Shown here: piece after piece, positions 1 through 64,000 of the stretch
How positions within the stretch are numbered: the first letter of the stretch is position 1
How the letters are laid out: each line of letters starts with the position of its first letter
From: Brevundimonas lenta
GTDB taxonomy: Bacteria; Pseudomonadota; Alphaproteobacteria; Caulobacterales; Caulobacteraceae
Reading direction: 5' to 3'
DNA length: 64,000 nt
Assembly: GCF_014196335.1 (NCBI RefSeq)
Contig: NZ_JACIDM010000001.1
Span: 310,001-374,000 of the forward strand
Program-made: the position numbers and the translations under genes
The notes under the pieces: model-generated
Databases searched by the model: none
The model's input: the letters and a program-made list of their open reading frames with translations, nothing else
What the model was told of the DNA's origin: nothing

Positions 1-553
1 CATTGGCGGCGCGGATGCCCCGGTGGGCCAGGTAGATGCAGGTCGGGGTCTTGGACGTGCGGCTGACCCCGCACAGGACGACGTCGGCGCTTTCCAGCTG
101 TTCGGTCGAGCCCTGACCGTCGTCGTGGGCCATGGCGAAGTCCAGCGCGGCGATGCGATTGAAATAGTCGGTGTCGAGCGCGTGCTGGGCGCCCACGCGG
201 GTCGACAGGGCCGCGCCGAGATAGCGCGACAGGGCCCCGACCAGCGGATCCAGTGCCGCGATCTGGGGCATGTCCAGCTTACGGCACCCTTCCTCCAGCT
301 GTTCGCGCAGCTCACGGTCGACGAGGGTGTGCAGAACCACGCCGGGGGCCGAGGCGATCTCCTCCAGCACCCGCTCCATCTGCCGCTCCGAACGGACCAG
401 GGCGTAGATGTGCTCGATGGGGATGACGCCGTCGAAGCGCGCCACCACGGCCTTGGCCATGGCGTTCAGGGTCTCGCCGGTGGAGTCCGAAACGAGATGG
501 ACGTGGAAATAGGTGGCCAGACGCGACGGCCCGGCCGGACGGGCGGGACTCAT
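1..553 (-). CDS. ppsR: Pyruvate, phosphate dikinase / PEP synthase regulatory protein (DUF299), 5' part
   Basis: Partial gene: the first 184 codons are in the window and the 3' end lies beyond position 1. Read on the minus strand from the ATG at 551-553, the protein opens MSPARPAGPSRLATYFHVHL and continues with VSDSTGETLN. Near the window edge it has GVSRTSKTPTCIYLAHRG, the P-loop-like motif of the DUF299 family. Members phosphorylate and dephosphorylate pyruvate phosphate dikinase or PEP synthase, using ADP and inorganic phosphate, and so switch gluconeogenic flux. The family is the RP001 type found beside hemE at the Caulobacter origin, and here too it is transcribed divergently from hemE across the intergenic region. 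Family assignment is firm; which dikinase it controls cannot be seen here. Confidence 0.93.
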   Translation of the reverse strand, partial: MSPARPAGPSRLATYFHVHLVSDSTGETLNAMAKAVVARFDGVIPIEHIYALVRSERQMERVLEEIASAPGVVLHTLVDRELREQLEEGCRKLDMPQIAALDPLVGALSRYLGAALSTRVGAQHALDTDYFNRIAALDFAMAHDDGQGSTEQLESADVVLCGVSRTSKTPTCIYLAHRGIRAAN

Positions 554-1065
554 GTGGAGAAGCTCATCGGCGGCCGGGGAAACGGAGGTCCATGGGGCAG
601 ACTCCTGTGGACGGGGCAGTGCGCCGTTCTGCGGACGGCCGGGCGCCGATCTCTATAGCGGGCCATGGTCGAGCTCGCGAGCGGGATGAAGGTGGATGGC
701 GAAGGCCGCCGTCCGAAGGTTCGTCCACGGACCGTCCCGGCGATCGACGCGCTCTGTGGAAGACCCGTCGAGGGAGCGGTCGGCGCCCAGGCCGGGCGAG
801 GGCTCCAAACCCCCGGAAAAGCCCGATGTTAAGGCCTTGTTAAGGATTATCCCCGGTATCGACAGGGGGGCCCGGACCTGTCGAAGGGCCTGTGGCTATC
901 TGCGGACAACCGCTCCGGAACCGGTCGATTTCGCCGACTTGTCCCCGCCATCCCCCGCCCAAGCCACTTCCTACCAAATATCTTCGATTCAAATGATGAG
1001 AAGGAAGGGGTGCGACACAGGCCTGGGCTTGAGCGTGGAGCACGCCCCCGGTAAGTCCGGTGGTG
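554..1065. other. oriC: Probable chromosomal replication origin (Cori-like), ppsR-hemE intergenic region
   Basis: A 512-bp gap between divergent ppsR and hemE with no convincing gene. It holds a perfect TTAA-N7-TTAA CtrA box at 829-843. DnaA-box-like 9-mers, each 7/9 to TTATCCACA, lie at 847-855 (plus strand), 755-763 and 891-899 (minus strand). A locally AT-rich stretch at about 971-1003 could serve as the unwinding element. In Caulobacter crescentus the origin lies exactly between hemE and the RP001 gene and is repressed by CtrA. Three parS-like sites and parAB follow within 11 kb, which fits. The origin call rests on context plus the CtrA box; the DnaA boxes taken alone are weak. Confidence 0.8.
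829..843. promoter_or_regulatory. CtrA binding site (TTAA-N7-TTAA)
   Basis: TTAA at 829-832, seven bases, then TTAA at 840-843: a complete match to the Caulobacterales CtrA full box. The DnaA-like 9-mer at 847-855 starts four bases later, so CtrA and DnaA would compete for adjacent DNA, as known at Cori. The site could also control the hemE promoter. Confidence 0.75.
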
Positions 1066-2112
1066 ATGACCTCCCGGACCGATACGCCCCTGTTCCTCAA
1101 GGCCCTCGCCGGCGAGACGACGGAGCGACCGCCGGTGTGGTTCATGCGCCAGGCGGGGCGCTATCTGCCGGAGTACCGGGCTCTCCGGGCGACGACTCCC
1201 GACTTCATCTCGTTTTGCCTCAACCCTGAGAAGGCCGCCGAAGCGACGCTGCAGCCGATGCGGCGGTTCGGCTTCGACGCGGCGATCGTGTTCGCAGACA
1301 TCCTGCTGATCCCTCAGGCCCTCGGCCAGGAGGTGTGGTTCGAGGCGGGCGAGGGACCGCGGCTGGGCGCGCTGCCGTCTGTGGAAAGCATGCGGGAGAA
1401 GGCCGCCGGGGCCGGCGAGGCGCTGAAGCAGGTTGGACAGACGCTGTCGATCGTCCGGGAGAACCTGGAGCCGGAGCGGGCCCTGATCGGCTTCGCGGGC
1501 GCGCCGTGGACGGTGGCGACCTATATGCTGGACGGCGAGGCGCGGACCATCGGCAAGGGCGAGCGGGCCCAGGCGCGAACCTACGCCTACGCCGAGCCGG
1601 AGAAGGTCCAGGCCGTGCTGGACGTGCTGGTCGAGGCGACCGCGCATTATCTGAAGATGCAGGCCGACGCCGGGGCGCAGACGCTGAAGATCTTCGAGAG
1701 CTGGGCCGAGGGCCTGCCGGACGATCTGTTCGAAAGCCTGGTGCTGAAGCCGCATCAGAAGCTGGTGAAACGGGTCCGCGAGCTGGGCGTGACCGTGCCG
1801 CTGATCGGCTTCCCGAGGGGGTCCGCGGCGCTGGCGGAGCGCTATGCGGCCGAATGCGACGTGCAGGCCGTGGCGCTGGACACCGCCTGTCCGCTGGAGG
1901 TCGGCAAGCGGGTGCAGGCGATCAAACCCATCCAGGGGGCGCTGGACCCCCTGCTGCTGCGCGCCGGCGGGCCGATGCTGGATCGCCGCGTCGATCAGCT
2001 GCTGGAGGCCTGGGGGAAGGGGCCGTGGATCTTCAACCTCGGCCACGGCATTCTGCCGGATGTGCCGATCGCTCATGTGGAACAGGTTCTGAAGCGGATC
2101 GGCGCGCAATGA
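1066..2112 (+). CDS. hemE: Uroporphyrinogen decarboxylase
   Basis: Decarboxylates the four acetate side chains of uroporphyrinogen III to give coproporphyrinogen III in cytoplasmic heme synthesis. The protein is 348 aa, normal for the family. The N-terminal signature PPVWFMRQAGRYLPEYRALR carries the arginines that bind substrate carboxylates. GFAGAPWT, the FESWAEG segment and the C-terminal FNLGHGILPD motif are all recognisable. I chose the ATG at 1066; GTG codons at 1060 and 1063 are in frame and could be used, since no strong Shine-Dalgarno sequence separates them. The stop overlaps the hemH start (ATGA, 2109-2112), so hemE-hemH-hemJ is probably one translationally coupled operon leaving the origin region. 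Confidence 0.96.
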   Translation: MTSRTDTPLFLKALAGETTERPPVWFMRQAGRYLPEYRALRATTPDFISFCLNPEKAAEATLQPMRRFGFDAAIVFADILLIPQALGQEVWFEAGEGPRLGALPSVESMREKAAGAGEALKQVGQTLSIVRENLEPERALIGFAGAPWTVATYMLDGEARTIGKGERAQARTYAYAEPEKVQAVLDVLVEATAHYLKMQADAGAQTLKIFESWAEGLPDDLFESLVLKPHQKLVKRVRELGVTVPLIGFPRGSAALAERYAAECDVQAVALDTACPLEVGKRVQAIKPIQGALDPLLLRAGGPMLDRRVDQLLEAWGKGPWIFNLGHGILPDVPIAHVEQVLKRIGAQ

Positions 2113-3167
2113 CCGCGCCGACGGGTCGCCGCATCGCCGTCGTCCTGTTCAATCTCGGCGGACCCGACGACCAGGCTTCGGTGAAGCCCTTCCTGTTCAA
2201 CCTGTTCAACGACCCGGCCATCATCGGCCTGCCGGGCCTGTTCCGCACGCCGCTGGCGAAGCTGATCTCCAGCCGTCGGGAGAAAACGGCCCAGGCCAAT
2301 TACGCCCTGATGGGGGGCGGATCGCCGTTGCTGCCCGAAACGCGGGGGCAGGCGGCGGCGCTGGAAGCGGTGCTGGCGAACCGGCTGCCCGGCGACGAGG
2401 TTCGGGCCTTCATCGCCATGCGCTACTGGGCGCCGCTGACCGAGGAGACGGCGGCCGATGTGGCCGCCTGGGGTCCGGACGAGATCGTGCTGCTGCCCCT
2501 GTATCCGCAGTTCTCGACGACGACGTCCGAGAGCTCCCTGGCGCGCTGGAACGCAGTCTACGCCGGGCCGGGCGCGAGCCGGACGGTGTGCTGCTATCCC
2601 GAGGCGCCCGGCTGGATCGCGGCTCAGGCCGGGGCTGTGCGGTTGAAGCGGGCCGAGGCGGGCGACCGGCCGGTGCGGGTGTTGTTCTCGGCCCACGGCA
2701 TTCCCGAAACCCTGGTCCTGAAGAAGGGCGATCCGTATCAGGAGCAGGTCGAGAGCACCTGCGCCGCCATCGCCGCCGAAGCCGGCCTGGGCGAACGGGG
2801 GGCCGACTGGGACATCTGCTACCAGAGCCGCGTCGGGCCGATGAAATGGCTGGGCCCGTCGACCGTCGAGGCCATCCAGCAGGCGGCCTGGGACAAGGTC
2901 GGCGTGGTTGTGGTTCCGGTCGCCTTCGTCTCCGAACACGTCGAGACCCTGGTCGAGCTGGATATTGAGTACGCCGAAGTGGCCCATACGCTGGGCGTAG
3001 AGCCGTATCTGCGGGTGCCGGCGGTAGGCGTGGCTCCGGCCTTTATCGACACCCTGGGCGAGGCTGTGGTCGAGGCGCTGTGCCGGGGCGGGGTGGAGCC
3101 GCACGGGCCGGGCTGCCGGGCCGACTGGAAGGTCTGTCCGAGAACCTGCGACCGGAGAGCCGCGTGA
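2109..3167 (+). CDS. hemH: Ferrochelatase, probably [2Fe-2S] type
   Basis: Inserts ferrous iron into protoporphyrin IX to make protoheme, the last step of the pathway. The 352-aa protein begins with an AVVLFNLGGPD core and has the family motifs MRYW, LPLYPQ and FSAHGIPE, which contains the catalytic histidine, and later SEHVETLVELD. The C-terminal tail has four cysteines, at about residues 325, 336, 343 and 347. C-terminal cysteines ligate the [2Fe-2S] cluster in animal ferrochelatases, and a clustered enzyme has been described in Caulobacter. The ATG overlaps the hemE stop and the TGA overlaps the hemJ GTG (GTGA). Enzyme identity is very secure; presence of the cluster is inferred from the cysteines and relatedness. 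Confidence 0.96.
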   Translation: MTAPTGRRIAVVLFNLGGPDDQASVKPFLFNLFNDPAIIGLPGLFRTPLAKLISSRREKTAQANYALMGGGSPLLPETRGQAAALEAVLANRLPGDEVRAFIAMRYWAPLTEETAADVAAWGPDEIVLLPLYPQFSTTTSESSLARWNAVYAGPGASRTVCCYPEAPGWIAAQAGAVRLKRAEAGDRPVRVLFSAHGIPETLVLKKGDPYQEQVESTCAAIAAEAGLGERGADWDICYQSRVGPMKWLGPSTVEAIQQAAWDKVGVVVVPVAFVSEHVETLVELDIEYAEVAHTLGVEPYLRVPAVGVAPAFIDTLGEAVVEALCRGGVEPHGPGCRADWKVCPRTCDRRAA

Positions 3168-3625
3168 CCTTCGACATCATCCGTGGACTGCATATCCTCG
3201 CGGTCATCGCCTGGATGGCCGGCATGCTGTTCCTGCCGCGGCTTTACGCCTACGACGCCGAACAGGCCGACAAGCCGGAACCGCTGCGGTCGGACATGCG
3301 CGCGCTGCTGCGGGAATGGCAGCGCCGGCTGCTGAAGATCATCGTCAATCCGGCCATGATCGCGGCCTGGGTGTTCGGCGTGTGGATGATCGTCCTGCAC
3401 GTCCAGAACCAGGGCTGGGGCTTCCTCGCCCAACCGTGGATGGTGACCAAGCTGCTGGGCGTCGTGGCCCTGTCGGGTTGGCACGGCTTCCTGGCCGGTG
3501 AGTTCAAGCGCATCCAGGCGGGGACATCGACCAAGTCCGGCCGCTTCTGGCGCATGACCAACGAAATCCCGTTCCTGATCGCCATCGTCATCGTCCTGTC
3601 GGTGACGACGGAGTGGACGTTCTAG
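3164..3625 (+). CDS. hemJ: Protoporphyrinogen oxidase HemJ (CopD/UPF0093 family)
   Basis: Integral membrane heme-dependent enzyme that oxidises protoporphyrinogen IX to protoporphyrin IX in bacteria lacking HemY or HemG. The 153-aa length is typical. The first helix contains TFDIIRGLHILAVIAWMAGM with the conserved histidine, followed by LPRLYAYDAE. Four hydrophobic segments are visible, with the conserved VTKLLGVVALSGWHGF helix and a C-terminal TNEIPFLIAIVIVL helix. The start is the GTG at 3164, overlapping the hemH stop. An ATG 84 bases upstream is in frame but lies inside hemH and would add a non-family extension. The stop codon overlaps the end of a convergent small gene by four bases. Position right after hemE-hemH strongly supports the role. 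Confidence 0.92.
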   Translation: MTFDIIRGLHILAVIAWMAGMLFLPRLYAYDAEQADKPEPLRSDMRALLREWQRRLLKIIVNPAMIAAWVFGVWMIVLHVQNQGWGFLAQPWMVTKLLGVVALSGWHGFLAGEFKRIQAGTSTKSGRFWRMTNEIPFLIAIVIVLSVTTEWTF

Positions 3626-3831
3626 GCGTCAACTGACGGGCTGCCGGAGGGCGCGCGCGGGCCTCGCGACGCCAGGAAGGCGAACAGGACAAATGCGATC
3701 ACATTGATGATCGGCAGGATCCAGAGAAGGGCCCAGAACGGACTGTACCCGGCCTTCCTCAGAAAGAGGGCCATCGGCAGCATCGGCGCGAGGCCGATTA
3801 GCATTACGATCACCCAGTGTCCGACAGACAT
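3622..3831 (-). CDS. Small integral membrane protein, unknown function
   Basis: A 69-aa protein starting MSVGHWVIVMLIGLAPMLPM. It has two hydrophobic helices, about residues 5-24 and 33-53, separated by FLRKAGYSPFWAL, then a short basic and proline-rich tail. The short turn with a tryptophan-rich second helix is common in small alphaproteobacterial membrane proteins whose function is unknown. It converges on hemJ and overlaps its last four bases. Much longer open frames continue upstream on this strand through rho, but they are antisense shadow; the ATG at 3829-3831 is the sensible start. Coding status is likely, function unrecognised. Confidence 0.65.
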   Translation of the reverse strand: MSVGHWVIVMLIGLAPMLPMALFLRKAGYSPFWALLWILPIINVIAFVLFAFLASRGPRAPSGSPSVDA

Positions 3832-4104
3832 TGTTCCCACGGCGCCCTCCCCGGTTGCAGAAAACCTATCAGGAGCTGCCTGGAAGAAAAGGGCCGCGCT
3901 TGACCTCGTCGGCCGGGCGTGGTTTCGCTGGTCCTGAACCGATCCTGGCGCTCGCCGGACGGTCCCTCTCTTACAGCGATGCCTGCCGGATCGACCCAGC
4001 GGGAGTCCATCGCCTTCCCTGCCGGCCGCGAGGCCACCTATCGCCAGCCTGCCCCGACCTCGCTCCGGCGAGCGCCCGGGCGTGCACGCCAGAAGTAGAA
4101 TTCC

Positions 4105-5523
4105 ATGACCGACGTCCGCGACACCGATCCGACCGCCCCCGAAGCCGAGAACCTGGAAGGCGAACAGCCGACCAACGAGGTCTCCGCCGCCGACCTGCCG
4201 ATGGTCGATCAGGAGGCCGGCGACGACGAGGAGGATGAGGGCGAGTCCATCGTACCCAACGGCCGCATCACGCTCGAAGAGCTGACCGAGAAGACGCCGG
4301 CCGACCTGGTCGCCTTCGCCGAGCAGCTGGAGATCGAGAACGCTTCCAACCTGCGCAAGCAGGACCTGCTGTTCGCCATCCTGAAGACCCTGGCCGACGA
4401 GGAGGTGGAGATCATCGCCTCGGGCGTGCTGGAGATCCTGCCGGACGGCTTCGGCTTCCTGCGCAGCCCGGACGTCAACTATCTTCCGGGCCCGGACGAT
4501 ATCTATGTTTCGCCTTCGCAGATCCGCCGCTTCGGCCTGCGCTCGGGCGACACCATTCACGGCGCCGTTCGCGGTCCGCGCGAGGGCGAGCGCTACTTCG
4601 CCCTGCTGAAGGTCGACTCGATCAATTTCGAGGACCCGGAAACGGTCAAGACCAAGGTCCTGTTCGACAACCTGACGCCGCTCTATCCGGAAGAGCGGCT
4701 GCACATGGAAATCCAGGACCCGACGCTGAAGGATCGCTCGGGCCGGGTCATCGACATCGTCGCCCCGCTCGGCAAGGGCCAGCGCTGCCTGATCGTCGCC
4801 CCGCCGCGGGTCGGCAAGACGGTGATGCTGCAGAACATCGCCAAGTCGATCGAGCGCAATCACCCGGAAGTCTTCCTGATCGTCCTGCTGATCGACGAGC
4901 GCCCGGAAGAAGTGACGGACATGCAGCGCACGGTGAAGGGCGAGGTCATCGCCTCGACCTTCGACGAGCCGGCCACCCGCCACGTCGCTGTCGCCGAGAT
5001 GGTGATCGAAAAGGCCAAGCGCCTGGTCGAGCACAAGAAGGACGTGGTCATCCTGCTGGACTCGATCACTCGTCTGGGCCGTGCCTACAACGCCACCGTT
5101 CCGTCGTCGGGCAAGGTCCTGACCGGCGGTGTCGACGCCAACGCCCTGCAGCGTCCGAAGCGCTTCTTCGGCGCCGCGCGGAACGTGGAGCAGGGTGGGT
5201 CGCTGACCATCATCGCTACGGCCCTGATCGACACCGGCTCGCGCATGGACGAAGTGATCTTCGAAGAGTTCAAGGGCACCGGTAACTCGGAAATCGTCCT
5301 GGACCGCAAGGTGGCTGACAAGCGCATCTTCCCGGCCATCGACGTGCTCAAGTCCGGCACCCGCAAGGAAGACCTCATCACGCCGAAGGATCAGCTGGCC
5401 AAGACCTATGTCCTGCGTCGGATCCTCAACCCGATGGGTCCGCAGGACGCGATCGAATTCCTGCTCGACAAGCTGCGTCAGTCGAAGAACAACGGCGACT
5501 TCTTCCAGTCGATGAACACCTGA
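4105..5523 (+). CDS. rho: Transcription termination factor Rho
   Basis: Hexameric RNA-dependent ATPase that terminates transcription. The protein is 472 aa, about 50 residues longer than E. coli Rho because of an acidic N-terminal extension (residues 1-51, rich in Asp and Glu). The Rho N-terminal helical domain starts near [14 protein letters not shown], then the cold-shock-like RNA-binding domain with [10 protein letters not shown], then the motor with Walker A APPRVGKT and the Q/R loop region. The C-terminal part reads [20 protein letters not shown]. The start ATG is preceded by AGAAGTAGAATTCC, a weak ribosome site. The 273 bp upstream (3832-4104) contain no gene that I can support and presumably hold the rho promoter and leader. 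Confidence 0.97.
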
Positions 5524-5541
5524 CCATCCGCGCACGGATGG
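5524..5541 (+). terminator. Short hairpin directly after rho
   Basis: CCATCCG at 5524-5530, loop CGCA, CGGATGG at 5535-5541: a perfect 7-bp stem starting at the base after the rho stop. No T-run follows, so it may be a weak terminator or a transcript-stabilising 3' hairpin. The parS-like site begins five bases later. Confidence 0.4.
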
Positions 5542-5545
5542 CTCG

Positions 5546-5561
5546 TGTTTCACGTGAAACG
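5546..5561. other. parS: parS site 1 (ParB nucleation site)
   Basis: The 14-bp core GTTTCACGTGAAAC occupies 5547-5560 and is a perfect palindrome matching the bacterial parS consensus; the flanks T and G make the 16-mer. ParB, encoded 5 kb downstream, is expected to bind here and spread. It lies between the rho 3' hairpin and the DUF6489 gene, just upstream of that gene's ribosome site. Confidence 0.92.
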
Positions 5562-5571
5562 GAGTGACGCG

Positions 5572-5799
5572 ATGAAGGTCAACGTTGAGATCGACTGCAC
5601 CCCGGCGGAGGCCCGCGCCTTCCTCGGTCTGCCCGACGTCGCACCGCTGAACGACCATCTGGTCGCCGAGATGAAACGTCGGATGGACGAGAACATCACG
5701 GCCATGCAGCCGGACGAACTGATGAAGACCTGGACCAGCTTCGGCCTTCAGGCCCAGGACCAGTTCCGCAAACTGATGGAAGCGGCGGTCAAGCCGTGA
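5572..5799 (+). CDS. DUF6489 family protein
   Basis: A 75-aa protein opening MKVNVEIDCTPAEARAFLGL. It continues with a predicted helical region containing LVAEMKRRMDENI and the MKTWTSFGLQAQDQF segment. This pattern, a short strand followed by helices, matches small DUF6489 proteins of Caulobacterales and other alphaproteobacteria; the function is unknown. I place the start at the ATG 5572, after GGAGTGACGCG. An in-frame GTG at 5545 would read through the parS site and is unlikely to be used. The gene sits between parS site 1 and the intergenic repeat before mnmE. I infer the family from memory of its N-terminal motif, so coding status is surer than the name. Confidence 0.8.
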   Translation: MKVNVEIDCTPAEARAFLGLPDVAPLNDHLVAEMKRRMDENITAMQPDELMKTWTSFGLQAQDQFRKLMEAAVKP

Positions 5800-5805
5800 T
5801 CGCCG

Positions 5806-5936
5806 TCTCCTCCCCACGCCAGTGGGGAGGGGGACCGCGAACCGGTGGAGGGGTCATTGATCCCGAACGCCGACGTCGCCCCCTCCGTCACGCCGCTGGC
5901 GCGGCGCGCCACCTCCCCATGGAATGGGGAGGAGAG
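5806..5936. repeat. Intergenic palindromic repeat element, copy 1
   Basis: A compound palindromic element between the DUF6489 gene and mnmE. Its left part has CCTCCCCAC...GTGGGGAGG at about 5811-5830. Its right part, about 5877-5936, has CCCCTCCGTCACGCCGCT, then GCGCGGCGCGCC, then ACCTCCCCAT, ending in GGGGAGGAGA. The right part recurs at 7287-7346 with few changes. Such imperfect palindromes are typical of dispersed REP-like intergenic repeats in Caulobacterales and related genomes. Confidence 0.75.
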
Positions 5937-5941
5937 ATTTG
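5925..5941 (+). promoter_or_regulatory. mnmE ribosome binding site and TTG start contributed by the repeat
   Basis: GGGGAGGAGA at 5927-5936 is the right edge of the intergenic repeat and also an excellent Shine-Dalgarno sequence. The TTG at 5939-5941 follows at short, usable spacing and gives MTDTIFALATPPG, the canonical MnmE N-terminus. The in-frame ATG at 5924 lies upstream of the Shine-Dalgarno sequence and inside the repeat. Confidence 0.65.
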
Positions 5942-7246
5942 ACCGACACCATCTTCGCTCTCGCCACGCCTCCCGGTCGGGGCGCGATCGCCATTATTCG
6001 CCTGTCCGGTCCGCGCACGGATGAAGCCCTCGCCGCACTCGGCGCGCCGGGGCCAAAACCGCGGATGGCGTCGCTGCGGACGCTGGCCCTCGAAGGCCGG
6101 CAAATCGACCAGGCGCTGGTGCTGCGCTTTCCGGCGCCGAACTCCTACACCGGCGAGGATTGCGCCGAACTGCATCTGCACGGCGGACGGGCCGTGGTCG
6201 AGGCGGCGAGCGGGGCCCTGATCGCGCTCGGGCTGCGGCCGGCGGATCCGGGCGAGTTCACCCGCCGGGCGTTCGAGAATGGGCGGATGGACCTGGCCCA
6301 GGCCGAGGCGGTGGCCGATCTGATCGACGCCGAGACGACGGCCCAGGCGGCGCAGGCCCTGGGGCAGCTGGATGGGGCGTTGTCCGAAACCTACGCCGGA
6401 TTCCGCCGCGCCCTGCTGAAGGCCCTGGCCCTGGTCGAGGCCGAGATCGACTTCCCTGACGAAGAGGTGCCGGACAATCTGGCCCGGACGGCGGGGCCGG
6501 TACTCGACGGTTTGATCGCTGACCTGAAGGCGGCGTTGGCCGACGCGGGGCGCGGCGAGCGGGTGCGCGAGGGCTATCGCATCGTCCTGATCGGCGAGAC
6601 CAACGCCGGCAAGTCGTCGCTGTTCAACGCCCTTGTGGCGCGGGAGGCGGCGATCGTCACGCCGATCGCGGGGACAACCCGGGACGTTCTGGACGCCGAT
6701 CTGATCATCGGCGGATACGCCGTGACCCTGTCCGACACCGCCGGCCTGCGTGACAGCGATGACGTGGTCGAGGCCGAGGGCGTGCGTCGGGCGCGGGCGC
6801 GAGCGGAGCAGGCGGAGCTGCGGCTGTGGGTGCGGGCGCCGGGGGATGGCGAGGGAGCAGCCGCGCCGTTCGTGCGTCCGGGCGACCTGCTGGTTCTGAC
6901 CAAGGCCGACATCGACCGGTCGGCGCCGTCGGCGGACCATGAGTCCATCGTCGTCAGCACTGCTACGGGGGAGGGGCTGGCGGCGTTGCACGACTGGATC
7001 GCCGCCCGGCTGGCGCGGGATCTGTCCGGGGCGGACTTCCCGGCGGTGACGCGGGAACGGCACCGGCGAAGACTGGAAGAGGCGCTGGCCGCAGTGGAGA
7101 CCGGACGGCGGGCGCTGGATATCGCGCCCGAAATGGCGGGCGACGATCTGCGTCGGGCAGCGGAGGCCCTGGCCCGGGTCACGGGCGCGATCGGGGTCGA
7201 GGACATTCTCGGCGAGGTCTTCTCGACGTTCTGCATCGGGAAGTAG
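5939..7246 (+). CDS. mnmE: tRNA uridine-5-carboxymethylaminomethyl(34) synthesis GTPase MnmE
   Basis: GTPase that with MnmG modifies the wobble uridine (cmnm5U34) of certain tRNAs. The protein is 435 aa from the TTG start. It has the formyl-folate-binding N-terminal domain (TIFALATPPGRGAIAIIRLSG, then FTRRAFENGRMDLAQAEAV) and a helical domain split by the G domain. The P-loop GETNAGKSS is near residue 219, followed by TTRD, DTAG and the TKAD specificity motif. It ends with the diagnostic C-terminal FCIGK motif whose cysteine is catalytic. An in-frame ATG at 5924 would add MGRRD and lies upstream of the likely ribosome site. It sits upstream of its partner mnmG, with a repeat and a parS site between them. 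Confidence 0.96.
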   Translation: MTDTIFALATPPGRGAIAIIRLSGPRTDEALAALGAPGPKPRMASLRTLALEGRQIDQALVLRFPAPNSYTGEDCAELHLHGGRAVVEAASGALIALGLRPADPGEFTRRAFENGRMDLAQAEAVADLIDAETTAQAAQALGQLDGALSETYAGFRRALLKALALVEAEIDFPDEEVPDNLARTAGPVLDGLIADLKAALADAGRGERVREGYRIVLIGETNAGKSSLFNALVAREAAIVTPIAGTTRDVLDADLIIGGYAVTLSDTAGLRDSDDVVEAEGVRRARARAEQAELRLWVRAPGDGEGAAAPFVRPGDLLVLTKADIDRSAPSADHESIVVSTATGEGLAALHDWIAARLARDLSGADFPAVTRERHRRRLEEALAAVETGRRALDIAPEMAGDDLRRAAEALARVTGAIGVEDILGEVFSTFCIGK

Positions 7247-7286
7247 GGGGTCGTCACCGCGAGGGGGTTGTTTTGGGCCGCCGGCG

Positions 7287-7346
7287 CCGCCCCCTCCGTC
7301 ACGCCGCTGCGCGGCGCGCCACCTCCCCATGAAATTGGGAGGAGAC
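7287..7346. repeat. Intergenic palindromic repeat element, copy 2
   Basis: Second copy of the right half of the element at 5877-5936: CCCCTCCGTCACGCCGCT, GCGCGGCGCGCC, ACCTCCCCAT, GAAATTGGGAGGAGA. It differs from copy 1 by a one-base deletion in the GC core and substitutions in the terminal loop. It lies after the mnmE stop in the 207-bp gap before mnmG, 42 bases upstream of parS site 2. Confidence 0.75.
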
Positions 7347-7387
7347 AGGAAAGCGGACGGGCGTTCGGTGACCCTCGGTATGGCCAA

Positions 7388-7403
7388 GGTTTCACGTGAA
7401 ACA
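7388..7403. other. parS: parS site 2 (ParB nucleation site)
   Basis: The perfect palindromic core GTTTCACGTGAAAC is at 7389-7402, identical to site 1. It lies in the intergenic region about 50 bases upstream of the mnmG start, in a non-coding context, and so is probably maintained for ParB binding. Confidence 0.92.
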
Positions 7404-7453
7404 GTGACACTGCGCCGGTGGCGAATGGGCCGGTTTTCGACTATGTCCCCGCT

Positions 7454-9310
7454 ATGAACTCCTTTGATGTCATCGTCATCGGCGGCGGCCACGCCGGATG
7501 CGAGGCCGCCGCGGCCTCGGCGCGCACGGGTGCGCGCACCGTCCTGCTGACCCAGAAGCTCGAGACCATCGGCGAGATGTCCTGCAACCCCGCCATCGGG
7601 GGACTGGGCAAGGGCCACCTTGTGCGCGAGATCGACGCCCTGGACGGCGTCATGGGGCGCCTGGGCGATGTGTCGGGTATCCAGTTCCGTCTGCTGAACC
7701 GCTCCAAGGGGGCGGCGGTGCAGGGCCCGCGCAGCCAGATCGACCGGCGCCTGTACCGCGAGGCCATGCAGGCCGAGCTGGCCAACACCCCGAACCTGAC
7801 CCTGATGGCGGGCACGGCCGAGGGCCTGATCATGGATGGCGCGCGCGTCGTCGGCGTCGTCACGGGCGAGGGCATCGAGGTTCGCGCCGGGGCCGTGGTG
7901 CTGACGACCGGCACCTTCCTGAACGGCGTGATCCACAAGGGCGACGAACGCATTCCGGCCGGCCGTCACGGCGAGGCCCCGTCGACCGGACTGGCCGCGG
8001 ATCTCTATGGCGCCGGTCTGCAGATGGGCCGGTTGAAGACGGGCACGCCGGCGCGGCTGGACGGCCGGACCATCGGCTGGGACCGGCTGGACAGCCAGGC
8101 CGCCGATGACGAGCCCGTGCCGTTCAGCTTCCTGACCGACCGCATCGACGTGCCGCAGATCGCCTGCGGCGTGACCCACACGACCGAAGAGACCCACCGG
8201 ATCATCGCCGAAAACCTCGGCGAGAGCGCCGTCTATGGCGGGCATCTGTCGGGGCGGGGGCCGCGCTATTGCCCGTCGATCGAGGACAAGGTCGTGCGCT
8301 TCGCCGACAAGACCTCGCACCAGATCTTCCTCGAGCCCGAGGGGCTGGACGATCCGACGGTCTATCCGAACGGGATTTCGACTTCGGTGTCGGACGCGAC
8401 CCAACTGGCCTTCCTGCGGACCATTCCGGGGCTGGAGACGGTCGAGGTGTTCCGCTTCGGCTACGCCATCGAATATGACTACGTCGACCCACGCGAGCTG
8501 AGCCCGGCGCTGGAAGTGAAGAAGCGGCCGGGTCTCTATCTGGCCGGCCAGATCAACGGCACCACGGGTTATGAGGAGGCGGGGGCCCAGGGGCTGATCG
8601 CCGGATTGAACGCGGCGCGGGCCGCCGCCGGCTCCGATCCGCTGATCCTCGGCCGCGACCAGGCCTACATTGGTGTCATGATCGACGATCTGGTGACGCG
8701 CGGTGTGACCGAGCCCTACCGGATGTTCACGAGCCGGGCCGAGTACAGATTGACTCTCCGCGCAGACAACGCCGATCAACGGTTGACTCCCCTGGGTCTG
8801 GAAGCCGGCGTGGTCGGGACGAAACGGGGCGCGGCCTTCGCCATCAAGGCGGCCGAACTGGCCGCCGCCTCGGCCCTGGTGCGGGGCACGGCATTCACGC
8901 CGAAGGAGGCGGGGACGCTGGGAATTCCGGTCAACGCCGACGGCCAGCGCCGCACGATCAGGGATCTGCTGTCGTTCCCGGGCGTCACGCTGAACACCTT
9001 CGAGGCCGCCTTCCCGCAGATCGCCGGCTGGTCGAAACAGGTGCGGGAACAGGTGGAGATCGACGCCGGTTACGCCGGCTATCTTGACCGCCAGGCCGCC
9101 GACGCCGAGGCGCTGCGACGGGAAGAGGCCCTGGCCCTGCCGGTCGATCTCGACTACGCCGCCATCGGCAGCCTCTCCAACGAGGTGCGCGAGAAGCTGA
9201 TCATGGTCCAGCCCCGGACGCTGGGGCAGGCGGGCCGGATCGAGGGCATGACCCCGGGGGCGCTGACGGCGCTGTTGTCCCACGTGAAGAAGGCGAAGGT
9301 CGCAGCGTGA
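7454..9310 (+). CDS. mnmG: tRNA uridine-5-carboxymethylaminomethyl(34) synthesis enzyme MnmG (GidA)
   Basis: FAD-dependent partner of MnmE in wobble-uridine modification. The 618-aa protein begins [20 protein letters not shown], the Rossmann FAD-binding motif. It continues with the family signature [22 protein letters not shown], whose cysteine is conserved, and [12 protein letters not shown]. Further on are [25 protein letters not shown] and the FTSRAEYRL segment, then the C-terminal helical MnmE-binding region. An in-frame start 36 bases upstream would add an unrelated leader, so I chose the ATG at 7454. The stop overlaps the GTG of rsmG (GTGA), indicating translational coupling. Confidence 0.97.
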
Positions 9311-9930
9311 GCATTTCAGACGCGGCCGCTTTTCAGGCCCGGACCAACGCCACGCCGGCGCAGATGGCGGACCTTCAGACCTTCATCGACCGACTGACGG
9401 AAGCCAACGCCGTGATGAACCTCGTCGGGCCGGACAGCCTGCCCGACGTGTGGAACCGCCACATCTGGGACTCGGCCCAGCTGCTGGATTATGCGCCGGA
9501 CGCCATGACCTGGGCCGATCTGGGCGCCGGGGCCGGTTTCCCGGGCGTGGTGCTGGCCATCATGCTGAAGTCGACGGCCAAGTCCCACGTGTGGCTGATC
9601 GACAGTCTCGGCAAGCGCTGCCGCTTCCTGCAGGAGGTGGTCGACGCGCTGTCGCTGCGGGCCACGGTGATCAACGGCCGGGCCGAGGAAAATGCGGTCA
9701 CCGTCGATGTCGTGACCGCCCGCGCGGTGGCGCCTATGGAAAAGCTGCTCGGCTATGCACAGCCTTATCTGCAGAGAGGCGCGCAGGGGCTGTTCCTGAA
9801 GGGCGAAAAGGCTGAGGTTGAGTTGATCGAAGCCCGCAAGGTCTGGCGCTTCGAAAGCGACCTGTCCGTCTCGCGCAGTGACCCGCGCGGCCGTATCGTA
9901 TCCGTCCGGAGCCTCCGCCGTGCGCGCTGA
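9307..9930 (+). CDS. rsmG: 16S rRNA (guanine527-N7)-methyltransferase RsmG (GidB)
   Basis: SAM-dependent methyltransferase for G527 of 16S rRNA; loss gives low-level streptomycin resistance in other bacteria. The protein is 207 aa with a GTG start overlapping the mnmG stop. Motifs include [13 protein letters not shown] near residue 40 (family LxxxNxxxNLt), [12 protein letters not shown] and the SAM-binding loop [30 protein letters not shown] and [13 protein letters not shown] complete the fold. The last eleven bases overlap the predicted start of parA, so segregation and rRNA or tRNA modification genes are co-transcribed, a very conserved order near bacterial origins. Confidence 0.95.
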
Positions 9931-10732
9931 CCGAAAGACCCGCGTCCTCGCCGTCTCCAACCAGAAGGGCGGGGTGGGCAAGACCACCACGGCCATCAAC
10001 CTCGGCACCGCCCTGGCCGCCATCGGCGAGAAGGTGCTGATCGTCGACATGGACCCGCAGGGCAATGCCTCCACGGGTCTGGGCGTTCCACGTGAAACAC
10101 GCCGGGTGACGATCTACGACGTGATCGTGGACGGCCGCGCCGTCGACGATTCCGCCGTCCAGACCTCCGTGCCGGGGCTGTTTATCCTGCCGGCCGATCC
10201 GGACATGTCGGGCGTCGAGATCGAGCTGAGCCAGGCCGATCGCCGCTCGTTCCGCCTGCGCGATGCGCTGGGGTCCCAGGGCCGGGACGGACATACCCGG
10301 TACGACTATGTGCTGATCGACTGCCCGCCGTCGCTCAATCTGCTGACGCTGAACGCCATGGCCGCGGCGGACGCCGTGCTGGTGCCGCTGCAGTGCGAGT
10401 TTTTCGCGCTGGAGGGCCTGACGCAGCTGATGAAGACAATCGACATGGTGCGCCAGAGCCTGAACACCTCGCTGGAGATCCAGGGCCTGGTCCTGACCAT
10501 GTTCGATCGCCGCAGCGCCCTGTCGGGGCAGGTGGCCAACGATGTGCGCGCCCACTTCGGCGACAAGGTCTACGACTCGGTCATTCCGCGGAACGTGCGG
10601 GTCGCCGAGGCGCCGTCTTTCGGCAAGCCGGCGCTGATCTACGACCTGAAATGCGCCGGCAGCCAGGCCTATCTGCGGCTGGCGCGCGAGGTGGTGGCGC
10701 GTGAGCGCAAGCGGCGCCTGCAGGCCGCGTAG
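9920..10732 (+). CDS. parA: Chromosome partitioning ATPase ParA
   Basis: Walker-type ATPase that moves ParB-parS complexes to the opposite pole. The 270-aa protein from the GTG at 9920 begins [15 protein letters not shown], with the deviant Walker A motif KGGVGKTTT at residues 16-24. VDMDPQGNAST is the A' motif and DYVLIDCPPSLNLLT is Walker B. An in-frame ATG at 9878 lies deep inside rsmG and would add a non-family extension; with GTG the N-terminus matches known ParA proteins. A parS-like site lies inside the gene at 10084-10099. parB follows after a 28-bp gap, making a parAB operon. Confidence 0.95.
   Translation: MRADRKTRVLAVSNQKGGVGKTTTAINLGTALAAIGEKVLIVDMDPQGNASTGLGVPRETRRVTIYDVIVDGRAVDDSAVQTSVPGLFILPADPDMSGVEIELSQADRRSFRLRDALGSQGRDGHTRYDYVLIDCPPSLNLLTLNAMAAADAVLVPLQCEFFALEGLTQLMKTIDMVRQSLNTSLEIQGLVLTMFDRRSALSGQVANDVRAHFGDKVYDSVIPRNVRVAEAPSFGKPALIYDLKCAGSQAYLRLAREVVARERKRRLQAA
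10084..10099. other. parS: parS site 3, inside parA
   Basis: Core GTTCCACGTGAAAC at 10085-10098: one mismatch to a perfect palindrome (C in the left arm against the A in the right arm). The C-variant arm is also used in natural parS sites. It falls in the parA codons for GVPRETRR, so ParB could spread over its own operon from here. Confidence 0.8.
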
Positions 10733-10760
10733 TACAGATTTAGAAGAACGGATCAGTATC

Positions 10761-11648
10761 TTGAGCGAACGTCAGCGCGGTCTGGGCCGGGGATTGTCGG
10801 CCCTTCTGGGGGAACAGGTTGCGGACGCGGTTCCGGTGGACGGCTCGCCCGCCCCCGCCGGCGTGCGTATGGCGCCGATCGAGAGCCTGAAGCCCAATCC
10901 CGACCAGCCCCGGAAGATCTTCAATCGCGAGGACCTGGAGGAACTGGCCACCTCGATCCGCGACAAGGGCGTGCTTCAGCCCATCCTGGTCCGGTCGCAG
11001 CCCGGGCAGGACGGGGTCTGGCAGATCATCGCCGGCGAACGCCGCTGGCGCGCGGCCCAGCTGGCCCGCCTGACCGAGGCGCCGATCGTCGTGCGCGAGA
11101 TGGACGACGTCGAGGTGTTCGAGGTCGCGATCATCGAGAACGTCCAGCGCGCGGACCTGAACCCGCTGGAAGAGGCCGACGCCTATCGCATGCTGATGGA
11201 GCGTTTCGGCCGCACCCAGGACGCCGTCGCCGGCGTGGTCGGCAAGAGCCGCAGCCATGTGGCCAACACCCTGCGCCTGCTGCAGCTGCCGGAAGAGGTG
11301 CTGCAGTACGTCCGCGAGGGCAAGCTGTCGGCCGGTCACGCCCGCGCGGTGATCACCGCGCCGAACCCCGTCGAGCTGGCCGATCAGGCCTATCGAGAGG
11401 GCCTGAACGTGCGTCAGGTCGAGGCGCTGGCGCGCCGCGCCGCCGAAGGTCCCCGGCCTGGTCGGTCGCGCCCGGCGACGGTGAACGGCGAAGGCTCGGC
11501 CGACGTCGCAGCGCTTGAGCAGGATCTGGCCGACGCCCTGGGCCTGAAGGTCCAGCTGGCCGACAAGGGCGGCCGGGGCGAGCTGAGCATCCGCTACGCC
11601 TCGCTGGAGCAGCTGGACGACCTGTGCCGCCGGCTTATGCGCGGCTGA
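10761..11648 (+). CDS. parB: Chromosome partitioning protein ParB (CTP-dependent clamp)
   Basis: parS-specific DNA-binding CTPase that spreads as a sliding clamp. I chose the TTG at 10761, giving MSERQRGLGRGLSALLGEQV, the usual opening with an RGLGRGLSALLG ParA-interacting motif; the 295-aa length is then normal. The CTP-binding domain has the LKPNPDQPRKIF strand and the IAGERRWRAAQLA arginine patch. The ENVQRADLNPLEEA motif and a helix-turn-helix around VAGVVGKSRSHVANTLRLLQLP follow. The C-terminal dimerisation domain carries LADALGLKV and GELSIRYASLEQLD. An ATG at 10701 in frame overlaps parA and would add 20 foreign residues. Confidence 0.95.
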   Translation: MSERQRGLGRGLSALLGEQVADAVPVDGSPAPAGVRMAPIESLKPNPDQPRKIFNREDLEELATSIRDKGVLQPILVRSQPGQDGVWQIIAGERRWRAAQLARLTEAPIVVREMDDVEVFEVAIIENVQRADLNPLEEADAYRMLMERFGRTQDAVAGVVGKSRSHVANTLRLLQLPEEVLQYVREGKLSAGHARAVITAPNPVELADQAYREGLNVRQVEALARRAAEGPRPGRSRPATVNGEGSADVAALEQDLADALGLKVQLADKGGRGELSIRYASLEQLDDLCRRLMRG

Positions 11649-11698
11649 GGGCAGGGCCACGGTTTGGCTGGCGCGGCGACGCGTGGCAGACTGAGGCC

Positions 11699-11884
11699 AT
11701 GACCGACAAGCCGACCAATCCGACCGCCGAAGCGATGAAGAAGGCGCTGGCCGCCAAGAAGGGCGCTGCGGGCGTCCCGTCATCGGGCGGCTTCAAGCCG
11801 GCGCAGCACGCCGAGAAGACGATGGCCAAGCAGAGCGCGGCGGCCAACAAGCCCGCCTTCCGCAGGGCCTCGAAGCGGGGCTAG
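11699..11884 (+). CDS. Small basic protein, unknown function
   Basis: A 61-aa lysine- and alanine-rich protein starting MTDKPTNPTAEAMKKALAAK. The tail has FKPAQHAEKTMAKQSAAANK followed by KPAFRRASKRG. It is strongly basic, lacks membrane segments or a signal peptide, and is probably largely disordered. It lies 50 bp after parB and its last four bases overlap the 3' end of the convergent holA. I recognise similar short basic proteins in Caulobacterales but no function. Coding status is supported by its codon usage and in-frame length; an upstream in-frame ATG at 11624 overlaps parB and is unlikely. Confidence 0.65.
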   Translation: MTDKPTNPTAEAMKKALAAKKGAAGVPSSGGFKPAQHAEKTMAKQSAAANKPAFRRASKRG

Positions 11885-12933
11885 AGACCCAGCCGGCGGG
11901 CGCGGGCGGAGATTTCCAGCAGAAGGCGTTCGGCGATCAGCTGGTCGGGCGAGCCTGTCGTCTTGGTGGCGATGTCGGCGGCGTTGACGCTGTCGAGCAC
12001 CTTTTCCAGATCCTCGATCCGCCAGTTGCGCGCCTGGCGCAGCATTTCGGCTTCCTGCTTCCAGAAGACGCCGGCGGCCTTGGCGGCCTCCTTGGCGCCC
12101 GCGCCGTTGGCCATGAGCACATTGATGCGGCGCAGCTTGCCCAGGTGGATGGACGCCTGGCGCACCGCCATGACGGGGCTTTCGCCTTCCGCCAGGGCGC
12201 GACGCAGGCCGGCCTGGGACGGCGCGGGACGGCCGCCGAAGGCCTGCAGGGCGGCGTCCTGCAGCGAGGCGTCGGGCTCCACGCCCAGATGCAGCTCCAG
12301 CTCGGGCGTATCGATGGTGCGGCCGCTGCCCGGGCCGATGTAGAGCACCAGACGCTCGATCTCCTGACGCATCAGGCCGCGCTCGCGGGGGAGGCGGGAG
12401 ACGAAGCGGTCCAGCGCGTCGCCGGTCAGGCCGACCTTGTCGGCGGCCAGCGCCTCGCGGGTCATGCGGGCGACGTCGCCCGTCTCGTCCTCGTAGCAGG
12501 CGATCCCGACGGCGGCCTTGTCGGCCTCGGCGGCCTTGCGCAGGGCGGAGTCACGGCCCAGAGCGCCGGCCTCGATGACCAGCATGGCGTCGGGGTTGAA
12601 GCCGCCCTCGGCGTGGGTCTTGAGCGCCGCGGCCAGCATCTTGTCGATCGAGGCCTTCTCGGCCGACAGGCGCACGCGCACGAGGCGGCGGCCGCCGATC
12701 ATGCTCAGCGCGGTCAGGGCCTCGTCCAGACGGGCCTCGTCACCGTCGATGTCGGAGTCGGTCAGCAGGGTGACGTTGAACGGGTCGTTCAGGTCAGGCG
12801 TGATGGCCTTGCACAGAATCTCCGCGCGTTCGGCGACGCCCGAACGGTCCTTGCCGTGGATGACGGCGGCGCGGACGCCCCTGTCCGGAGACTTAAGGAA
12901 GCGGTCGACCTCGGGCCGTTTGGAGAGGATCAC
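11881..12933 (-). CDS. holA: DNA polymerase III subunit delta
   Basis: Delta subunit of the clamp loader, which opens the beta clamp at primer junctions. The 350-aa protein starts MILSKRPEVDRFLKSPDRGV at a GTG codon overlapping the lptE stop. Features of the HolA family are the VIHGKDRSGVAERAE segment, the RLVRVRLSAEK region, ALGRDSALRKAAE, the RFVSRLPRERGLMRQEIERLVLY helix and the C-terminal LLLEISARARRLGL. The clamp-binding and AAA-like folds are degenerate, as is normal for delta. It is the last gene of a leuS-lptE-holA minus-strand operon in which each stop overlaps the next start. leuS-lptE-holA order is widely conserved in proteobacteria. Confidence 0.9.
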   Translation of the reverse strand: MILSKRPEVDRFLKSPDRGVRAAVIHGKDRSGVAERAEILCKAITPDLNDPFNVTLLTDSDIDGDEARLDEALTALSMIGGRRLVRVRLSAEKASIDKMLAAALKTHAEGGFNPDAMLVIEAGALGRDSALRKAAEADKAAVGIACYEDETGDVARMTREALAADKVGLTGDALDRFVSRLPRERGLMRQEIERLVLYIGPGSGRTIDTPELELHLGVEPDASLQDAALQAFGGRPAPSQAGLRRALAEGESPVMAVRQASIHLGKLRRINVLMANGAGAKEAAKAAGVFWKQEAEMLRQARNWRIEDLEKVLDSVNAADIATKTTGSPDQLIAERLLLEISARARRLGL

Positions 12934-13418
12934 TGGTCCGACAGGGTCCGCAGCAGGTCGAGACGGATCAGGCGGGCCAGTTCGGCCGCGGCACGCTCCT
13001 CGCCGTCCTGCTGGGCGGCGATGGCCGCGTAGGGCTGGTCGGCGGCGGCGTAGGTGGTGGTGACGGTCTCGACGCCGCGGACGGGAACGCCGCCGGTGAT
13101 CGGCGTCAGGGTCCAGGTGCCACGCACCGTCAGCTCGTAGCGGGCGGCGGTGTCGTCGATGCGACGGCCCAGCGGGCGGCGGCCCTGCTCAAGCGTGGTT
13201 TCGAGCTTCCACAGCGGCGGCTGCGAGCCGTCGCGGCCGAGGGCGTCCTCGAGCTGCTCGCGCACCCGATAGCCGAGACGGTCGTCCTGGGTGGTCACGG
13301 CGATGCGGGACAGGGACGATCCCGATCCCGTGTCGCCGTACAGCGGCGTGAAACCGCAGCCGGCCAGTCCCAGGGACGCGACAATAGCGAAGGTCCCGGC
13401 CAGGCTGAGCGCGCGCAT
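12930..13418 (-). CDS. lptE: LPS assembly lipoprotein LptE
   Basis: Outer-membrane lipoprotein that plugs the LptD barrel for lipopolysaccharide insertion. The 162-aa precursor opens [20 protein letters not shown], with a lipobox LAGC directly before CGFTPLYGD, the motif retained in most LptE proteins. The mature part has the RLGYRVREQLEDAL helix typical of the family and the strand-rich VRGTWTLTPITGG region. The C-terminal helix reads LARLIRLDLLRTL. The start overlaps the leuS stop and its stop overlaps the holA GTG. Family sequence identity is generally low, so the call relies on lipobox motif, length and operon context, which agree. Confidence 0.88.
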   Translation of the reverse strand: MRALSLAGTFAIVASLGLAGCGFTPLYGDTGSGSSLSRIAVTTQDDRLGYRVREQLEDALGRDGSQPPLWKLETTLEQGRRPLGRRIDDTAARYELTVRGTWTLTPITGGVPVRGVETVTTTYAAADQPYAAIAAQQDGEERAAAELARLIRLDLLRTLSDQ

Positions 13419-15970
13419 CAGCCGACCACCACGTTCACGATACGATCCTTGACCACCACGATCTTCTTCACGGTCAGACCCTCCAGCCGCGCCTGAACCT
13501 CCGGATCGGCGAGGACGATGGCCTCGACCGCCGCCGGCTCCAGGCCGCGGGCGACGCGGATCTCGCCGCGACGCTTGCCGTTGACCTGGATGGGCAGGGT
13601 GACCTCGTCGTCCGCCGCCAGAGCCGGATCGTAAACCGGCCAGGGCGCGTCGAGGATCATTCCCTCTTCGCCCAGCCGCGTCCAGCATTCCTCGGCCAGG
13701 TGCGGAGTGAACGGGGCCACGAGGCGCGCCAGGGCCGACAGGGCCTGACGACGGGCGTCGCCGCCGGCCGCGCCGTGATCGCGCACGGTGGCGACGAAGG
13801 CGTAGAGCTTGGCGATGGCCGAGTTGAAGCGGAAGCCGGTGATGCCTTCCGACACCGCCTTGATGGCCTTGTGCGTCTCGCGAACGAGGGAGGCGTTGGC
13901 GGACTCGTCGCCGGCAGCCGCGGGATCGAAGCCGTCGACCTCGGCCCAGACGCGCTGGACGAAGCGGCTGGCGCCCTCGACGCCGCCGGAGGTCCACTGG
14001 ACGTCGCGTTCGGGCGGGCTGTCCGAGAGGACGAACAGGCGGCCGGCGTCGACGCCGTAGGTGTCGACGATCTCCTGCGGGGCGACGACGTTCTTCTTCG
14101 ACTTGGACATCTTCTCGATGTCGCCGATGGTCAGGGCCTCGCCAGTGGAGAGCTGGCGGGCCGAGCGCCTGCCGCCGTCATTGGACAGCTCGACGTCGGT
14201 GGGCTCGACCCAGGCGCCGTCGGCGCGACGGTAGGTCTCGTGGACCACCATGCCCTGGGTGAACAAGCCGGCGAACGGCTCCTTGACGCTCATCAGCCCC
14301 GCGTCGCTCAGGGCCCGGCTGATGAAGCGGGCGTAGAGGAGGTGCAGCACGGCGTGTTCGACACCGCCGATGTACTGGTCGACCGGCAGCCATTTGTCGG
14401 CCGCCGCTTTCGCGATCGGATCGGCCGCCGTCGGGTCGGTGAAGCGGGCGAAATACCAGCTGGAGTCGACGAAGGTGTCGAGCGTATCCGTCTCACGTGT
14501 CGCATCACCGTGACACGACGGACATTTGACGTGCTTCCAGGTCGGGTGGCGATCCAGCGGGTTGCCGGGCACGTCGAAAGTGACGTCTCTGGGCAGCTCC
14601 ACCGGCAGCTGGTCGGCCGGCACGGCGCCGCAGGACGGGCAGTGGATGACCGGGATGGGGCAGCCCCAATAGCGCTGGCGGCTGACGCCCCAGTCGCGCA
14701 GGCGGTAGATGGTGGCGCCTTCGCCCTGGCCGGCGGCCTCGATGCGGGCGATGGCCGCGGCCTTGGCGGGCTCGATCTCCATGCCGTCCATGAAGTCGGA
14801 GTGGAACAGGGCGCCCGGGCCCGTATAGGCCTCGTTCGCCACGGCGAAATCGTCGCCGGCGCCCTCGGGACGGACGACCGGGATCACCGGCAGGTCGTAT
14901 TTGCGGGCGAAGTCGAGGTCACGCTGGTCGTGGGCCGGGCAGCCGAAGATGGCGCCGGTGCCGTATTCCGACAGGATGAAGTTGGCGATCCAGACGCTGA
15001 CCTCGCGGCCGTCGAACGGATGCAGGACCTTCAGACCGGTGTCGAAACCGATCTTTTCGGCCTGTTCGATCTCGGCCTGGGTCGATCCGCCCTTGCGGCA
15101 TTCGGCGATGAAGGCGGCGGCGTCGGGATTGGTCTCGGCCAGGGCGCGCGCGACCGGGTGGTCGGCGGCGATGCCCATGAAGCTGGCGCCGAACAGGGTG
15201 TCGGGCCGGGTGGTGTAGATCTCCAGACCGTCCGGCGCGGCGGCCGGGGCCTGACCGGCCCACGCCCAGGTCATCTGCAGACCCTTGGAGCGGCCGATCC
15301 AGTTCTCCTGCATCAGGCGGACCTTGTCGGGCCAGCGGCCTTCCAGTTCCTTCAGGCCGTCGATCAGGTCGTCGGCGTAGTCGGTGATGCGCAGGAACCA
15401 CTGGTTCAGCTTGCGCTTCTCGACGATCGCGCCGGAACGCCAGCCGCGGCCGTCGACGACCTGCTCATTGGCCAGGACGGTGTTGTCGACCGGATCCCAG
15501 TTGACGATCGAGTCCTTGCGATAGACCAGGCCGCGCTTGAACAGTTCGAGGAACCACGCCTGCTGCTTGCCGTAGTAGGCCGGGTCGCAGGTGGCGAACT
15601 CGCGGCTCCAGTCCAGCGACAGGCCCAGCAGCTTCAGCTGGTCGCGCATGGCGGCGATGTTGGACCAGGTCCAGTCGCCGGGATGGATGCCGCGCTCGAT
15701 GGCTGCGTTCTCGGCCGGCAGACCGAAGGCGTCCCAGCCCATCGGGTGCAGGACGTCGAAGCCCTGCGCCCGGCGGGAGCGGGCCACGACGTCGCCCATG
15801 ACGTAGTTGCGGGCGTGGCCCATGTGGATGTTCCCCGACGGGTAGGGGAACATCTCGAGGACGTAGTATTTCGGCTTTCCCGTGCCTTCGGTCGGCGTGC
15901 GGAAGGCGTCAGCGGCCGCCCAGCGGGCCTGCTGGCGGGGTTCGGCGGTCTTGGGCTCGTAGCGGGCCAC
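13418..15970 (-). CDS. leuS: Leucine--tRNA ligase
   Basis: Class I aminoacyl-tRNA synthetase charging tRNA-Leu. The protein is 850 aa and starts [20 protein letters not shown]. Visible motifs are [20 protein letters not shown] (HIGH signature as HMGH), the [12 protein letters not shown] segment, and the editing domain with [10 protein letters not shown] zinc-like CPSCGAV pair with CPSCHGD follows, then WYFARFTDP and the KMSKS loop EKMSKSKKN. The C-terminal anticodon-binding domain ends [17 protein letters not shown]. The 65 bases upstream contain a ribosome site region but no clear promoter; the DUF3576 gene lies just upstream on the same strand and may share transcription. Confidence 0.97.
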
Positions 15971-16035
15971 GGGAATCCTTAAGGCGTCGCTCCTGAAGGG
16001 CGAGCCTTGAGGAGGCTATGGTCGGGAGGAGTGAA

Positions 16036-16473
16036 TCAGCCGGCGTTCTGAAGGTTGAGCTGGCGCGCCTTCGTAAGGATGGCGTTCTCCAGGTCGGTTT
16101 CGGTCTGGGCGGCCACCGGAGCGCCGACCCAGTTGCCGGTCGCGTCACGGACTTCCTTGGTCACGGAGACGTTCAGCGCATCGGCGCGAAGTCGCGTGTC
16201 GAGGATGAAGACGGTCGCCTTGAAGCGCTCGTTCGGCGTACGCGGATCGACGTACCAGTCGTAATTGATCACGCCGCCCCACGGATCGGCGTTGGCCAGC
16301 GGCATGAAGCTCAGGGTGTCGAGCGTGGCGCGCCACAGATAGGCGTTGACGCCGATGCCCGCCTGGGCCGCTGCGGGCTTCTCCGCGCCGCCCATACCGG
16401 GGATCGAGCTGCATGCGCCCAGCATCAGACCCGAGGCGATCAGGGCGACCGCAGCGCCGCGAACCAGCACCAT
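16036..16473 (-). CDS. DUF3576 domain lipoprotein
   Basis: A 145-aa predicted outer- or inner-membrane lipoprotein. The signal sequence MVLVRGAAVALIASGLMLGA leads to lipobox LGAC with the acylated cysteine at residue 21. The mature part contains AYLWRATLDTLSFMPLANAD and the GGVINYDWYVDP and NERFKATVFIL strands characteristic of DUF3576. This family is conserved in alphaproteobacteria next to leuS-lptE-holA and has no established biochemical function; the neighbours suggest an envelope role. A minus-strand promoter candidate lies about 90 bases upstream of the start. Confidence 0.85.
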   Translation of the reverse strand: MVLVRGAAVALIASGLMLGACSSIPGMGGAEKPAAAQAGIGVNAYLWRATLDTLSFMPLANADPWGGVINYDWYVDPRTPNERFKATVFILDTRLRADALNVSVTKEVRDATGNWVGAPVAAQTETDLENAILTKARQLNLQNAG

Positions 16474-16563
16474 CGAGAGTTCTCCATTCTTCGTGGCGCA
16501 CGCCGGACGCCCCGGACGCGCGCGCCGGCCCGCCCGACGCGGGTCGGAAGCCGAAGCGACGCT

Positions 16564-16593
16564 CTATAACACGGCGAAAAGGGGCTATGACAA
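16564..16593 (-). promoter_or_regulatory. Candidate promoter for the DUF3576-leuS-lptE-holA operon
   Basis: On the minus strand TTGTCA (plus-strand 16588-16593) is followed by 18 bases and TTATAG (plus-strand 16564-16569), about 90 bases before the ATG at 16473. This resembles a vegetative -35/-10 pair. The surrounding region 16474-16808 is a 335-bp gap with no gene that I can support. Confidence 0.45.
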
Positions 16594-16730
16594 GGCGAAG
16601 ACGCGGATCGGCGGCCGCAATCATGTCCGCAGTGCGTCATACACGTGGCGCGCGACCATCCGGGCCGTGACGCTCGCGCCACAGGAGTCTTCTGACTCGC
16701 ATGGAACCCAAGCCTAGCGGCGCCGTTTCA

Positions 16731-16758
16731 TTGACCGGGCTAACCAGCAGTGTCTACT
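16731..16758 (+). promoter_or_regulatory. Candidate promoter for the NtrZ-like gene
   Basis: TTGACC at 16731-16736, a 16-base spacer and TCTACT at 16753-16758, about 50 bases before the ATG at 16809. The -35 element is good and the -10 is poor by E. coli rules; Caulobacter vegetative promoters tolerate this. Confidence 0.4.
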
Positions 16759-16808
16759 TGCTGGATAGGACCGTGGCGGGATGCCTGCCGCGGCGTGAAG
16801 GGTGGGAT

Positions 16809-17201
16809 ATGCGCAAGGGCGCTGTCATCGCTGGACTGGCTGCGGGCCTGATGACGCTCGCCGTTGCGGATGCAGCGGCGGCTCAAGCCGCGTCCACGCG
16901 CAGCCGCGCCCCCGCCGTTTCACTCACCGAAGCCCAGAATGCCCGCGCCCAGACCGGTCAAAGCCGTCTGCGCTTCACCGAACGTGGCCGTTGGGGCCTG
17001 GACCTGAACCTCAGTCAGCCGGTCGGTCGCGAAAGCAACCTCGGCGACGTCGAGGCGGGCGCCTACTACAGCGTCAACCCGCGCCTGCGCGTCGGCGCCT
17101 CGGCCGGCCTCGCCGAGCCCGAGCGCGATCCGGCCCGCGCGCCGCAGACCGACCAGCGCGCCGCCCCGCGCTTCCGTCTGGAATCGATCTTCCGCTTCTG
17201 A
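16809..17201 (+). CDS. ntrZ: NtrZ-like periplasmic regulatory protein
   Basis: A 130-aa secreted protein. The signal peptide starts MRKGAVIAGLAAGLMTLAVA and should be cleaved after ADAAAAQA. The mature part has a linker and then strand-rich RFTERGRWGLDLNLSQPVGR, DVEAGAYYSVNPRLRVGAS and the C-terminal RFRLESIFRF. This arrangement matches the NtrZ family of Caulobacterales, small periplasmic proteins that inhibit the sensor kinase NtrY. In Caulobacter the ntrZ gene is also in the origin-proximal arm near leuS. No ntrYX is in this window. The start ATG is preceded by GAAGGGTGGGAT; an earlier in-frame ATG at 16701 would bury the signal peptide. Confidence 0.75.
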   Translation: MRKGAVIAGLAAGLMTLAVADAAAAQAASTRSRAPAVSLTEAQNARAQTGQSRLRFTERGRWGLDLNLSQPVGRESNLGDVEAGAYYSVNPRLRVGASAGLAEPERDPARAPQTDQRAAPRFRLESIFRF

Positions 17202-17205
17202 TCGA

Positions 17206-17859
17206 TCAGTCCGGGCCGAACGCCGCCCGGATCGCCTGAACCCCCGCCAGTCCGCACGCGCCCGAGCCGATGAGCTCGCGCGCGTTTTTCGTATCGATCC
17301 CGCCCAGCGCATAGACCGGGCAGGGGGCGGCGGCGACCAGTTGGCTGAAGCGCTGCAGCCCCAGGGCGGGCCTGGCCGCCGAAGCACCGCCGGCGGGGAA
17401 GACCGGGGACAGCACCGCTGCGTCGAGGTGGGCCGCCTGTTCCAGCGCCTCCGCCGTGTGCACGGCGCCGGTGATGCGCCAGTCCGGCCGGGCGGCTGCG
17501 AGCGAGGCGGCCTGACCTAGGACCCGCTCAGGCAGGTGGACGCCGTCGGCGCCGACCGCCTCGGCGATCTCGGCGTCCAGGCCGATCAACAGCAGGACGT
17601 CGCGGCCCGTCGTGGCCTCGCGCAGGCGCAGGGCCGTGTCGCGGGCGTCAGCCGCTCCGAAATGGCGGTAGACGACGCCGGAGCCTACCGGCAGACGCGC
17701 CGCCGTCTCCCACGGGCGGGACGTGCGTTCGGGGTCGGTGAAGAACAGCAGCGGCGGCAGGGCCGGGCCGGGTCGTCCGGCGATGCGGCTGACTTTGGCG
17801 GCGTCGCGGGCTAGACCGCTGGCGACCTCCCACAGGATTCCGGCGTCCGGGCTGATCAT
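17206..17859 (-). CDS. Thiamine phosphate synthase-like protein (ThiE/TenI family)
   Basis: A 217-aa TIM-barrel protein of the ThiE/TenI superfamily. The sequence shows LPPLLFFTDPERTSRPWETA near residue 32, the VVYRHFGAADA and DVLLLIGLDAEIAEAVGADG region, GVHLPE, the SPVFPAGGASAARPALG phosphate-loop region and YALGGIDTKNARELIGSGAC. The canonical ThiE substrate-binding residues are only partly kept, as in TenI-type members, so thiamine phosphate synthesis is not certain. No other thiamine genes are nearby. Its ATG overlaps the ATG of the divergent PLP-binding protein by two bases, so promoters of both genes must lie within the opposing reading frames. Confidence 0.75.
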   Translation of the reverse strand: MISPDAGILWEVASGLARDAAKVSRIAGRPGPALPPLLFFTDPERTSRPWETAARLPVGSGVVYRHFGAADARDTALRLREATTGRDVLLLIGLDAEIAEAVGADGVHLPERVLGQAASLAAARPDWRITGAVHTAEALEQAAHLDAAVLSPVFPAGGASAARPALGLQRFSQLVAAAPCPVYALGGIDTKNARELIGSGACGLAGVQAIRAAFGPD

Positions 17860-18535
17860 GACGACCTCTTCCCCCGATACAGCCGTCGCGTCCAGCTTCG
17901 AGGCCGTGCGCCGCCGGATCGCCCGGGCGTGCCGGATCGCCGGGCGGGATGCGTCCGGCGTGGTGCTGACCGCGGTGACCAAGACCCAGCCCGATGAAGC
18001 GCTCGCCGCGGCGCTGACGGCGGGGCAGCGGGTGTTCGGCGAGAACCGGGTGCAGGAGGCCGAGGCGCACTGGGCGACCCGACGCGACACGCCGGGGCTG
18101 GAGTTGCGCCTGATTGGGCCGCTGCAGACCAACAAGGCGGTCGAGGCGGTGGCGCTGTTCGATGTCATCGAGACGCTGGACCGGCCGAAACTGGCCGATG
18201 CGCTGGCGGCTGCGTCGACGAAGACCGGGCGGGCGCCGCGGGTGCTGGTGCAGGTCAATACCGGAGCGGAGCCGCAGAAGGCCGGGACGCTGCCGGAGGA
18301 GGCGGACGATATGATCGCCCATGCCCGCTCGCTGGGCCTGAACGTCGAGGGGCTGATGTGCATTCCGCCGGTCGAGGAGGCCCCCGGGCCCCATTTCGCC
18401 CTGCTGCGGAAGATCGCCCGCCGGAACGGCCTGTCGGTGCTGTCGATGGGGATGAGCGGCGACTACGAGACCGCGATCCGTTTCGGCGCGACCCATGTGC
18501 GGATCGGATCGGCGCTGTTCGGGGAACGAAATTGA
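17858..18535 (+). CDS. YggS family pyridoxal phosphate-dependent protein
   Basis: A 225-aa PLP-binding protein of the YggS/PROSC family, which buffers PLP and affects amino-acid and keto-acid homeostasis. Family features are the VVLTAVTKTQP strand carrying the PLP lysine, FGENRVQEAEAHW, the LRLIGPLQTNKA motif, RVLVQVNTG, and the C-terminal LSMGMSGDYETAIRFGATHV with RIGSALFGER, the phosphate-binding end. Length and order match the family exactly. It starts at the ATG 17858, overlapping the divergent ThiE-like start. The response regulator gene follows 87 bp downstream in the same direction, and the two may be co-transcribed. Confidence 0.92.
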   Translation: MTTSSPDTAVASSFEAVRRRIARACRIAGRDASGVVLTAVTKTQPDEALAAALTAGQRVFGENRVQEAEAHWATRRDTPGLELRLIGPLQTNKAVEAVALFDVIETLDRPKLADALAAASTKTGRAPRVLVQVNTGAEPQKAGTLPEEADDMIAHARSLGLNVEGLMCIPPVEEAPGPHFALLRKIARRNGLSVLSMGMSGDYETAIRFGATHVRIGSALFGERN

Positions 18536-18622
18536 CCCGAAACGCCCTCTATGGACTGAAAACCGCTTCGCTGAGGGTCGCCGCCCTTGGCGGATGGGCC
18601 AAGCCTCGCCATTCTTGAAGAC

Positions 18623-19309
18623 ATGCCCACCCCCAAGACGATCCTCATCATCGACGACGACGACGACCTTCGCGAAGCGTTGGCCGAGCAATTGGCGCTG
18701 CACGAGGCCTTCCGGCCGGTCCAGGCCTCGACCGCCGCCGAAGGCGTCCGGATGGGGCGCGAGGTGCGGGCCGATCTGATCCTGCTGGACGTCGACCTGC
18801 CCGACATGGACGGCCGCGAGGCCTGCCGGCTGCTGCGCAAGGACGGGGTCTCGACCCCGATCATCATGCTGACGGGCCAGACGTCGGACTCCGACACCGT
18901 GCTAGGGCTGGAGTCGGGGGCCAACGACTACGTCACCAAGCCCTTCCGCTTCGCTGTGCTGCTGGCCCGTATCCGGGCCCATCTGCGCAGCCACGAGCAG
19001 TCCGAGGACGCCGTCTTCCGCATCGGGCCCTACGAGTTCCGTCCGGCGGCCAAGGTGCTGGTCGACGACAAGGGCAAGAAGGTCCGGCTGACGGAGAAGG
19101 AAACCAACATCCTGAAGTACCTCTATCGCGCCGGGGCCAAGGCCGTGTCGCGCGAGGAGCTGCTGACCGAGGTGTGGGGCTACAACGCCGGCGTCACCAC
19201 CCACACGCTGGAAACCCACATCTACCGCCTGCGCCAGAAGATCGAGCCCGAGCCCGGTCAGGCGCGGCTGCTGCTGACCGACGCGGGCGGCTACCGGCTG
19301 CAGCCGTAG
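18623..19309 (+). CDS. cenR: OmpR-family response regulator, CenR-like
   Basis: A 228-aa two-domain transcription factor. The receiver domain starts TILIIDDDDDLREALAEQL with the acidic pocket at residues 11-13, the phosphoacceptor Asp56 in LILLDVDLPDMDG, and Lys in NDYVTKPF. The C-terminal winged helix has RLTEKETNILKYLYRAG, VSREELLTEVWGY and TTHTLETHIYRLRQKIE. No histidine kinase gene is adjacent, so it is an orphan. In Caulobacter the essential orphan regulator CenR, which acts in cell-envelope integrity, is encoded in the same origin-proximal neighbourhood near the parAB, leuS and NtrZ genes. Sequence and context support CenR orthology, but I infer rather than prove it. I chose the ATG at 18623 because the receiver motif follows directly. 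Confidence 0.82.
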   Translation: MPTPKTILIIDDDDDLREALAEQLALHEAFRPVQASTAAEGVRMGREVRADLILLDVDLPDMDGREACRLLRKDGVSTPIIMLTGQTSDSDTVLGLESGANDYVTKPFRFAVLLARIRAHLRSHEQSEDAVFRIGPYEFRPAAKVLVDDKGKKVRLTEKETNILKYLYRAGAKAVSREELLTEVWGYNAGVTTHTLETHIYRLRQKIEPEPGQARLLLTDAGGYRLQP

Positions 19310-19312
19310 GGC

Positions 19313-20509
19313 TCAGGCCTCGGCGATGGCGGGCTTCGCGGCCCGCCGCTCCATCGACAGACTAAGAACCGCCAGGCCCAGCGCGGCCAGGGGGACGGCG
19401 GCCGAGATCATCGGCACCGCGGCGATCCCGGCGGCGCTGGCGATCACCGCGCCGCCCAGCCAGGCCCCGAAGGCGTTGCCGAGGTTGAAGGCGGCGATGT
19501 TCAGGCTGGAGGCCAGGCCCTGACCTGCGCCGCCGGCCTGCTGGAGCACGCGCAGTTGAAGCGGGGCGACGGTCGAGAAGGCGGCGGCGCCGAGCAGGAA
19601 GGTGGCGACGATCGCGCCGATGCGGTCATGGAAGGCGAAGCCCGAGGCGAACATGACCACGGTCAGCGCCGCCAGGGTGCCGAGCAGGGCCGGGGCGAGG
19701 CGTTTGTCGGCCAGCTTGCCGCCCAGCAGGTTGCCGCCGACCAGGCCCGCGCCGAAGACCAGCAGGATCGGCGAGACGGCGGCTTCCGACCAGCCGGAGA
19801 TCTCCGTCAGGATCGGCTGGATGTAGGTGAAGATGGCGAAGACGCCGCCGAAGCCGAGCACGGTCATGGCCAGGCCGAGCAGAACCTGCGGGCGCTTCAA
19901 TACGGCGAACTCGTCGCGCAGGCGGCCGAGCGGTTCGGCGGTCTTAGTCGCCGGAACCAGCGCCGCGAGGACGACCAGGGCCAGCACGCCGATGGCGGTG
20001 ACGGCGAGGAAGGTCGAGCGCCAGCCGAACTGCAGGCCCAGCCAGGCGCCGAAGGGCACGCCCAACAGGGTGGCCAGGGTCAGGCCGGTGAACATGATGG
20101 CGATGGCCGAGGCCTTCTTCTCCGGCGCCACCAGCGTCGTGGCGACGACCGCGCCGACGCCGAAGAAGGTGCCGTGGGCCAGGGCGGTGAGGATCCGCGC
20201 CGCCATCAGCAGCTCGTAGGTCGGCGCGAGCGCACAGGCGAGATTGCCGAGGGTGAAGATGCCCATGAGCACCAGCAGGGTCGTCTTCTTCGGCAGTCTG
20301 CGGGTGGCGATGGTCAGCAGCGGCGCGCCGACGAAGACGCCGAGCGCATAGCCGGTCATCAGCAGGCCGGCGGCGGGCACGGAGACGCCTAGATCGCCCG
20401 AGACCTGCAGCAGCAGGCCCATGATGACGAACTCGGTGACGCCGATGCCGAAGGCGCCGACGGTCAGGGCGTAGAGGGCGAGCGGGGTGCGGGAGGCGGT
20501 GCGGGTCAT
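19313..20509 (-). CDS. MFS transporter, DHA1 family (AraJ/sugar or drug efflux type)
   Basis: A 398-aa inner-membrane transporter with twelve predicted helices. It starts MTRTASRTPLALYALTVGAF and continues with GIGVTEFVIMGLLLQVSGDL, the opening found in AraJ/SotB-type efflux proteins. The loop motif RRLPKKTTLLVLMGIF is the cytoplasmic segment between helices 2 and 3. ILTALAHGTFFGVGAVVAT lies in helix 4-5. The substrate cannot be told from sequence; members export arabinose, purine ribosides or drugs. It is divergent from a LysR regulator with only 76 bp between them, a layout typical of a transporter controlled by that regulator. The 3' end lies four bases from the end of the response regulator gene. 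Confidence 0.85.
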   Translation of the reverse strand: MTRTASRTPLALYALTVGAFGIGVTEFVIMGLLLQVSGDLGVSVPAAGLLMTGYALGVFVGAPLLTIATRRLPKKTTLLVLMGIFTLGNLACALAPTYELLMAARILTALAHGTFFGVGAVVATTLVAPEKKASAIAIMFTGLTLATLLGVPFGAWLGLQFGWRSTFLAVTAIGVLALVVLAALVPATKTAEPLGRLRDEFAVLKRPQVLLGLAMTVLGFGGVFAIFTYIQPILTEISGWSEAAVSPILLVFGAGLVGGNLLGGKLADKRLAPALLGTLAALTVVMFASGFAFHDRIGAIVATFLLGAAAFSTVAPLQLRVLQQAGGAGQGLASSLNIAAFNLGNAFGAWLGGAVIASAAGIAAVPMISAAVPLAALGLAVLSLSMERRAAKPAIAEA

Positions 20510-20585
20510 GGCGGCCGAGATGGCGGCCGGGACGTCCGCGCACTAGATGTCACGGACGACCTGCATCTGTGAGTTCAAATCAACG

Positions 20586-21491
20586 ATGGCCCGACTGGAT
20601 CTGAACCGCTCCGGCGAGATGGAGGTTTTCGTCCGCGTGGTGGCGCTGGGCGGGCTGTCGGCGGCGGCGCGGTCGTTGCGGATGACGCCGTCGGCGGTCA
20701 GCAAGCTGGTGTCGCGGCTGGAGGCGCGGCTGGGCGCGCGGCTGATCAACCGGTCGACGCGCAGCCTGACGCTGACGCCCGAAGGGCAGGATTTCCATGA
20801 CAAGGCCGTGCGGGTCTTGGCCGATATCGACGAGGCGGAGCGGTCGGTGGCGACCACGGCGACGCCGCGTGGGCGGGTGCGGGTCAATTCCAGCGTGCCG
20901 TTCGGCGTGCACCGACTGATCCCGCTCGTTCCGGTCTTCACCGCCCGCTACCCCGAGGTGGCGCTGGACCTGGTGCTGACCGACCAGGTGGTGAACCTGA
21001 TGGACGAGCGCGCCGACGTGGCTATTCGGGTCGGTCCGATGCCGGCGTCGCAACTGATGGCCCGCAAACTGGTCGAGACCCGGATGACGGTGGTGGCCAG
21101 TCCCGACTACCTGGCCCGGCGCGGTACGCCGGAGACGCTGGACGACCTGGCCGCCCATGACCTGATCGGCTTCAACTTCAGCCGCAGTCTGGACGGCTGG
21201 CCGTTCGTGACGGCGGAGGGGCAGCGGATCACACGGCCGGTGACGGGACGGGCCACGGCCGGGGACGGCGAGACCGCCCGCGGGCTGGCGCTGGCCGGTC
21301 AGGGGCTGGCGCGGCTGTCGCTGTTCCACATCGGGCCGGACCTGGAGGCCGGACGGCTGGTTCAGGTGCTGGAGGCCTTCAATCCGGGCGACATCGAGGA
21401 GACCCGCGCCGTCTATGTCGGCCACGGCGGGCGGCTGCCGTCGCGCGTGCGGGTGTTCCTCGACTTCCTGGCGGAAGAGGTGCGGTTCTAG
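20586..21491 (+). CDS. LysR family transcriptional regulator
   Basis: A 301-aa LysR-type regulator. The N-terminal helix-turn-helix runs MEVFVRVVALGGLSAAARSL then RMTPSAVSKLVSRLEARLGA, followed by RLINRSTRSLTLTPEGQDF. The C-terminal effector-binding domain begins about residue 95 with VRVNSSVPFGVHRLIPLVPV. Similarity is to the group of LysR proteins that usually sit beside a transporter or oxidoreductase. It is divergent from the MFS gene, so it probably controls it. I chose the ATG at 20586; an in-frame ATG at 20547 adds an unconvincing leader. The stop overlaps the end of the convergent exonuclease III gene by four bases. Confidence 0.9.
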   Translation: MARLDLNRSGEMEVFVRVVALGGLSAAARSLRMTPSAVSKLVSRLEARLGARLINRSTRSLTLTPEGQDFHDKAVRVLADIDEAERSVATTATPRGRVRVNSSVPFGVHRLIPLVPVFTARYPEVALDLVLTDQVVNLMDERADVAIRVGPMPASQLMARKLVETRMTVVASPDYLARRGTPETLDDLAAHDLIGFNFSRSLDGWPFVTAEGQRITRPVTGRATAGDGETARGLALAGQGLARLSLFHIGPDLEAGRLVQVLEAFNPGDIEETRAVYVGHGGRLPSRVRVFLDFLAEEVRF

Positions 21492-22279
21492 ACGTCCAGA
21501 TCCATGCTGACGGGGGCGTGGTCGCTGGGCTGTTCCCAGGCGCGGACGTCGTCGTGGATGCGGGCCGTGCCGGCCTTCACCGCCGGGGTCAGGCCGGGCG
21601 AGGTCCACAGGTGGTCGAGGCGCAGGCCGCGGTTCGACTTGCGGAAGTCGGCGGCGCGGTAGCTCCACCAGCTCGCCAGCTTCTGCGGTTCGGGGATCTG
21701 GTCGCGCAGCACGTCGGAGAAGCCGCCGGCGGCCTGGAGACGGCGCAGGGTCTCGACCTCCAGCGGCGTGTGGCTGACGATCTTCGACATGTAGCGGTGG
21801 TTCCAGACGTCGTTCTCGCCCGGCGCGATATTGAAGTCGCCGGCCAGCACGAGCGGGCGCTGCCTGTCGCGGTTCGACATCTCGGCGGTCAGGCGCTCGT
21901 AGAAGTCCAGCTTGTGGTCGAACTTGGGGTTCACCGCGCGATCGGCGACGTCGCCGCCGGCGGGGATGTAGAAATTCTGGATCTCGACGCCGTCGACCAT
22001 GACGCCGACGCAGCGGGCGTGGCGTTCGCGGCAGACGTCCAGCGCCGGGGCCTCGGTGATCGGCTTGCGGCTGGCGATGGCGACGCCGTGCCAGCCCTTC
22101 TGTCCGCCGATCTTCAGGTGCGGCAGGCCCATCGCCTCGAAGGCGGCCCGGGGGAACTGGTCCTCCAGGCATTTGATCTCCTGCAGGCACAGGACGTCGG
22201 TCCCGCTCTCGGCGACGAAGCGGGCGACCTGGTCCACGCGCAGGCGGACCGAGTTGATGTTCCAGGTGGTGATGCGCAT
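21488..22279 (-). CDS. xth: Exodeoxyribonuclease III (AP endonuclease, Xth family)
   Basis: Mg-dependent AP endonuclease and 3'-5' exonuclease for base-excision repair. The 263-aa protein begins MRITTWNINSVRLRVDQVAR. It has the LCLQEIKC metal-binding glutamate, the GWHGVAIASRKPI segment, the catalytic GDFNIAPGENDVWNH core and the final LDHLWTS and PSDHAPVSMDL histidine motif. The order and length match the family. I placed the start at ATG 22279; an in-frame ATG at 22318 would add a 13-residue leader that family members lack. The upstream side carries a terminator for lolA, so xth has its own promoter, which I cannot locate. Confidence 0.93.
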   Translation of the reverse strand: MRITTWNINSVRLRVDQVARFVAESGTDVLCLQEIKCLEDQFPRAAFEAMGLPHLKIGGQKGWHGVAIASRKPITEAPALDVCRERHARCVGVMVDGVEIQNFYIPAGGDVADRAVNPKFDHKLDFYERLTAEMSNRDRQRPLVLAGDFNIAPGENDVWNHRYMSKIVSHTPLEVETLRRLQAAGGFSDVLRDQIPEPQKLASWWSYRAADFRKSNRGLRLDHLWTSPGLTPAVKAGTARIHDDVRAWEQPSDHAPVSMDLDV

Positions 22280-22316
22280 GGGGAGGGGGTCTAGCATCCC
22301 GGGCCCGCCGCCCAAC

Positions 22317-22348
22317 AAAAAAGCGCCCGATCCGGGGGGATCGGGCGC
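22317..22348 (-). terminator. Rho-independent terminator downstream of lolA
   Basis: An 11-bp perfect stem: GCGCCCGATCC at 22323-22333 and GGATCGGGCGC at 22338-22348, with loop GGGG. On the minus strand it is followed by six T residues (plus-strand A-run 22317-22322). It therefore ends minus-strand transcripts from lolA. The rest of 22280-22515 is a 236-bp gap with no recognisable gene. Confidence 0.88.
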
Positions 22349-22515
22349 CGGAAGGTTCGTCTCTCTCGCCGCCGGGAAGGGGATGAAATCCGTAGCGGGT
22401 CAGACCGGCTCCCGCCGATCTGTGGCGAAAGTGCCACGCGATCTGAAAAATGTCAAACCGCGGTTCGGCAAGGCCGGGTCGTGGCGATACGGCAACGCTT
22501 CCCCTGAGAGGCGAC

Positions 22516-23154
22516 CTAGTCGTTGCGGCCGCTGCGACGCTCGGTCGGATCGCGCAGCTGGAACAGGCTGGCGGCGAGGCCCGAGGCGGGCTCGAGCGTG
22601 GTCAGGCGGGTGGTCGTGCGCGCGCCCTGGGCGTCGGTGATGGTCCATTCGTGCAGCCGGACCGGGTCGCCGGCGAAGGACAGGATGACCGAGCCGTCGT
22701 TCGGACGGCGGGCGTCGCGGGCGGTGATGGCGAAGGCGCCGGACTGCATGCGGGTGACGCGGTCGATGCGGACGCCCTGGTCGAAGCGGACGTTGCGGGC
22801 CAGGAAGGTCGACAGCGGCGTGGCGCCGAGCGGCACCTGGCGGAAGACGTTCAGGCGCGGGTCGTAGCGCTTCACGTTGTTGCCGTCCGAGACGACGATC
22901 AGGCCGGCCGGGGTGGTGTACTCGAAGCGCATCTTGCCCGGGCGCTGCAGATAGAAGCGGCCCTCGCGGCGCTGCTGGCCCGAGATTTCGGTGAACGTGC
23001 CCTGGGCCGAGGTCAGGCCCTGGAGATAGGTCTGGGCGCGGGCCAGGGTGGCGCGGTCCTCGGCCGACAGGGCCGCTTGGGCGTGCGCCGGCAGGGCGGC
23101 GATCGCGGCGACGGCGGCGGATCCGAGCGCAAAGGCGCGGCGTGAGACGGTCAT
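22516..23154 (-). CDS. lolA: Outer-membrane lipoprotein carrier protein LolA
   Basis: Periplasmic chaperone that ferries lipoproteins from LolCDE to the outer membrane. The 212-aa precursor has a signal region MTVSRRAFALGSAAVAAIAA with a twin-arginine-like SRRAF motif, then AHAQAALSAED. The mature part carries the family strands AQGTFTEISGQQRREGRFYL, QRPGKMRFEYTTPAGLIVVS and DGNNVKRYDP. AFAITARDARRPNDGSVILSF comes next. The usual LolB acceptor is not in the window. It ends at 22516 and a strong terminator lies 168 bases further down. Family and length agree well. Confidence 0.9.
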   Translation of the reverse strand: MTVSRRAFALGSAAVAAIAALPAHAQAALSAEDRATLARAQTYLQGLTSAQGTFTEISGQQRREGRFYLQRPGKMRFEYTTPAGLIVVSDGNNVKRYDPRLNVFRQVPLGATPLSTFLARNVRFDQGVRIDRVTRMQSGAFAITARDARRPNDGSVILSFAGDPVRLHEWTITDAQGARTTTRLTTLEPASGLAASLFQLRDPTERRSGRND

Positions 23155-23351
23155 TCAGGCTTCTCCCGTTCGGGATGGTTGTCGATCATGCCGTCATGCC
23201 GGCGCGGTCTGTCAGGGGCGTGACGCGAGCCAGACCATATTCCGGCGCTCCGATGAAGCCCTGTTCAGCTTTATCGGGCCGACGGCGCCAGGCGAAACGC
23301 CTCCGATGGTGGAGCGTTGCCCGGAATCGGCCGGATCGGCACGATGTCGGG

Positions 23352-23981
23352 ATGAGCGTCGATCCCGAACTTCTGGCCATCTGGATCCGCGGCTGGGCCG
23401 TGACCCGAGGCGTACAGGCTCCGGTGCGGGACGACGGGGCCTGGCGTGTCGATGTCGGCCAGCCGGACCAGATCGCCCGCTATGTTTATGCTGATCCGGG
23501 GGAGGCCTTGCGGAGCCGGGCTACGGCGATCCGGGTACCCCACGTATTTCTGAAAGTCTGCGCCGGCGCGGACGTGGTTCGGCCATTTCTGGACGAGCGA
23601 TGGGCGGTGCAGCCGCCGGGCTTCATGATGACGCTAGCCGGAACCATGGGGCCGCCCGAAGATGCGCCGGCGGGGTACAGGCTCGAACTCGAGCCCGGTC
23701 CTGTCTCCTTCGCCCGCTTCCTGACCGGCGATGGCGAAGAGGCGGCCTGCGGGCGGGTGGCGGTGGTCGAGGAGCGCATCATTTTCGATCGCATTCTCAC
23801 AGCGCCGGAGCATGGCCGTCGTGGTCTCGGCAGCCGGCTGATGCGCATCCTCGAGACCGTCGGGCGCGAGCGCGGCGGGCGCGATGGCGTGCTGGTGGCG
23901 ACCGAGGCCGGGCGGGCGCTCTACGAGCGACTCGGTTGGGAGCTGCACGCCCCCTACACCACCGCGGTCATTCCGGGCTGA
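23352..23981 (+). CDS. GNAT family N-acetyltransferase
   Basis: A 209-aa protein with a C-terminal GNAT fold. The acetyl-CoA-binding region reads VVEERIIFDRILTAPEHGRR followed by GLGSRLMRILETVG (the RxxGxG/A pyrophosphate loop), and the last motif LYERLGWELHAPY is typical of the family. The first half, from ELLAIWIRGWAVTRG, is variable and may bind the substrate; I cannot tell which amine is acetylated. I chose the ATG at 23352. An in-frame ATG at 23142 would extend across the lolA start region and looks like read-through. It converges on ftsK with six bases between their ends. Confidence 0.8.
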   Translation: MSVDPELLAIWIRGWAVTRGVQAPVRDDGAWRVDVGQPDQIARYVYADPGEALRSRATAIRVPHVFLKVCAGADVVRPFLDERWAVQPPGFMMTLAGTMGPPEDAPAGYRLELEPGPVSFARFLTGDGEEAACGRVAVVEERIIFDRILTAPEHGRRGLGSRLMRILETVGRERGGRDGVLVATEAGRALYERLGWELHAPYTTAVIPG

Positions 23982-23987
23982 CCCGGA

Positions 23988-26378
23988 TCAACCCATCGGG
24001 GGCGGACCGGCGAGGACGTCGCGCTTGCCGGCGTGGTTGGCCGGGCTGACGACGCCCTCCTGCTCCATGCGCTCGATCAGGGAGGCGGCGCGGTTGTAGC
24101 CGATCTGCAGACGGCGCTGGACGTAGCTGGTCGAGGCCTTGCGGTCGCGGGTGACCACGGCGACGGCGCGGTCGTAGAGGTCGTCGCCCGAGCCGCCGTT
24201 CCCGCCGTCGTCGCCGAAGGCGTTGTCGCCGTCGCCGTCCGGATCGTCGGTGATCAGGTCGAGGTAGTCGGGCTCGGCCTGGGACTTCAGGTGATTGCAG
24301 ACGGCCTCGACTTCCTTGTCGTCCACGAACGGGCCGTGCAGGCGGGTGATGCGGCCGCCGCCGGCCATGTAGAGCATGTCGCCCTGGCCCAGCAGCTGCT
24401 CGCCGCCCTGCTCGCCGAGGATGGTGCGGCTGTCGATCTTGGAGGTGACCTGGAAGGAGATCCGGGTCGGGAAGTTCGCCTTGATGGTGCCGGTGATAAC
24501 GTCCACCGACGGACGCTGCGTGGCCATGATCAGGTGGATGCCGGCGGCGCGGGCCATCTGGGCCAGGCGTTGCACGGCGCCTTCGACGTCCTTGCCGGCG
24601 ACCAGCATCAGGTCGGCCATCTCGTCCATGACCACGACCAGATAGGGCATGGGCTCGGGGCGGATCTTCTCGGACTCGTAGACGGGGCGGCCCTGCTCGT
24701 CGAAGCCGGTCTGGACGGTGCGTTCGAAATGCTCGCCCTTCTCGATCGCGGCGCGGGCGCGGTCGTTGTAGCTGGCGATGTTGCGCACGCCGAGCTTGGA
24801 CATGCGGCGGTAGCGGTCCTCCATCTCGCGCACGGTCCACTTCAGCGCGACGACGGCCTTCTTGGGATCGGTGACGACCGGGGCCAGCAGGTGCGGGATG
24901 CCGTCGTAGACGCTGAGCTCCAGCATCTTCGGGTCGATCATGATGAAGCGGCACTGCTCGGGCGTCAGCTTGTACAGGATCGACAGGATCATGGCGTTGA
25001 CCCCGACCGACTTGCCCGAGCCGGTGGTGCCGGCGATCAGCAGGTGGGGCATGCGCGCCAGGTCGGCGACATAGGGCTCGCCGCCGATGGTCTCGCCCAG
25101 CGCCAGCGGCAGCAGGTGCGAGGGCTTGTCGTATTCGGTCGAGGCCAGCAGGTCGCGCAGATAGACGGTCTCGCGCTTGGCGTTGGGCAGTTCGATGCCG
25201 ATGGCGTTACGGCCCTGGACTACGGAGATGCGGCAGGCGCGGGCGGACATGGAGCGGGCGATGTCGTCCGACAGGGCGACGACGCGGCCGTGCTTCACGC
25301 CGGGAGCCGGGACCAGTTCGTACAGGGTGACGACCGGGCCGGGGCGGATCTGGTCGATGACGCCGCGGACGCCGAACTCCTGCAGCACGCCTTCCAGCAT
25401 CTTGGCGTTCTGCTTCAGCGCTTCCTCGTCGACCGAGGCGACGCGCTTGACCGGCTTGGACAGCATGCCGAGCGGCGGCAGGTCGAAGCCGCCGGTGGAC
25501 GGACGGGCGAAGTCGAAGGCGACCTGGGCGTCGTCGACCTCACGCTTCGAGGCCTTGGGGGCCTTGGTGGCGGCGACTTTCGGTTCGGGCGCGGAACGGG
25601 CGGGCGTGGGCGCGGCGACGGGCTCCTCCCACGGCGGGGTCTCGTCGGCGGCGTCGAGGCCGATGGGGGCGTAGTCCTCGAGCTCGGGCTCGGGCGCCGG
25701 GCGGACGCGCGGCGGAGCCTTGGCGCGGGCGGGCGGGGTCGGCGGGGCGGCGGCGCGACGGCGGCGGTTGCGGCTCCAGGCCATGGTCTCGCCGATGTCG
25801 GAGAAGCGCAGCCCGATGGCGTAGCCGATGCCCCACAGGGCCAGCGGCAGGAACATGACGCCGGCGATGATCGCGGCGCCGGGGATGCGCATCGCCGTGC
25901 AGGCCATACGGATCAGGCCGACGATGGCGTCGCCCCACAGACCGCCCAGACCGGCGGCCAGCGGCCAGGCGGCGGGCGGGGCGAGGGCCGAGAGCGCGGC
26001 GGACAGGGCCAGCACGCCGCCGGTCGCCGACAGGGCCTTCACCGACGTGGGCTTGAGGCGCTGCTGGATGGCGTCGCCGATGGCGCCGGCCAGGCCGAAG
26101 GCGATCAGCAGCAGGCAGGCCGGCCAGGCGGCGAGGCCCAGCGACTGCATCAGCAGGTCGGCGAACAGGGCGCCGTTGGCGCCGAGCCAGTTGGACGGCG
26201 CGGCGGTGGAGGCGGCGTTCAGGCTGGGATCGGCCGGATTCCACGACGCCAGGGCGACCACGAGCAGGGCGGCGAGCAGGGCCTGCAGCACGCCGCGGAA
26301 GCGGACCACAAAGGGCGCGCCCCACAGGATGCGGGTGCTGATCCAGACACGCTGGCCGATGGCTGCGGCGGCGGACAT
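23988..26378 (-). CDS. ftsK: DNA translocase FtsK
   Basis: Septal DNA pump that clears and resolves chromosomes and helps divisome assembly. The protein is 796 aa from the ATG at 26378; the open frame continues upstream, but family N-termini start close to here. The first 200 residues hold several membrane helices ([17 protein letters not shown] onward). A proline- and alanine-rich linker (residues about 205-305) follows, then the motor with Walker A GTTGSGKS near residues 450-457, and the gamma winged helix [20 protein letters not shown], which reads KOPS. The C-terminus ends [12 protein letters not shown]. lolA and xth follow further down, a conserved neighbourhood in Caulobacterales. Confidence 0.95.
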
Positions 26379-26496
26379 GCGGGCGGAACTCCGGGAAGGC
26401 GATATCGGCGGCCAGTATCGCGCGCGCGTGGTTAAGGGGGCATTTACCAGCTGCGCCGTGGCTGGACGGTGCGCGGCGGACGCGCGAGACAGGGGC

Positions 26497-26991
26497 ATGC
26501 GCCGTCTGATCCTGCCCGCCCTGCTGTTCCTCGCCGCCTGTTCGCCGGAGAGCGAACCCGAAGGGCCGGGGCTGTCTTTCCGCGTCGACAGCGGCGCCCT
26601 GGCCTGGAGCGTCGCCGACGGGGCGCCCGCGGCCCTGGTGCTGAGCCGGGAAACGACGCCGGGGACGGCGCGGCCGGTGCTGATCATCAGCTGCGACGGC
26701 CTGAAGACCGGCGGGCTGGACGTGCGCCTGTTCCGGGCCGAGCCGACGTTGACGCCGCTGGAGCTGACGGCCGGGGCGGCGACGCTGACGGTTCCGGGCC
26801 AGCCCGGACAGGTCGGCGACCAGACGCGGCTGAAGGGCGAGGGCGAACTGCCGGCGGATTGGGCCGGGGCGATCGCGGGCGCGCGGATGCTGAAGCTGCG
26901 ATACGGCGATCAGGGCATCGAGGTGCAGGGACCGGGACGCGAGATGGCCGATGCGTTCGGTCGCCATTGCCGGACCCTGGAACGGGCGTGA
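26497..26991 (+). CDS. Putative lipoprotein, unknown function
   Basis: A 164-aa protein with a lipoprotein signal [15 protein letters not shown], lipobox LAAC. The mature part contains [20 protein letters not shown], LVLSCREs-like strands, [14 protein letters not shown], and [20 protein letters not shown], a beta-rich layout similar to small periplasmic proteins of Caulobacterales. It is divergent from ftsK with 118 bp between the starts. I do not recognise a characterised family, and function is unknown. Confidence 0.7.
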
Positions 26992-27053
26992 CGCAGCGAC
27001 GCGATCCGCGCGCTCAAGTAGCGCGAAGCGCGATAGCGCCCTAGAAAGTCCGC

Positions 27054-28307
27054 ATGACCCGCTCCGATCGTCCTGACGTGATCATCGCCGGCGCCGGCAT
27101 GGCGGGCGCGACCTTCGCCCTCGCCGCCGCGCAGGGCGGGCTGAAGGTGGTGCTGGTCGATCCGCAGCCGTTCAGCGCCCAGCTGGCGCCGACCTTCGAC
27201 GGCCGGTCCACGGCCATCGCCTATTCGACCTTCCGCATGCTGGACGCGCTGGGCGTCGGCGAGGCCCTGCGGCCGCACGCCTGCCGCATGGACCGCATCC
27301 TGGTGACGGACGGGCGCCGTCCGGGTGCGGCGACGAAGGCGGCCTCGTCGGCCTTCCTGCGGTTCGACGCCGACGAGATCGGCGACCGCAACGGCGGCGA
27401 ACCGCTGGGCTATATGGTCGAGAACCGGCGCATCCGTTCGGCCCTGGCCGAGGCGGTGACCGCGGCCGGGATCGAGGTGCGGGCTCCTGCGGCGGTGGCG
27501 ACGGTGACGCCGGGACCAGGCGGCGTGACCGTGACCCTGGCCGACGGGACGGCTCTGGAGGCGTCGCTGGTGGTCGGGGCCGAGGGGCGCGGTTCGCGGG
27601 TGCGGCAGCAGGCCGGGATCGACACCGTCGGCTGGAGCTACGACCAGGGCGGCGTCGTCGCCACGGTTTCGATGGGCCGGGACCACGGCAATGTGGCGCA
27701 TGAGTATTTCCTGCCGGCGGGTCCGTTCGCCATCCTGCCCCTGACCGAACGCCGCGCCAGCCTGGTGTGGACCGAGACCAGCCGCCGGGCCGAGGCGCTG
27801 AAGAGCGCGTCCGACGCGGCCTTCCACGCCCATCTGATGCGGCGGTTCGGGGACTATCTGGAAGACGTCACGGTGGTGGGACCGCGCTTCGTCTATCCGC
27901 TGTCGCTGCAGCTGGCCGAGGAGCTGACGGCCCCGCGCACGGCCCTGATCGGCGACGCGGCGCATGCCGTGCACCCGGTGGCGGGACAGGGGCTGAACAT
28001 GGGTCTGAAGGACGCCGCGGCCCTGGCCGAGGTGCTGGTCGAGGCCATGCGGCTGGGCGAGGACATCGGTTCGGAGATCGTGCTGGACCGCTACGCCCGC
28101 TGGCGGCGGTTCGACAACACGGTGCTGACCGCAGGGTTCGACGGCTTCGTGCGGCTGTTCTCGAACGACGCCGCGCCGGTGCGGCTTGCGCGGGATATCG
28201 GCATCGCCGCGGTGAACCGGATTCCCGCGCTGCGGAAGGCTTTCATGCACGAGGCGGGCGGCGCGACCGGCGACCTGCCGCGGCTGTTGAGAGGGGAAGC
28301 GGTTTGA
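27054..28307 (+). CDS. UbiH/UbiF/COQ6-family FAD-dependent monooxygenase
   Basis: A 417-aa flavoprotein hydroxylase of ubiquinone biosynthesis. FAD-binding motifs are VIIAGAGMAGATFALAAAQG near residue 9 and the DG motif VVGAEGRGSRVR near 180, then ALIGDAAHAVHPVAGQGLNM with the second FAD contact. The RSTAIAYSTFRMLDALG region at about 50 is typical of UbiH/Coq6-type enzymes. Which ring position it hydroxylates (C5, C6 or C1) cannot be decided from this window; alphaproteobacteria often have one or two broad enzymes. Its TGA overlaps the ATG of a small, apparently frameshifted lipoprotein gene (28305-28309), so the two are likely co-transcribed. Confidence 0.9.
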   Translation: MTRSDRPDVIIAGAGMAGATFALAAAQGGLKVVLVDPQPFSAQLAPTFDGRSTAIAYSTFRMLDALGVGEALRPHACRMDRILVTDGRRPGAATKAASSAFLRFDADEIGDRNGGEPLGYMVENRRIRSALAEAVTAAGIEVRAPAAVATVTPGPGGVTVTLADGTALEASLVVGAEGRGSRVRQQAGIDTVGWSYDQGGVVATVSMGRDHGNVAHEYFLPAGPFAILPLTERRASLVWTETSRRAEALKSASDAAFHAHLMRRFGDYLEDVTVVGPRFVYPLSLQLAEELTAPRTALIGDAAHAVHPVAGQGLNMGLKDAAALAEVLVEAMRLGEDIGSEIVLDRYARWRRFDNTVLTAGFDGFVRLFSNDAAPVRLARDIGIAAVNRIPALRKAFMHEAGGATGDLPRLLRGEAV

Positions 28308-28562
28308 TGCGCGCTTTGGCTCTTGTCGGGATGGCGGCCGTTCTTGTGACGGGCTGCGCGACTTCCGCGCCCGCGGGACCGACCACGACGGAATTTTCGG
28401 CCCTGGTCCCGGACCGGGTCGTCCGTCAGGTCGAGTGCGCCTTCATCGCCGAGGAAGGAATGGACCTGCCGCTACCAGCGAGTGGCCGACGGGGGCGCCT
28501 GGGAGACGCAGGATGCGGTCGTCGCGCGCGACGGGGCCCGCTGGATCCTGATCGACGGCTGA
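28307..28562 (+). pseudogene. Frameshifted small lipoprotein gene
   Basis: Starts at the ATG 28307, coupled to the UbiH-type stop, with a lipobox signal MRALALVGMAAVLVTGC. The protein is sensible as far as VRQVECAFIAEEG (28431-28461). Continuing in that frame gives an arginine- and glycine-rich tail, whereas the next frame from about 28452 reads EWTCRYQRVADGGAWETQD and then AVVARDGARWILIDG with a stop at 28560-28562, just before the Trm112 gene. This looks like a single-base insertion in the GAGGAAGGAATGG region. Either the gene is broken or the assembly has a sequencing error. The intact product would be an approximately 84-aa lipoprotein of unknown function. Confidence 0.7.
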
Positions 28563-28566
28563 TCGC

Positions 28567-28761
28567 CTAGTCGAGCTGGCGCGCTTCTTCCGGCAGCATG
28601 ATCGGCACGCCGTCTCGGATCGGGAACGCCAGTTGGGCGCCGGCGGAGACCAGTTCCTGGCGGTCGCGATCATAGGTCAGGCGGCCGCGGGTGACCGGGC
28701 ACACCAGCACCTCGAGCAGGCGCGGATCGACGGCGTTGGGGGTCTGGAAGGTGTCGCTCAT
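28567..28761 (-). CDS. Trm112 family protein
   Basis: A 64-aa protein with the Trm112/YcaR core: [20 protein letters not shown], then [20 protein letters not shown] and PEEARQLD. Bacterial members are small beta proteins of uncertain role, and some activate methyltransferases. Only one cysteine is present, so it lacks the zinc site of eukaryotic Trm112. The start is the ATG at 28761 ([13 protein letters not shown]). Its last bases abut the frameshifted lipoprotein region. A heptamer tandem repeat lies 19 bases upstream of its start. Confidence 0.88.
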
Positions 28762-28776
28762 CGTCGGGACCCGCGA

Positions 28777-28828
<52 letters not shown>

Positions 28829-28886
28829 GGATGGCCGGCCCCACCTCCAGTGCCCTGTGCGTCGCAGACGCGAAGCAGGGAGCACC

Positions 28887-28901
28887 AATCACTAGCCACT
28901 T
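28887..28901. repeat. Inverted partner of the heptamer array
   Basis: AATCACTAGCCACTT, the reverse complement of the right end of the GGCTAGT array about 61 bases away. The two can fold into a 14-bp stem in single-stranded DNA or RNA, which might act as a transcription terminator or replication slippage hot spot for the LON-domain gene. No T-run follows on either strand. Confidence 0.55.
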
Positions 28902-28905
28902 GTCT

Positions 28906-29565
28906 TCACTGCATGGACTGGGCTTCGCCCTCGCCGCCGTCGGCCGCGCCGATGCGCATCAGGGCGGTGAGGACCTCGGCCCGTTCGTCGAGACGCGGGG
29001 CCTCCAGCAGGGCCTGTTTCTCGGGCGGGTCGAAGGGCAGAGCCATGGCCAGGCTGTTGACCAGGGCCTCGGGTGGGGCGGTCTCGGCGGTCTCCCAGTC
29101 GATGTCGAGGCCGCGGGTCTCGAGATAGGCCTTCAGCGCTTCCAGAAGGCCTTCACGATCCAGCGCGCCTTCGCCGGCGGCGGGGGCGGTGAGGTCGCTC
29201 TCGAAATCCTCGAAGGCGGCGCGGACCTGGCGGTAGGGCGTCTGGACCAGCAGTTCCGTGGACAGACGGAAGCGGGCGCAGCCGGTCAGGGTGATCAGAT
29301 AGCGGCCGTCGGAGGTCTCGTTGAAGCTGGTGATGCGTCCCGCGCATCCGACCGGCAACAGCCCGGGGAGGCTGCTGCCGCCGGGGAAGGGCTGGATCAT
29401 GCCGATGATGCGGTCGCCGGCCATGGCGTCGTCGACCATGTTCAGATAGCGCGGCTCGAAGATGTTGAGCGGCAGCTGGCCGCGCGGCAGCAACAGGACG
29501 CCGGACAGGGGAAAGACCGGTATCACCTGCGGCAGGTCGGCGGCCCTGATGTATCCCTGAGCCAA
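28906..29565 (-). CDS. Stand-alone LON substrate-binding domain protein
   Basis: A 219-aa protein with the N-terminal substrate-binding fold of Lon but no ATPase or protease domain. Core motifs are VIPVFPLSGVLLLPRGQLPL, LNIFEPRYLNMVDDAMAGDR, IIGMIQPF, GCAGRITSFNETSDGRYLIT and LTGCARFRL. The end is helical, ELLVQTPYRQVRAAFEDFES. The start is probably the TTG at 29565, because AAGGAGAGTCCGG precedes it and the product opens AQGYIRAADLPQ. This domain alone often occurs with thioredoxin-like CnoX genes in alphaproteobacteria; its function is unclear but a role in protein quality control is plausible. It lies 11 bp after the CnoX stop and may be in the same transcript. Confidence 0.85.
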   Translation of the reverse strand: MAQGYIRAADLPQVIPVFPLSGVLLLPRGQLPLNIFEPRYLNMVDDAMAGDRIIGMIQPFPGGSSLPGLLPVGCAGRITSFNETSDGRYLITLTGCARFRLSTELLVQTPYRQVRAAFEDFESDLTAPAAGEGALDREGLLEALKAYLETRGLDIDWETAETAPPEALVNSLAMALPFDPPEKQALLEAPRLDERAEVLTALMRIGAADGGEGEAQSMQ

Positions 29566-29576
29566 CCGGACTCTCC

Positions 29577-30479
29577 TTACGCGAACAGCAGCGAAGACAG
29601 GCGACGGCGGCCGTCTCGAGCCACGTCTGAGGCCGCTCCGGCCGCGTCGAAGACGGTGAGCAGCTGTTTGCGGGCGGCTTGGTCGTTCCACTCGCGATCG
29701 GCGGCGACGATCTTCAGCAGATGGTCGACGGCGCCCTTGAAGTCGCCGGAGGAGGCGAGGGTTCCGGCCAGATCGAAGCGGGTCTGGTGGTCGTTCGGAT
29801 CGGCGGCCAGCTTCGCTTCAAGCTCGACTCTGGCGCCGGCGTCGGCGGGCGCCGCAGAGGCCAGCGACAGCTGGGCGCGGACAGACTGAACGGTCGGGTC
29901 CTTCGAGTCGGGCGCGGCCATGGCGATGGTCTGACGGGCCTGGTCGACGTCGCCGTCGGCCAGATAGACCCGGGCCATGCCGGCGATGGCCTTCTCCTGG
30001 CCCGGCTCCAGCGTCAGCACCTGGGCGAAGGCCTGGGCTGCGCCGCCGAGGTCGTTGAGGGACAGGGACTCCTCGCCCAGCGAGAGTAGCTGTTCGATGT
30101 CGGAATTGGCGCTCTCGCCGCCGGTCAGCTTGTCGATGAAGGCCTTCAGCTGGCTTTCCGGCACGGCGCCCTGGAAGCCGTCGACGGGCTGGCCGTTGAC
30201 GAAGGCGTAGACGGTGGGGATCGACTGTACGCGCAGCTGGCCCGCGTAGGCCGGGTTCTTGTCGACGTCGATCTTGACCAGTTTGACCGCTCCGCCGGCG
30301 GCGCGGACGGCCTTCTCCAGCGCGGGGGTCAGCTGACGGCAGGGGCCGCACCAGGTGGCCCAGAAGTCGACCAGCACCGGCTGGGTCTTCGACGCCTCGA
30401 TGACGTCCTTCATGAAGCCGGCGTCGGAACCTTCCTTGATCAGGTCTTCAGGCGGCGAGGTCGGATCGGCGAGGGTCAT
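29577..30479 (-). CDS. cnoX: Chaperedoxin CnoX (thioredoxin-TPR protein)
   Basis: A 300-aa protein with an N-terminal thioredoxin domain and TPR-like C-terminal repeats, the CnoX/YbbN architecture. The thioredoxin motif WATWCGPC has the two cysteines at residues 44 and 47, so unlike E. coli CnoX (SxxC) it may be redox-active, as described for Caulobacter CnoX. The C-terminal half (from IEQLLSLGEESLSLNDLGGA) contains repeating helices such as EPGQEKAIAGMARVYLADGD and TLASSGDFKGAVDHLLKIVA. Members protect unfolded proteins during oxidative stress and hand them to GroEL and DnaK. The start ATG follows AGGAC. An in-frame ATG at 30548 would add 23 residues not seen in the family. Confidence 0.9.
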   Translation of the reverse strand: MTLADPTSPPEDLIKEGSDAGFMKDVIEASKTQPVLVDFWATWCGPCRQLTPALEKAVRAAGGAVKLVKIDVDKNPAYAGQLRVQSIPTVYAFVNGQPVDGFQGAVPESQLKAFIDKLTGGESANSDIEQLLSLGEESLSLNDLGGAAQAFAQVLTLEPGQEKAIAGMARVYLADGDVDQARQTIAMAAPDSKDPTVQSVRAQLSLASAAPADAGARVELEAKLAADPNDHQTRFDLAGTLASSGDFKGAVDHLLKIVAADREWNDQAARKQLLTVFDAAGAASDVARDGRRRLSSLLFA

Positions 30480-30561
30480 GTCAGTCCTGTATCGGATCAG
30501 TCGTAACGCGGAAGGCCGTGAGATGGTCCCGAGCCATTCGCGGCTCAAGAGGTCGCGGGGG

Positions 30562-32364
30562 TCAGGTTGGGTCGCCGCCTGCGCCCGCCGGGCTCAGTTT
30601 CCAGCGGATCTTCGTCTCGGAATCCGTCCGGGCCGAACCGCGCACGACGATCTGCAGCGAGCGCCGGGTGAGGCCCTCGTCGACATGGACCGAGGGCTCG
30701 ATGGCCACGTCCGGACCATCGGTCCGGAACCACCAGCCGCGGCCGGAGTGCCCGCGCAGCAGGATGGAGCGGCGGTCGCGGGCCAGCGAGGCCTGAACGC
30801 CCGGCTCCAGCTGGAAGCGCACGGCGTAGGGGGCGGCGATGGCGCGGACGACGTCTTTCTGGCCGGGCGCGGGGTGCAGTCGCTCCTCGGCGCGCAGTTC
30901 GTCGAGGCGCTGGTCGAGGTAGAGGCGGCGCTGGTGCAGCAGGCCATAGTCGTGGACCCAGCCGTCGTGCTCGACCTCCAGCCAGACGGCGCCTTCGCCG
31001 TCGCGCTGGTCGGCGGTGACGTGCAGCGGCCGGCCGATCAGGCGAGCGCCGAGCAGGTCGCCCTTCCAGCCGCCCAGCGGTTCGCCGGTGGTGGTCTCGC
31101 CGAGCGTCAGGGTCGAGTGGCCGGGGGTCAGGCGCAGGCCCTGGCGGTCGGCGGCGCGGGGCGTCCAGCCGCAGCCGGTGATCAGCCGGTCCTTGCCGCA
31201 GACGATCTCCAGCGCCAGCGGCTGGGCGCAGGCGGCGACGGCCCATCCGCCGCGGGCGGGCGGGGCGACGTCGGCGACGACGGTCAGCAGCGGACTGCGG
31301 ACGCGGGTCAGGCCGCCGACGCTGCCGGAAAGATCGGAAACGGCGTCCTCGCCCAGCGCGGCGGCGACGCGGGCCGCGGTCGACGGACCGCCGCCCTGCA
31401 TGGAGATCAGGCGGCCGTCGGGGAGGGTATGCAGCCGCAGGGCGGCGGTCAGGCGGTGGATGGCGGCGCGGACGCCCTCGGGCGCGGCCTCGGACAGCTG
31501 GCCGAGCGCATCCTCGAGCGACAGAAGGTCGAGCAGCAGCTCCATCCCGGCCTCGGGACTGCGACTGGCGTGGGCGCCGTCGGGGCCCACGGCGCGGTCG
31601 AGGGCGCGGGTCAGGCGGCCGAGGGCCTTCCGGCGGATGGCGGCGCCGGGCGGACCGGCGAGGACGCAGCCGACGAGGGCGGCGGCGGTCAGGCGCTCGG
31701 CCAGGGTGGCGACGCCGCCGGGCGGACGCAGCAGCTGGCGGGCCTGGCGACCCAGCACGTCGGCGAGACGCAGGCGCTCGGCCTCGGTGGCGACCTGGCC
31801 CATGCGGCGGGCGGCGCAGGCGAGGACGTAGGCGCGCCGGGCGAGGATGTCGGGATCCCAGGCGAAGGGCGACCAGCGCGAGAAGACCTCGGCCCAGGTC
31901 AGGGTCAGGCGCAGGGCCTCGCGGGCGCCGCGCTCGCCCTGGGCCATCAGCGACGGCAGCCAGGCGAAGGCGTGCAGGTCGACGGCGAAGGCGCGGGTCG
32001 GGCTGGGGCGGTTGAACGGGTCCTCGGGCGCGGGGGCCTCAAGGCTGGAGCCGGCAAGGACGAAGCGGCCGGCGAGGGCGCCCTTGCCGATGGTCGGATC
32101 GACGGGCCGGAAGTCCCGCGGCATCGAGGCGAAGGCCTGGGCGACGCGGCCCTTCAGGGTCAGGGCGTAGCCGGGCAGGCCGTAGAGCTCGATCCACAGT
32201 TGACGGGTGAGCATGCGTCCGGTGAGCGCCGGCCACAGCGATGCGCCGGTGGAGGCGCCGGTGGCGCGAACCGGGGTGCGGACGGGCGCGCCGCGCAGGC
32301 CGGGGATTTCGCCGGGCGCGGGCCCGCCGCCTTCCGGGCGGGCGAAGGGACCGAACGGGCTCAC
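30562..32364 (-). CDS. Heparinase II/III family protein
   Basis: A 600-aa protein of the heparinase II/III-like family. The first third is alpha-helical with WIELYGLPGYALTLKGRVAQ, RAFAVDLHAFAWLPSLMAQG and FSRWSPFAWDPDILARRAYV. The C-terminal half is beta-rich, with FVLAGSSLEAPAPEDP near its start and LEVEHDGWVHDYGLLHQRRL, YLDQRLDELRAEERLHPAP and the RGWWFRTDGPDVAIEPSVHV strands. Catalytic residues for a polysaccharide lyase are not identifiable with confidence, so the substrate, possibly a cell-wall or capsular glycan, is unknown. The start is the GTG at 32364 overlapping the rpe stop. rpe followed by a heparinase-like gene and purH is a conserved alphaproteobacterial order; here purH is 2 kb further along. 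Confidence 0.85.
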   Translation of the reverse strand: MSPFGPFARPEGGGPAPGEIPGLRGAPVRTPVRATGASTGASLWPALTGRMLTRQLWIELYGLPGYALTLKGRVAQAFASMPRDFRPVDPTIGKGALAGRFVLAGSSLEAPAPEDPFNRPSPTRAFAVDLHAFAWLPSLMAQGERGAREALRLTLTWAEVFSRWSPFAWDPDILARRAYVLACAARRMGQVATEAERLRLADVLGRQARQLLRPPGGVATLAERLTAAALVGCVLAGPPGAAIRRKALGRLTRALDRAVGPDGAHASRSPEAGMELLLDLLSLEDALGQLSEAAPEGVRAAIHRLTAALRLHTLPDGRLISMQGGGPSTAARVAAALGEDAVSDLSGSVGGLTRVRSPLLTVVADVAPPARGGWAVAACAQPLALEIVCGKDRLITGCGWTPRAADRQGLRLTPGHSTLTLGETTTGEPLGGWKGDLLGARLIGRPLHVTADQRDGEGAVWLEVEHDGWVHDYGLLHQRRLYLDQRLDELRAEERLHPAPGQKDVVRAIAAPYAVRFQLEPGVQASLARDRRSILLRGHSGRGWWFRTDGPDVAIEPSVHVDEGLTRRSLQIVVRGSARTDSETKIRWKLSPAGAGGDPT

Positions 32365-33020
32365 GCGGACTTCAGCGCCTGGATGTTGGCGGCGTAGGCG
32401 GACGGACCGCCCTTGAAGACGAAGGAACCGGCCACGAGGGCGTCGGCCCCGGCGGCGACGCAGGCGCCGGCGTTGGCGGAGGTCACGCCGCCGTCGACCT
32501 GGAGGTGCGCCTTCGAACCGGCGGCGTCGAGGATGGCGCGGGTGCGCTCGATCTTGCGCAGGGCGCTTTCGATGAAGGACTGGCCGCCGAAGCCCGGATT
32601 GACCGACATCAGCAAGACCACGTCGACCAGATCGACGACCTCCTCGAGGATGTTCAGCGGCGTGCCGGGGTTGAACACCACGCCCGCCCTGGCGCCCAGC
32701 TGGCGGATGCGGCCGAGGGTGCGGTGCAGGTGCGGGCCGCTTTCCGGGTGGACGGTCAGGATGTCCGCGCCGGCGTCGCGATAGGCCTCCAGCCACGGAT
32801 CGACCGGAGCGACCATCAGGTGCACGTCGAACGGCAGGCTGGTGTGCGGACGGATCGCTTTCACGATGTCCGGACCCATGGTCAGGTTCGGCACGAAATG
32901 GCCGTCCATGACGTCGACGTGGATCCAGTCGGCGCCGGCGGTTTCAAGGGCGCGGACCTCTTCACCCAGGCGGGCGAAGTCGCTGGCGAGGATGGACGGA
33001 CAGATCAGGGGAGCAGCCAT
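32361..33020 (-). CDS. rpe: Ribulose-phosphate 3-epimerase
   Basis: Interconverts ribulose 5-phosphate and xylulose 5-phosphate in the pentose phosphate pathway. The 219-aa TIM barrel has the characteristic opening ICPSILASDFARLGEEVRAL, then DWIHVDVMDGHFVPNLTMGP with the metal-binding histidine, FDVHLMVAPV, LHRTLGRIRQLGARAGVVFN, the VLLMSVNPGFGGQSFIESAL phosphate-binding loop and VDGGVTSANAGACVAAGADA. All catalytic motifs appear intact. Its TGA overlaps the GTG of the heparinase-like gene. Confidence 0.96.
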   Translation of the reverse strand: MAAPLICPSILASDFARLGEEVRALETAGADWIHVDVMDGHFVPNLTMGPDIVKAIRPHTSLPFDVHLMVAPVDPWLEAYRDAGADILTVHPESGPHLHRTLGRIRQLGARAGVVFNPGTPLNILEEVVDLVDVVLLMSVNPGFGGQSFIESALRKIERTRAILDAAGSKAHLQVDGGVTSANAGACVAAGADALVAGSFVFKGGPSAYAANIQALKSA

Positions 33021-33122
33021 GCCTCCGGATAAGGCGGCTCGCCCGCGCGGGCAAGCCGACGGCTGGGTTTGGGCGCCGGCTCAGGCTACACGGTTTGGTC
33101 ATCGCAGCCGCAAGGGGTCGTC

Positions 33123-33587
33123 ATGAGTGAGTATGTCGCCACCGTCGAATGGAGTCGGGGCGACCAGCCCTTCCTCGACAACAAATACGCCCGCGCCCAC
33201 GACTGGCGCTTCGACGGGGGCGCGGTGGTGCGCGGATCGTCGGCCCCCGGCAGCGTGCCGGTGCCGATGTCGGACCCCGCTGCGGTGGACCCCGAGGAGG
33301 CCCTGGTGGCGGCCGTCTCGAGCTGCCACATGCTGTTTTTCCTGGGCTTTGCGGCCAAGGCCGGCTTCGTCGTCGACCGTTATCGCGACCAGGCGGTCGG
33401 GATCATGAGCCGGGACGACCGGGGCAAGGTCTCGATCACGGCGGTGACGTTGCGCCCCGCCATCGACTTTTCAGGCGACAACCGGCCCGACGCGGCGGCG
33501 ATCGATGACCTGCATCACCGGTCGCATGAGCATTGCTACGTCGCCAATTCGATCCGCGCGCCGGTGACGATCGAGCCCCAAGGCTGA
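33123..33587 (+). CDS. OsmC family protein
   Basis: A 154-aa OsmC/Ohr-type peroxide-handling protein. The first reactive cysteine is in AAVSSCHMLFFLGFAAKAGF and the second in HHRSHEHCYVANSIRAPVTI, the usual two-cysteine arrangement of OsmC-fold hydroperoxide reductases. VPMSDPAAVDPEEALVAAV is the helix that precedes the first cysteine. The start is the ATG at 33123; an in-frame ATG at 33069 would lengthen the N-terminus. It is convergent with the hydrolase gene. Whether it reduces organic peroxides in particular is not shown. Confidence 0.88.
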   Translation: MSEYVATVEWSRGDQPFLDNKYARAHDWRFDGGAVVRGSSAPGSVPVPMSDPAAVDPEEALVAAVSSCHMLFFLGFAAKAGFVVDRYRDQAVGIMSRDDRGKVSITAVTLRPAIDFSGDNRPDAAAIDDLHHRSHEHCYVANSIRAPVTIEPQG

Positions 33588-33591
33588 ATCG

Positions 33592-34347
33592 TCAGGGCTG
33601 AGGAGCGACGGCTACGTCCTCCAGCAGGGCGACGAAGCGGCGTTCGGCCTCGTCGGCCAGTTCCGGGTGATAGCGCATGGGCGGCGAGGCGCCGGGTTCG
33701 TCGAAGGCGTGGGTGCCCTCGGCGACCCAGGTCTCGACGTCTGCGCCGCAGTTGCGGACCATGGCGTGAACGTTCTCGGCGTTGCGCACCGTGGTCAGGT
33801 GATCGGCGCGCGAGATGACGGCCAGGGTCTTCGGGCAGTGTTTCCACGGCCGCATGCGGTTCAGGGCCGCCGGCCCGATGTACGGATAGGCGAGATAGAC
33901 GGCCAGGACGCCGCCGAGGTCGACGGCGCCGGGGTCGGCGAGGCCGAGACTGCGGGGGCGACGGTCGGCGCTCATGGCCTCCATGATGCCCCAGCCGCCG
34001 TGGCTCCATCCCGCCAGTGCGATCTTCATCGAGTCCACGTCCCGCCGCCGGGACACGCCGTCCAGGGCCGCCAGCACGTCGCCGGCGCGCTTGTCGCCGC
34101 GCAGCATCAGGCCGGTGCAGACCGTCAGCAGGGCCAGTTCCCGGCTCCAGCCGCGCGCGCCCCAGGAATCGACGATGAAGGCGCGCCATCCGGCCGCCTT
34201 CGCCGCCGCGGCGTAGCGGGGCAGGTGGTCGCGCAGGCCGCCGCAACCGTGGAACAGGATGACGGCCGGGCGCGGCCGGTCGTCATCGGCGCCGACCACA
34301 GTGGTACGGGCCTCAAGCAGTTTCCAGCGGTCGGCGAGCGTGTCCAT
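33592..34347 (-). CDS. Dienelactone hydrolase-like alpha/beta hydrolase
   Basis: A 251-aa protein of the alpha/beta-hydrolase superfamily. The oxyanion region is AVILFHGCGGLRDHLPRYAA, the nucleophile elbow is GWSHGGWG with the catalytic serine, and the acid and histidine are probably in LAVISRADHL and EGTHAFDE. This pattern fits dienelactone-hydrolase-related enzymes. The substrate is unknown and the rest of any catabolic pathway is absent. It is convergent with the OsmC gene (stops four bases apart), and its start lies 47 bp from the purH stop region on the same strand, so it may be co-transcribed with purH. Confidence 0.82.
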   Translation of the reverse strand: MDTLADRWKLLEARTTVVGADDDRPRPAVILFHGCGGLRDHLPRYAAAAKAAGWRAFIVDSWGARGWSRELALLTVCTGLMLRGDKRAGDVLAALDGVSRRRDVDSMKIALAGWSHGGWGIMEAMSADRRPRSLGLADPGAVDLGGVLAVYLAYPYIGPAALNRMRPWKHCPKTLAVISRADHLTTVRNAENVHAMVRNCGADVETWVAEGTHAFDEPGASPPMRYHPELADEAERRFVALLEDVAVAPQP

Positions 34348-34394
34348 GCGCCGACCTTAGCGTTTTCCGGGGGCGGGAGAAGGTGGCTGGCGGC

Positions 34395-35999
34395 TTAGTG
34401 CCGGAAGACGCGGACCCCGGTGAAGGCCATGGCGATGCCCTTCTCGTCGGCGGCGGCGATGACCTCGTCGTCGCGGATCGAACCGCCCGGCTGGATCACC
34501 GCCGTGGCGCCGGCGGCGATCGCTTCCAGCAGGCCGTCGGCGAACGGGAAGAAGGCTTCCGAGGCGCAGGCCGAACCCTCGGCGAGGGAATGGGCCAGGC
34601 CCTTGGCCTCGCCGGCCTCGCGGGCGCGGATGGCGGCGATGCGGGCCGAGTCGCGGCGGTTCATCTGGCCGGCGCCGATGCCGGCGGTCTGGCCGTCCTT
34701 CGCATAGACGATGGCGTTGGACTTGACGTGCTTGGCCACGGTGAACGCGAACAGCATGTCCTGGATTTCTGTCGGCGTCGGCTGGCGGCGCGTGACGATC
34801 TTCAGGTCCGAGGGTTTGATCAGGCTGCGGTCGCGCGACTGGACCAGGAAGCCGCCGGCCACCGAGCGGAACACCTCGCCCGCGCCGTGCGGGTCGGGAA
34901 GGCCGTCGGTGATCAGCAGGCGCAGGTTCTTCTTGCCGGCGAAGACCTGCTTCGCCTCGTCGTCGGCGCCGGGGGCGATGACCACCTCGGTGAAGATGCC
35001 GGTGATGGCGCGGGCGTCGTCGCCGTTCAGCGGACGGTTGACCGCGATCACCCCGCCGAAGGCCGAGACGGCGTCGCATTCCAGTGCGCGGGCGTAGGCT
35101 TCCGACAGGTCCTTGCCGACGGCCACGCCGCACGGGTTGGCGTGTTTGACGATGACCACGGCCGGAGCCTCGAACTCGGCCACCAGCTCATAGGCGGCGT
35201 CGGCGTCGGCGATGTTGTTGTAGCCCAGCTCCTTGCCCTGGATCTGTTCGGCCCAGGCCACGCCGGGACGGCGCTCGCCCGTGCGGTAGAAGGCGCCGGT
35301 CTGGTGCGGGTTTTCGCCGTAGCGCAGGGTCTGGGCCAACGAGCCGGAGATCGATTTGCGGGCCGGGGCCTCGTCGCCGACCTGGCCGGCGAACCATCCC
35401 GAGACGGCGGCGTCGTAGGCGGCGGTGCGGGCGAAGGCGCGGGCGGCGAGGCGTTTGCGCAGCTCCAGCGAGGTCGCGCCGTCGGCCTTGAGCGCGGCCA
35501 GCACCTCGTCCACCGCGACCTTGTCGACGCAGACGGCGACGTAGCCGTGGTTCTTGGAGGCCGAGCGGATCATGGCCGGGCCGCCGATGTCGATGTTCTC
35601 GACCGCGGCCTCGAAGCCGCCGCCGGAGGCGACCGTGGCCTCGAAGGGATAGAGGTCGATCCAGGCGATATCGATGCCGCCGATCCCGTGTTCGGTCATG
35701 GCCTGGGCGTGCGAGGGCTCGTCGCGGACGCCGAGCAGGCCGCCGTGAACGACGGGGTGCAGGGTCTTGACCCGGCCGTCCATCATCTCGGGGAAGCCGG
35801 TCAGGTCGGCGACGTCCTTCACCGGCAGGCCGAAGCCGGCGATGGCGGCGCGGGTGCCGCCGGTCGAGACCAGTTCGACGCCGAGGTCGTGCAGGGCGCG
35901 GGCCGCATCCTCCAGCCCCGTCTTGTCGCTGAGCGAGATCAGGGCGCGCTTCGGCGCCACGCGGTCGGGCGCGGGGGGAAAGTCGGGAGCGGCGGGCAT
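34395..35999 (-). CDS. purH: Bifunctional AICAR formyltransferase / IMP cyclohydrolase
   Basis: Last two steps of IMP synthesis. The 534-aa protein begins [20 protein letters not shown]. The N-terminal IMP cyclohydrolase domain has [20 protein letters not shown], then [11 protein letters not shown] and [18 protein letters not shown]. The C-terminal transformylase domain has [59 protein letters not shown], and the final [20 protein letters not shown]. Length matches the family closely. The 71-bp gap to the upstream gene holds no feature that I can support. Confidence 0.97.
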
Positions 36000-36070
36000 G
36001 GCGGCGTCCGTGATGCTGGAGGTCGGGGAGACGCGCGGGGCTCTAGCAGGGGACGCGGTGAAAGTCAGCC

Positions 36071-36838
36071 TCAGAGCGCTTCCCGTTTTATGTCGACTGC
36101 GACGATCTCCGGGCCATACCGGGAGCGATGGCGGGTCTCGATCTTGAGGGTGGTCAGCAAGGGGTGCCCGTGGACGTCTCCGTCCATGAAGGTCACACGG
36201 TAGCGGGAGCGGGTCTCATCGGCATCGTCACCGAGCAGCCGAATGTGGTTCAGCTTCTTGAAGTCCAGCGAGGCCAAATACGATCTGGCGTCACAGGGGC
36301 GTCCCTCTTGCGACTCCAGCCGGGAGAGACAGCGCGCGCTGAAAGTCAGCGGACCAGCGCCAGCCGATTTTCGGGCGTTGCTCAGGACCTGGATGGCGTC
36401 CTCGATGATGTAATCCTCGGCGCCGAACAAGTGCTCGAAATCGCGATACGAAGAGCAATCTTCCCCCGGCGCGGAGAGGGCGCCGTACACAGTCGTCGCC
36501 GTCAGAGGCCGGTCACCGGGTCGCCCCCGTGCCCGGGTCACATATTGGGTGCCCACGCTGTAGATTTCGAGGGCGCATATCCCTGGAGCCGTAAGGCCAG
36601 GCTGTCCGTAAAGCACCAGCCCATTGCGGATTGGCCATCGGCCGCGGCTGTCTGCAACGATTGTGTCGCCGGCCTTCCCGATCAGGACCCGCGCAAGGAT
36701 CGGCGTGGGCAGCCGTTCCAGAATGGCCGTGTGCGCGACCTGAAACGGCAGCCAGAGCAGTCCTAGTCCGGAGAGCGGGACGAGGGCCGCTCCCAGTACG
36801 CCTGCAGCAATCAACGCTGACCTGACACCACGCTTCAT
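36071..36838 (-). CDS. Hypothetical protein with an N-terminal membrane anchor
   Basis: A 255-aa protein that I do not recognise. One hydrophobic N-terminal segment, [20 protein letters not shown] onward, is a signal or anchor. The remainder is soluble and cysteine-containing ([33 protein letters not shown]). Codon use is less GC-rich at third positions than in neighbouring genes, which suggests recent acquisition or weak expression. The ATG at 36838 follows GGAGGGG and is the best start; a TTG at 36853 could add MAEGT. Coding status is likely because the frame is long and codon bias is consistent. Confidence 0.65.
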
Positions 36839-36871
36839 CGTCCCCTCCGCCAAGCTTGGCGGTATGGGGCT

Positions 36872-37399
36872 TCAGGACAGTGTCGAAAAATCGACCACGA
36901 TCGGCTCCCGCCCCAGCAGCGAGAGAAACCTCCTGAAGTCGTCCTGCCCTATCGCCGTGGTCGCCGTGTTGGTCAGGGGGTGGAAATTGACCAGGTCGGC
37001 GTCCCACAGGGCCTTGTCGAGGACGAAGGTTACGCGACGGTCGGCGTCGTTGATCAGGCCGAAGGCGGTGACCGAGCCCGGCGTCAGGCCGAGGGTTTCG
37101 TAGAGCAGGCCCTCGTTGCCAAACGACAGTTTGTCCGAGCCGATGGTGTTGGGCGCGCGCTTCAGGTCGATGACCGTGTCCTGGCGGGCCGAGATCAGCC
37201 ACAGGCGGCCCTTCTTGTCCTTGAGGAACAGGTTCTTGGTGTGGGCGCCGGGCATGGCGGCCTTGAGTTCCAGCCCCTCCTCGACGCGGAAGACGGCCGG
37301 GTGGTCGTGCGTCGTCTGGGTCAGGCCGTTGTCGGCCATCCACGCCAGCAGGCGGTCACGATCCCAGGCGGGAGGGTTCATCGGCTTGTCTTCGGTCAT
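36872..37399 (-). CDS. Prolyl-tRNA editing enzyme (ProXp/YbaK family)
   Basis: A 175-aa free-standing editing protein of the YbaK/ProX type. Recognisable segments are [75 protein letters not shown] and [20 protein letters not shown]. Members hydrolyse mischarged alanyl- or cysteinyl-tRNA-Pro; the [20 protein letters not shown] motif resembles the ProXp-ala group. The exact specificity is inferred. No prolyl-tRNA synthetase gene is in the window. Confidence 0.88.
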
Positions 37400-37452
37400 C
37401 GGGCGAAGCTAGGGAGGAGGGAACATCCCCGCTTACCCGCCGGAGACCGTCT

Positions 37453-38193
37453 GTGGAACTGGAATGCTATCCGATGAGCCAGCGGCCGCCGGACCTGGTG
37501 CCCGGCCGCCAGTCGCGGAACTGGATGGACGCCTTCGCCAGCCGGCACCCCTACCGCTGCCTGCCGCTGAACATGGCCAACACCACGGGCTGGGAGATCC
37601 TGTGCCCGATCACCTTCGTGGCCGAATGGAACGGCGGGCCGAACCAGTCCGACATCGTCATCACGCCCGAACGGCCGGCGCCGGACCTGGCGCATATCGT
37701 CAGCTCGCACTTCTCGCGCGGGGTGCTGACCTTCCATCCGCAGTATCTGTTCCGCACGCCGCCGGGCTGGGGCCTGCAGTGTTCGGGCGCGCCCAATCAC
37801 GTGAAGGACGGCATCCAGCCGCTGGTCGGCCTGATCGAGACCGACTGGCTGCCCTTCCCCTTCACGATGAACTGGATTTTCACCCGGCCCGGCCGGGTGA
37901 AGTTCGAGAAGGGCGAGCCGTTCTGCTTCATCCTGCCGATCGAGCACCGCAAGGCCGAGGCCTTCGAGCCGGTGATCCGGACGCTGGAGTCCAATCCGAA
38001 CATGCAGGGCCAGTTCGAGGCCTGGAACCGGTCGCGGACGGACTTCAACAAGCGTCTGGCGTCCGGCGACCCCGAGGCCGCCAAGGAGGCGTGGCAGCGC
38101 TTCTACTTCAAGGGCGAAATCCCCGAGGATCTGGGCACGGCGCCGGAGACGCACGCCAACAAGCGCAGACTGAAGAGCCCGCGGATCGGCTGA
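37453..38193 (+). CDS. DUF6065 family protein
   Basis: A 246-aa protein of unknown function. Conserved-looking segments are WMDAFASRHPYRCLPLNMAN, TTGWEILCPITFVAEWNGGP and WGLQCSGAPNHVKDGIQPLV, with ETDWLPFPFTMNWIFTRP and FCFILPIEHRKAEAFEP. The Trp- and Pro-rich core, the CLPLNMANTTGWEILCP stretch and the length fit DUF6065 as I remember it. No signal peptide or membrane segment is present. The start is probably GTG at 37453, giving MELECYPMS. A strong hairpin spans the stop codon. Confidence 0.75.
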   Translation: MELECYPMSQRPPDLVPGRQSRNWMDAFASRHPYRCLPLNMANTTGWEILCPITFVAEWNGGPNQSDIVITPERPAPDLAHIVSSHFSRGVLTFHPQYLFRTPPGWGLQCSGAPNHVKDGIQPLVGLIETDWLPFPFTMNWIFTRPGRVKFEKGEPFCFILPIEHRKAEAFEPVIRTLESNPNMQGQFEAWNRSRTDFNKRLASGDPEAAKEAWQRFYFKGEIPEDLGTAPETHANKRRLKSPRIG

Positions 38194-38201
38194 TCCGCGG
38201 G
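38178..38201 (+). terminator. Hairpin spanning the DUF6065 stop codon
   Basis: CCCGCGGATC at 38178-38187 and GATCCGCGGG at 38192-38201, a perfect 10-bp stem with a four-base loop, followed by ACTTTCCC. The TGA at 38191-38193 lies at the loop. The T-run is short, so termination may be partial. It could also act on the convergent CC0125-type gene. Confidence 0.55.
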
Positions 38202-38224
38202 ACTTTCCCGATCCGTGCGGCGAC

Positions 38225-38803
38225 CTAGGCCGTCGGCGGCGCCGGACGCGGCACGCGCGGGCCGAGGTTGTTGATCACCTCGCGCGCGTCGAAGGCGTTC
38301 GGGTCGTCGGCGGGCTTGGGTCCGCTGCGGACGACGATCTCGGCCGAGGCCTCGAAACGATCGATCTCGCGGACGTCGCCGCCGAAGCCGTAGCCGGGCC
38401 CACCCCACGGGCCGCCCCAGCCCCACGGGCTCCAGTAGCCGCGGGAATAGTAGCGCCAGGACGGTCCCCAGTAGGGTCCGTAGGATCCGTACCAGGGGTC
38501 CATGGTCGAGGTGTAGCGGACGTCGCGATCGGTGACGCGATTGACGGTCGAGAACCAGTCGTTGCCGCTTTCGACCGTGACCTCGGCCGCGCGCAGCAGC
38601 AGGGCCATTTCGACCTGTTCGCGCGAGGTGACCGAGTTGCCGGCGAAATTGATCCGGTAGCGGTCGGAATCGACCCGCGTATCGGAATAGCCGTAGCGGC
38701 TGTCAGGACCCGCCGGACCATAGGGGGTGGCGGTAGCGCAGGCCGACAGGGCGAGCGCGGTCGTCGCCGCCAGAAGAACAAGCCTGGGGAAACGATGTCT
38801 CAT
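38225..38803 (-). CDS. CC0125/CC1285 family lipoprotein
   Basis: A 192-aa predicted lipoprotein. The signal sequence MRHRFPRLVLLAATTALALS ends in lipobox LSAC. The mature part contains YGYSDTRVDSDRYRINFAGN, SVTSREQVEMALLLRAAEVT and NDWFSTVNRVTDRDVRYTST, the features of a Caulobacterales family named after C. crescentus CC0125/CC1285. A Trp/Tyr/Gly-rich low-complexity stretch (SYGPYWGPSWRYYSRGYWSP and on) separates these from the C-terminal strand, FEASAEIVVRSGPKP. Function is unknown; the lipobox suggests an envelope role. Confidence 0.85.
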   Translation of the reverse strand: MRHRFPRLVLLAATTALALSACATATPYGPAGPDSRYGYSDTRVDSDRYRINFAGNSVTSREQVEMALLLRAAEVTVESGNDWFSTVNRVTDRDVRYTSTMDPWYGSYGPYWGPSWRYYSRGYWSPWGWGGPWGGPGYGFGGDVREIDRFEASAEIVVRSGPKPADDPNAFDAREVINNLGPRVPRPAPPTA

Positions 38804-38886
38804 GTGAGTGCTCCTTGACGCGCAACCAACGCGCCATAACGGCTGAACGGGACATGAACGGCTGCGGTTCCGCCGGATTCAAGTCC

Positions 38887-39516
38887 TTATAAACGCGTGA
38901 GAATGAGAACGGCGGCAGCAAGCAGGAGCACCCCGGTGAAGATAGCGAATCCTCGCCGGAAACGCGGCTCCGACATACGTCGGGCCAACGCCGCCCCACC
39001 CAGACCGTATGCCGACATGCTGAGCACGTCCATGCCGATCGTGGCGACGGCGAACAGGGCCAGCTGCGGGGCCGCCGGGCGGTTCACATCGAGGAAGGGC
39101 GGCAGCACGGCGGTGAAGAACAGGATGGCCTTGGGATTGGCGATCTGGACCATGAAGCCGTCGACCAGGGCGCTGCGGCCCATCTTGATCGTGGGGTGAT
39201 CGGGATCGGCCGCGGTGCGGAAGGCGCCGCGCAGGGCGTTGATCCCGAGCCAGGCGACATAGAGGGCCCCGCCGATCGAGATCAGGCGGAAGATCTGGGG
39301 GAAGGCGACGACCAGGGCGCCGAGGCCCAGCGCCGCCGCGCCGAACCAGACCAGGGTGGCGGCGTTCATGCCGACCACGCCCGCCATGGCGCCGGCCTTG
39401 CCGCGCTGCACGCCGTTGGCGACGGAGAAGACGTTGGCCGGACCGGGCGTCACGGCCATGACGGCCATGACCCCGAGAAAGGTCGCGTACAGATGGGGAT
39501 CGACGGGGAGGTTCAC
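38887..39516 (-). CDS. LysE/RhtB family translocator
   Basis: A 209-aa inner-membrane amino-acid exporter type protein. The opening reads YATFLGVMAVMAVTPGPANV, then FSVANGVQRGKAGAMAGVVG, the motif of LysE-like families, with GFMVQIANPKAILFFTAVLP later. Six hydrophobic segments are visible. Members export lysine, threonine, homoserine or other small molecules; the substrate here is not decided. It has no adjacent regulator, and its upstream neighbour is a small secreted protein on the same strand. Confidence 0.85.
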   Translation of the reverse strand: MNLPVDPHLYATFLGVMAVMAVTPGPANVFSVANGVQRGKAGAMAGVVGMNAATLVWFGAAALGLGALVVAFPQIFRLISIGGALYVAWLGINALRGAFRTAADPDHPTIKMGRSALVDGFMVQIANPKAILFFTAVLPPFLDVNRPAAPQLALFAVATIGMDVLSMSAYGLGGAALARRMSEPRFRRGFAIFTGVLLLAAAVLILTRL

Positions 39517-39576
39517 GCGCCGTCCGTCCCGCAGCGTAGCCGCGAGGTCAAGCGGGCGGGGCTGCGCCCCCGGCGA

Positions 39577-40146
39577 TCACCGGCCGGGTGTGACTTCGAT
39601 GACTTCGACGTCGACCTGGTCAGGCTCGTTCGTGATGTCCTGCACCACGACCGGGATGTCCGCGGTGGCGGCGTCGACAGCATCCAGCGCCTCGCCGACG
39701 GCGTATTCGGCCACCAGCCCCATGGTCTCCATGTGCTCCGGATCGTCCGAGGCCCAGGCGCCGTTGACGGCCAGGCCCTGGGCGAGGTTGAGCGCGCCCG
39801 AAGCCTCGACCTCATCGAGGGCGGCGGTGACCATGGCGTCGATGTCGAGGTCGGCCAGCGCCTCCTCGGCGATCTTGCCGGCGTGTTCAGAGACCACGGC
39901 GGTGAAGGCGTCGACGTCAGGCTGATACTCGGCCCAGAGCGCCGCGATGCGGACCTCGCGCTGGGCTTCGCTCAGGGTCTCGTCCTCGGAAATGCTCTCG
40001 GCGCGGTCGCTGAAGGCTTCCATGCGCGCCTCGAACCGCGCGGCGGCGGCTTCGATGGCGTCTTCGGACGGGCCGCGTACGTCGCCGGCGGAGGCCGAGA
40101 TCGGCAGAACGGCGAGGGCGGCGGCGAGGGAAAGGGCCTTGAACAT
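39577..40146 (-). CDS. Small secreted protein, unknown function (paralogue A)
   Basis: A 189-aa protein with a signal peptide MFKALSLAAALAVLPISASA, cleaved before GDVRGP. The mature part is acidic and helical, with AARFEARMEAFSDRAESI, LWAEYQPDVDAFTAVVSEHA and long Ala/Glu/Asp-rich segments. The YQPxxDAF motif is shared with the next gene upstream, suggesting duplication. No enzyme family is recognised. The ATG at 40146 is chosen because the signal peptide follows; an ATG at 40200 would bury it. Confidence 0.7.
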   Translation of the reverse strand: MFKALSLAAALAVLPISASAGDVRGPSEDAIEAAAARFEARMEAFSDRAESISEDETLSEAQREVRIAALWAEYQPDVDAFTAVVSEHAGKIAEEALADLDIDAMVTAALDEVEASGALNLAQGLAVNGAWASDDPEHMETMGLVAEYAVGEALDAVDAATADIPVVVQDITNEPDQVDVEVIEVTPGR

Positions 40147-40224
40147 CGGGGGCTCCTGAAAGGCTCCGGGGAAGGTCCGCCCAACACCGGTCGACCACAA
40201 GTGAAATCGCGGTAAGGGAGCCGC

Positions 40225-40698
40225 CTACTGCGGCGCGGCGGCGGCCGGCGGCGCGGTCAGGGCCTGCTGGACGGCGGTGCGGACGATCTGAGGAATGCCG
40301 CGGATGGCCGGCGGCGCCGCATCGGCCGCGGCGAGGAGTTGGTCGCGTTGGGAGACGTTCTCGGGCTTGCCGGCCTCGGAGCGGAAGAAGGCCTCCAGCT
40401 CGCCGGCGAAGGCGTCGATCTCGGGCTGGTAGCGGTTGAGGATGGCGTCGGTGGCGGCGGTCTTGCCGGCCGCGTCGGTGGCCGGGTCGTCCATGGCGAC
40501 CTGCAGTTCGGCCTTCATCTGGTCCATGCGCCCCGAGAAGGCTTCGCCCCTCGCATTCATCGCCATTTCGGCGTCGCTGCGCGGTTCGGCCGGGGCCTGG
40601 GCCGCAGGCGGCGCGGCGGGCTGCTGCCGGGCGAGGGCGGGACCTGCCAGAGAGCCGACGACGAGGGCGGCGGCGAGGAACAGGCGAGCGGACATCAT
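40225..40698 (-). CDS. Small secreted protein, unknown function (paralogue B)
   Basis: A 157-aa protein with a signal peptide MMSARLFLAAALVVGSLAGP, probably cleaved after ALA in GPALARQQ. A proline/alanine-rich stretch (residues about 26-41) is followed by a helical segment with ARGEAFSGRMDQMKAELQ, the shared RYQPEIDAFAGELEAFF motif, and a Pro/Ala-rich tail. It lies 78 bp upstream of paralogue A on the same strand, so the two probably form an operon. No family recognised. Confidence 0.7.
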   Translation of the reverse strand: MMSARLFLAAALVVGSLAGPALARQQPAAPPAAQAPAEPRSDAEMAMNARGEAFSGRMDQMKAELQVAMDDPATDAAGKTAATDAILNRYQPEIDAFAGELEAFFRSEAGKPENVSQRDQLLAAADAAPPAIRGIPQIVRTAVQQALTAPPAAAAPQ

Positions 40699-40853
40699 GA
40701 TCTCCTGGGGGGGCGACGGAAGGCGGGATAGTGCCCCGCCCGTCGGACGCCTTCACTCAGGTGAAGACCCTGGGTCGTACCGCCGCCCGGGCCGTTTCCA
40801 AGGGAGCCCGTCCCGCGCTAGCGTCGCCCTGGGATTTCACGGGGACGGGCATC

Positions 40854-42140
40854 ATGATCGGCTGGCGGGCGATCCTGGCGGCGGCGGCGTTGTTCGGACT
40901 GGCCCCGCCGGCCGCCGGGCAGCAGGCGTCGCGCGCCTATGCGGTCGAGGGCGACTGCGGCGGCCGGCCGGCGACCCAGGTGCGGATGGCCGAGGGGTAT
41001 TGCCTCGGCCGGGTCTGGCAACGGACAGGTGACGAGGGCCCGCGGATGCCGCGCGGCCTGCTGGAGCTGACGAACGGCGACTGGCTGGTCACCGACCTGG
41101 GCGGCTGGGAGGCGGGGCGCGGCGCGCTGTGGCGTCTGTCGTTGCAGCCGGACGGCGCGGTGCGCTGGACCCGGCTGATGGATCGCCTGTCCATGCCGCA
41201 CACGATCGCGAAGGGGCCGGACGGCCGCGTCTATCTGGCCGAGATGAGCCGCATCATCGCCTTCGATCCGGCGCGGCCTGACCGGGCGGTCGCCGTGGTC
41301 GAGGGGCTGCCGGACAACCGGCTGCACGAGAACCGCCATCCGTTGTCGAGTTTCGTCTTCGACGGCGACGGGGCCCTGCTGGTCAATGTCGGGGCCCCGT
41401 CGGACCGCTGTCTGGACGCGCGCGAGGCGCCGCGACGGGACGCCCGGGGTCGCTGCGTCGAGGAGGCGGAGCAGGGCATGGTCCGGCGCTACGCCCCGGC
41501 CGGGAACGGCCGCTGGAGCGCCGAATGGAGGCCGTATGCGACGGGGCTGCGCAACTCGGTGGCCATGGTCCGGCACCCGGCGGGCGCGATCTTCCAGGCC
41601 GAGAACTCGGTGGACCTGAACGAGCCCGGCCGGCCGTACGACGAGATCAACCGTCTGCAGTCCGGCCGGCACTACGGCTGGCCCTACTGCACCGACATGC
41701 GGACGCCGATGCCCGGCTGGACGGCCGCCGAGGCGCGCTGCGACCAGCGGACGGCGCCGGTATCACTGCTGCCGCCGCACGCGGCGCCGCTGGCGATGCT
41801 CTACTATGACGGGGCGATGTTCCCGGAGCTGCGCGGCCGGCTGCTGATGAGCTGGCACGGCTATCGCCGGGCCGCGGGCAGGGTCGTGGCGCTGGAGACG
41901 GACTGGTCGGGCGCGCCGCTGACGGCCACGCGGGCGCTGTACGCCATCTATCCGCGCGGAGCTCTGGCCTATCCGGCCGATGCGCCGGCGCCGCAGGGCA
42001 AGGTACTGACGCCGGGCTGGAGCGCCCAGGCCGGGCGGCATCCGCAAGGGTCGCCGGCCGGTCTGGCGGTGGCGCGGGACGGCTCGATCTGGATCGCCGA
42101 CGATCGGGCCGCGGCGATCCTGAGGATCGCGCGGCCCTGA
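40854..42140 (+). CDS. PQQ-dependent-type sugar dehydrogenase (glucose/sorbosone dehydrogenase fold)
   Basis: A 428-aa periplasmic beta-propeller protein. The signal peptide is MIGWRAILAAAALFGLAPPA, with AAGQQA before the mature part. Propeller blade motifs are MPRGLLELTNGDWLVTDLGG, MPHTIAKGPDGRVYLAEMSR, HPLSSFVFDGDGALLVNVGA, LRNSVAMVRHPAGAIFQAEN, PYDEINRLQSGRHYGWPYCT and the final AGLAVARDGSIWIADDRAAA. The NxxxxY and HYGWPYC motifs fit soluble glucose/sorbosone dehydrogenase-like proteins; PQQ as cofactor and the substrate are inferred from the family. It converges on argG with six bases between their ends. An ATG at 40731 is in frame but would give a non-signal leader. Confidence 0.82.
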   Translation: MIGWRAILAAAALFGLAPPAAGQQASRAYAVEGDCGGRPATQVRMAEGYCLGRVWQRTGDEGPRMPRGLLELTNGDWLVTDLGGWEAGRGALWRLSLQPDGAVRWTRLMDRLSMPHTIAKGPDGRVYLAEMSRIIAFDPARPDRAVAVVEGLPDNRLHENRHPLSSFVFDGDGALLVNVGAPSDRCLDAREAPRRDARGRCVEEAEQGMVRRYAPAGNGRWSAEWRPYATGLRNSVAMVRHPAGAIFQAENSVDLNEPGRPYDEINRLQSGRHYGWPYCTDMRTPMPGWTAAEARCDQRTAPVSLLPPHAAPLAMLYYDGAMFPELRGRLLMSWHGYRRAAGRVVALETDWSGAPLTATRALYAIYPRGALAYPADAPAPQGKVLTPGWSAQAGRHPQGSPAGLAVARDGSIWIADDRAAAILRIARP

Positions 42141-42146
42141 GGTCGA

Positions 42147-43388
<1,242 letters not shown>

Positions 43389-43675
43389 GAGCGGATCCTT
43401 CGACGAACGCGGGGGAGGGGCGTTCACAATGCGCGCGCTTAAAGGACCAGACGCCCCGCGATGCAAGGGCGGGAATGGGGCCGAGGCGGCCGGGGACCGA
43501 ATCAACCGTCGCCGGCGATAAATTTCCGGCCTGTCTTACACCCCGCGTTAGTCATACCGCCGAAAGGTAAGTGGTTGAAAACGCTGTATGTAGCGGTCGT
43601 ACTACCGGGCGGCCGGTAATATTCGGTCAAGGTCTTGGAAGGGGCGCCTTAAACTTTGATCGTCACAGTCCGCCG

Positions 43676-44572
43676 GTGATTCCGAACCGCGCCCCCTCTC
43701 CGGCCGACAAACTCGCGCTTGCGGTGGTGCATGAGCCCGAGCGCGCCGTGCCCGCGCCGGTGGGCGCCCGGGACGACGCGCTTCGCTTCCTTCTGCAGAC
43801 CGCCGCCGACGCCGGGGTCTCGCTGGTGGCCACCCGTCCGGACGGCGACGGCGAGCGGCGGCTGGGTCAGGCCTGGCCTTTCCCGACCCCCTTCCAGGTC
43901 ACGGTCCGTACGGTCTCCATCGCCGAGGGCGTCGATCGCGTCGAAGCCCGCGCCCGGCGATCGCTGGAGCGGATGGGCCTGCCGCGAGGCGACGTGCTGC
44001 TGGCCTCCAGCGCCGCCGACCTGGTCGGGGCCGAGGGGCGTCATCTGTGGGACCGGATGCAGGCGCTGAAGGACCGCGGCCTGTTCCGTCGCATCGGCTT
44101 CTGCGCCACGGTCGAGGACGGTCCGGCGTTGCTGGCGCGCCGCTTCCAGCCGGACGTTGTCCAGCTGCCCTGCAACCTGCTGGACCAGCGGGTGCATCGC
44201 TCGGGCATTCTCGACGAGATCGCCTCGGGCGGCGCCGCGATCCATCTGTCGTCGGTGTTCGCCAAGGGCCTGCTGTTCATGAGCGGCGACAGCCTGCCGC
44301 CGCATCTGGCCCACCATGCGCCGCAGCTGTCGCGCATTCGCCGGCGGCTGGCTGAAGCCCGCGTCGACCCGATGCAGGCGACGCTGGCCTACACCCTGGG
44401 TCTCCCGCAGGCCTCGGCCGTGGTGGCCAGCGCCGCCTCGGCGGCCGAACTGCGCGCCGTGCTGGCCGCCGCCCACGCCCACGCGCCTGCGCTGGACTGG
44501 GAAGCGCTTCAGCTGGAGCACCCGGCCGAGATTTCGGCCGGGCCTCGCAGCCGGATCAGTAGCGCAGCCTGA
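43676..44572 (+). CDS. Aldo/keto reductase-fold protein with degenerate active site
   Basis: A 298-aa protein of the aldo/keto reductase fold. The family layout is visible: LRFLLQTAADAGVSLVATRP, the ARRSLERMGLPRGDVLLASS helix, LWDRMQALKDRGLFRRIGFC, RRFQPDVVQLPCNLLDQRVH, IHLSSVFAKGLLF and the C-terminal ATLAYTLGLPQASAVVASAA. The catalytic tetrad seems lost: the DTAxxYG site reads VATRPDGDG, the lysine strand reads VTVRTVS, and the histidine site reads DVLLASS. It may be a non-enzymatic or altered member. The GTG at 43676 is my choice of start; further upstream starts extend into non-coding sequence. Its 3' end overlaps the TonB receptor gene by 17 bases. Confidence 0.78.
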   Translation: MIPNRAPSPADKLALAVVHEPERAVPAPVGARDDALRFLLQTAADAGVSLVATRPDGDGERRLGQAWPFPTPFQVTVRTVSIAEGVDRVEARARRSLERMGLPRGDVLLASSAADLVGAEGRHLWDRMQALKDRGLFRRIGFCATVEDGPALLARRFQPDVVQLPCNLLDQRVHRSGILDEIASGGAAIHLSSVFAKGLLFMSGDSLPPHLAHHAPQLSRIRRRLAEARVDPMQATLAYTLGLPQASAVVASAASAAELRAVLAAAHAHAPALDWEALQLEHPAEISAGPRSRISSAA

Positions 44573-46397
44573 CCCCGACGAAGGCCGAACGGCCCGGTTC
44601 CCCGTAGCCGAGCACCTGCTGGTAGCGCTCGTCCGCCAGGTTATCGACGCGCGCGGTCAGGGTGACGTTGTCCGTCAGCGCATAGGCGGCATTCAGGTTC
44701 GCCGTAACGAAGCCGTCGAGAACGGCGGGGGTCGCGGCGTTGGTGTCGTTCTGCTCGCCTTCCGCCCGGACGGTCAGGGCCGCCGAGAGGCGGTCGCCCG
44801 TCCAGCCCAGGGTTCCGGATGCGGCGTGTTCCGGAATGCGGGCCAGTCGGCGGCCGTTGCTCTCGTCCCGCGCGTCGGTCCAGGCGTACGCGAGGGTCAG
44901 GTCGAAGCCGCCGCCCAGCACGGCCCGGCCCTCCAGCTCGACGCCGTCCGTCGCCGTTTCGGCGATGTTGACGTAATAGCTGTCGAAGGTGAGCGGATCG
45001 AAGATGTAGGTGATCTGGTCGTCGACGTTCAGGCGATAGACGGTCGCCCGCCCCTCGATGCGGCCGTCGGCCGAACGCCAGCCGATCGCCGCCTCATAGC
45101 CGTCCGCCGTTTCCGGCCGCAGCGCCGGGAAGGGCTGGGACGAGAAGCAGAAGTCGCACACGGCCTGGCTGACCGTCGGGGCCTTGAAGCCCGTGCCCCA
45201 GGCGCCCGACAGGGTGAAGCCGGCGCCGACGTCCCAGGCGGCGGACAGTCGGCCGGTGGTCTCGGAGCCGAAGTCGTCCGTATCGTCGAAACGCAGGCCG
45301 CCGGTGACGCTCAGCGCGTCGGTCGCCTGATAGCGGCCCGTGGCGAAGACCGAGGTCGTCCCGAGGCTGACGCTGTCGCCGGTGGAGATGCTGCCGGCGC
45401 TTTCCTCACGCTCTGCGCCGAAGGCGTAGACGGCGGCGCCGGTCTCGCCGTTGGCCTGCCAGCGGTATGACTGGCGGTCGGCCTCGAAGACCGAGCCGAA
45501 GGCGCTGAAGGTCTGACGTTCGATGTCCGAGGCCGAGACGCTGAACTGGTGGTCGAGACCCAGGGCCTCGACGCTGGAGCGGATGACGCCGGACCATTGC
45601 TCGGACTCGGAGCGGTCGTCGTTGTCCTCGACCGGGAAGCCGTTATCGAGATCGGCCTCGCTCTGCGACCAGCGGGCTGAACCGTCCAGCTCGACCGTCG
45701 ACGAGACGGCGTAGCGGCCGCGAACGCCGACGGTGGTGTTCTCGAAGCCGTCGGCCTCGGGATTGCCGTTCGCCTCGTCGGCGACGGAGATGCCGTCCGT
45801 GACGAAGCGCGAGACGTAGCCGCCGAGCGCCCAGGCGTCGTTGGCGACGCCGCCGGCCAGACGGCCGCGAAGGGTGTCGTAGCTGCCGGCCTCGGCCTCG
45901 GCGCGGACGCCGTCGATCTCCTTGGTGGTGAAGGCGATCACCCCGCCGATGGCGTCGGAGCCCCACAGGGACGACTGCGGACCAGAGAGCACCTCGATGC
46001 GCTCGATGTCGCCCAGGTCGAAGCCCGAGAAATCATAGGCGCCGTTGGGTTCGGCCGCGTCATTGACCACGGCGCCGTCGACGAGGACCAGGGTCTTGCC
46101 CGGCGTCGCGCCGCGCATGCGAACCTGGGCCACGCCTCCAAAGGCGCCCGACCGGGTCACGGACAGGCCGGGCACGTCGGACAGGATGTCGGCGGCGAAG
46201 ACGGCGCCGCGCTGTTCGACGGTCGCGCTGTCGATGACGCGCGCGCCGGGGGTGTCGGCGACGATGGCCGGAATGCGGGTGGCGGTGACCACCACCTCGG
46301 GCAGGGTGTCGTCGGCCTCCTGGGCGAAGGCGGCGGATGGAAGGAATACAGCCGCGGCCGTGGCGAGTAGAAGGGATCGCGTGTCGTTGAAACGCAT
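44556..46397 (-). CDS. btuB: TonB-dependent vitamin B12 receptor, BtuB-like
   Basis: A 613-aa outer-membrane TonB-dependent transporter. The signal peptide is MRFNDTRSLLLATAAAVFLP up to AFAQ. The plug domain starts LPEVVVTATRIPAIVADTPG and has VRMRGATPGKTLVLVDGAVV, VLSGPQSSLWGSDAIGGVIA. The barrel ends in the aromatic terminus FVGVRLRY. Substrate is inferred from the cobalamin riboswitch in its leader, which makes a BtuB role very likely, and plug motifs agree. The start ATG at 46397 is chosen because the signal peptide follows; an in-frame ATG at 46481 lies in the leader. No other B12 transport or synthesis gene is in the window. Confidence 0.9.
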   Translation of the reverse strand: MRFNDTRSLLLATAAAVFLPSAAFAQEADDTLPEVVVTATRIPAIVADTPGARVIDSATVEQRGAVFAADILSDVPGLSVTRSGAFGGVAQVRMRGATPGKTLVLVDGAVVNDAAEPNGAYDFSGFDLGDIERIEVLSGPQSSLWGSDAIGGVIAFTTKEIDGVRAEAEAGSYDTLRGRLAGGVANDAWALGGYVSRFVTDGISVADEANGNPEADGFENTTVGVRGRYAVSSTVELDGSARWSQSEADLDNGFPVEDNDDRSESEQWSGVIRSSVEALGLDHQFSVSASDIERQTFSAFGSVFEADRQSYRWQANGETGAAVYAFGAEREESAGSISTGDSVSLGTTSVFATGRYQATDALSVTGGLRFDDTDDFGSETTGRLSAAWDVGAGFTLSGAWGTGFKAPTVSQAVCDFCFSSQPFPALRPETADGYEAAIGWRSADGRIEGRATVYRLNVDDQITYIFDPLTFDSYYVNIAETATDGVELEGRAVLGGGFDLTLAYAWTDARDESNGRRLARIPEHAASGTLGWTGDRLSAALTVRAEGEQNDTNAATPAVLDGFVTANLNAAYALTDNVTLTARVDNLADERYQQVLGYGEPGRSAFVGVRLRY

Positions 46398-46545
46398 GGG
46401 CGATGGGCTCCGTCGTCCCCGCGCGAGCGCGTCGCGGCGACGTATGGATGGCGACCGACCCGCCCGGAACGGACGGCGCAAGTGTCGGGTCGCCTCGACG
46501 GATCACCGCGTCTCTGTCTGGTCCCGGACAGCGGACGGACGACGT

Positions 46546-46735
46546 CGGCGGCCAGGTCTCCTGGCTTGCGGGTCAATAGCCGCCGCTCTCGCCTTCCCGG
46601 CTTCTCCCGAAGGATGGGCCAGTGACGCCGAAGATAGCTCTCCGGATCGAACGACGGCCTCGCCGCCTACAGTTGCGGGCACAGCCACGGTTTCGCACCG
46701 TGTTCCCTTAACCGCCTGCCGGGCTTGTCGCAGTG
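46546..46735 (-). ncRNA. Cobalamin (adenosylcobalamin) riboswitch
   Basis: Read on the minus strand the leader has TTAAGGGAACACGGTGCGAA, then GCTGTGCCCGCAACTGTAGG, then TCACTGG and GGGAAGGCG, then CAAGCCAGGAGACCTGG. These are the conserved core elements of the cobalamin riboswitch, in the right order and spacing. It lies about 150 nt upstream of the btuB-like start and should repress expression when B12 is plentiful. The approximate ends are drawn at the outer conserved blocks; the P1 stem limits are uncertain. Confidence 0.95.
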
Positions 46736-46808
46736 CAGCGACGCTTGTGCAAGACCGCGCCATGGCGCTTGAGCGTGTCCCCGCATTCCTTCACCCTGCG
46801 CCGCTCGC

Positions 46809-49510
<2,702 letters not shown>

Positions 49511-49514
<4 letters not shown>

Positions 49515-52201
49515 CCCGGACCCTAGACGACCGGCTGGTCGAGGCGGCGTCCGCGTCCGATGTGCGCACAGCCGTCGCCGCGGTCCTTCGGGAGAGCTGG
49601 GACGCCGCCCGGGGTCGCGTGGCCCGGCGGCTGGAGACGGGGACCAACGGGGTCGAGGTCGCTCGCCTGTATTCCGCCGCCGCCGACGACATGCTGGTCG
49701 CCCTGTGGCGGCTGACCACCGAGGTCCTCTATCCGGCCCCCAATCCGACCGAGGCCGAGCGGCTGAGCCTGATCGCGGTCGGCGGCTATGGCCGGGGCGT
49801 GCTGGCGCCGTTCTCGGATCTGGACCTGCTGTTCCTGCGCCCCTGGAAGTCGATCCCGCGCACCGAGCAGGTGATCGAGTTCATGCTCTACGTTCTGTGG
49901 GACCTGGGCGTGAAGGTCGGCCAGTCGGCCCGTTCGGTCGACGAATGTCTGGCGCTGGCGAAGACCGACATGACCGTGCGCACGGCCCTGCTGGAGGCGC
50001 GGCCCCTGGCCGGCGACGAGCAGCTGGCGGAGGATTTCATCGCCCGTTTCCGCGCCTTCGTGGTCAAGGCGGACGCGCGGCCCTTCATTGCGGCGAAGCT
50101 GGCCGAGCGGGACGTGCGCCACCAGAAGACCGGCGCGGTGCGCTACCGGGTCGAGCCGAACGTGAAGGACGGCAAGGGCGGGCTGCGCGACCTCAACACC
50201 CTGTTCTGGATCGCCCGCTCGCTGGCGCCGGAAAGCCCGCTGGGCGCGCGGGTGATGGACGGTCTGCTGACCCCGCGCGAGCGCCGCACGTTCGAGGAGT
50301 CCTTCGACTTCCTGTGGCGCACCCGGGCGCATCTGCATCTGACCGCCGGACGGGCCGAGGAGAAGCTGACCTTCGATCTGCAGCCCGAGGTGGCGCGCCG
50401 GATGGGCTGGCGCGGGCGCGGGGACGAGCCGGCGGTGGAGCGCTTCATGCGCCGCTATTTCCTCGTCGCCCGCGACGTCGGCGGTCTGACCCGGGCCATG
50501 TCGGCCAAGCTGGAGGCCGGGCGTCAGAAACCGACCATGAGCCTGTCGCGCCTGATCCCGGGCCGCAGGAAGAACCTCGGCGTGGACGGCTTCGTCGAGG
50601 TCGCGGGGCGGCTGTCGGTGACGGGGCCGGAGGTCTTCGCCGCCGCGCCCGAGAAGCTGCTGATCCTGTTCCGCACGGCGGACGAGCACGATCTGGATCT
50701 GCATCCGGACGCCTTCTCGGCGGTCAGCCGGTCGCTGTCGCTGGTGACGCCGTCGCTGCGTCGCGATCCGGAGGCGACGCGGGCCTTCCTGGACATCCTC
50801 GCCCAGGGCCAGCGGCCGTATCGCGTGCTGACGATGATGAACGAAACCGGGCTGCTGGGCCGGTTCCTGCCCGAGTGGGGGCGGATCGTCGGCCAGACCC
50901 AGTTCAACATGTACCACGCCTATACGGTCGACGAGCACACGCTGCAGGCCATCGGCATCATCAACGACATCTGGCGCGGCAAGCTGAAGGCCGAGCATCC
51001 GACGGCGACGGAGATCGTCCACCGCATCGACGATTTCGAGGCCCTGATGCTGGCCATGCTGCTGCACGACGTCGGCAAGGGCGGCGACCGGGGGCAGCTG
51101 GAGGATGGGGCCATCGCCGCGCGGCGAGCCTGCGACCGGCTGGGGCTGGATCCACGGCGGACGGAGTTCGTGGTCTGGCTGGTGCGCAATCACCTGGCGC
51201 TGAGCGACTACGCCCAGAAGCGCGACGTCTCGGATCCGGCGACGGTGCGGGCCTTTGCGGAACTGGTCGGCGATCCGGAGCGGCTGCGCACCCTGCTGGT
51301 GCTGACGGTGGCCGATGTCCGCGCGGTCGGGCCGGGGGTCTGGAACGGCTGGAAGGGCCGGCTGATGCGCGACCTGTACCAGCGGACGGAGGCCGTGTTC
51401 CGGGGCGAGGACGTGACCCGCGCCGATCCGCTGGCCGACTTCCCCGACCTGGTGGCGCGGGTGGGCGCCGCCGGCGCCGCCGCTGACGTGGTGGCCGATC
51501 GAACCGGAGACGAAGGGGCCGAGCCGCTGGCCGCCGCGCGCGTGGCCGTGGCGACGCGCGACCGGCCGGGTCTGTTCGCCGACCTCGCCGCCGCCCTGGC
51601 CTCGGCGGGGGCCGACGTCGTCGGCGCGCGGGTGGCCACGGCGGACGACGGCACGGCGCTGGACGTATTCGAACTGCAGGACGGCTCCGGCGCGCCCTAC
51701 GGCCAGGCCGAGCCGCGCCGGCTGACGCGCCTGGTCGAGGCGCTGGAGCGGGCGGCGCGCGGCGACGGCGTGGGCGCGCCGCCGACCTCGCAACCCAATC
51801 CCCGCCGCGCCGCCTTCGACGTGCGGCCGGTGGCCCTGATCGACCTGGACGAAAGCCCGGACGCGGCGGTGATCGAGGTCTCCGGCGCCGACCGGCCCGG
51901 CCTGCTGGCCGATCTGGCGCGCGTGCTGACCGATCACCGCCTGTCGATCCGATCTGCCCATATCGCCGGCTTCGGCGAGCGCGCGGTCGACAGCTTCTAC
52001 GTCACCGATGCGAAGGGGAAGAAGCCGTCGGCCGGGGCCAGGCTGGACCGGTTGCGGGCGGATCTTGAGCGCGTTCTGGACCGTCGCGACGTCGGCGGGG
52101 CCAGCGTGTCGGCGCCGGTCCGGGCCAGCGTGCGGGACGTATCGGAGTTCGGTCGTCGCAGGGGCTCCCGCCCCGTATCGCCGGGCGAGGAAGCACGCTA
52201 A
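49511..52201 (+). CDS. glnD: [Protein-PII] uridylyltransferase / uridylyl-removing enzyme
   Basis: Bifunctional sensor of glutamine that uridylylates and deuridylylates PII proteins. The 896-aa protein starts at a GTG overlapping the mutS stop. The nucleotidyltransferase domain has GGYGRGVLAPFSDLDLLFL at residues 91-109. The HD domain contains LMLAMLLHDVGKGGDRGQLE, and two C-terminal ACT domains are marked by VAVATRDRPGLFADLAAALA and VIEVSGADRPGLLADLARVL. The first metal-binding site, the HD motif and both ACT domains are intact. It links to the NtrZ gene in this window through nitrogen regulation, though the two are 32 kb apart. The chain mutS-glnD-murJ-trpS is tightly packed. Confidence 0.96.
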
Positions 52202-52232
52202 TCCTCGCTCTCCTGCGCCCCCCGAGATCCGA

Positions 52233-53828
52233 ATGAGCCTCGCCCGAAACACCCTCGTGCAAGCGTCCCTGACGCTGGGCAGCCGTGTGCTGGGCTTCGC
52301 CCGCGACATGGCGCTGGCCGCCCGCTTCGGCCAGGGCCCGATGATGGACGCCTGGGCCACGGCGCTGATGCTGCCCAACCTGTTCCGCCGCCTGTTCGCC
52401 GAGGGCGCCTTCGCCCAGGCCTTCGTGCCGGTCTACGGCGGCGTGCGGGCGCGCGAGGGCGAGGAGGCGGCCGCCGTCACCGCGTCCGAGGCACTGAGCT
52501 TCATGTTCGCGGTGGTCGCAGCATTCTGCGTCCTGCTGCAGGTGCTGATGCCGTGGATCATGCCGTGGCTGCTGTCGGCCTGGCGCGAGGACGCCGGCGT
52601 CATGCATGCGGCGGTCGTCGCGACCCAGCTGGCCATGCCCTACCTGGCCTGCATGACCATCGCCTCGCTGCTGTCGGGCGTGCTGAACACGGGCGGCAAA
52701 TTCGCCCTGACCGCGGCCGTGCCGGTGTTCCTCAACATCTGCACGCTCATTCCCCTGCTGGCGCCGAGCGTCTTCCCGATGAGCCAGCCGGAGATCCTGC
52801 TGTGGACCTCGGCGGCGGTGACGGTGTCGGGCGTGATCCAGGCCGGTCTGCTGTGGTGGGGCGTTCGCCGGCTGGGCGTGCGTCTGAAGCTGGGCGTGCC
52901 GCGCCTGACGCCGAACGTGAAGCGGGCCCTGGCCCTGGCTGTGCCCGGCGCGATGGCCGGCGGGGCGATGCAGATCAATTCCGTGGTCAGCCAGGTGCTG
53001 ACCGGTTCGGACGAGGGCGCCCGTTCGGTGCTGTACAACGCCGACCGCCTGTACCAGCTGCCGCTGGGTCTCGTCGGCGTGGCCATCGGCCTGGCCCTGG
53101 TGCCGCGCCTGACGAAGGCCTTCGTCCAGGGCGACCACGAGGGCGGACACAAGACGCTGGACGACGGCATCACCCTGGCCATGGCCCTGACCCTGCCGGC
53201 GGCGGTGGCCCTGTTCGTCATTCCCTTCTTCATCATCGACGCCACCGTCACGCGCGGGGCCTTCACCTCGGCCGACGCAGCGCGCACCGCCGACGTGCTG
53301 CGCCAGTTCGCCTGGGGCGTGCCGGCCTTCGTGCTGGCCAAGGTGCTGACGCCCCCCTTCTTCGCCCGCGAGGACACGCGGCGGCCGATGATCTTCGCCA
53401 TCTCGTCGGTGGTGTTCACCGTGATCGTGGGGACGGCGCTGTTCTTCTGGTTCTCGCGCATGGGCTTCGACGGCGTGCTCGGCCTGGCCATCGCCACCAG
53501 CCTGTCGGCCTGGATCAATGTCGCCCTGCTGGGCGGCACCCTGATGCGCGAGCACACCTGGCGGGCCTCGACCCCCTTCGTCGCGCGCTTCTCGCGCGTG
53601 CTGCTGGCCAGCGCCGTGATGGCGGTCCTGCTGCTGTTCGCCGGCATCGGCTACGAGACGTTGAGCCGAATCTTCTTCTTCAAGGAGATCGCCGTGCTGG
53701 TGGTCTGCGGCGCGGGAGCCCTTGTGTATGGCGCCTGCCTCGTGCTTTTCCGCGCGGTCAGCGTCGCCGAACTCAAGGCCGTGCTGAAGCGTGAACCCGG
53801 CGCCGCCGCGCCGACCGGACTGGACTGA
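52233..53828 (+). CDS. murJ: Lipid II flippase MurJ (MviN)
   Basis: Polytopic inner-membrane flippase exporting the peptidoglycan precursor lipid II. The 531-aa protein starts [20 protein letters not shown] and [20 protein letters not shown], the opening motif of MurJ. About fourteen hydrophobic segments follow. [20 protein letters not shown] and PVYGG form the conserved early motif. The C-terminus has [21 protein letters not shown] placed the start at the ATG 52233, 32 bases after the glnD stop; an in-frame ATG at 52008 is inside glnD. The TGA overlaps the trpS start (ATG). Confidence 0.95.
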
Positions 53829-54877
53829 TGACTGACGCCTCCCCGACTGACACCGCCCCCGCCTATGCCGGTCCGCGCCGCATCCTGTCCGGGATCCAGG
53901 CCTCCGGCGCCCTGCACCTGGGCAACTATCTGGGCGCCCTGAAGCGCTTCACCCAGCTGCAGGATTCGGGCGCGCCCTGCTTCCTGTTCGTGGCCGACCT
54001 GCACGCCATCACCGTGTGGCAGGACCCGGCCCTGCTGACCGCCCAGACGCGCGAGATCGCCGCCGCCTACCTGGCCTCGGGTCTTGACCCTGCGAAGTCG
54101 GTGATCTTCCCGCAGTCGGCCGTGCGCGCGCACTCTGAACTGGCCTGGATCTTCAACTGCGTCGCCCGCCTCGGCTGGCTCGACCGGATGACCCAGTTCA
54201 AGGAGAAGTCGGGCAAGCACAAGGAGCGCTCGTCGGTTGGGCTGTACACCTATCCGGTGCTGCAGGCGGCGGACATCCTGCTCTACAAGGCCACCGAGGT
54301 GCCGACCGGTGAAGACCAGAAGCAGCACCTCGAGCTGACCCGCGACATCGCCGCCAAATTCAACAACGACTTCGGCGTCCCGGGCTTCTTCCCGCTGCCC
54401 GACCCGCTGACCCAGGGCCCGGCGCCGCGCGTCATGAGCTTGCGCGACGGCGCGGCCAAGATGTCCAAGTCGGACCCGTCGGACCAGTCGCGCATCAACC
54501 TGACCGACGACGCCGACTCCATCGTCGCCAAGGTGCGCAAGGCCAAGACGGACCCCGAGCCCCTGCCGGAAACGATCGAAGGTCTGGACGCGCGTCCGGA
54601 AGCCAAAAACCTGGTCACCATCTACGCAGCGCTGGCGGACATGACGCGCGAACAGGTGCTCGCCCAGTACGGCGGCCAGGGCTTCGGCGCCTTCAAGCCG
54701 GCGCTGGCCGAGCTGGCCGTGGCCTCCATGGCCCCGGTCACTGCCGAGATGCGCCGCCTGATGGCCGACGCCGCCGAAATCGACCGCGTCCTCAAGGACG
54801 GCGCCGAGCGCGCCGCCGAGATCGCCGATCCGGTGGTCGACGAGGTCAAGAAGATCGTCGGCTTCTGGCGGGCGTGA
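53828..54877 (+). CDS. trpS: Tryptophan--tRNA ligase
   Basis: Class I aminoacyl-tRNA synthetase for tRNA-Trp. The 349-aa protein has the HIGH-like signature [20 protein letters not shown] near residue 18-37, the [20 protein letters not shown] segment and [20 protein letters not shown]. The KMSKS loop [20 protein letters not shown] is near residue 210. The C-terminal helices end [12 protein letters not shown]. The ATG overlaps the murJ stop, and its stop overlaps the next ATG, so mutS-glnD-murJ-trpS and the lipoprotein gene can be read from one transcript. Confidence 0.97.
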
Positions 54878-55524
54878 TGAAGGCGCCTGCGATGAGCCTC
54901 GGGCCTCGCCTGATGTTCGTCGCAACGGCCCTCGCGCTGAGCGCCTGCGGCGGCCGGGAAGGGGGCAGTGACAGGGGGGAGGCTCCTGGCCAGTCCTGCC
55001 GCCTGCCGGCCGACATCCGCCCGTACGCGGATCGCCGCTTCTTCTGCATCGGCGGCGAACTGCTCGCCGTCCCGATGAAGGTATCGTTGGATGGCGAGCA
55101 TGGACAGGTTGAGTATCGGGATCCCCGACACCCCACGACGCCGATCTTCGCAGATGATCACGTCATGCTCTCCTTCAGGTACGGCAATGAAGCCACGCCA
55201 GCGGAGGGCCCCGCGTTCTACATGATCAGCATTCGGGGCCTGCACCCTGAGAGCTGGGCGAGGGCCGGAGAGCGAAACCACGATTGGCGGGTATCGCCTT
55301 CCATCGAATACATCCGCTGCGATCCAGCCGGAACAGGCCTGTACGGCTGCTCGCACGACTTCATGACGGACCGATTCGACATCCGTTACTGGTGGAATAA
55401 AAACTACGTGGCGCAGGAGGACTGGGAAGAGCTCGACGCTTCTGTTCGCACCTACCTCGCGGGGTTGATCGTAGAGCAACCGGATCCGCCGCCCGTCCCT
55501 TCAGCGAACGTCGGAGCCGGATAG
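54877..55524 (+). CDS. Putative lipoprotein, unknown function
   Basis: A 215-aa protein with a lipoprotein signal, [20 protein letters not shown] followed by LSAC. The mature region has PADIRPYADRRFFCIGGELL, VPMKVSLDGEHGQVEYRDPR, the GPAFYMISIRGLHPESWARA segment and RFDIRYWWNKNYVAQEDWEE. No known family is recognised. Third-position GC content is lower than in neighbouring genes, as in the orphan at 36071. The start may be the ATG at 54877 or the one at 54892; both precede the signal sequence. It overlaps the trpS stop. Confidence 0.65.
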   Translation: MKAPAMSLGPRLMFVATALALSACGGREGGSDRGEAPGQSCRLPADIRPYADRRFFCIGGELLAVPMKVSLDGEHGQVEYRDPRHPTTPIFADDHVMLSFRYGNEATPAEGPAFYMISIRGLHPESWARAGERNHDWRVSPSIEYIRCDPAGTGLYGCSHDFMTDRFDIRYWWNKNYVAQEDWEELDASVRTYLAGLIVEQPDPPPVPSANVGAG

Positions 55525-55595
55525 GTACCTCGCTTTTCGGTCCCGGCGTCACGGTCGAGACTGGCGGTGGCGCACGCCTGCGCTAGTTAAGAGCC

Positions 55596-56297
55596 ATGAG
55601 CCCCGCCCACCCCCTCGACCGTCCGGCCTGGAGCGCCATGACCACGCGTCTGGCGCCGCTGACGATCCGGCGGGAGCAGGACGGGGGCGCGGCCGTGCGG
55701 CTGGATCCGGAGGTCGGGGTGTTCGCCGCGGCCGACGACGACTCGCCGGAGAGCCGGGCGCTGCTGAATGCGCTGTGCCGGGAGTATCCGGGCGCCGGTC
55801 TGGTCGAGCCGGAAGGCACGGCGATCGAGGCCGTGCTGCCGGACGTGCCCGTCGTCTCACGCGCGGCCTGCGTTCAGATGATCGCCGGGGCCCTGACCGC
55901 CGGTCACCATGACGACGTGGACATCCGGACGCTCGGCGAGGCCGATGCGGAGGAGATGTTGGCTTTGGCGACCCTGACGAAGCCGGGGCCGTTCCGGCTC
56001 GGCACGCTGCGGCTGGGCGGCTTCATCGGCGTGCGGCGCGAGGGGCGGCTGATCGCCATGGCCGGCGAGCGGATGAAGGTGGACGGCTTCACCGAGCTGA
56101 GCGGCGTCTGCACTCATCCCGACTTCCGCGGCCAGGGCCTGGCCGGCGTGCTGAGCCGCGCCGTGGTCGCGGGCATCCTGGCGCGCGGCGAGCAGGCCTT
56201 CCTGCACGCCTACGCCGCCCACACGGCGACGGTGGCCTTCTACGAAAGTCTCGGGTTCAGCGTCCGGACCGGGATGACCTACACGGTGCTGGCGTAG
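55596..56297 (+). CDS. GNAT family N-acetyltransferase
   Basis: A 233-aa protein. The GNAT core is in the C-terminal half: LGGFIGVRREGRLIAMAGER, MKVDGFTELSGVCTHPDFRG, QGLAGVLSRAVVAGILARGE (the acetyl-CoA loop) and TVAFYESLGFSVRTGMTYTV. The N-terminal half (AAADDDSPESRALLNALCRE) is variable. It resembles the FR47-type subgroup of GNAT proteins. The substrate is unknown. The gene is preceded by a 71-bp gap and followed by 204 bp without a gene. Confidence 0.82.
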   Translation: MSPAHPLDRPAWSAMTTRLAPLTIRREQDGGAAVRLDPEVGVFAAADDDSPESRALLNALCREYPGAGLVEPEGTAIEAVLPDVPVVSRAACVQMIAGALTAGHHDDVDIRTLGEADAEEMLALATLTKPGPFRLGTLRLGGFIGVRREGRLIAMAGERMKVDGFTELSGVCTHPDFRGQGLAGVLSRAVVAGILARGEQAFLHAYAAHTATVAFYESLGFSVRTGMTYTVLA

Positions 56298-56386
56298 GCC
56301 TCCGCGGCTTACGTCCGATTCTGACGTAGCAGAGCGCTAGACTGCCCTGCGAACGGCCGGAAGTCGGCGTTGCGCGAGCGCGATCC

Positions 56387-56435
56387 GTGAGACTCGAGAC
56401 TCGTGAGACTGGTTTTTTCGCCGTCGGAGTCTCAC
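56387..56435. repeat. Direct and inverted GTGAGACT elements in the GNAT-rsmB gap
   Basis: GTGAGACTC at 56387-56395, GTGAGACT again at 56403-56410, and the inverted copy GAGTCTCAC at 56427-56435, with a T-run between (TTTTTT, 56413-56418). On the plus strand the outer pair can form a nine-base stem. It may be a transcription terminator for the GNAT gene or an operator-like array. The 204-bp gap 56298-56501 holds no gene that I can support. Confidence 0.45.
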
Positions 56436-56501
56436 CTCGCCCGTCGCCCGATCCGGGTGTGGAGGTAGCAGGCTATTGAACTCGAAGCCTTTTCAGGCGT
56501 C

Positions 56502-57902
56502 CTACGCCACGCGCTCCAGGCGGGCGACGAAGAAGCCGTCCAGGCCGCCCTTCTCCGCCCACATCGACGGCAGGATGCGCAGCCAGCCCTCGGGCGTCAG
56601 CGCCTCGGCCGGCGAGCCGACTGCGACGGGATCGGCGGGGACCGTTTTGAACGCCGGGTTGCGGCGCAGGAAGGCGATGATCTGGGTCTCGCCCTCTTCG
56701 CGCTCCATCGAGCAGACGCAGTAGACGAGGCGACCGCCGGGCTTCACCCGTTCGGCGGCGGCGTCCAGCAGGCGGTGCTGCACGTCGGCCAGTTTGGCGA
56801 CCTCGGCGGGCTTGGTGGCGCGCAGGACTTCCGGATTGCGGCGGAAGGTGCCGGTGGCGGTGCACGGCGCGTCCAGCAGGACGGCGTCGAAACTGCGATC
56901 GTCTTCCCAGTCCTCGGCCGGGGTGACGACGACCTCGGCGGTCAGGCCGGTGCGTTCCAGGTTGGCGCGCAGGCGCTTAAGACGCGTATCCGAGCGATCC
57001 AGGGCGACGACGGAGGCGCCCGAGGCGCACAGCTGCAGCGTCTTGCCGCCCGGGGCCGCGCACAGGTCGATGACGGCCTCTCCGGCCTTCGGGGCCAGCA
57101 GACGGGCGGGAACAGCGGCGGCGGCGTCCTGCACCCACCAGGAGCCGTCCTCGAAGCCGGGCCAGGAGGCGACGTCGCCGCGACGGCCGGTGCGGACCGT
57201 GCCGCCCTCGAGCGCTTCGCCCTCGACATCGGCGGCGACGGCGGCTGGATCGACGTCCGGCTTCACGCTCAGATCGGTGTCAGGCTCCTCGCGGGCGGCG
57301 AGGGCCAGGGCGGCCAGCGCCGGCTCGCCATAGGTCGCGCGCCAGCGGGCGGCGAGCCATTCGGGCAGGTTGGACTCGGCGGTGGTCAGGCCGGGACCGT
57401 CGCGGTCGACGCCGCGCAGCACGGCGTTGACCAGGTTCTTGTAGGGCCGGGTCTTGGGATCGCGCTCGGCCAGTTTCACCGCGGTCGAGACGGCGGCGAA
57501 GGCCGGGGTGTCGAGCACCAGGGTCTGGGCCAGGGCGACGCGCAGGATGGTGCGCACGGCCAGGGGCGGCGCCTTCTGCAGGCGGCGGTCGAGGATCTGG
57601 TCGATCTCGCCAAGGCGTCGCAGGGCGGCCATGGCGACCGCGCGGGCGAAGGCGCGGTCGGGACCGGGCAGGTCGGCGACCTCACGGAACGACAGGGCGG
57701 AGTCGAGACCGCCACGGCCTTCCAGGGCGGCGTTCAACAGCACGCCGGCGGCCAGACGGGCCTCGACGCCGATGTCGGCGGCCTCGTCGCGAGGGGCCTC
57801 GACGCGGGGCGGGCGAGGGCCGCGCGCCCCGGTCCTGGCTTTGTCGGCCATGCGGCGACCGCGGGCGGCCGAGTTGCGGCCGGACTCCGGCGGGCGGCTC
57901 AC
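56502..57902 (-). CDS. rsmB: RsmB/NOP family 16S rRNA methyltransferase (m5C967-type)
   Basis: A 466-aa protein with an N-terminal NusB-like domain (LAAGVLLNAALEGRGGLDSAL and on) and a C-terminal RsmB/NOP methyltransferase domain. Motifs include WWVQDAAAAVPARLLAPKAG, DLCAAPGGKTLQL, FDAVLLDAPCTATGTFRRNP with the catalytic TPC-type cysteine, and RVKPGGRLVYCVCSMEREEG. Methylation of 16S rRNA C967 is inferred from the family. The start is probably GTG at 57902, overlapping the kup stop (57899-57901); an alternative ATG lies at 57851 (MADKARTG). rsmB and kup therefore form an operon. Confidence 0.93.
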   Translation of the reverse strand: MSRPPESGRNSAARGRRMADKARTGARGPRPPRVEAPRDEAADIGVEARLAAGVLLNAALEGRGGLDSALSFREVADLPGPDRAFARAVAMAALRRLGEIDQILDRRLQKAPPLAVRTILRVALAQTLVLDTPAFAAVSTAVKLAERDPKTRPYKNLVNAVLRGVDRDGPGLTTAESNLPEWLAARWRATYGEPALAALALAAREEPDTDLSVKPDVDPAAVAADVEGEALEGGTVRTGRRGDVASWPGFEDGSWWVQDAAAAVPARLLAPKAGEAVIDLCAAPGGKTLQLCASGASVVALDRSDTRLKRLRANLERTGLTAEVVVTPAEDWEDDRSFDAVLLDAPCTATGTFRRNPEVLRATKPAEVAKLADVQHRLLDAAAERVKPGGRLVYCVCSMEREEGETQIIAFLRRNPAFKTVPADPVAVGSPAEALTPEGWLRILPSMWAEKGGLDGFFVARLERVA

Positions 57903-59881
57903 ACCGACACCTGGGTGCCGAGCTCGACCACGCGGCCGGGCGGGATGTGGAAGAAGTCGGTGGGGTTGGCGGCGTTACGCATGAGGAAGATGAACAGCCT
58001 GTCCTGCCAGAGCGGCATGCCCTCGGTGGCCGAGGCGATGACCGAGCGTCGGCCGAGGAAGAAGCTGGTCGACATGATATCGAACTTCAGCCCCTGTTTG
58101 CGGCACACGCCCAGCGCCTTGGGCACATTGGGCTGTTCCATGAATCCGTAGGAGATGACCAGCTTCTTGAAGTCGTCCGAGATCGGCTCGATCGACACGC
58201 GATATTTTTCGGGCACGCGGGGGCGGTCGGTGGTGCGGACGGTCAGGATGACGTTCTTCTCGTGCAACACCTTGTTGTGCTTGAGATTGTGCATCAGGGC
58301 GACCGGCGCGATGTCCGGGTCCGAGGTCAGGAAGATGGCGGTGCCGGGCGCCCGGTGGGGCGGACGGGCGCGCAGCATCTCGATCAGGTCGGCCAGCGGC
58401 AGGCTGTCCTTGCGCGTCTTGGCGGTGAGAATCTGCGTGCCGCGCACCCAGGTCCACATCAGCAGGATCAGCAGCCCGCCCATGACCAGCGGGAACCAGG
58501 CCCCCTGCGGGATCTTCAGCATGTTCGAGGTCAGGAAGACCAGGTCCAGCGCCACCAGCGGGCTGATGACGGCCAGCGAGACCGGCACGCTCCACTTCCA
58601 TAGTTTGCGGACGATGAACCAGGCCAGCAGGCTGTCGACGAACATCGAACCGGTCACCGCGATGCCGTAGGCGGCGGCGAGGGCGGTCGAGGTCTGGAAC
58701 GTGACCAGCAGGGCCAGCACGCCCACCATCAGCAGCAGGTTGACCGATGGCACGAAGATCTGGCCGGCCTGGCTTTCAGAGGTGTTCTTGATGTCGATGC
58801 GCGGCAGAAGGCCCAGCTGAACCGCCTGCTGGGTGACCGAGAAGGCGCCCGTGATGACCGCCTGCGAGGCGATCACCGTGGCGATGGTGGCCATGATCAG
58901 CACCGGCCAGTAGGCGAAGTCCGGCACCATCATCCAGAAGGGGTTGGCGGCCGCTTCCCGGTGGGCGAGCACATTGGCCCCCTGACCGAGGTAGCACAGC
59001 GTCAGGCAGGGCAGGGCGAACCACAGCCAGCCCTGACGGATCGGCGCCTTACCGAAATGGCCCATGTCGGCGTAGAGCGCCTCGGCGCCGGTGACGGCCA
59101 GGAAGACGCTGCCGAGGATGACGAAGCCGAGGAAGCCGTTGTCGATCAGGAAGACCACGCCGTAGTGCGGCGACAGCGCCCGGAAGATCGAGGGGTCGTC
59201 GAAGATATGATAGACGCCCAGCCCCGCCAGGATGAGGAACCACAACCCCATCAGCGGCCCGAAGAAGCGCGCCACCCGGGCGGTGCCGTGCGACTGGATC
59301 ATGAACAGGGCGATCAGGATGCCCGCCGCGATGGGCAGCACCCAGGCGTCGAGTTGTCCGGACAGGCCAGGCGCGTCCCGCAGACCCTCGACCGCCGACA
59401 GAACCGACACCGCGGGCGTGATCACGCCGTCGCCGTAGAACAGCGCCGCGCCGCAGACGCCCAGAATGAAGATCAGGCCGGAGCGCCGGCCGACGGCGTG
59501 TTGCGCCAGCGCCATCAGCGCCAGGGTGCCGCCTTCGCCTTTGTTGTCCGCCCGCATCAGGAAGACGACGTACTTCAGCGTCACCACGAGGATGAGCGCC
59601 CAGAACACCAGCGAAACCACGCCGAGGATAGCCAGTTCGTCGGCGCCGCCGCCCCGCGAGTGATGCAGCGCCTCGCGCATCGCATAGAGGGGGCTGGTGC
59701 CGATGTCGCCGAAGACGACGCCGATGGCGCCGACGATAAGGGCCATCTTGCCCGATTGGGCGTGACCGTGCTCGTCCGCGGCCGCGGGATGCGGCGGCGG
59801 GGCGGAGGAATCGGCTGAAGATAGAGTGCTGGAGGCGGCGGCGTTGTCGCCGGCTTCACCTTGGGGAGAGGCCCCGACCAT
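57899..59881 (-). CDS. kup: Low-affinity potassium transport system protein Kup
   Basis: A 660-aa secondary K+ uptake system. The N-terminus is a 40-residue hydrophilic tail rich in Ser/Ala/Pro with a HPAAADEHGHAQ stretch. The first helix contains MALIVGAIGVVFGDIGTSPL and YAMREALHH, the diagnostic Kup/HAK motif. GTSPLYA, DNKGEGGTLAL and LFYGDGVITPAVSVLSAVEG follow, then about twelve hydrophobic helices and the cytoplasmic tail IEPISDDFKKLVISYGFMEQ. Start MVGASPQGEA is the ATG at 59881. The 157-bp gap before the Rrf2 gene contains its promoter, and rsmB follows on the same strand with overlapping stop and start. Confidence 0.95.
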   Translation of the reverse strand: MVGASPQGEAGDNAAASSTLSSADSSAPPPHPAAADEHGHAQSGKMALIVGAIGVVFGDIGTSPLYAMREALHHSRGGGADELAILGVVSLVFWALILVVTLKYVVFLMRADNKGEGGTLALMALAQHAVGRRSGLIFILGVCGAALFYGDGVITPAVSVLSAVEGLRDAPGLSGQLDAWVLPIAAGILIALFMIQSHGTARVARFFGPLMGLWFLILAGLGVYHIFDDPSIFRALSPHYGVVFLIDNGFLGFVILGSVFLAVTGAEALYADMGHFGKAPIRQGWLWFALPCLTLCYLGQGANVLAHREAAANPFWMMVPDFAYWPVLIMATIATVIASQAVITGAFSVTQQAVQLGLLPRIDIKNTSESQAGQIFVPSVNLLLMVGVLALLVTFQTSTALAAAYGIAVTGSMFVDSLLAWFIVRKLWKWSVPVSLAVISPLVALDLVFLTSNMLKIPQGAWFPLVMGGLLILLMWTWVRGTQILTAKTRKDSLPLADLIEMLRARPPHRAPGTAIFLTSDPDIAPVALMHNLKHNKVLHEKNVILTVRTTDRPRVPEKYRVSIEPISDDFKKLVISYGFMEQPNVPKALGVCRKQGLKFDIMSTSFFLGRRSVIASATEGMPLWQDRLFIFLMRNAANPTDFFHIPPGRVVELGTQVSV

Positions 59882-59990
59882 GAAGTTCCTCCGGGCTCCG
59901 CTGCATGCGGCCCCATCAAAAGAGCCGCGAGCCTTTAGGCCCTTTCAATACCGGATTCAATCGTGCTGCACGTGCGAAGGTTGCGCCGGT

Positions 59991-60018
59991 TTGTGAAAGG
60001 ACGCATGCACGCTTATCT
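59991..60018 (+). promoter_or_regulatory. Candidate promoter for the Rrf2-SDR genes
   Basis: TTGTGA at 59991-59996, a 16-base spacer and TTATCT at 60013-60018, ending 20 bases before the ATG at 60039. The pair matches vegetative -35/-10 elements reasonably well. Confidence 0.4.
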
Positions 60019-60038
60019 TGGGTCTGAAACGAGCGCCC

Positions 60039-60509
60039 ATGTCCGACAGCCAACGCTTCCCCGTCGCCGCCCATTCGCTGGCCTATCTGGCCCACAAGGG
60101 CGCCTACTCGCCGGCCGACGCCGCGCCGAGCGCGGTTCTGGCCGCCTCCGTCCCGACCAACCCTGTCGTCGTGCGGCGGGTCACCGCCCTGCTGGCCAAG
60201 GCGGGCCTGATCGCGACCCGTCCGGGCGCCTCCGGCGGGGCCTGGCTGCTGCGTCGGCCCGAGGATATCAGCCTGGATGAGGTGCTGAAGGCCGTGAACG
60301 GCTGCGCCCACATCGGTTCGCCGCCGGCCGGGGCCAAGGGCTGTCCGGTCAGCGAACATATCCCCCGCCAGGTCGCCAAGGCCCTGACCGCCGCCGATCG
60401 GGCCGCGGGCGAGGCCCTGGCGAAGATCACCATCGCCGACCTGCTGGCAGAGAACCCGCCGTCGCTGGCGGCCTTCGCACCCCATTCGTCCTGCCCGGTA
60501 GCCGCCTGA
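60039..60509 (+). CDS. Rrf2 family transcriptional regulator
   Basis: A 156-aa winged-helix regulator of the Rrf2 family. The helix-turn-helix is SQRFPVAAHSLAYLAHKGAY with NPVVVRRVTALLAKAGLIAT, and the wing is RPGASGGAWLLRRPEDISLD, the usual GxxGG motif. Three cysteines are spread through the C-terminal half: NGCAHIG, KGCPVSE and HSSCPVA. Rrf2 proteins often sense Fe-S clusters or nitric oxide, but the number and spacing here do not clearly match IscR or NsrR. An ATG at 60018 is in frame but the one at 60039 is closer to the family start. The SDR gene starts two bases after the stop, so they probably form an operon. Confidence 0.88.
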   Translation: MSDSQRFPVAAHSLAYLAHKGAYSPADAAPSAVLAASVPTNPVVVRRVTALLAKAGLIATRPGASGGAWLLRRPEDISLDEVLKAVNGCAHIGSPPAGAKGCPVSEHIPRQVAKALTAADRAAGEALAKITIADLLAENPPSLAAFAPHSSCPVAA

Positions 60510-60511
60510 GC

Positions 60512-61318
60512 GTGAGTCGGGGCGATCGTCGCACCGTCCTGATCACAGGCGCGTCCGCCGGCATCGGCGCGGCGCTGGCGCGGGTGTTCGCCGGCCATGG
60601 CTGGGACCTGATCCTGACCGCGCGCCGCGAGGACCCCTTGCGCACGCTGGCGGCGGAACTCTCGGGCATGGGCGCCCACGCAACGGTGATCCCTGAGGAC
60701 CTGGCCGACCCTGAGGCCCCGCGTCGTCTGCTGGCCGCGATCGCCGACTGCGACCTGCAGGTGGACGGCCTGGTCAACAACGCCGGCTTCAGCCGCACGG
60801 CGGGTTTCCTGCGGACCGATCCCGCGTCTCATGAGGCCATGATACGGGTGATGCTGACGGCGCCGGTCGAACTGGCCCGTCTGTTCGCCCCCGGCATGGT
60901 CGAGCGTGGCCATGGGCGGATCCTGAACGTCGCCTCGCTGGCCGGTCAGATGCCGGCGACCGGCGGCGACACGCTGTACGGGCCGATCAAGAGCTTCCTG
61001 ATCAAGGCCTCACAGGGGCTGCACCTGGAATTGCGCGGGACGGGGGTGCATGTGACCGCCCTGTGCCCCGGCTACACCCTGACCGAGTTCCACGACGTCA
61101 ACGGAACGCGGGCCGAGGTCTCGACGGCCTATCCCGCCTGGATGTGGCAGACGGCCGAACACGTGGCCGACGTGGGCTACCGGGCGGTCGAGACCAACCG
61201 GCCGAAGGTCACGCCGGGCGCCATGAACAATGTGCTGGCGGGACTGGCCAAACACCTGCCGGACGCCATGGCGCTGAACATGGTCGGCGGTCACGCGCGG
61301 CGGCTGAAGCGGATCTGA
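60512..61318 (+). CDS. Short-chain dehydrogenase/reductase
   Basis: A 268-aa classical-type SDR. The cofactor motif TGASAGIGAALARVF is at about residue 12, the NNAG motif at 90 in VDGLVNNAGFSRTAGF, the serine in ILNVASLAGQMPATGG, and the YxxxK pair in LYGPIKSFLIKASQGLHLE. ALCPGYTLTEFHDVNGTRAE follows. The substrate is unknown; the family often acts on acyl or steroid substrates. The GTG start (60512) is two bases after the Rrf2 stop, so the enzyme may be the regulated target of that repressor. Confidence 0.88.
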   Translation: MSRGDRRTVLITGASAGIGAALARVFAGHGWDLILTARREDPLRTLAAELSGMGAHATVIPEDLADPEAPRRLLAAIADCDLQVDGLVNNAGFSRTAGFLRTDPASHEAMIRVMLTAPVELARLFAPGMVERGHGRILNVASLAGQMPATGGDTLYGPIKSFLIKASQGLHLELRGTGVHVTALCPGYTLTEFHDVNGTRAEVSTAYPAWMWQTAEHVADVGYRAVETNRPKVTPGAMNNVLAGLAKHLPDAMALNMVGGHARRLKRI

Positions 61319-61413
61319 TACCCGGCCAATGGGGACGCCCTGTCAGGGACAACCCTGATGGCGCGCGCGCCGACTACCCCTGACGGTGAGGCATCCTCCA
61401 GGGATGCCCTCCG

Positions 61414-61812
61414 ATGACCAACGAAGCCGCTCCGACCCATCTGCTGCCTCCGGTCCTGCCGCAGGACCTCGGCACCGTACGGACCATCATGGCTGCGGAC
61501 CGGACGCTGATGGCGTGGGTGCGGACCTCGCTGTCGATGTACAGCTTCGGCTTCACCATCTACAAATTTCTGGAGACGGCGGCCCAGCAGAGTGAACTGG
61601 CGCACCCCGAAAGCCCGCAGCGGGTGGGGTTGTTCCTGGTCGGTCTGGGGACGCTGTCGATGGTTCTGGGGGTGTTCAGCTACTGGCTGACGCTGAAGGA
61701 CCTGCGCCGCACCGAGGAGTTCCGGCTGGGCCGGCCCACCCTGATCATCTCGACGATCATGATGCTCGGCGGCGTCGTGCTGTTCTGCTCGATGGCGTCC
61801 CGCTGGGTTTAG
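61414..61812 (+). CDS. YidH/DUF202 family membrane protein
   Basis: A 132-aa integral membrane protein. The characteristic DUF202 opening ADRTLMAWVRTSLSMYSFGF is near residue 28, preceded by TVRTIMA. Three hydrophobic segments are visible: SMYSFGFTIYKFLETA, GLFLVGLGTLSMVLGVFSYW and PTLIISTIMMLGGVVLFCSM. Function of the family is unknown. It ends 23 bases before a bidirectional terminator and the tRNA-Gly gene on the opposite strand. Confidence 0.9.
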   Translation: MTNEAAPTHLLPPVLPQDLGTVRTIMAADRTLMAWVRTSLSMYSFGFTIYKFLETAAQQSELAHPESPQRVGLFLVGLGTLSMVLGVFSYWLTLKDLRRTEEFRLGRPTLIISTIMMLGGVVLFCSMASRWV

Positions 61813-61835
61813 CCCGGCCCATAACGCCAAACAGC

Positions 61836-61870
61836 AAAAAGGCCCGGTCCGAAGACCGAGCCCTTTGTTT
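61836..61870. terminator. Bidirectional rho-independent terminator
   Basis: Nine-base stem GGCCCGGTC at 61841-61849 with GACCGAGCC at 61854-61862 (one G-U or mismatched pair), loop CGAA (TTCG on the minus strand). On the minus strand it is followed by TTTTT (plus-strand A-run 61836-61840), ending the tRNA-Gly transcript. On the plus strand CTTTGTTT follows, ending the DUF202 transcript. Confidence 0.85.
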
Positions 61871-61874
61871 CGAC

Positions 61875-61949
61875 TGGAGCGGGCGAGGCGATTCGAACGC
61901 CCGACCCTCACCTTGGCAAGGTGATGCTCTACCCCTGAGCTACGCCCGC
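61875..61949 (-). tRNA. tRNA-Gly (GCC)
   Basis: On the minus strand GCGGGCG (acceptor) is followed by TAGCTCAGGGGTAGAGC (D arm), CACCTTGCCAAGGTG (anticodon arm with loop TTGCCAA, anticodon GCC), the T arm GGGCGTTCGAATCGCC, then the acceptor CGCCCGC, discriminator T and an encoded CCA at 61875-61877. The acceptor stem is fully paired. A rho-independent terminator follows 4 bases after the CCA. Confidence 0.97.
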
Positions 61950-62037
61950 ACTCCGTGGGGCGGCGAGGCCGTCCCGTGTCGAGGAGGGGGCGTATAGCGG
62001 AGGGTTGCTGACCCTCGCAAGCCCCCTGCTCAAGAAT

Positions 62038-62820
62038 TTAGCGCGGAGCCAGTCGGATGGCCCCATCCAGGCGGATGCATTCGCCGTTGATGTAGACGTT
62101 GCGGGCCAGCTCCAGCACCAGCGAGGCGTAGTCGGCGGGCGTGCCGAGACGGCTGGGGAAGGGGATGGCCGCGGCCAGGGCGTCCTGGATCTTCTGATCC
62201 ATTCCGGCCATCATCGGCGTCCACATGATGCCGGGCAGGATGGTGTTCACGCGGACGCCTTCCTGGGCCAGGTCGCGGGCGACCGGCAGGGTCATGGCGT
62301 AGACGCCGCCCTTGGACGCCGAATAGGCCGCCTGGCCGATCTGGCCGTCCTGGGCCGCCACCGAGGCGGTGTTGACGATCAGGCCGCGCTCGCCGTCGGC
62401 CATCGGCTCCAGCGTCACCATGCCGAGCGCCGACTGCGACAGGACGCGGTAGGTGCCGAACAGGTTCACGCGGACGGTGCGCTCGAACGAGGCCATGTCG
62501 TGGGCGCGGATCTCGCCGGTGTCCTTCTTGCGGCTGACCGTCTTCTGGCCGGTGGCGATGCCGGCGCAGTTGACCGTCAGGCGCTCCTGGCCGTGGGCGG
62601 CGCGGGCCTTTTCGAAGGCGGCGGCGACCGAGGCGTCGTCCGTGACGTCGACCTTGCAGAAGACGCCGCCGATTTCGGCCGCGATGGCCTCGCCCCGTTC
62701 CTCGTTCAGGTCGAACAGGGCGACCTTCGCGCCCGTGGCGGCGATGGCGCGCGCCGTGCCTTCACCCAGGCCCGAGGCCCCGCCCGTCACCACCGCTGCG
62801 ATCGAACCGTCGAGTTTCAT
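62038..62820 (-). CDS. SDR family 3-hydroxyacyl-CoA dehydrogenase (type II-like)
   Basis: A 260-aa SDR. The NAD motif is [20 protein letters not shown] near residue 10, then [45 protein letters not shown] with the YSASKGG active site, and [19 protein letters not shown]. The overall pattern, with a [20 protein letters not shown] stretch and the long [20 protein letters not shown] tail, resembles 3-hydroxyacyl-CoA dehydrogenase type II (HSD17B10-like), which works in fatty-acid or branched-chain amino-acid breakdown. The exact substrate is inferred only. It starts at ATG 62820, divergent from the DUF1232 gene. Confidence 0.85.
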
Positions 62821-62876
62821 GGCCGAAGCCCCTATGTTGGTATGAACCTGAGAATGTCGCGGGGGGTTTAGCCGCC

Positions 62877-63281
62877 ATGACCGTCAATGCCAAACCGATC
62901 AGCCCGGACGAGGCCATAGACCCGTCGCGCGCCCTCGTGCCCGCGGTGCAGCGGGTCAACGAGGTCCGGGTCAGCAAGGGCTTCTGGCCCAAGATCCGCC
63001 GGACGGCGGCGCGCATTCCGTTCGCCGGCCAGGCTCTGTCTGTCTGGTTCGCCGCCCGCGACCCCGAAACGCCGGCGGCGGCCAAGGGGATCATGGTCGG
63101 GGCGCTGGCCTATTTCGTCCTGCCCGTGGACGCCATTCCGGACATCTTCGCCGGCATCGGCTTCACCGACGACGCGGCGGTGATCGCGGCCTTGCTGGCG
63201 ACCCTGGGGGCCAATATCAAGCGCCGCCACAAGGACCAGGCCGACGCGGCGCTGGAAAAGCTCAAGTCCGATCAGGGCTGA
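62877..63281 (+). CDS. DUF1232 (YkvA) family membrane protein
   Basis: A 134-aa protein with a DUF1232 domain. The core is SVWFAARDPETPAAAKGIMV and GALAYFVLPVDAIPDIFAGI, then GFTDDAAVIAALLATLG, the conserved motif of the YkvA family. One or two hydrophobic helices are present. Function is unknown. The gene's last ten bases overlap the 3' end of the convergent oxygenase gene. Confidence 0.88.
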   Translation: MTVNAKPISPDEAIDPSRALVPAVQRVNEVRVSKGFWPKIRRTAARIPFAGQALSVWFAARDPETPAAAKGIMVGALAYFVLPVDAIPDIFAGIGFTDDAAVIAALLATLGANIKRRHKDQADAALEKLKSDQG

Positions 63282-64000
63282 TCCCCGATCGGTTCGTTCG
63301 AGCGCAGCCAGCCGGTGATCGACAGCCGGTCCTTCGGCGCGAAACTGGCCACCTGACCGACCGCATGCGCCTTGGGCACGGCGAAGATGTTCAGGGTGTT
63401 GAACGAGGGCACGAAGCCGTCGGCGATGTGGCCGTCGCCGTCGAAGAAGATCAGCGCCCCGCCCCAGTCGGCGTACCATTCGCGGGTCATGTTCAGGACA
63501 TAGGCGTAGAGCCGGTTCTTGCCCGGGGCGACGTCCGTGTGGGCCGTCAGCGCATGGCCGGGCCGGTAGCGGGTGGCCTGGGCGTCGGCGAAGTCGATGC
63601 GGTCGTCGCCGGTCACCGCCCGGACGAAGGCGATGAACTCCGGGCTGTTCAGGAAGGCCGGGACCTCGCTGACGGCGTCCGGCGTGGTGTCCTCGAACCC
63701 CTCGACCGTCAGGCGGCGGGTGTCGAAGATGTACTGCATGCGGGGGCTGTTGCCGTCGATGCGGGCGCCGTCGATCCAGGACTGCTTGTCCGGCTCGGCG
63801 GCGATGCGGCCGAGCAGGGGCAGTTCGAACAGCTCGCCGCTGGCCGCGACGCTGATGCGCCAGTTATCGAAGACCTCCATGGCCACGGCCACGGCCTCGG
63901 CGCTGTCGTCGTCCATCAGGCCGGGGATGCGCAGCCGGCGTTTTGCGGCGAAGGCGGCGGCGAGGGCGTCGACGTCGAGGGCGGAAGAGAGCCTCAGCGT
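63272..64000 (-). CDS. 2OG-Fe(II) oxygenase (prolyl-4-hydroxylase-like), 3' part
   Basis: Partial: 242 codons are in the window and the open frame runs off the right edge at 64000, so the true start is outside. The Fe-binding HxD is in YRPGHALTAHTDVAPGKNRL. The distal histidine is probably in FAVPKAHAVGQVASFA and the 2OG-binding Arg/Lys in DRLSITGWLR. The double-stranded beta-helix also contains RLYAYVLNMTREWYADWGGA with LIFFDGDG. This resembles the prolyl 4-hydroxylase/TPA1-like group. The upstream portion from the window edge reads ALDVDALAAAFAAKRRLRIP before an internal ATG at 63916, so that ATG need not be the start. The substrate is unknown. Confidence 0.85.
   Translation of the reverse strand, partial: TLRLSSALDVDALAAAFAAKRRLRIPGLMDDDSAEAVAVAMEVFDNWRISVAASGELFELPLLGRIAAEPDKQSWIDGARIDGNSPRMQYIFDTRRLTVEGFEDTTPDAVSEVPAFLNSPEFIAFVRAVTGDDRIDFADAQATRYRPGHALTAHTDVAPGKNRLYAYVLNMTREWYADWGGALIFFDGDGHIADGFVPSFNTLNIFAVPKAHAVGQVASFAPKDRLSITGWLRSNEPIGDQP

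Follow-up and report, generated by a model that had tools for sequence, protein, structure and literature searches.

The best-described counterpart of the locus studied here is the Caulobacter replication origin, Cori. Cori is placed between hemE and COG1806 (PMC1914354), five CtrA sites have been reported in it (PMC4468827), and its W-boxes and G-boxes are given as TCCCCA and TGATCCACA, respectively (PMC4285127). The Rickettsia prowazekii origin, compared by its flanks alone, is also described as lying between hemE and COG1806 (PMC1914354). A different point of reference is the basal unwinding system, for which the published rule is a DnaA box, a spacer of up to 16 bp and at least three DnaA-trios (as given in PMC8287927). 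A search by title in the open-licence literature yielded no paper dedicated to the Brevundimonas origin.

The DNA analysed (the window) is a stretch of 64,000 nucleotides from Brevundimonas lenta, corresponding to G000:C1:310001-374000 in a genome of 3,360,201 bp (3.36 Mb) and 6 contigs. Near its left edge, a non-coding gap (554-1065) separates the divergent genes ppsR (COG1806/DUF299; 2-553, minus strand, running past the window edge) and hemE (1060-2112, plus strand). The hemE product matched TIGR01464 (E 1.6e-109), and the PpsR-like protein, whose gene is cut by the window edge, matched NCBIfam PRK05339 with E 1e-62 and a score of 212 bits, below the cut-off (225). The hemE start is ambiguous by 6 bp (GTG 1060, GTG 1063 or ATG 1066), and the gap comparisons below use 506 bp, ending before 1060. 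Downstream of hemE, the gene order is hemH, rho, mnmE, mnmG, rsmG, parA, parB. No Rfam family reached its gathering threshold in the gap. Elsewhere in the window, a cobalamin riboswitch was found on the minus strand (46534-46730, 77 bits, Rfam).

An earlier note, made from the letters of this DNA, had proposed the gap as a probable chromosomal origin on account of its divergent flanking genes, its Cori-like position, a perfect CtrA box with an adjoining DnaA-like 9-mer, further weak DnaA-like sites, an AT-rich patch, and parS and parAB on the hemE side. Each of these elements was recovered. The flanks, hemE and COG1806/ppsR, are those of Cori (PMC1914354). The CtrA box, TTAAGGCCTTGTTAA, is a perfect TTAA-N7-TTAA at 829-843, one of 3 copies in the genome as compared with 1 for a control pattern; use of this motif in Brevundimonas is backed by phage work in B. 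subvibrioides (PMC9437464). Three bases beyond the box lies the DnaA-like TTATCCCCG (847-855, plus strand). In all, five boxes in the gap differ from TTATCCACA by two mismatches at most, two of them on the plus strand (starts 847 and 856) and three on the minus strand (starts 755, 891 and 901), where 0.38 are expected per 506 bp; 0.05% of the other segments of C1 1-620 kb reach five. No exact DnaA box occurs in the gap of the window genome. Further DnaA-like words are TCGTCCACG (721-729, plus), TCTTCCACA (755-763, minus, 2 mismatches) and the tandem DnaA/W-box-like pair TTGTCCCCG and CATCCCCCG (939-957, plus). The AT-rich patch, a candidate unwinding region, spans 966-1005 and has the lowest 40-bp GC content in the gap (35%), a value reached by 1.2% of 506-bp segments. 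The motif search that the note had called for thus returned CtrA and DnaA-type sites, whereas its IHF part gave a weak result: the sole IHF-like match in the gap (830-842, 1 mismatch) lies within the CtrA box. IHF-like matches within one mismatch were present in 20 of 61 genus gaps, as compared with 6.7 in shuffles.

To compare the locus across the genus, we used 61 genomes of at least 90% completeness, the window genome included, and collected the DNA upstream of hemE from all of them (30 loci and 31 stretches). Both hemE and a divergent upstream ppsR were present in 61/61, with a gap length of 422-536 bp (median 479). Among the named loci, the divergent arrangement was found in 62 of 80, including 37/37 of L100-L136. 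The best-kept blocks in the alignment of the 61 gaps were TCCTGTGGA, GCGAGCGGGATGA, CTGTGGAA, the CtrA box region, TTATCCCCG and TTRTCCCCG-YC-RTCCC, the last of which precedes the AT-rich patch. In the window, TCCTGTGGA (minus strand TCCACAGGA) lies at 603-611 and has a DnaA-box-like core, and GCGAGCGGGATGA (minus strand TCATCCCGCTCGC) lies at 677-689. An inverted repeat spotted by eye at 859-884 (TCGACAGG...CCTGTCGA) was dropped because the alignment shows poor conservation of its second half.

The place of 847-855 begins with TTATCC or TTGTCC in 46 of 61 genomes, and the place of 939-947 reads TCCCCG in 54 of 61. Since they are kept at these fixed places, the weak DnaA-type sites look constrained, and the note's guess that initiator binding may rest on variant motifs fits this pattern. 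Counts obtained with a DnaA-like regular expression are circular, unlike the TTATCCACA count, because that motif was partly learned from the same gaps. Domain IV of DnaA matched E. coli 1J1V with E 6e-30 and kept the RPRQ and GRDHTTV stretches, which we take to be the parts that contact the DnaA box.

The locus resembles Cori in having CtrA boxes near DnaA-type sites, weak TCCCC-type W-boxes and an AT-rich region, and in its distance to parS, which is about 8 kb in Caulobacter (PMC1914354, PMC4468827, PMC4285127 and PMC6399470) and 4.5-6.3 kb here. In the Caulobacter locus L115, the AT-rich part lies towards hemE, as it does in the window genome. The two origins differ in that Cori has five CtrA boxes and the gap one, and the gap contains neither a TGATCCACA G-box nor a separate IHF site. 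In addition, dnaA is on another contig here, whereas we assume it to be near the origin in C. crescentus. The exact G-box TGATCCACA was found in none of the 61 genus gaps, and of the 62 named gaps two had it (L113 and L115); it is a trait of C. crescentus and its near kin, not of all hemE/COG1806 origins. The gap also resembles the basal unwinding system (as outlined in PMC8287927) in its tandem weak DnaA-like boxes, GC-rich spacer and AT-rich patch. The DnaA-trio model was nevertheless rejected, as the published rule returned no trios in the gap of the window genome. Across the genus, the rule found them in 10 of 61 gaps (shuffles: mean 3.5, maximum 9), and at the conserved module they were rarer than in shuffles (13/61 versus 25.6).

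Two parS-like sites, each with 1 mismatch, were located at 5546-5561 and 7388-7403, and these (C1:315546 and 317388) are the only parS matches within one mismatch in the window genome. The parA (9878-10732, plus) and parB (10701-11648, plus) genes follow on the same side, about 9-11 kb downstream; we presume that parAB lies on this side of the origin in C. crescentus too. In ten genomes, 31 of 32 parS sites (up to one mismatch), including the two of the window genome, were at a distance of 4-9 kb from the start of hemE; the remaining one, in G070, was 58 kb away. A change in strand bias was detected with GGGNAGGG, which we take to be an FtsK-orienting motif. On sampled stretches of C1, it occurred 43 times forward and 40 times reverse to the left of the gap and 112 and 25 times to the right (Fisher p 4e-6). 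Left and right of hemE also differed in G012 (p 0.003) and G009 (p 0.002), and no significant switch was seen within 100 kb of hemE in G070 (p 0.60) or G030 (p 0.10). In G009, where hemE lies at 893 kb and dnaA at 1,219 kb, 100 forward positions among the GGGCAGGG matches listed gave a change point at 938 kb (support 762-938 kb).

The place of the gap, its CtrA and DnaA-type sites, its AT-rich patch, the nearby parS sites and the strand switch of GGGNAGGG all agree, and we favor the reading proposed by the note: 554-1065 is very likely the chromosomal replication origin of this Brevundimonas species and an ortholog of Caulobacter Cori. The gap is very probably ordinary in kind, the Brevundimonas counterpart of Cori.

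GC skew behaved differently. The note had named a skew minimum clearly elsewhere as a finding that would refute the origin, and no minimum was seen at the gap: skew is positive on both sides of it, and the nearest switch is about 100 kb away. The strand-corrected third-position skew goes from negative values to positive ones near C1 210 kb, to the left of the gap, and the raw skew of sampled stretches flips sign again by 450, 750 and 900 kb. In G012 and G009, skew showed no clear change at hemE either. GC skew was rejected as an origin locator, since the gap has no switch; we read it as weak, patchy and uninformative in this genus, and this patchiness weakens the objection. The sign change near G000:C1 210000 is perhaps a rearrangement scar.

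These observations feed the alternative of an active origin at another site, either next to dnaA or at the skew switch of C1 near 210 kb, with the ppsR-hemE gap as a relict. Besides the skew, it draws on the location of dnaA on C3, a different contig from hemE (C1), and on the GGGNAGGG change point itself, which over C1 1-620 kb falls at 296-300 kb (support 266-302 kb), 10-15 kb to the left of the gap at 310.8 kb. The cumulative minima on C1 are at 135 kb for GGGNAGGG and at 253 kb for GGGCAGGG. On C3, however, GGGNAGGG counted 22 forward and 65 reverse over 14 stretches, with a reverse bias in 13 of 14, and it was reverse-biased on both sides of dnaA with no side change there; an origin at dnaA was rejected on this ground. 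The clustering of parS sites by hemE in ten genomes and the conservation of the gap sites across the genus also argue against a displaced origin, and the skew that would support it is patchy. In Caulobacter, asymmetric inversions around the origin have been described, one displacing dnaA by 50 kb (PMC4221894). An active origin elsewhere is therefore very improbable in our estimate. A second alternative reduces the gap to a two-way ppsR/hemE promoter under CtrA control. The flanking genes are indeed divergent, and the blocks kept close to ppsR could belong to promoters; yet this explanation accounts for neither the DnaA-like cluster, the AT-rich patch and the parS linkage nor the conservation of the gene pair in 62/80 named loci, and we give it scarcely any weight. 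Promoters and an origin may coexist in one gap.

For the Cori-type origin, a mechanism can be sketched on the model of Cori itself (PMC4468827 and PMC6399470). DnaA would load on weak variant boxes, namely TTATCCCCG at 847 and the tandem TTGTCCCCG/CATCCCCCG at 939, and the loaded DnaA would then open the AT-rich patch (966-1005) beside hemE. CtrA~P on the single box at 829-843 would compete with or block the neighbouring DnaA site (847-855), and this block would, as at Cori, delay firing in swarmer cells. At a distance of 4.5-6.3 kb, ParB bound to parS would help to carry the new origin to the pole.

The single CtrA box of the window species departs from the common layout of the genus. A perfect box was present in 30 of 61 genus gaps (0.1 in shuffles); with one mismatch allowed, the number rose to 48 of 61 (2.6 in shuffles). 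Two boxes of up to one mismatch, 52-65 bp apart from start to start, were found in 39 of 61 genomes, with a distance of exactly 64 bp in 24; another arrangement with at least one such box was seen in 9. According to the alignment to L010, the place of box 1, which is present in most relatives, is decayed in the window (766-780). It has decayed likewise in the sister genome G010, and the window genome retains box 2 (829-843) only. The common layout of the genus is two CtrA boxes, mostly 64 bp apart, of which the window species has lost the first.

In 13 of 61 genomes, the gap has no CtrA box within one mismatch. Eleven of these form one clade in the ppsR tree (bootstrap 100, SH-aLRT 98), which we refer to as the B. 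diminuta-like clade (L019, L021-L024, L028, L029, L032-L034 and L068); L068 has a long branch in this tree. Mapping of the boxless label on the tree required 3 changes, as compared with 11.9 in shuffles. The ctrA gene was intact in 15/15 genomes searched, all 13 boxless ones included, with 88-90% identity to the query. Outside the gap, a perfect box, TTAATACGACCTTAA, occurs elsewhere in the genome in at least 5 of the 11 clade members, and whole counts over the 11 genomes gave a modest excess of perfect boxes (65 versus 40 for the control pattern).

The gaps of the B. diminuta-like clade are rich in GGCGCC, a palindrome present there in 6-11 copies each (mean 7.9), where base composition predicts 0.44; the mean over the other 50 genomes is 2.1. 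The excess in the gap is roughly five- to tenfold in 8 clade genomes, because the genome-wide background is about 1.0-1.2 per gap length in 8 of the 9 counted (clade n = 11). The genome of G030 (L068) has few GGCGCC words, 474 in about 2.9 Mb, for which avoidance by restriction is a possible cause; other windows of 200 kb reach at most 3 copies versus 9 in the gap. The G070 gap has 7 copies, and 0.04% of other windows have at least that many. Distances of 18-24 or about 50 bp between copies are common, a spacing that would suit binding on one helix face. There are three shared places, with a copy nearby in 35, 35 and 27 of the 61 genomes and in 11/11 clade members at each; a copy within 3 bases of a TTAA was found in 9 of 61. 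In the window genome, the first place, at about 620, is degenerate, and the second (642-647) and third (782-787) are exact, the third being kept beside the lost CtrA box. An extra sample came from two DNA searches of 131 genomes, with loci fetched for 32 genomes beyond the 61; these were chosen because they resembled one of two gaps, and only genomes with a fetched locus were counted. Within this sample, 8/8 genomes with a diminuta-type gap had no CtrA box and 7-11 GGCGCC copies, and 24/24 of the others had at least one CtrA box and 1-5 copies. A piece of about 28 bp from the gap in B. diminuta (query about 148-180) also matches off-origin DNA, at 93% in the window genome (G000:C2:54149-54177) and at 90-93% in four other genomes.

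We tentatively suggest that GGCGCC marks putative sites of an origin regulator that might have replaced CtrA in the B. diminuta-like clade, where the phased copies take up much of the origin. The window species, with a single CtrA box and two exact copies of GGCGCC in its gap, would be a possible intermediate. This replacement is doubtful: loss of the CtrA boxes and gain of the GGCGCC array count as one event, because both belong to one clade; the copies number only 2 in the boxless G025 and 3 in the boxless G040; and G003 combines 7 copies with two one-mismatch CtrA boxes. A search of the open-licence literature for GGCGCC with replication origin and DnaA box returned only a Streptomyces validamycin title.

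New here are the two-box layout of the genus, the loss of box 1 in the window species and the boxless B. diminuta-like clade with its intact ctrA and its 6-11 GGCGCC copies. In ten relatives, dnaA is about 138-530 kb from hemE (by the shorter way round in single-contig genomes), and 4 of the 10 assemblies examined open at dnaA; the probable origin is now placed for a genus in which some assemblies start at dnaA, far from hemE. Among close relatives, origins with two CtrA boxes, with one and with none form a natural series. With ctrA intact in the 15 genomes searched, the role of CtrA at the origin becomes testable by comparison, beyond mutation alone.
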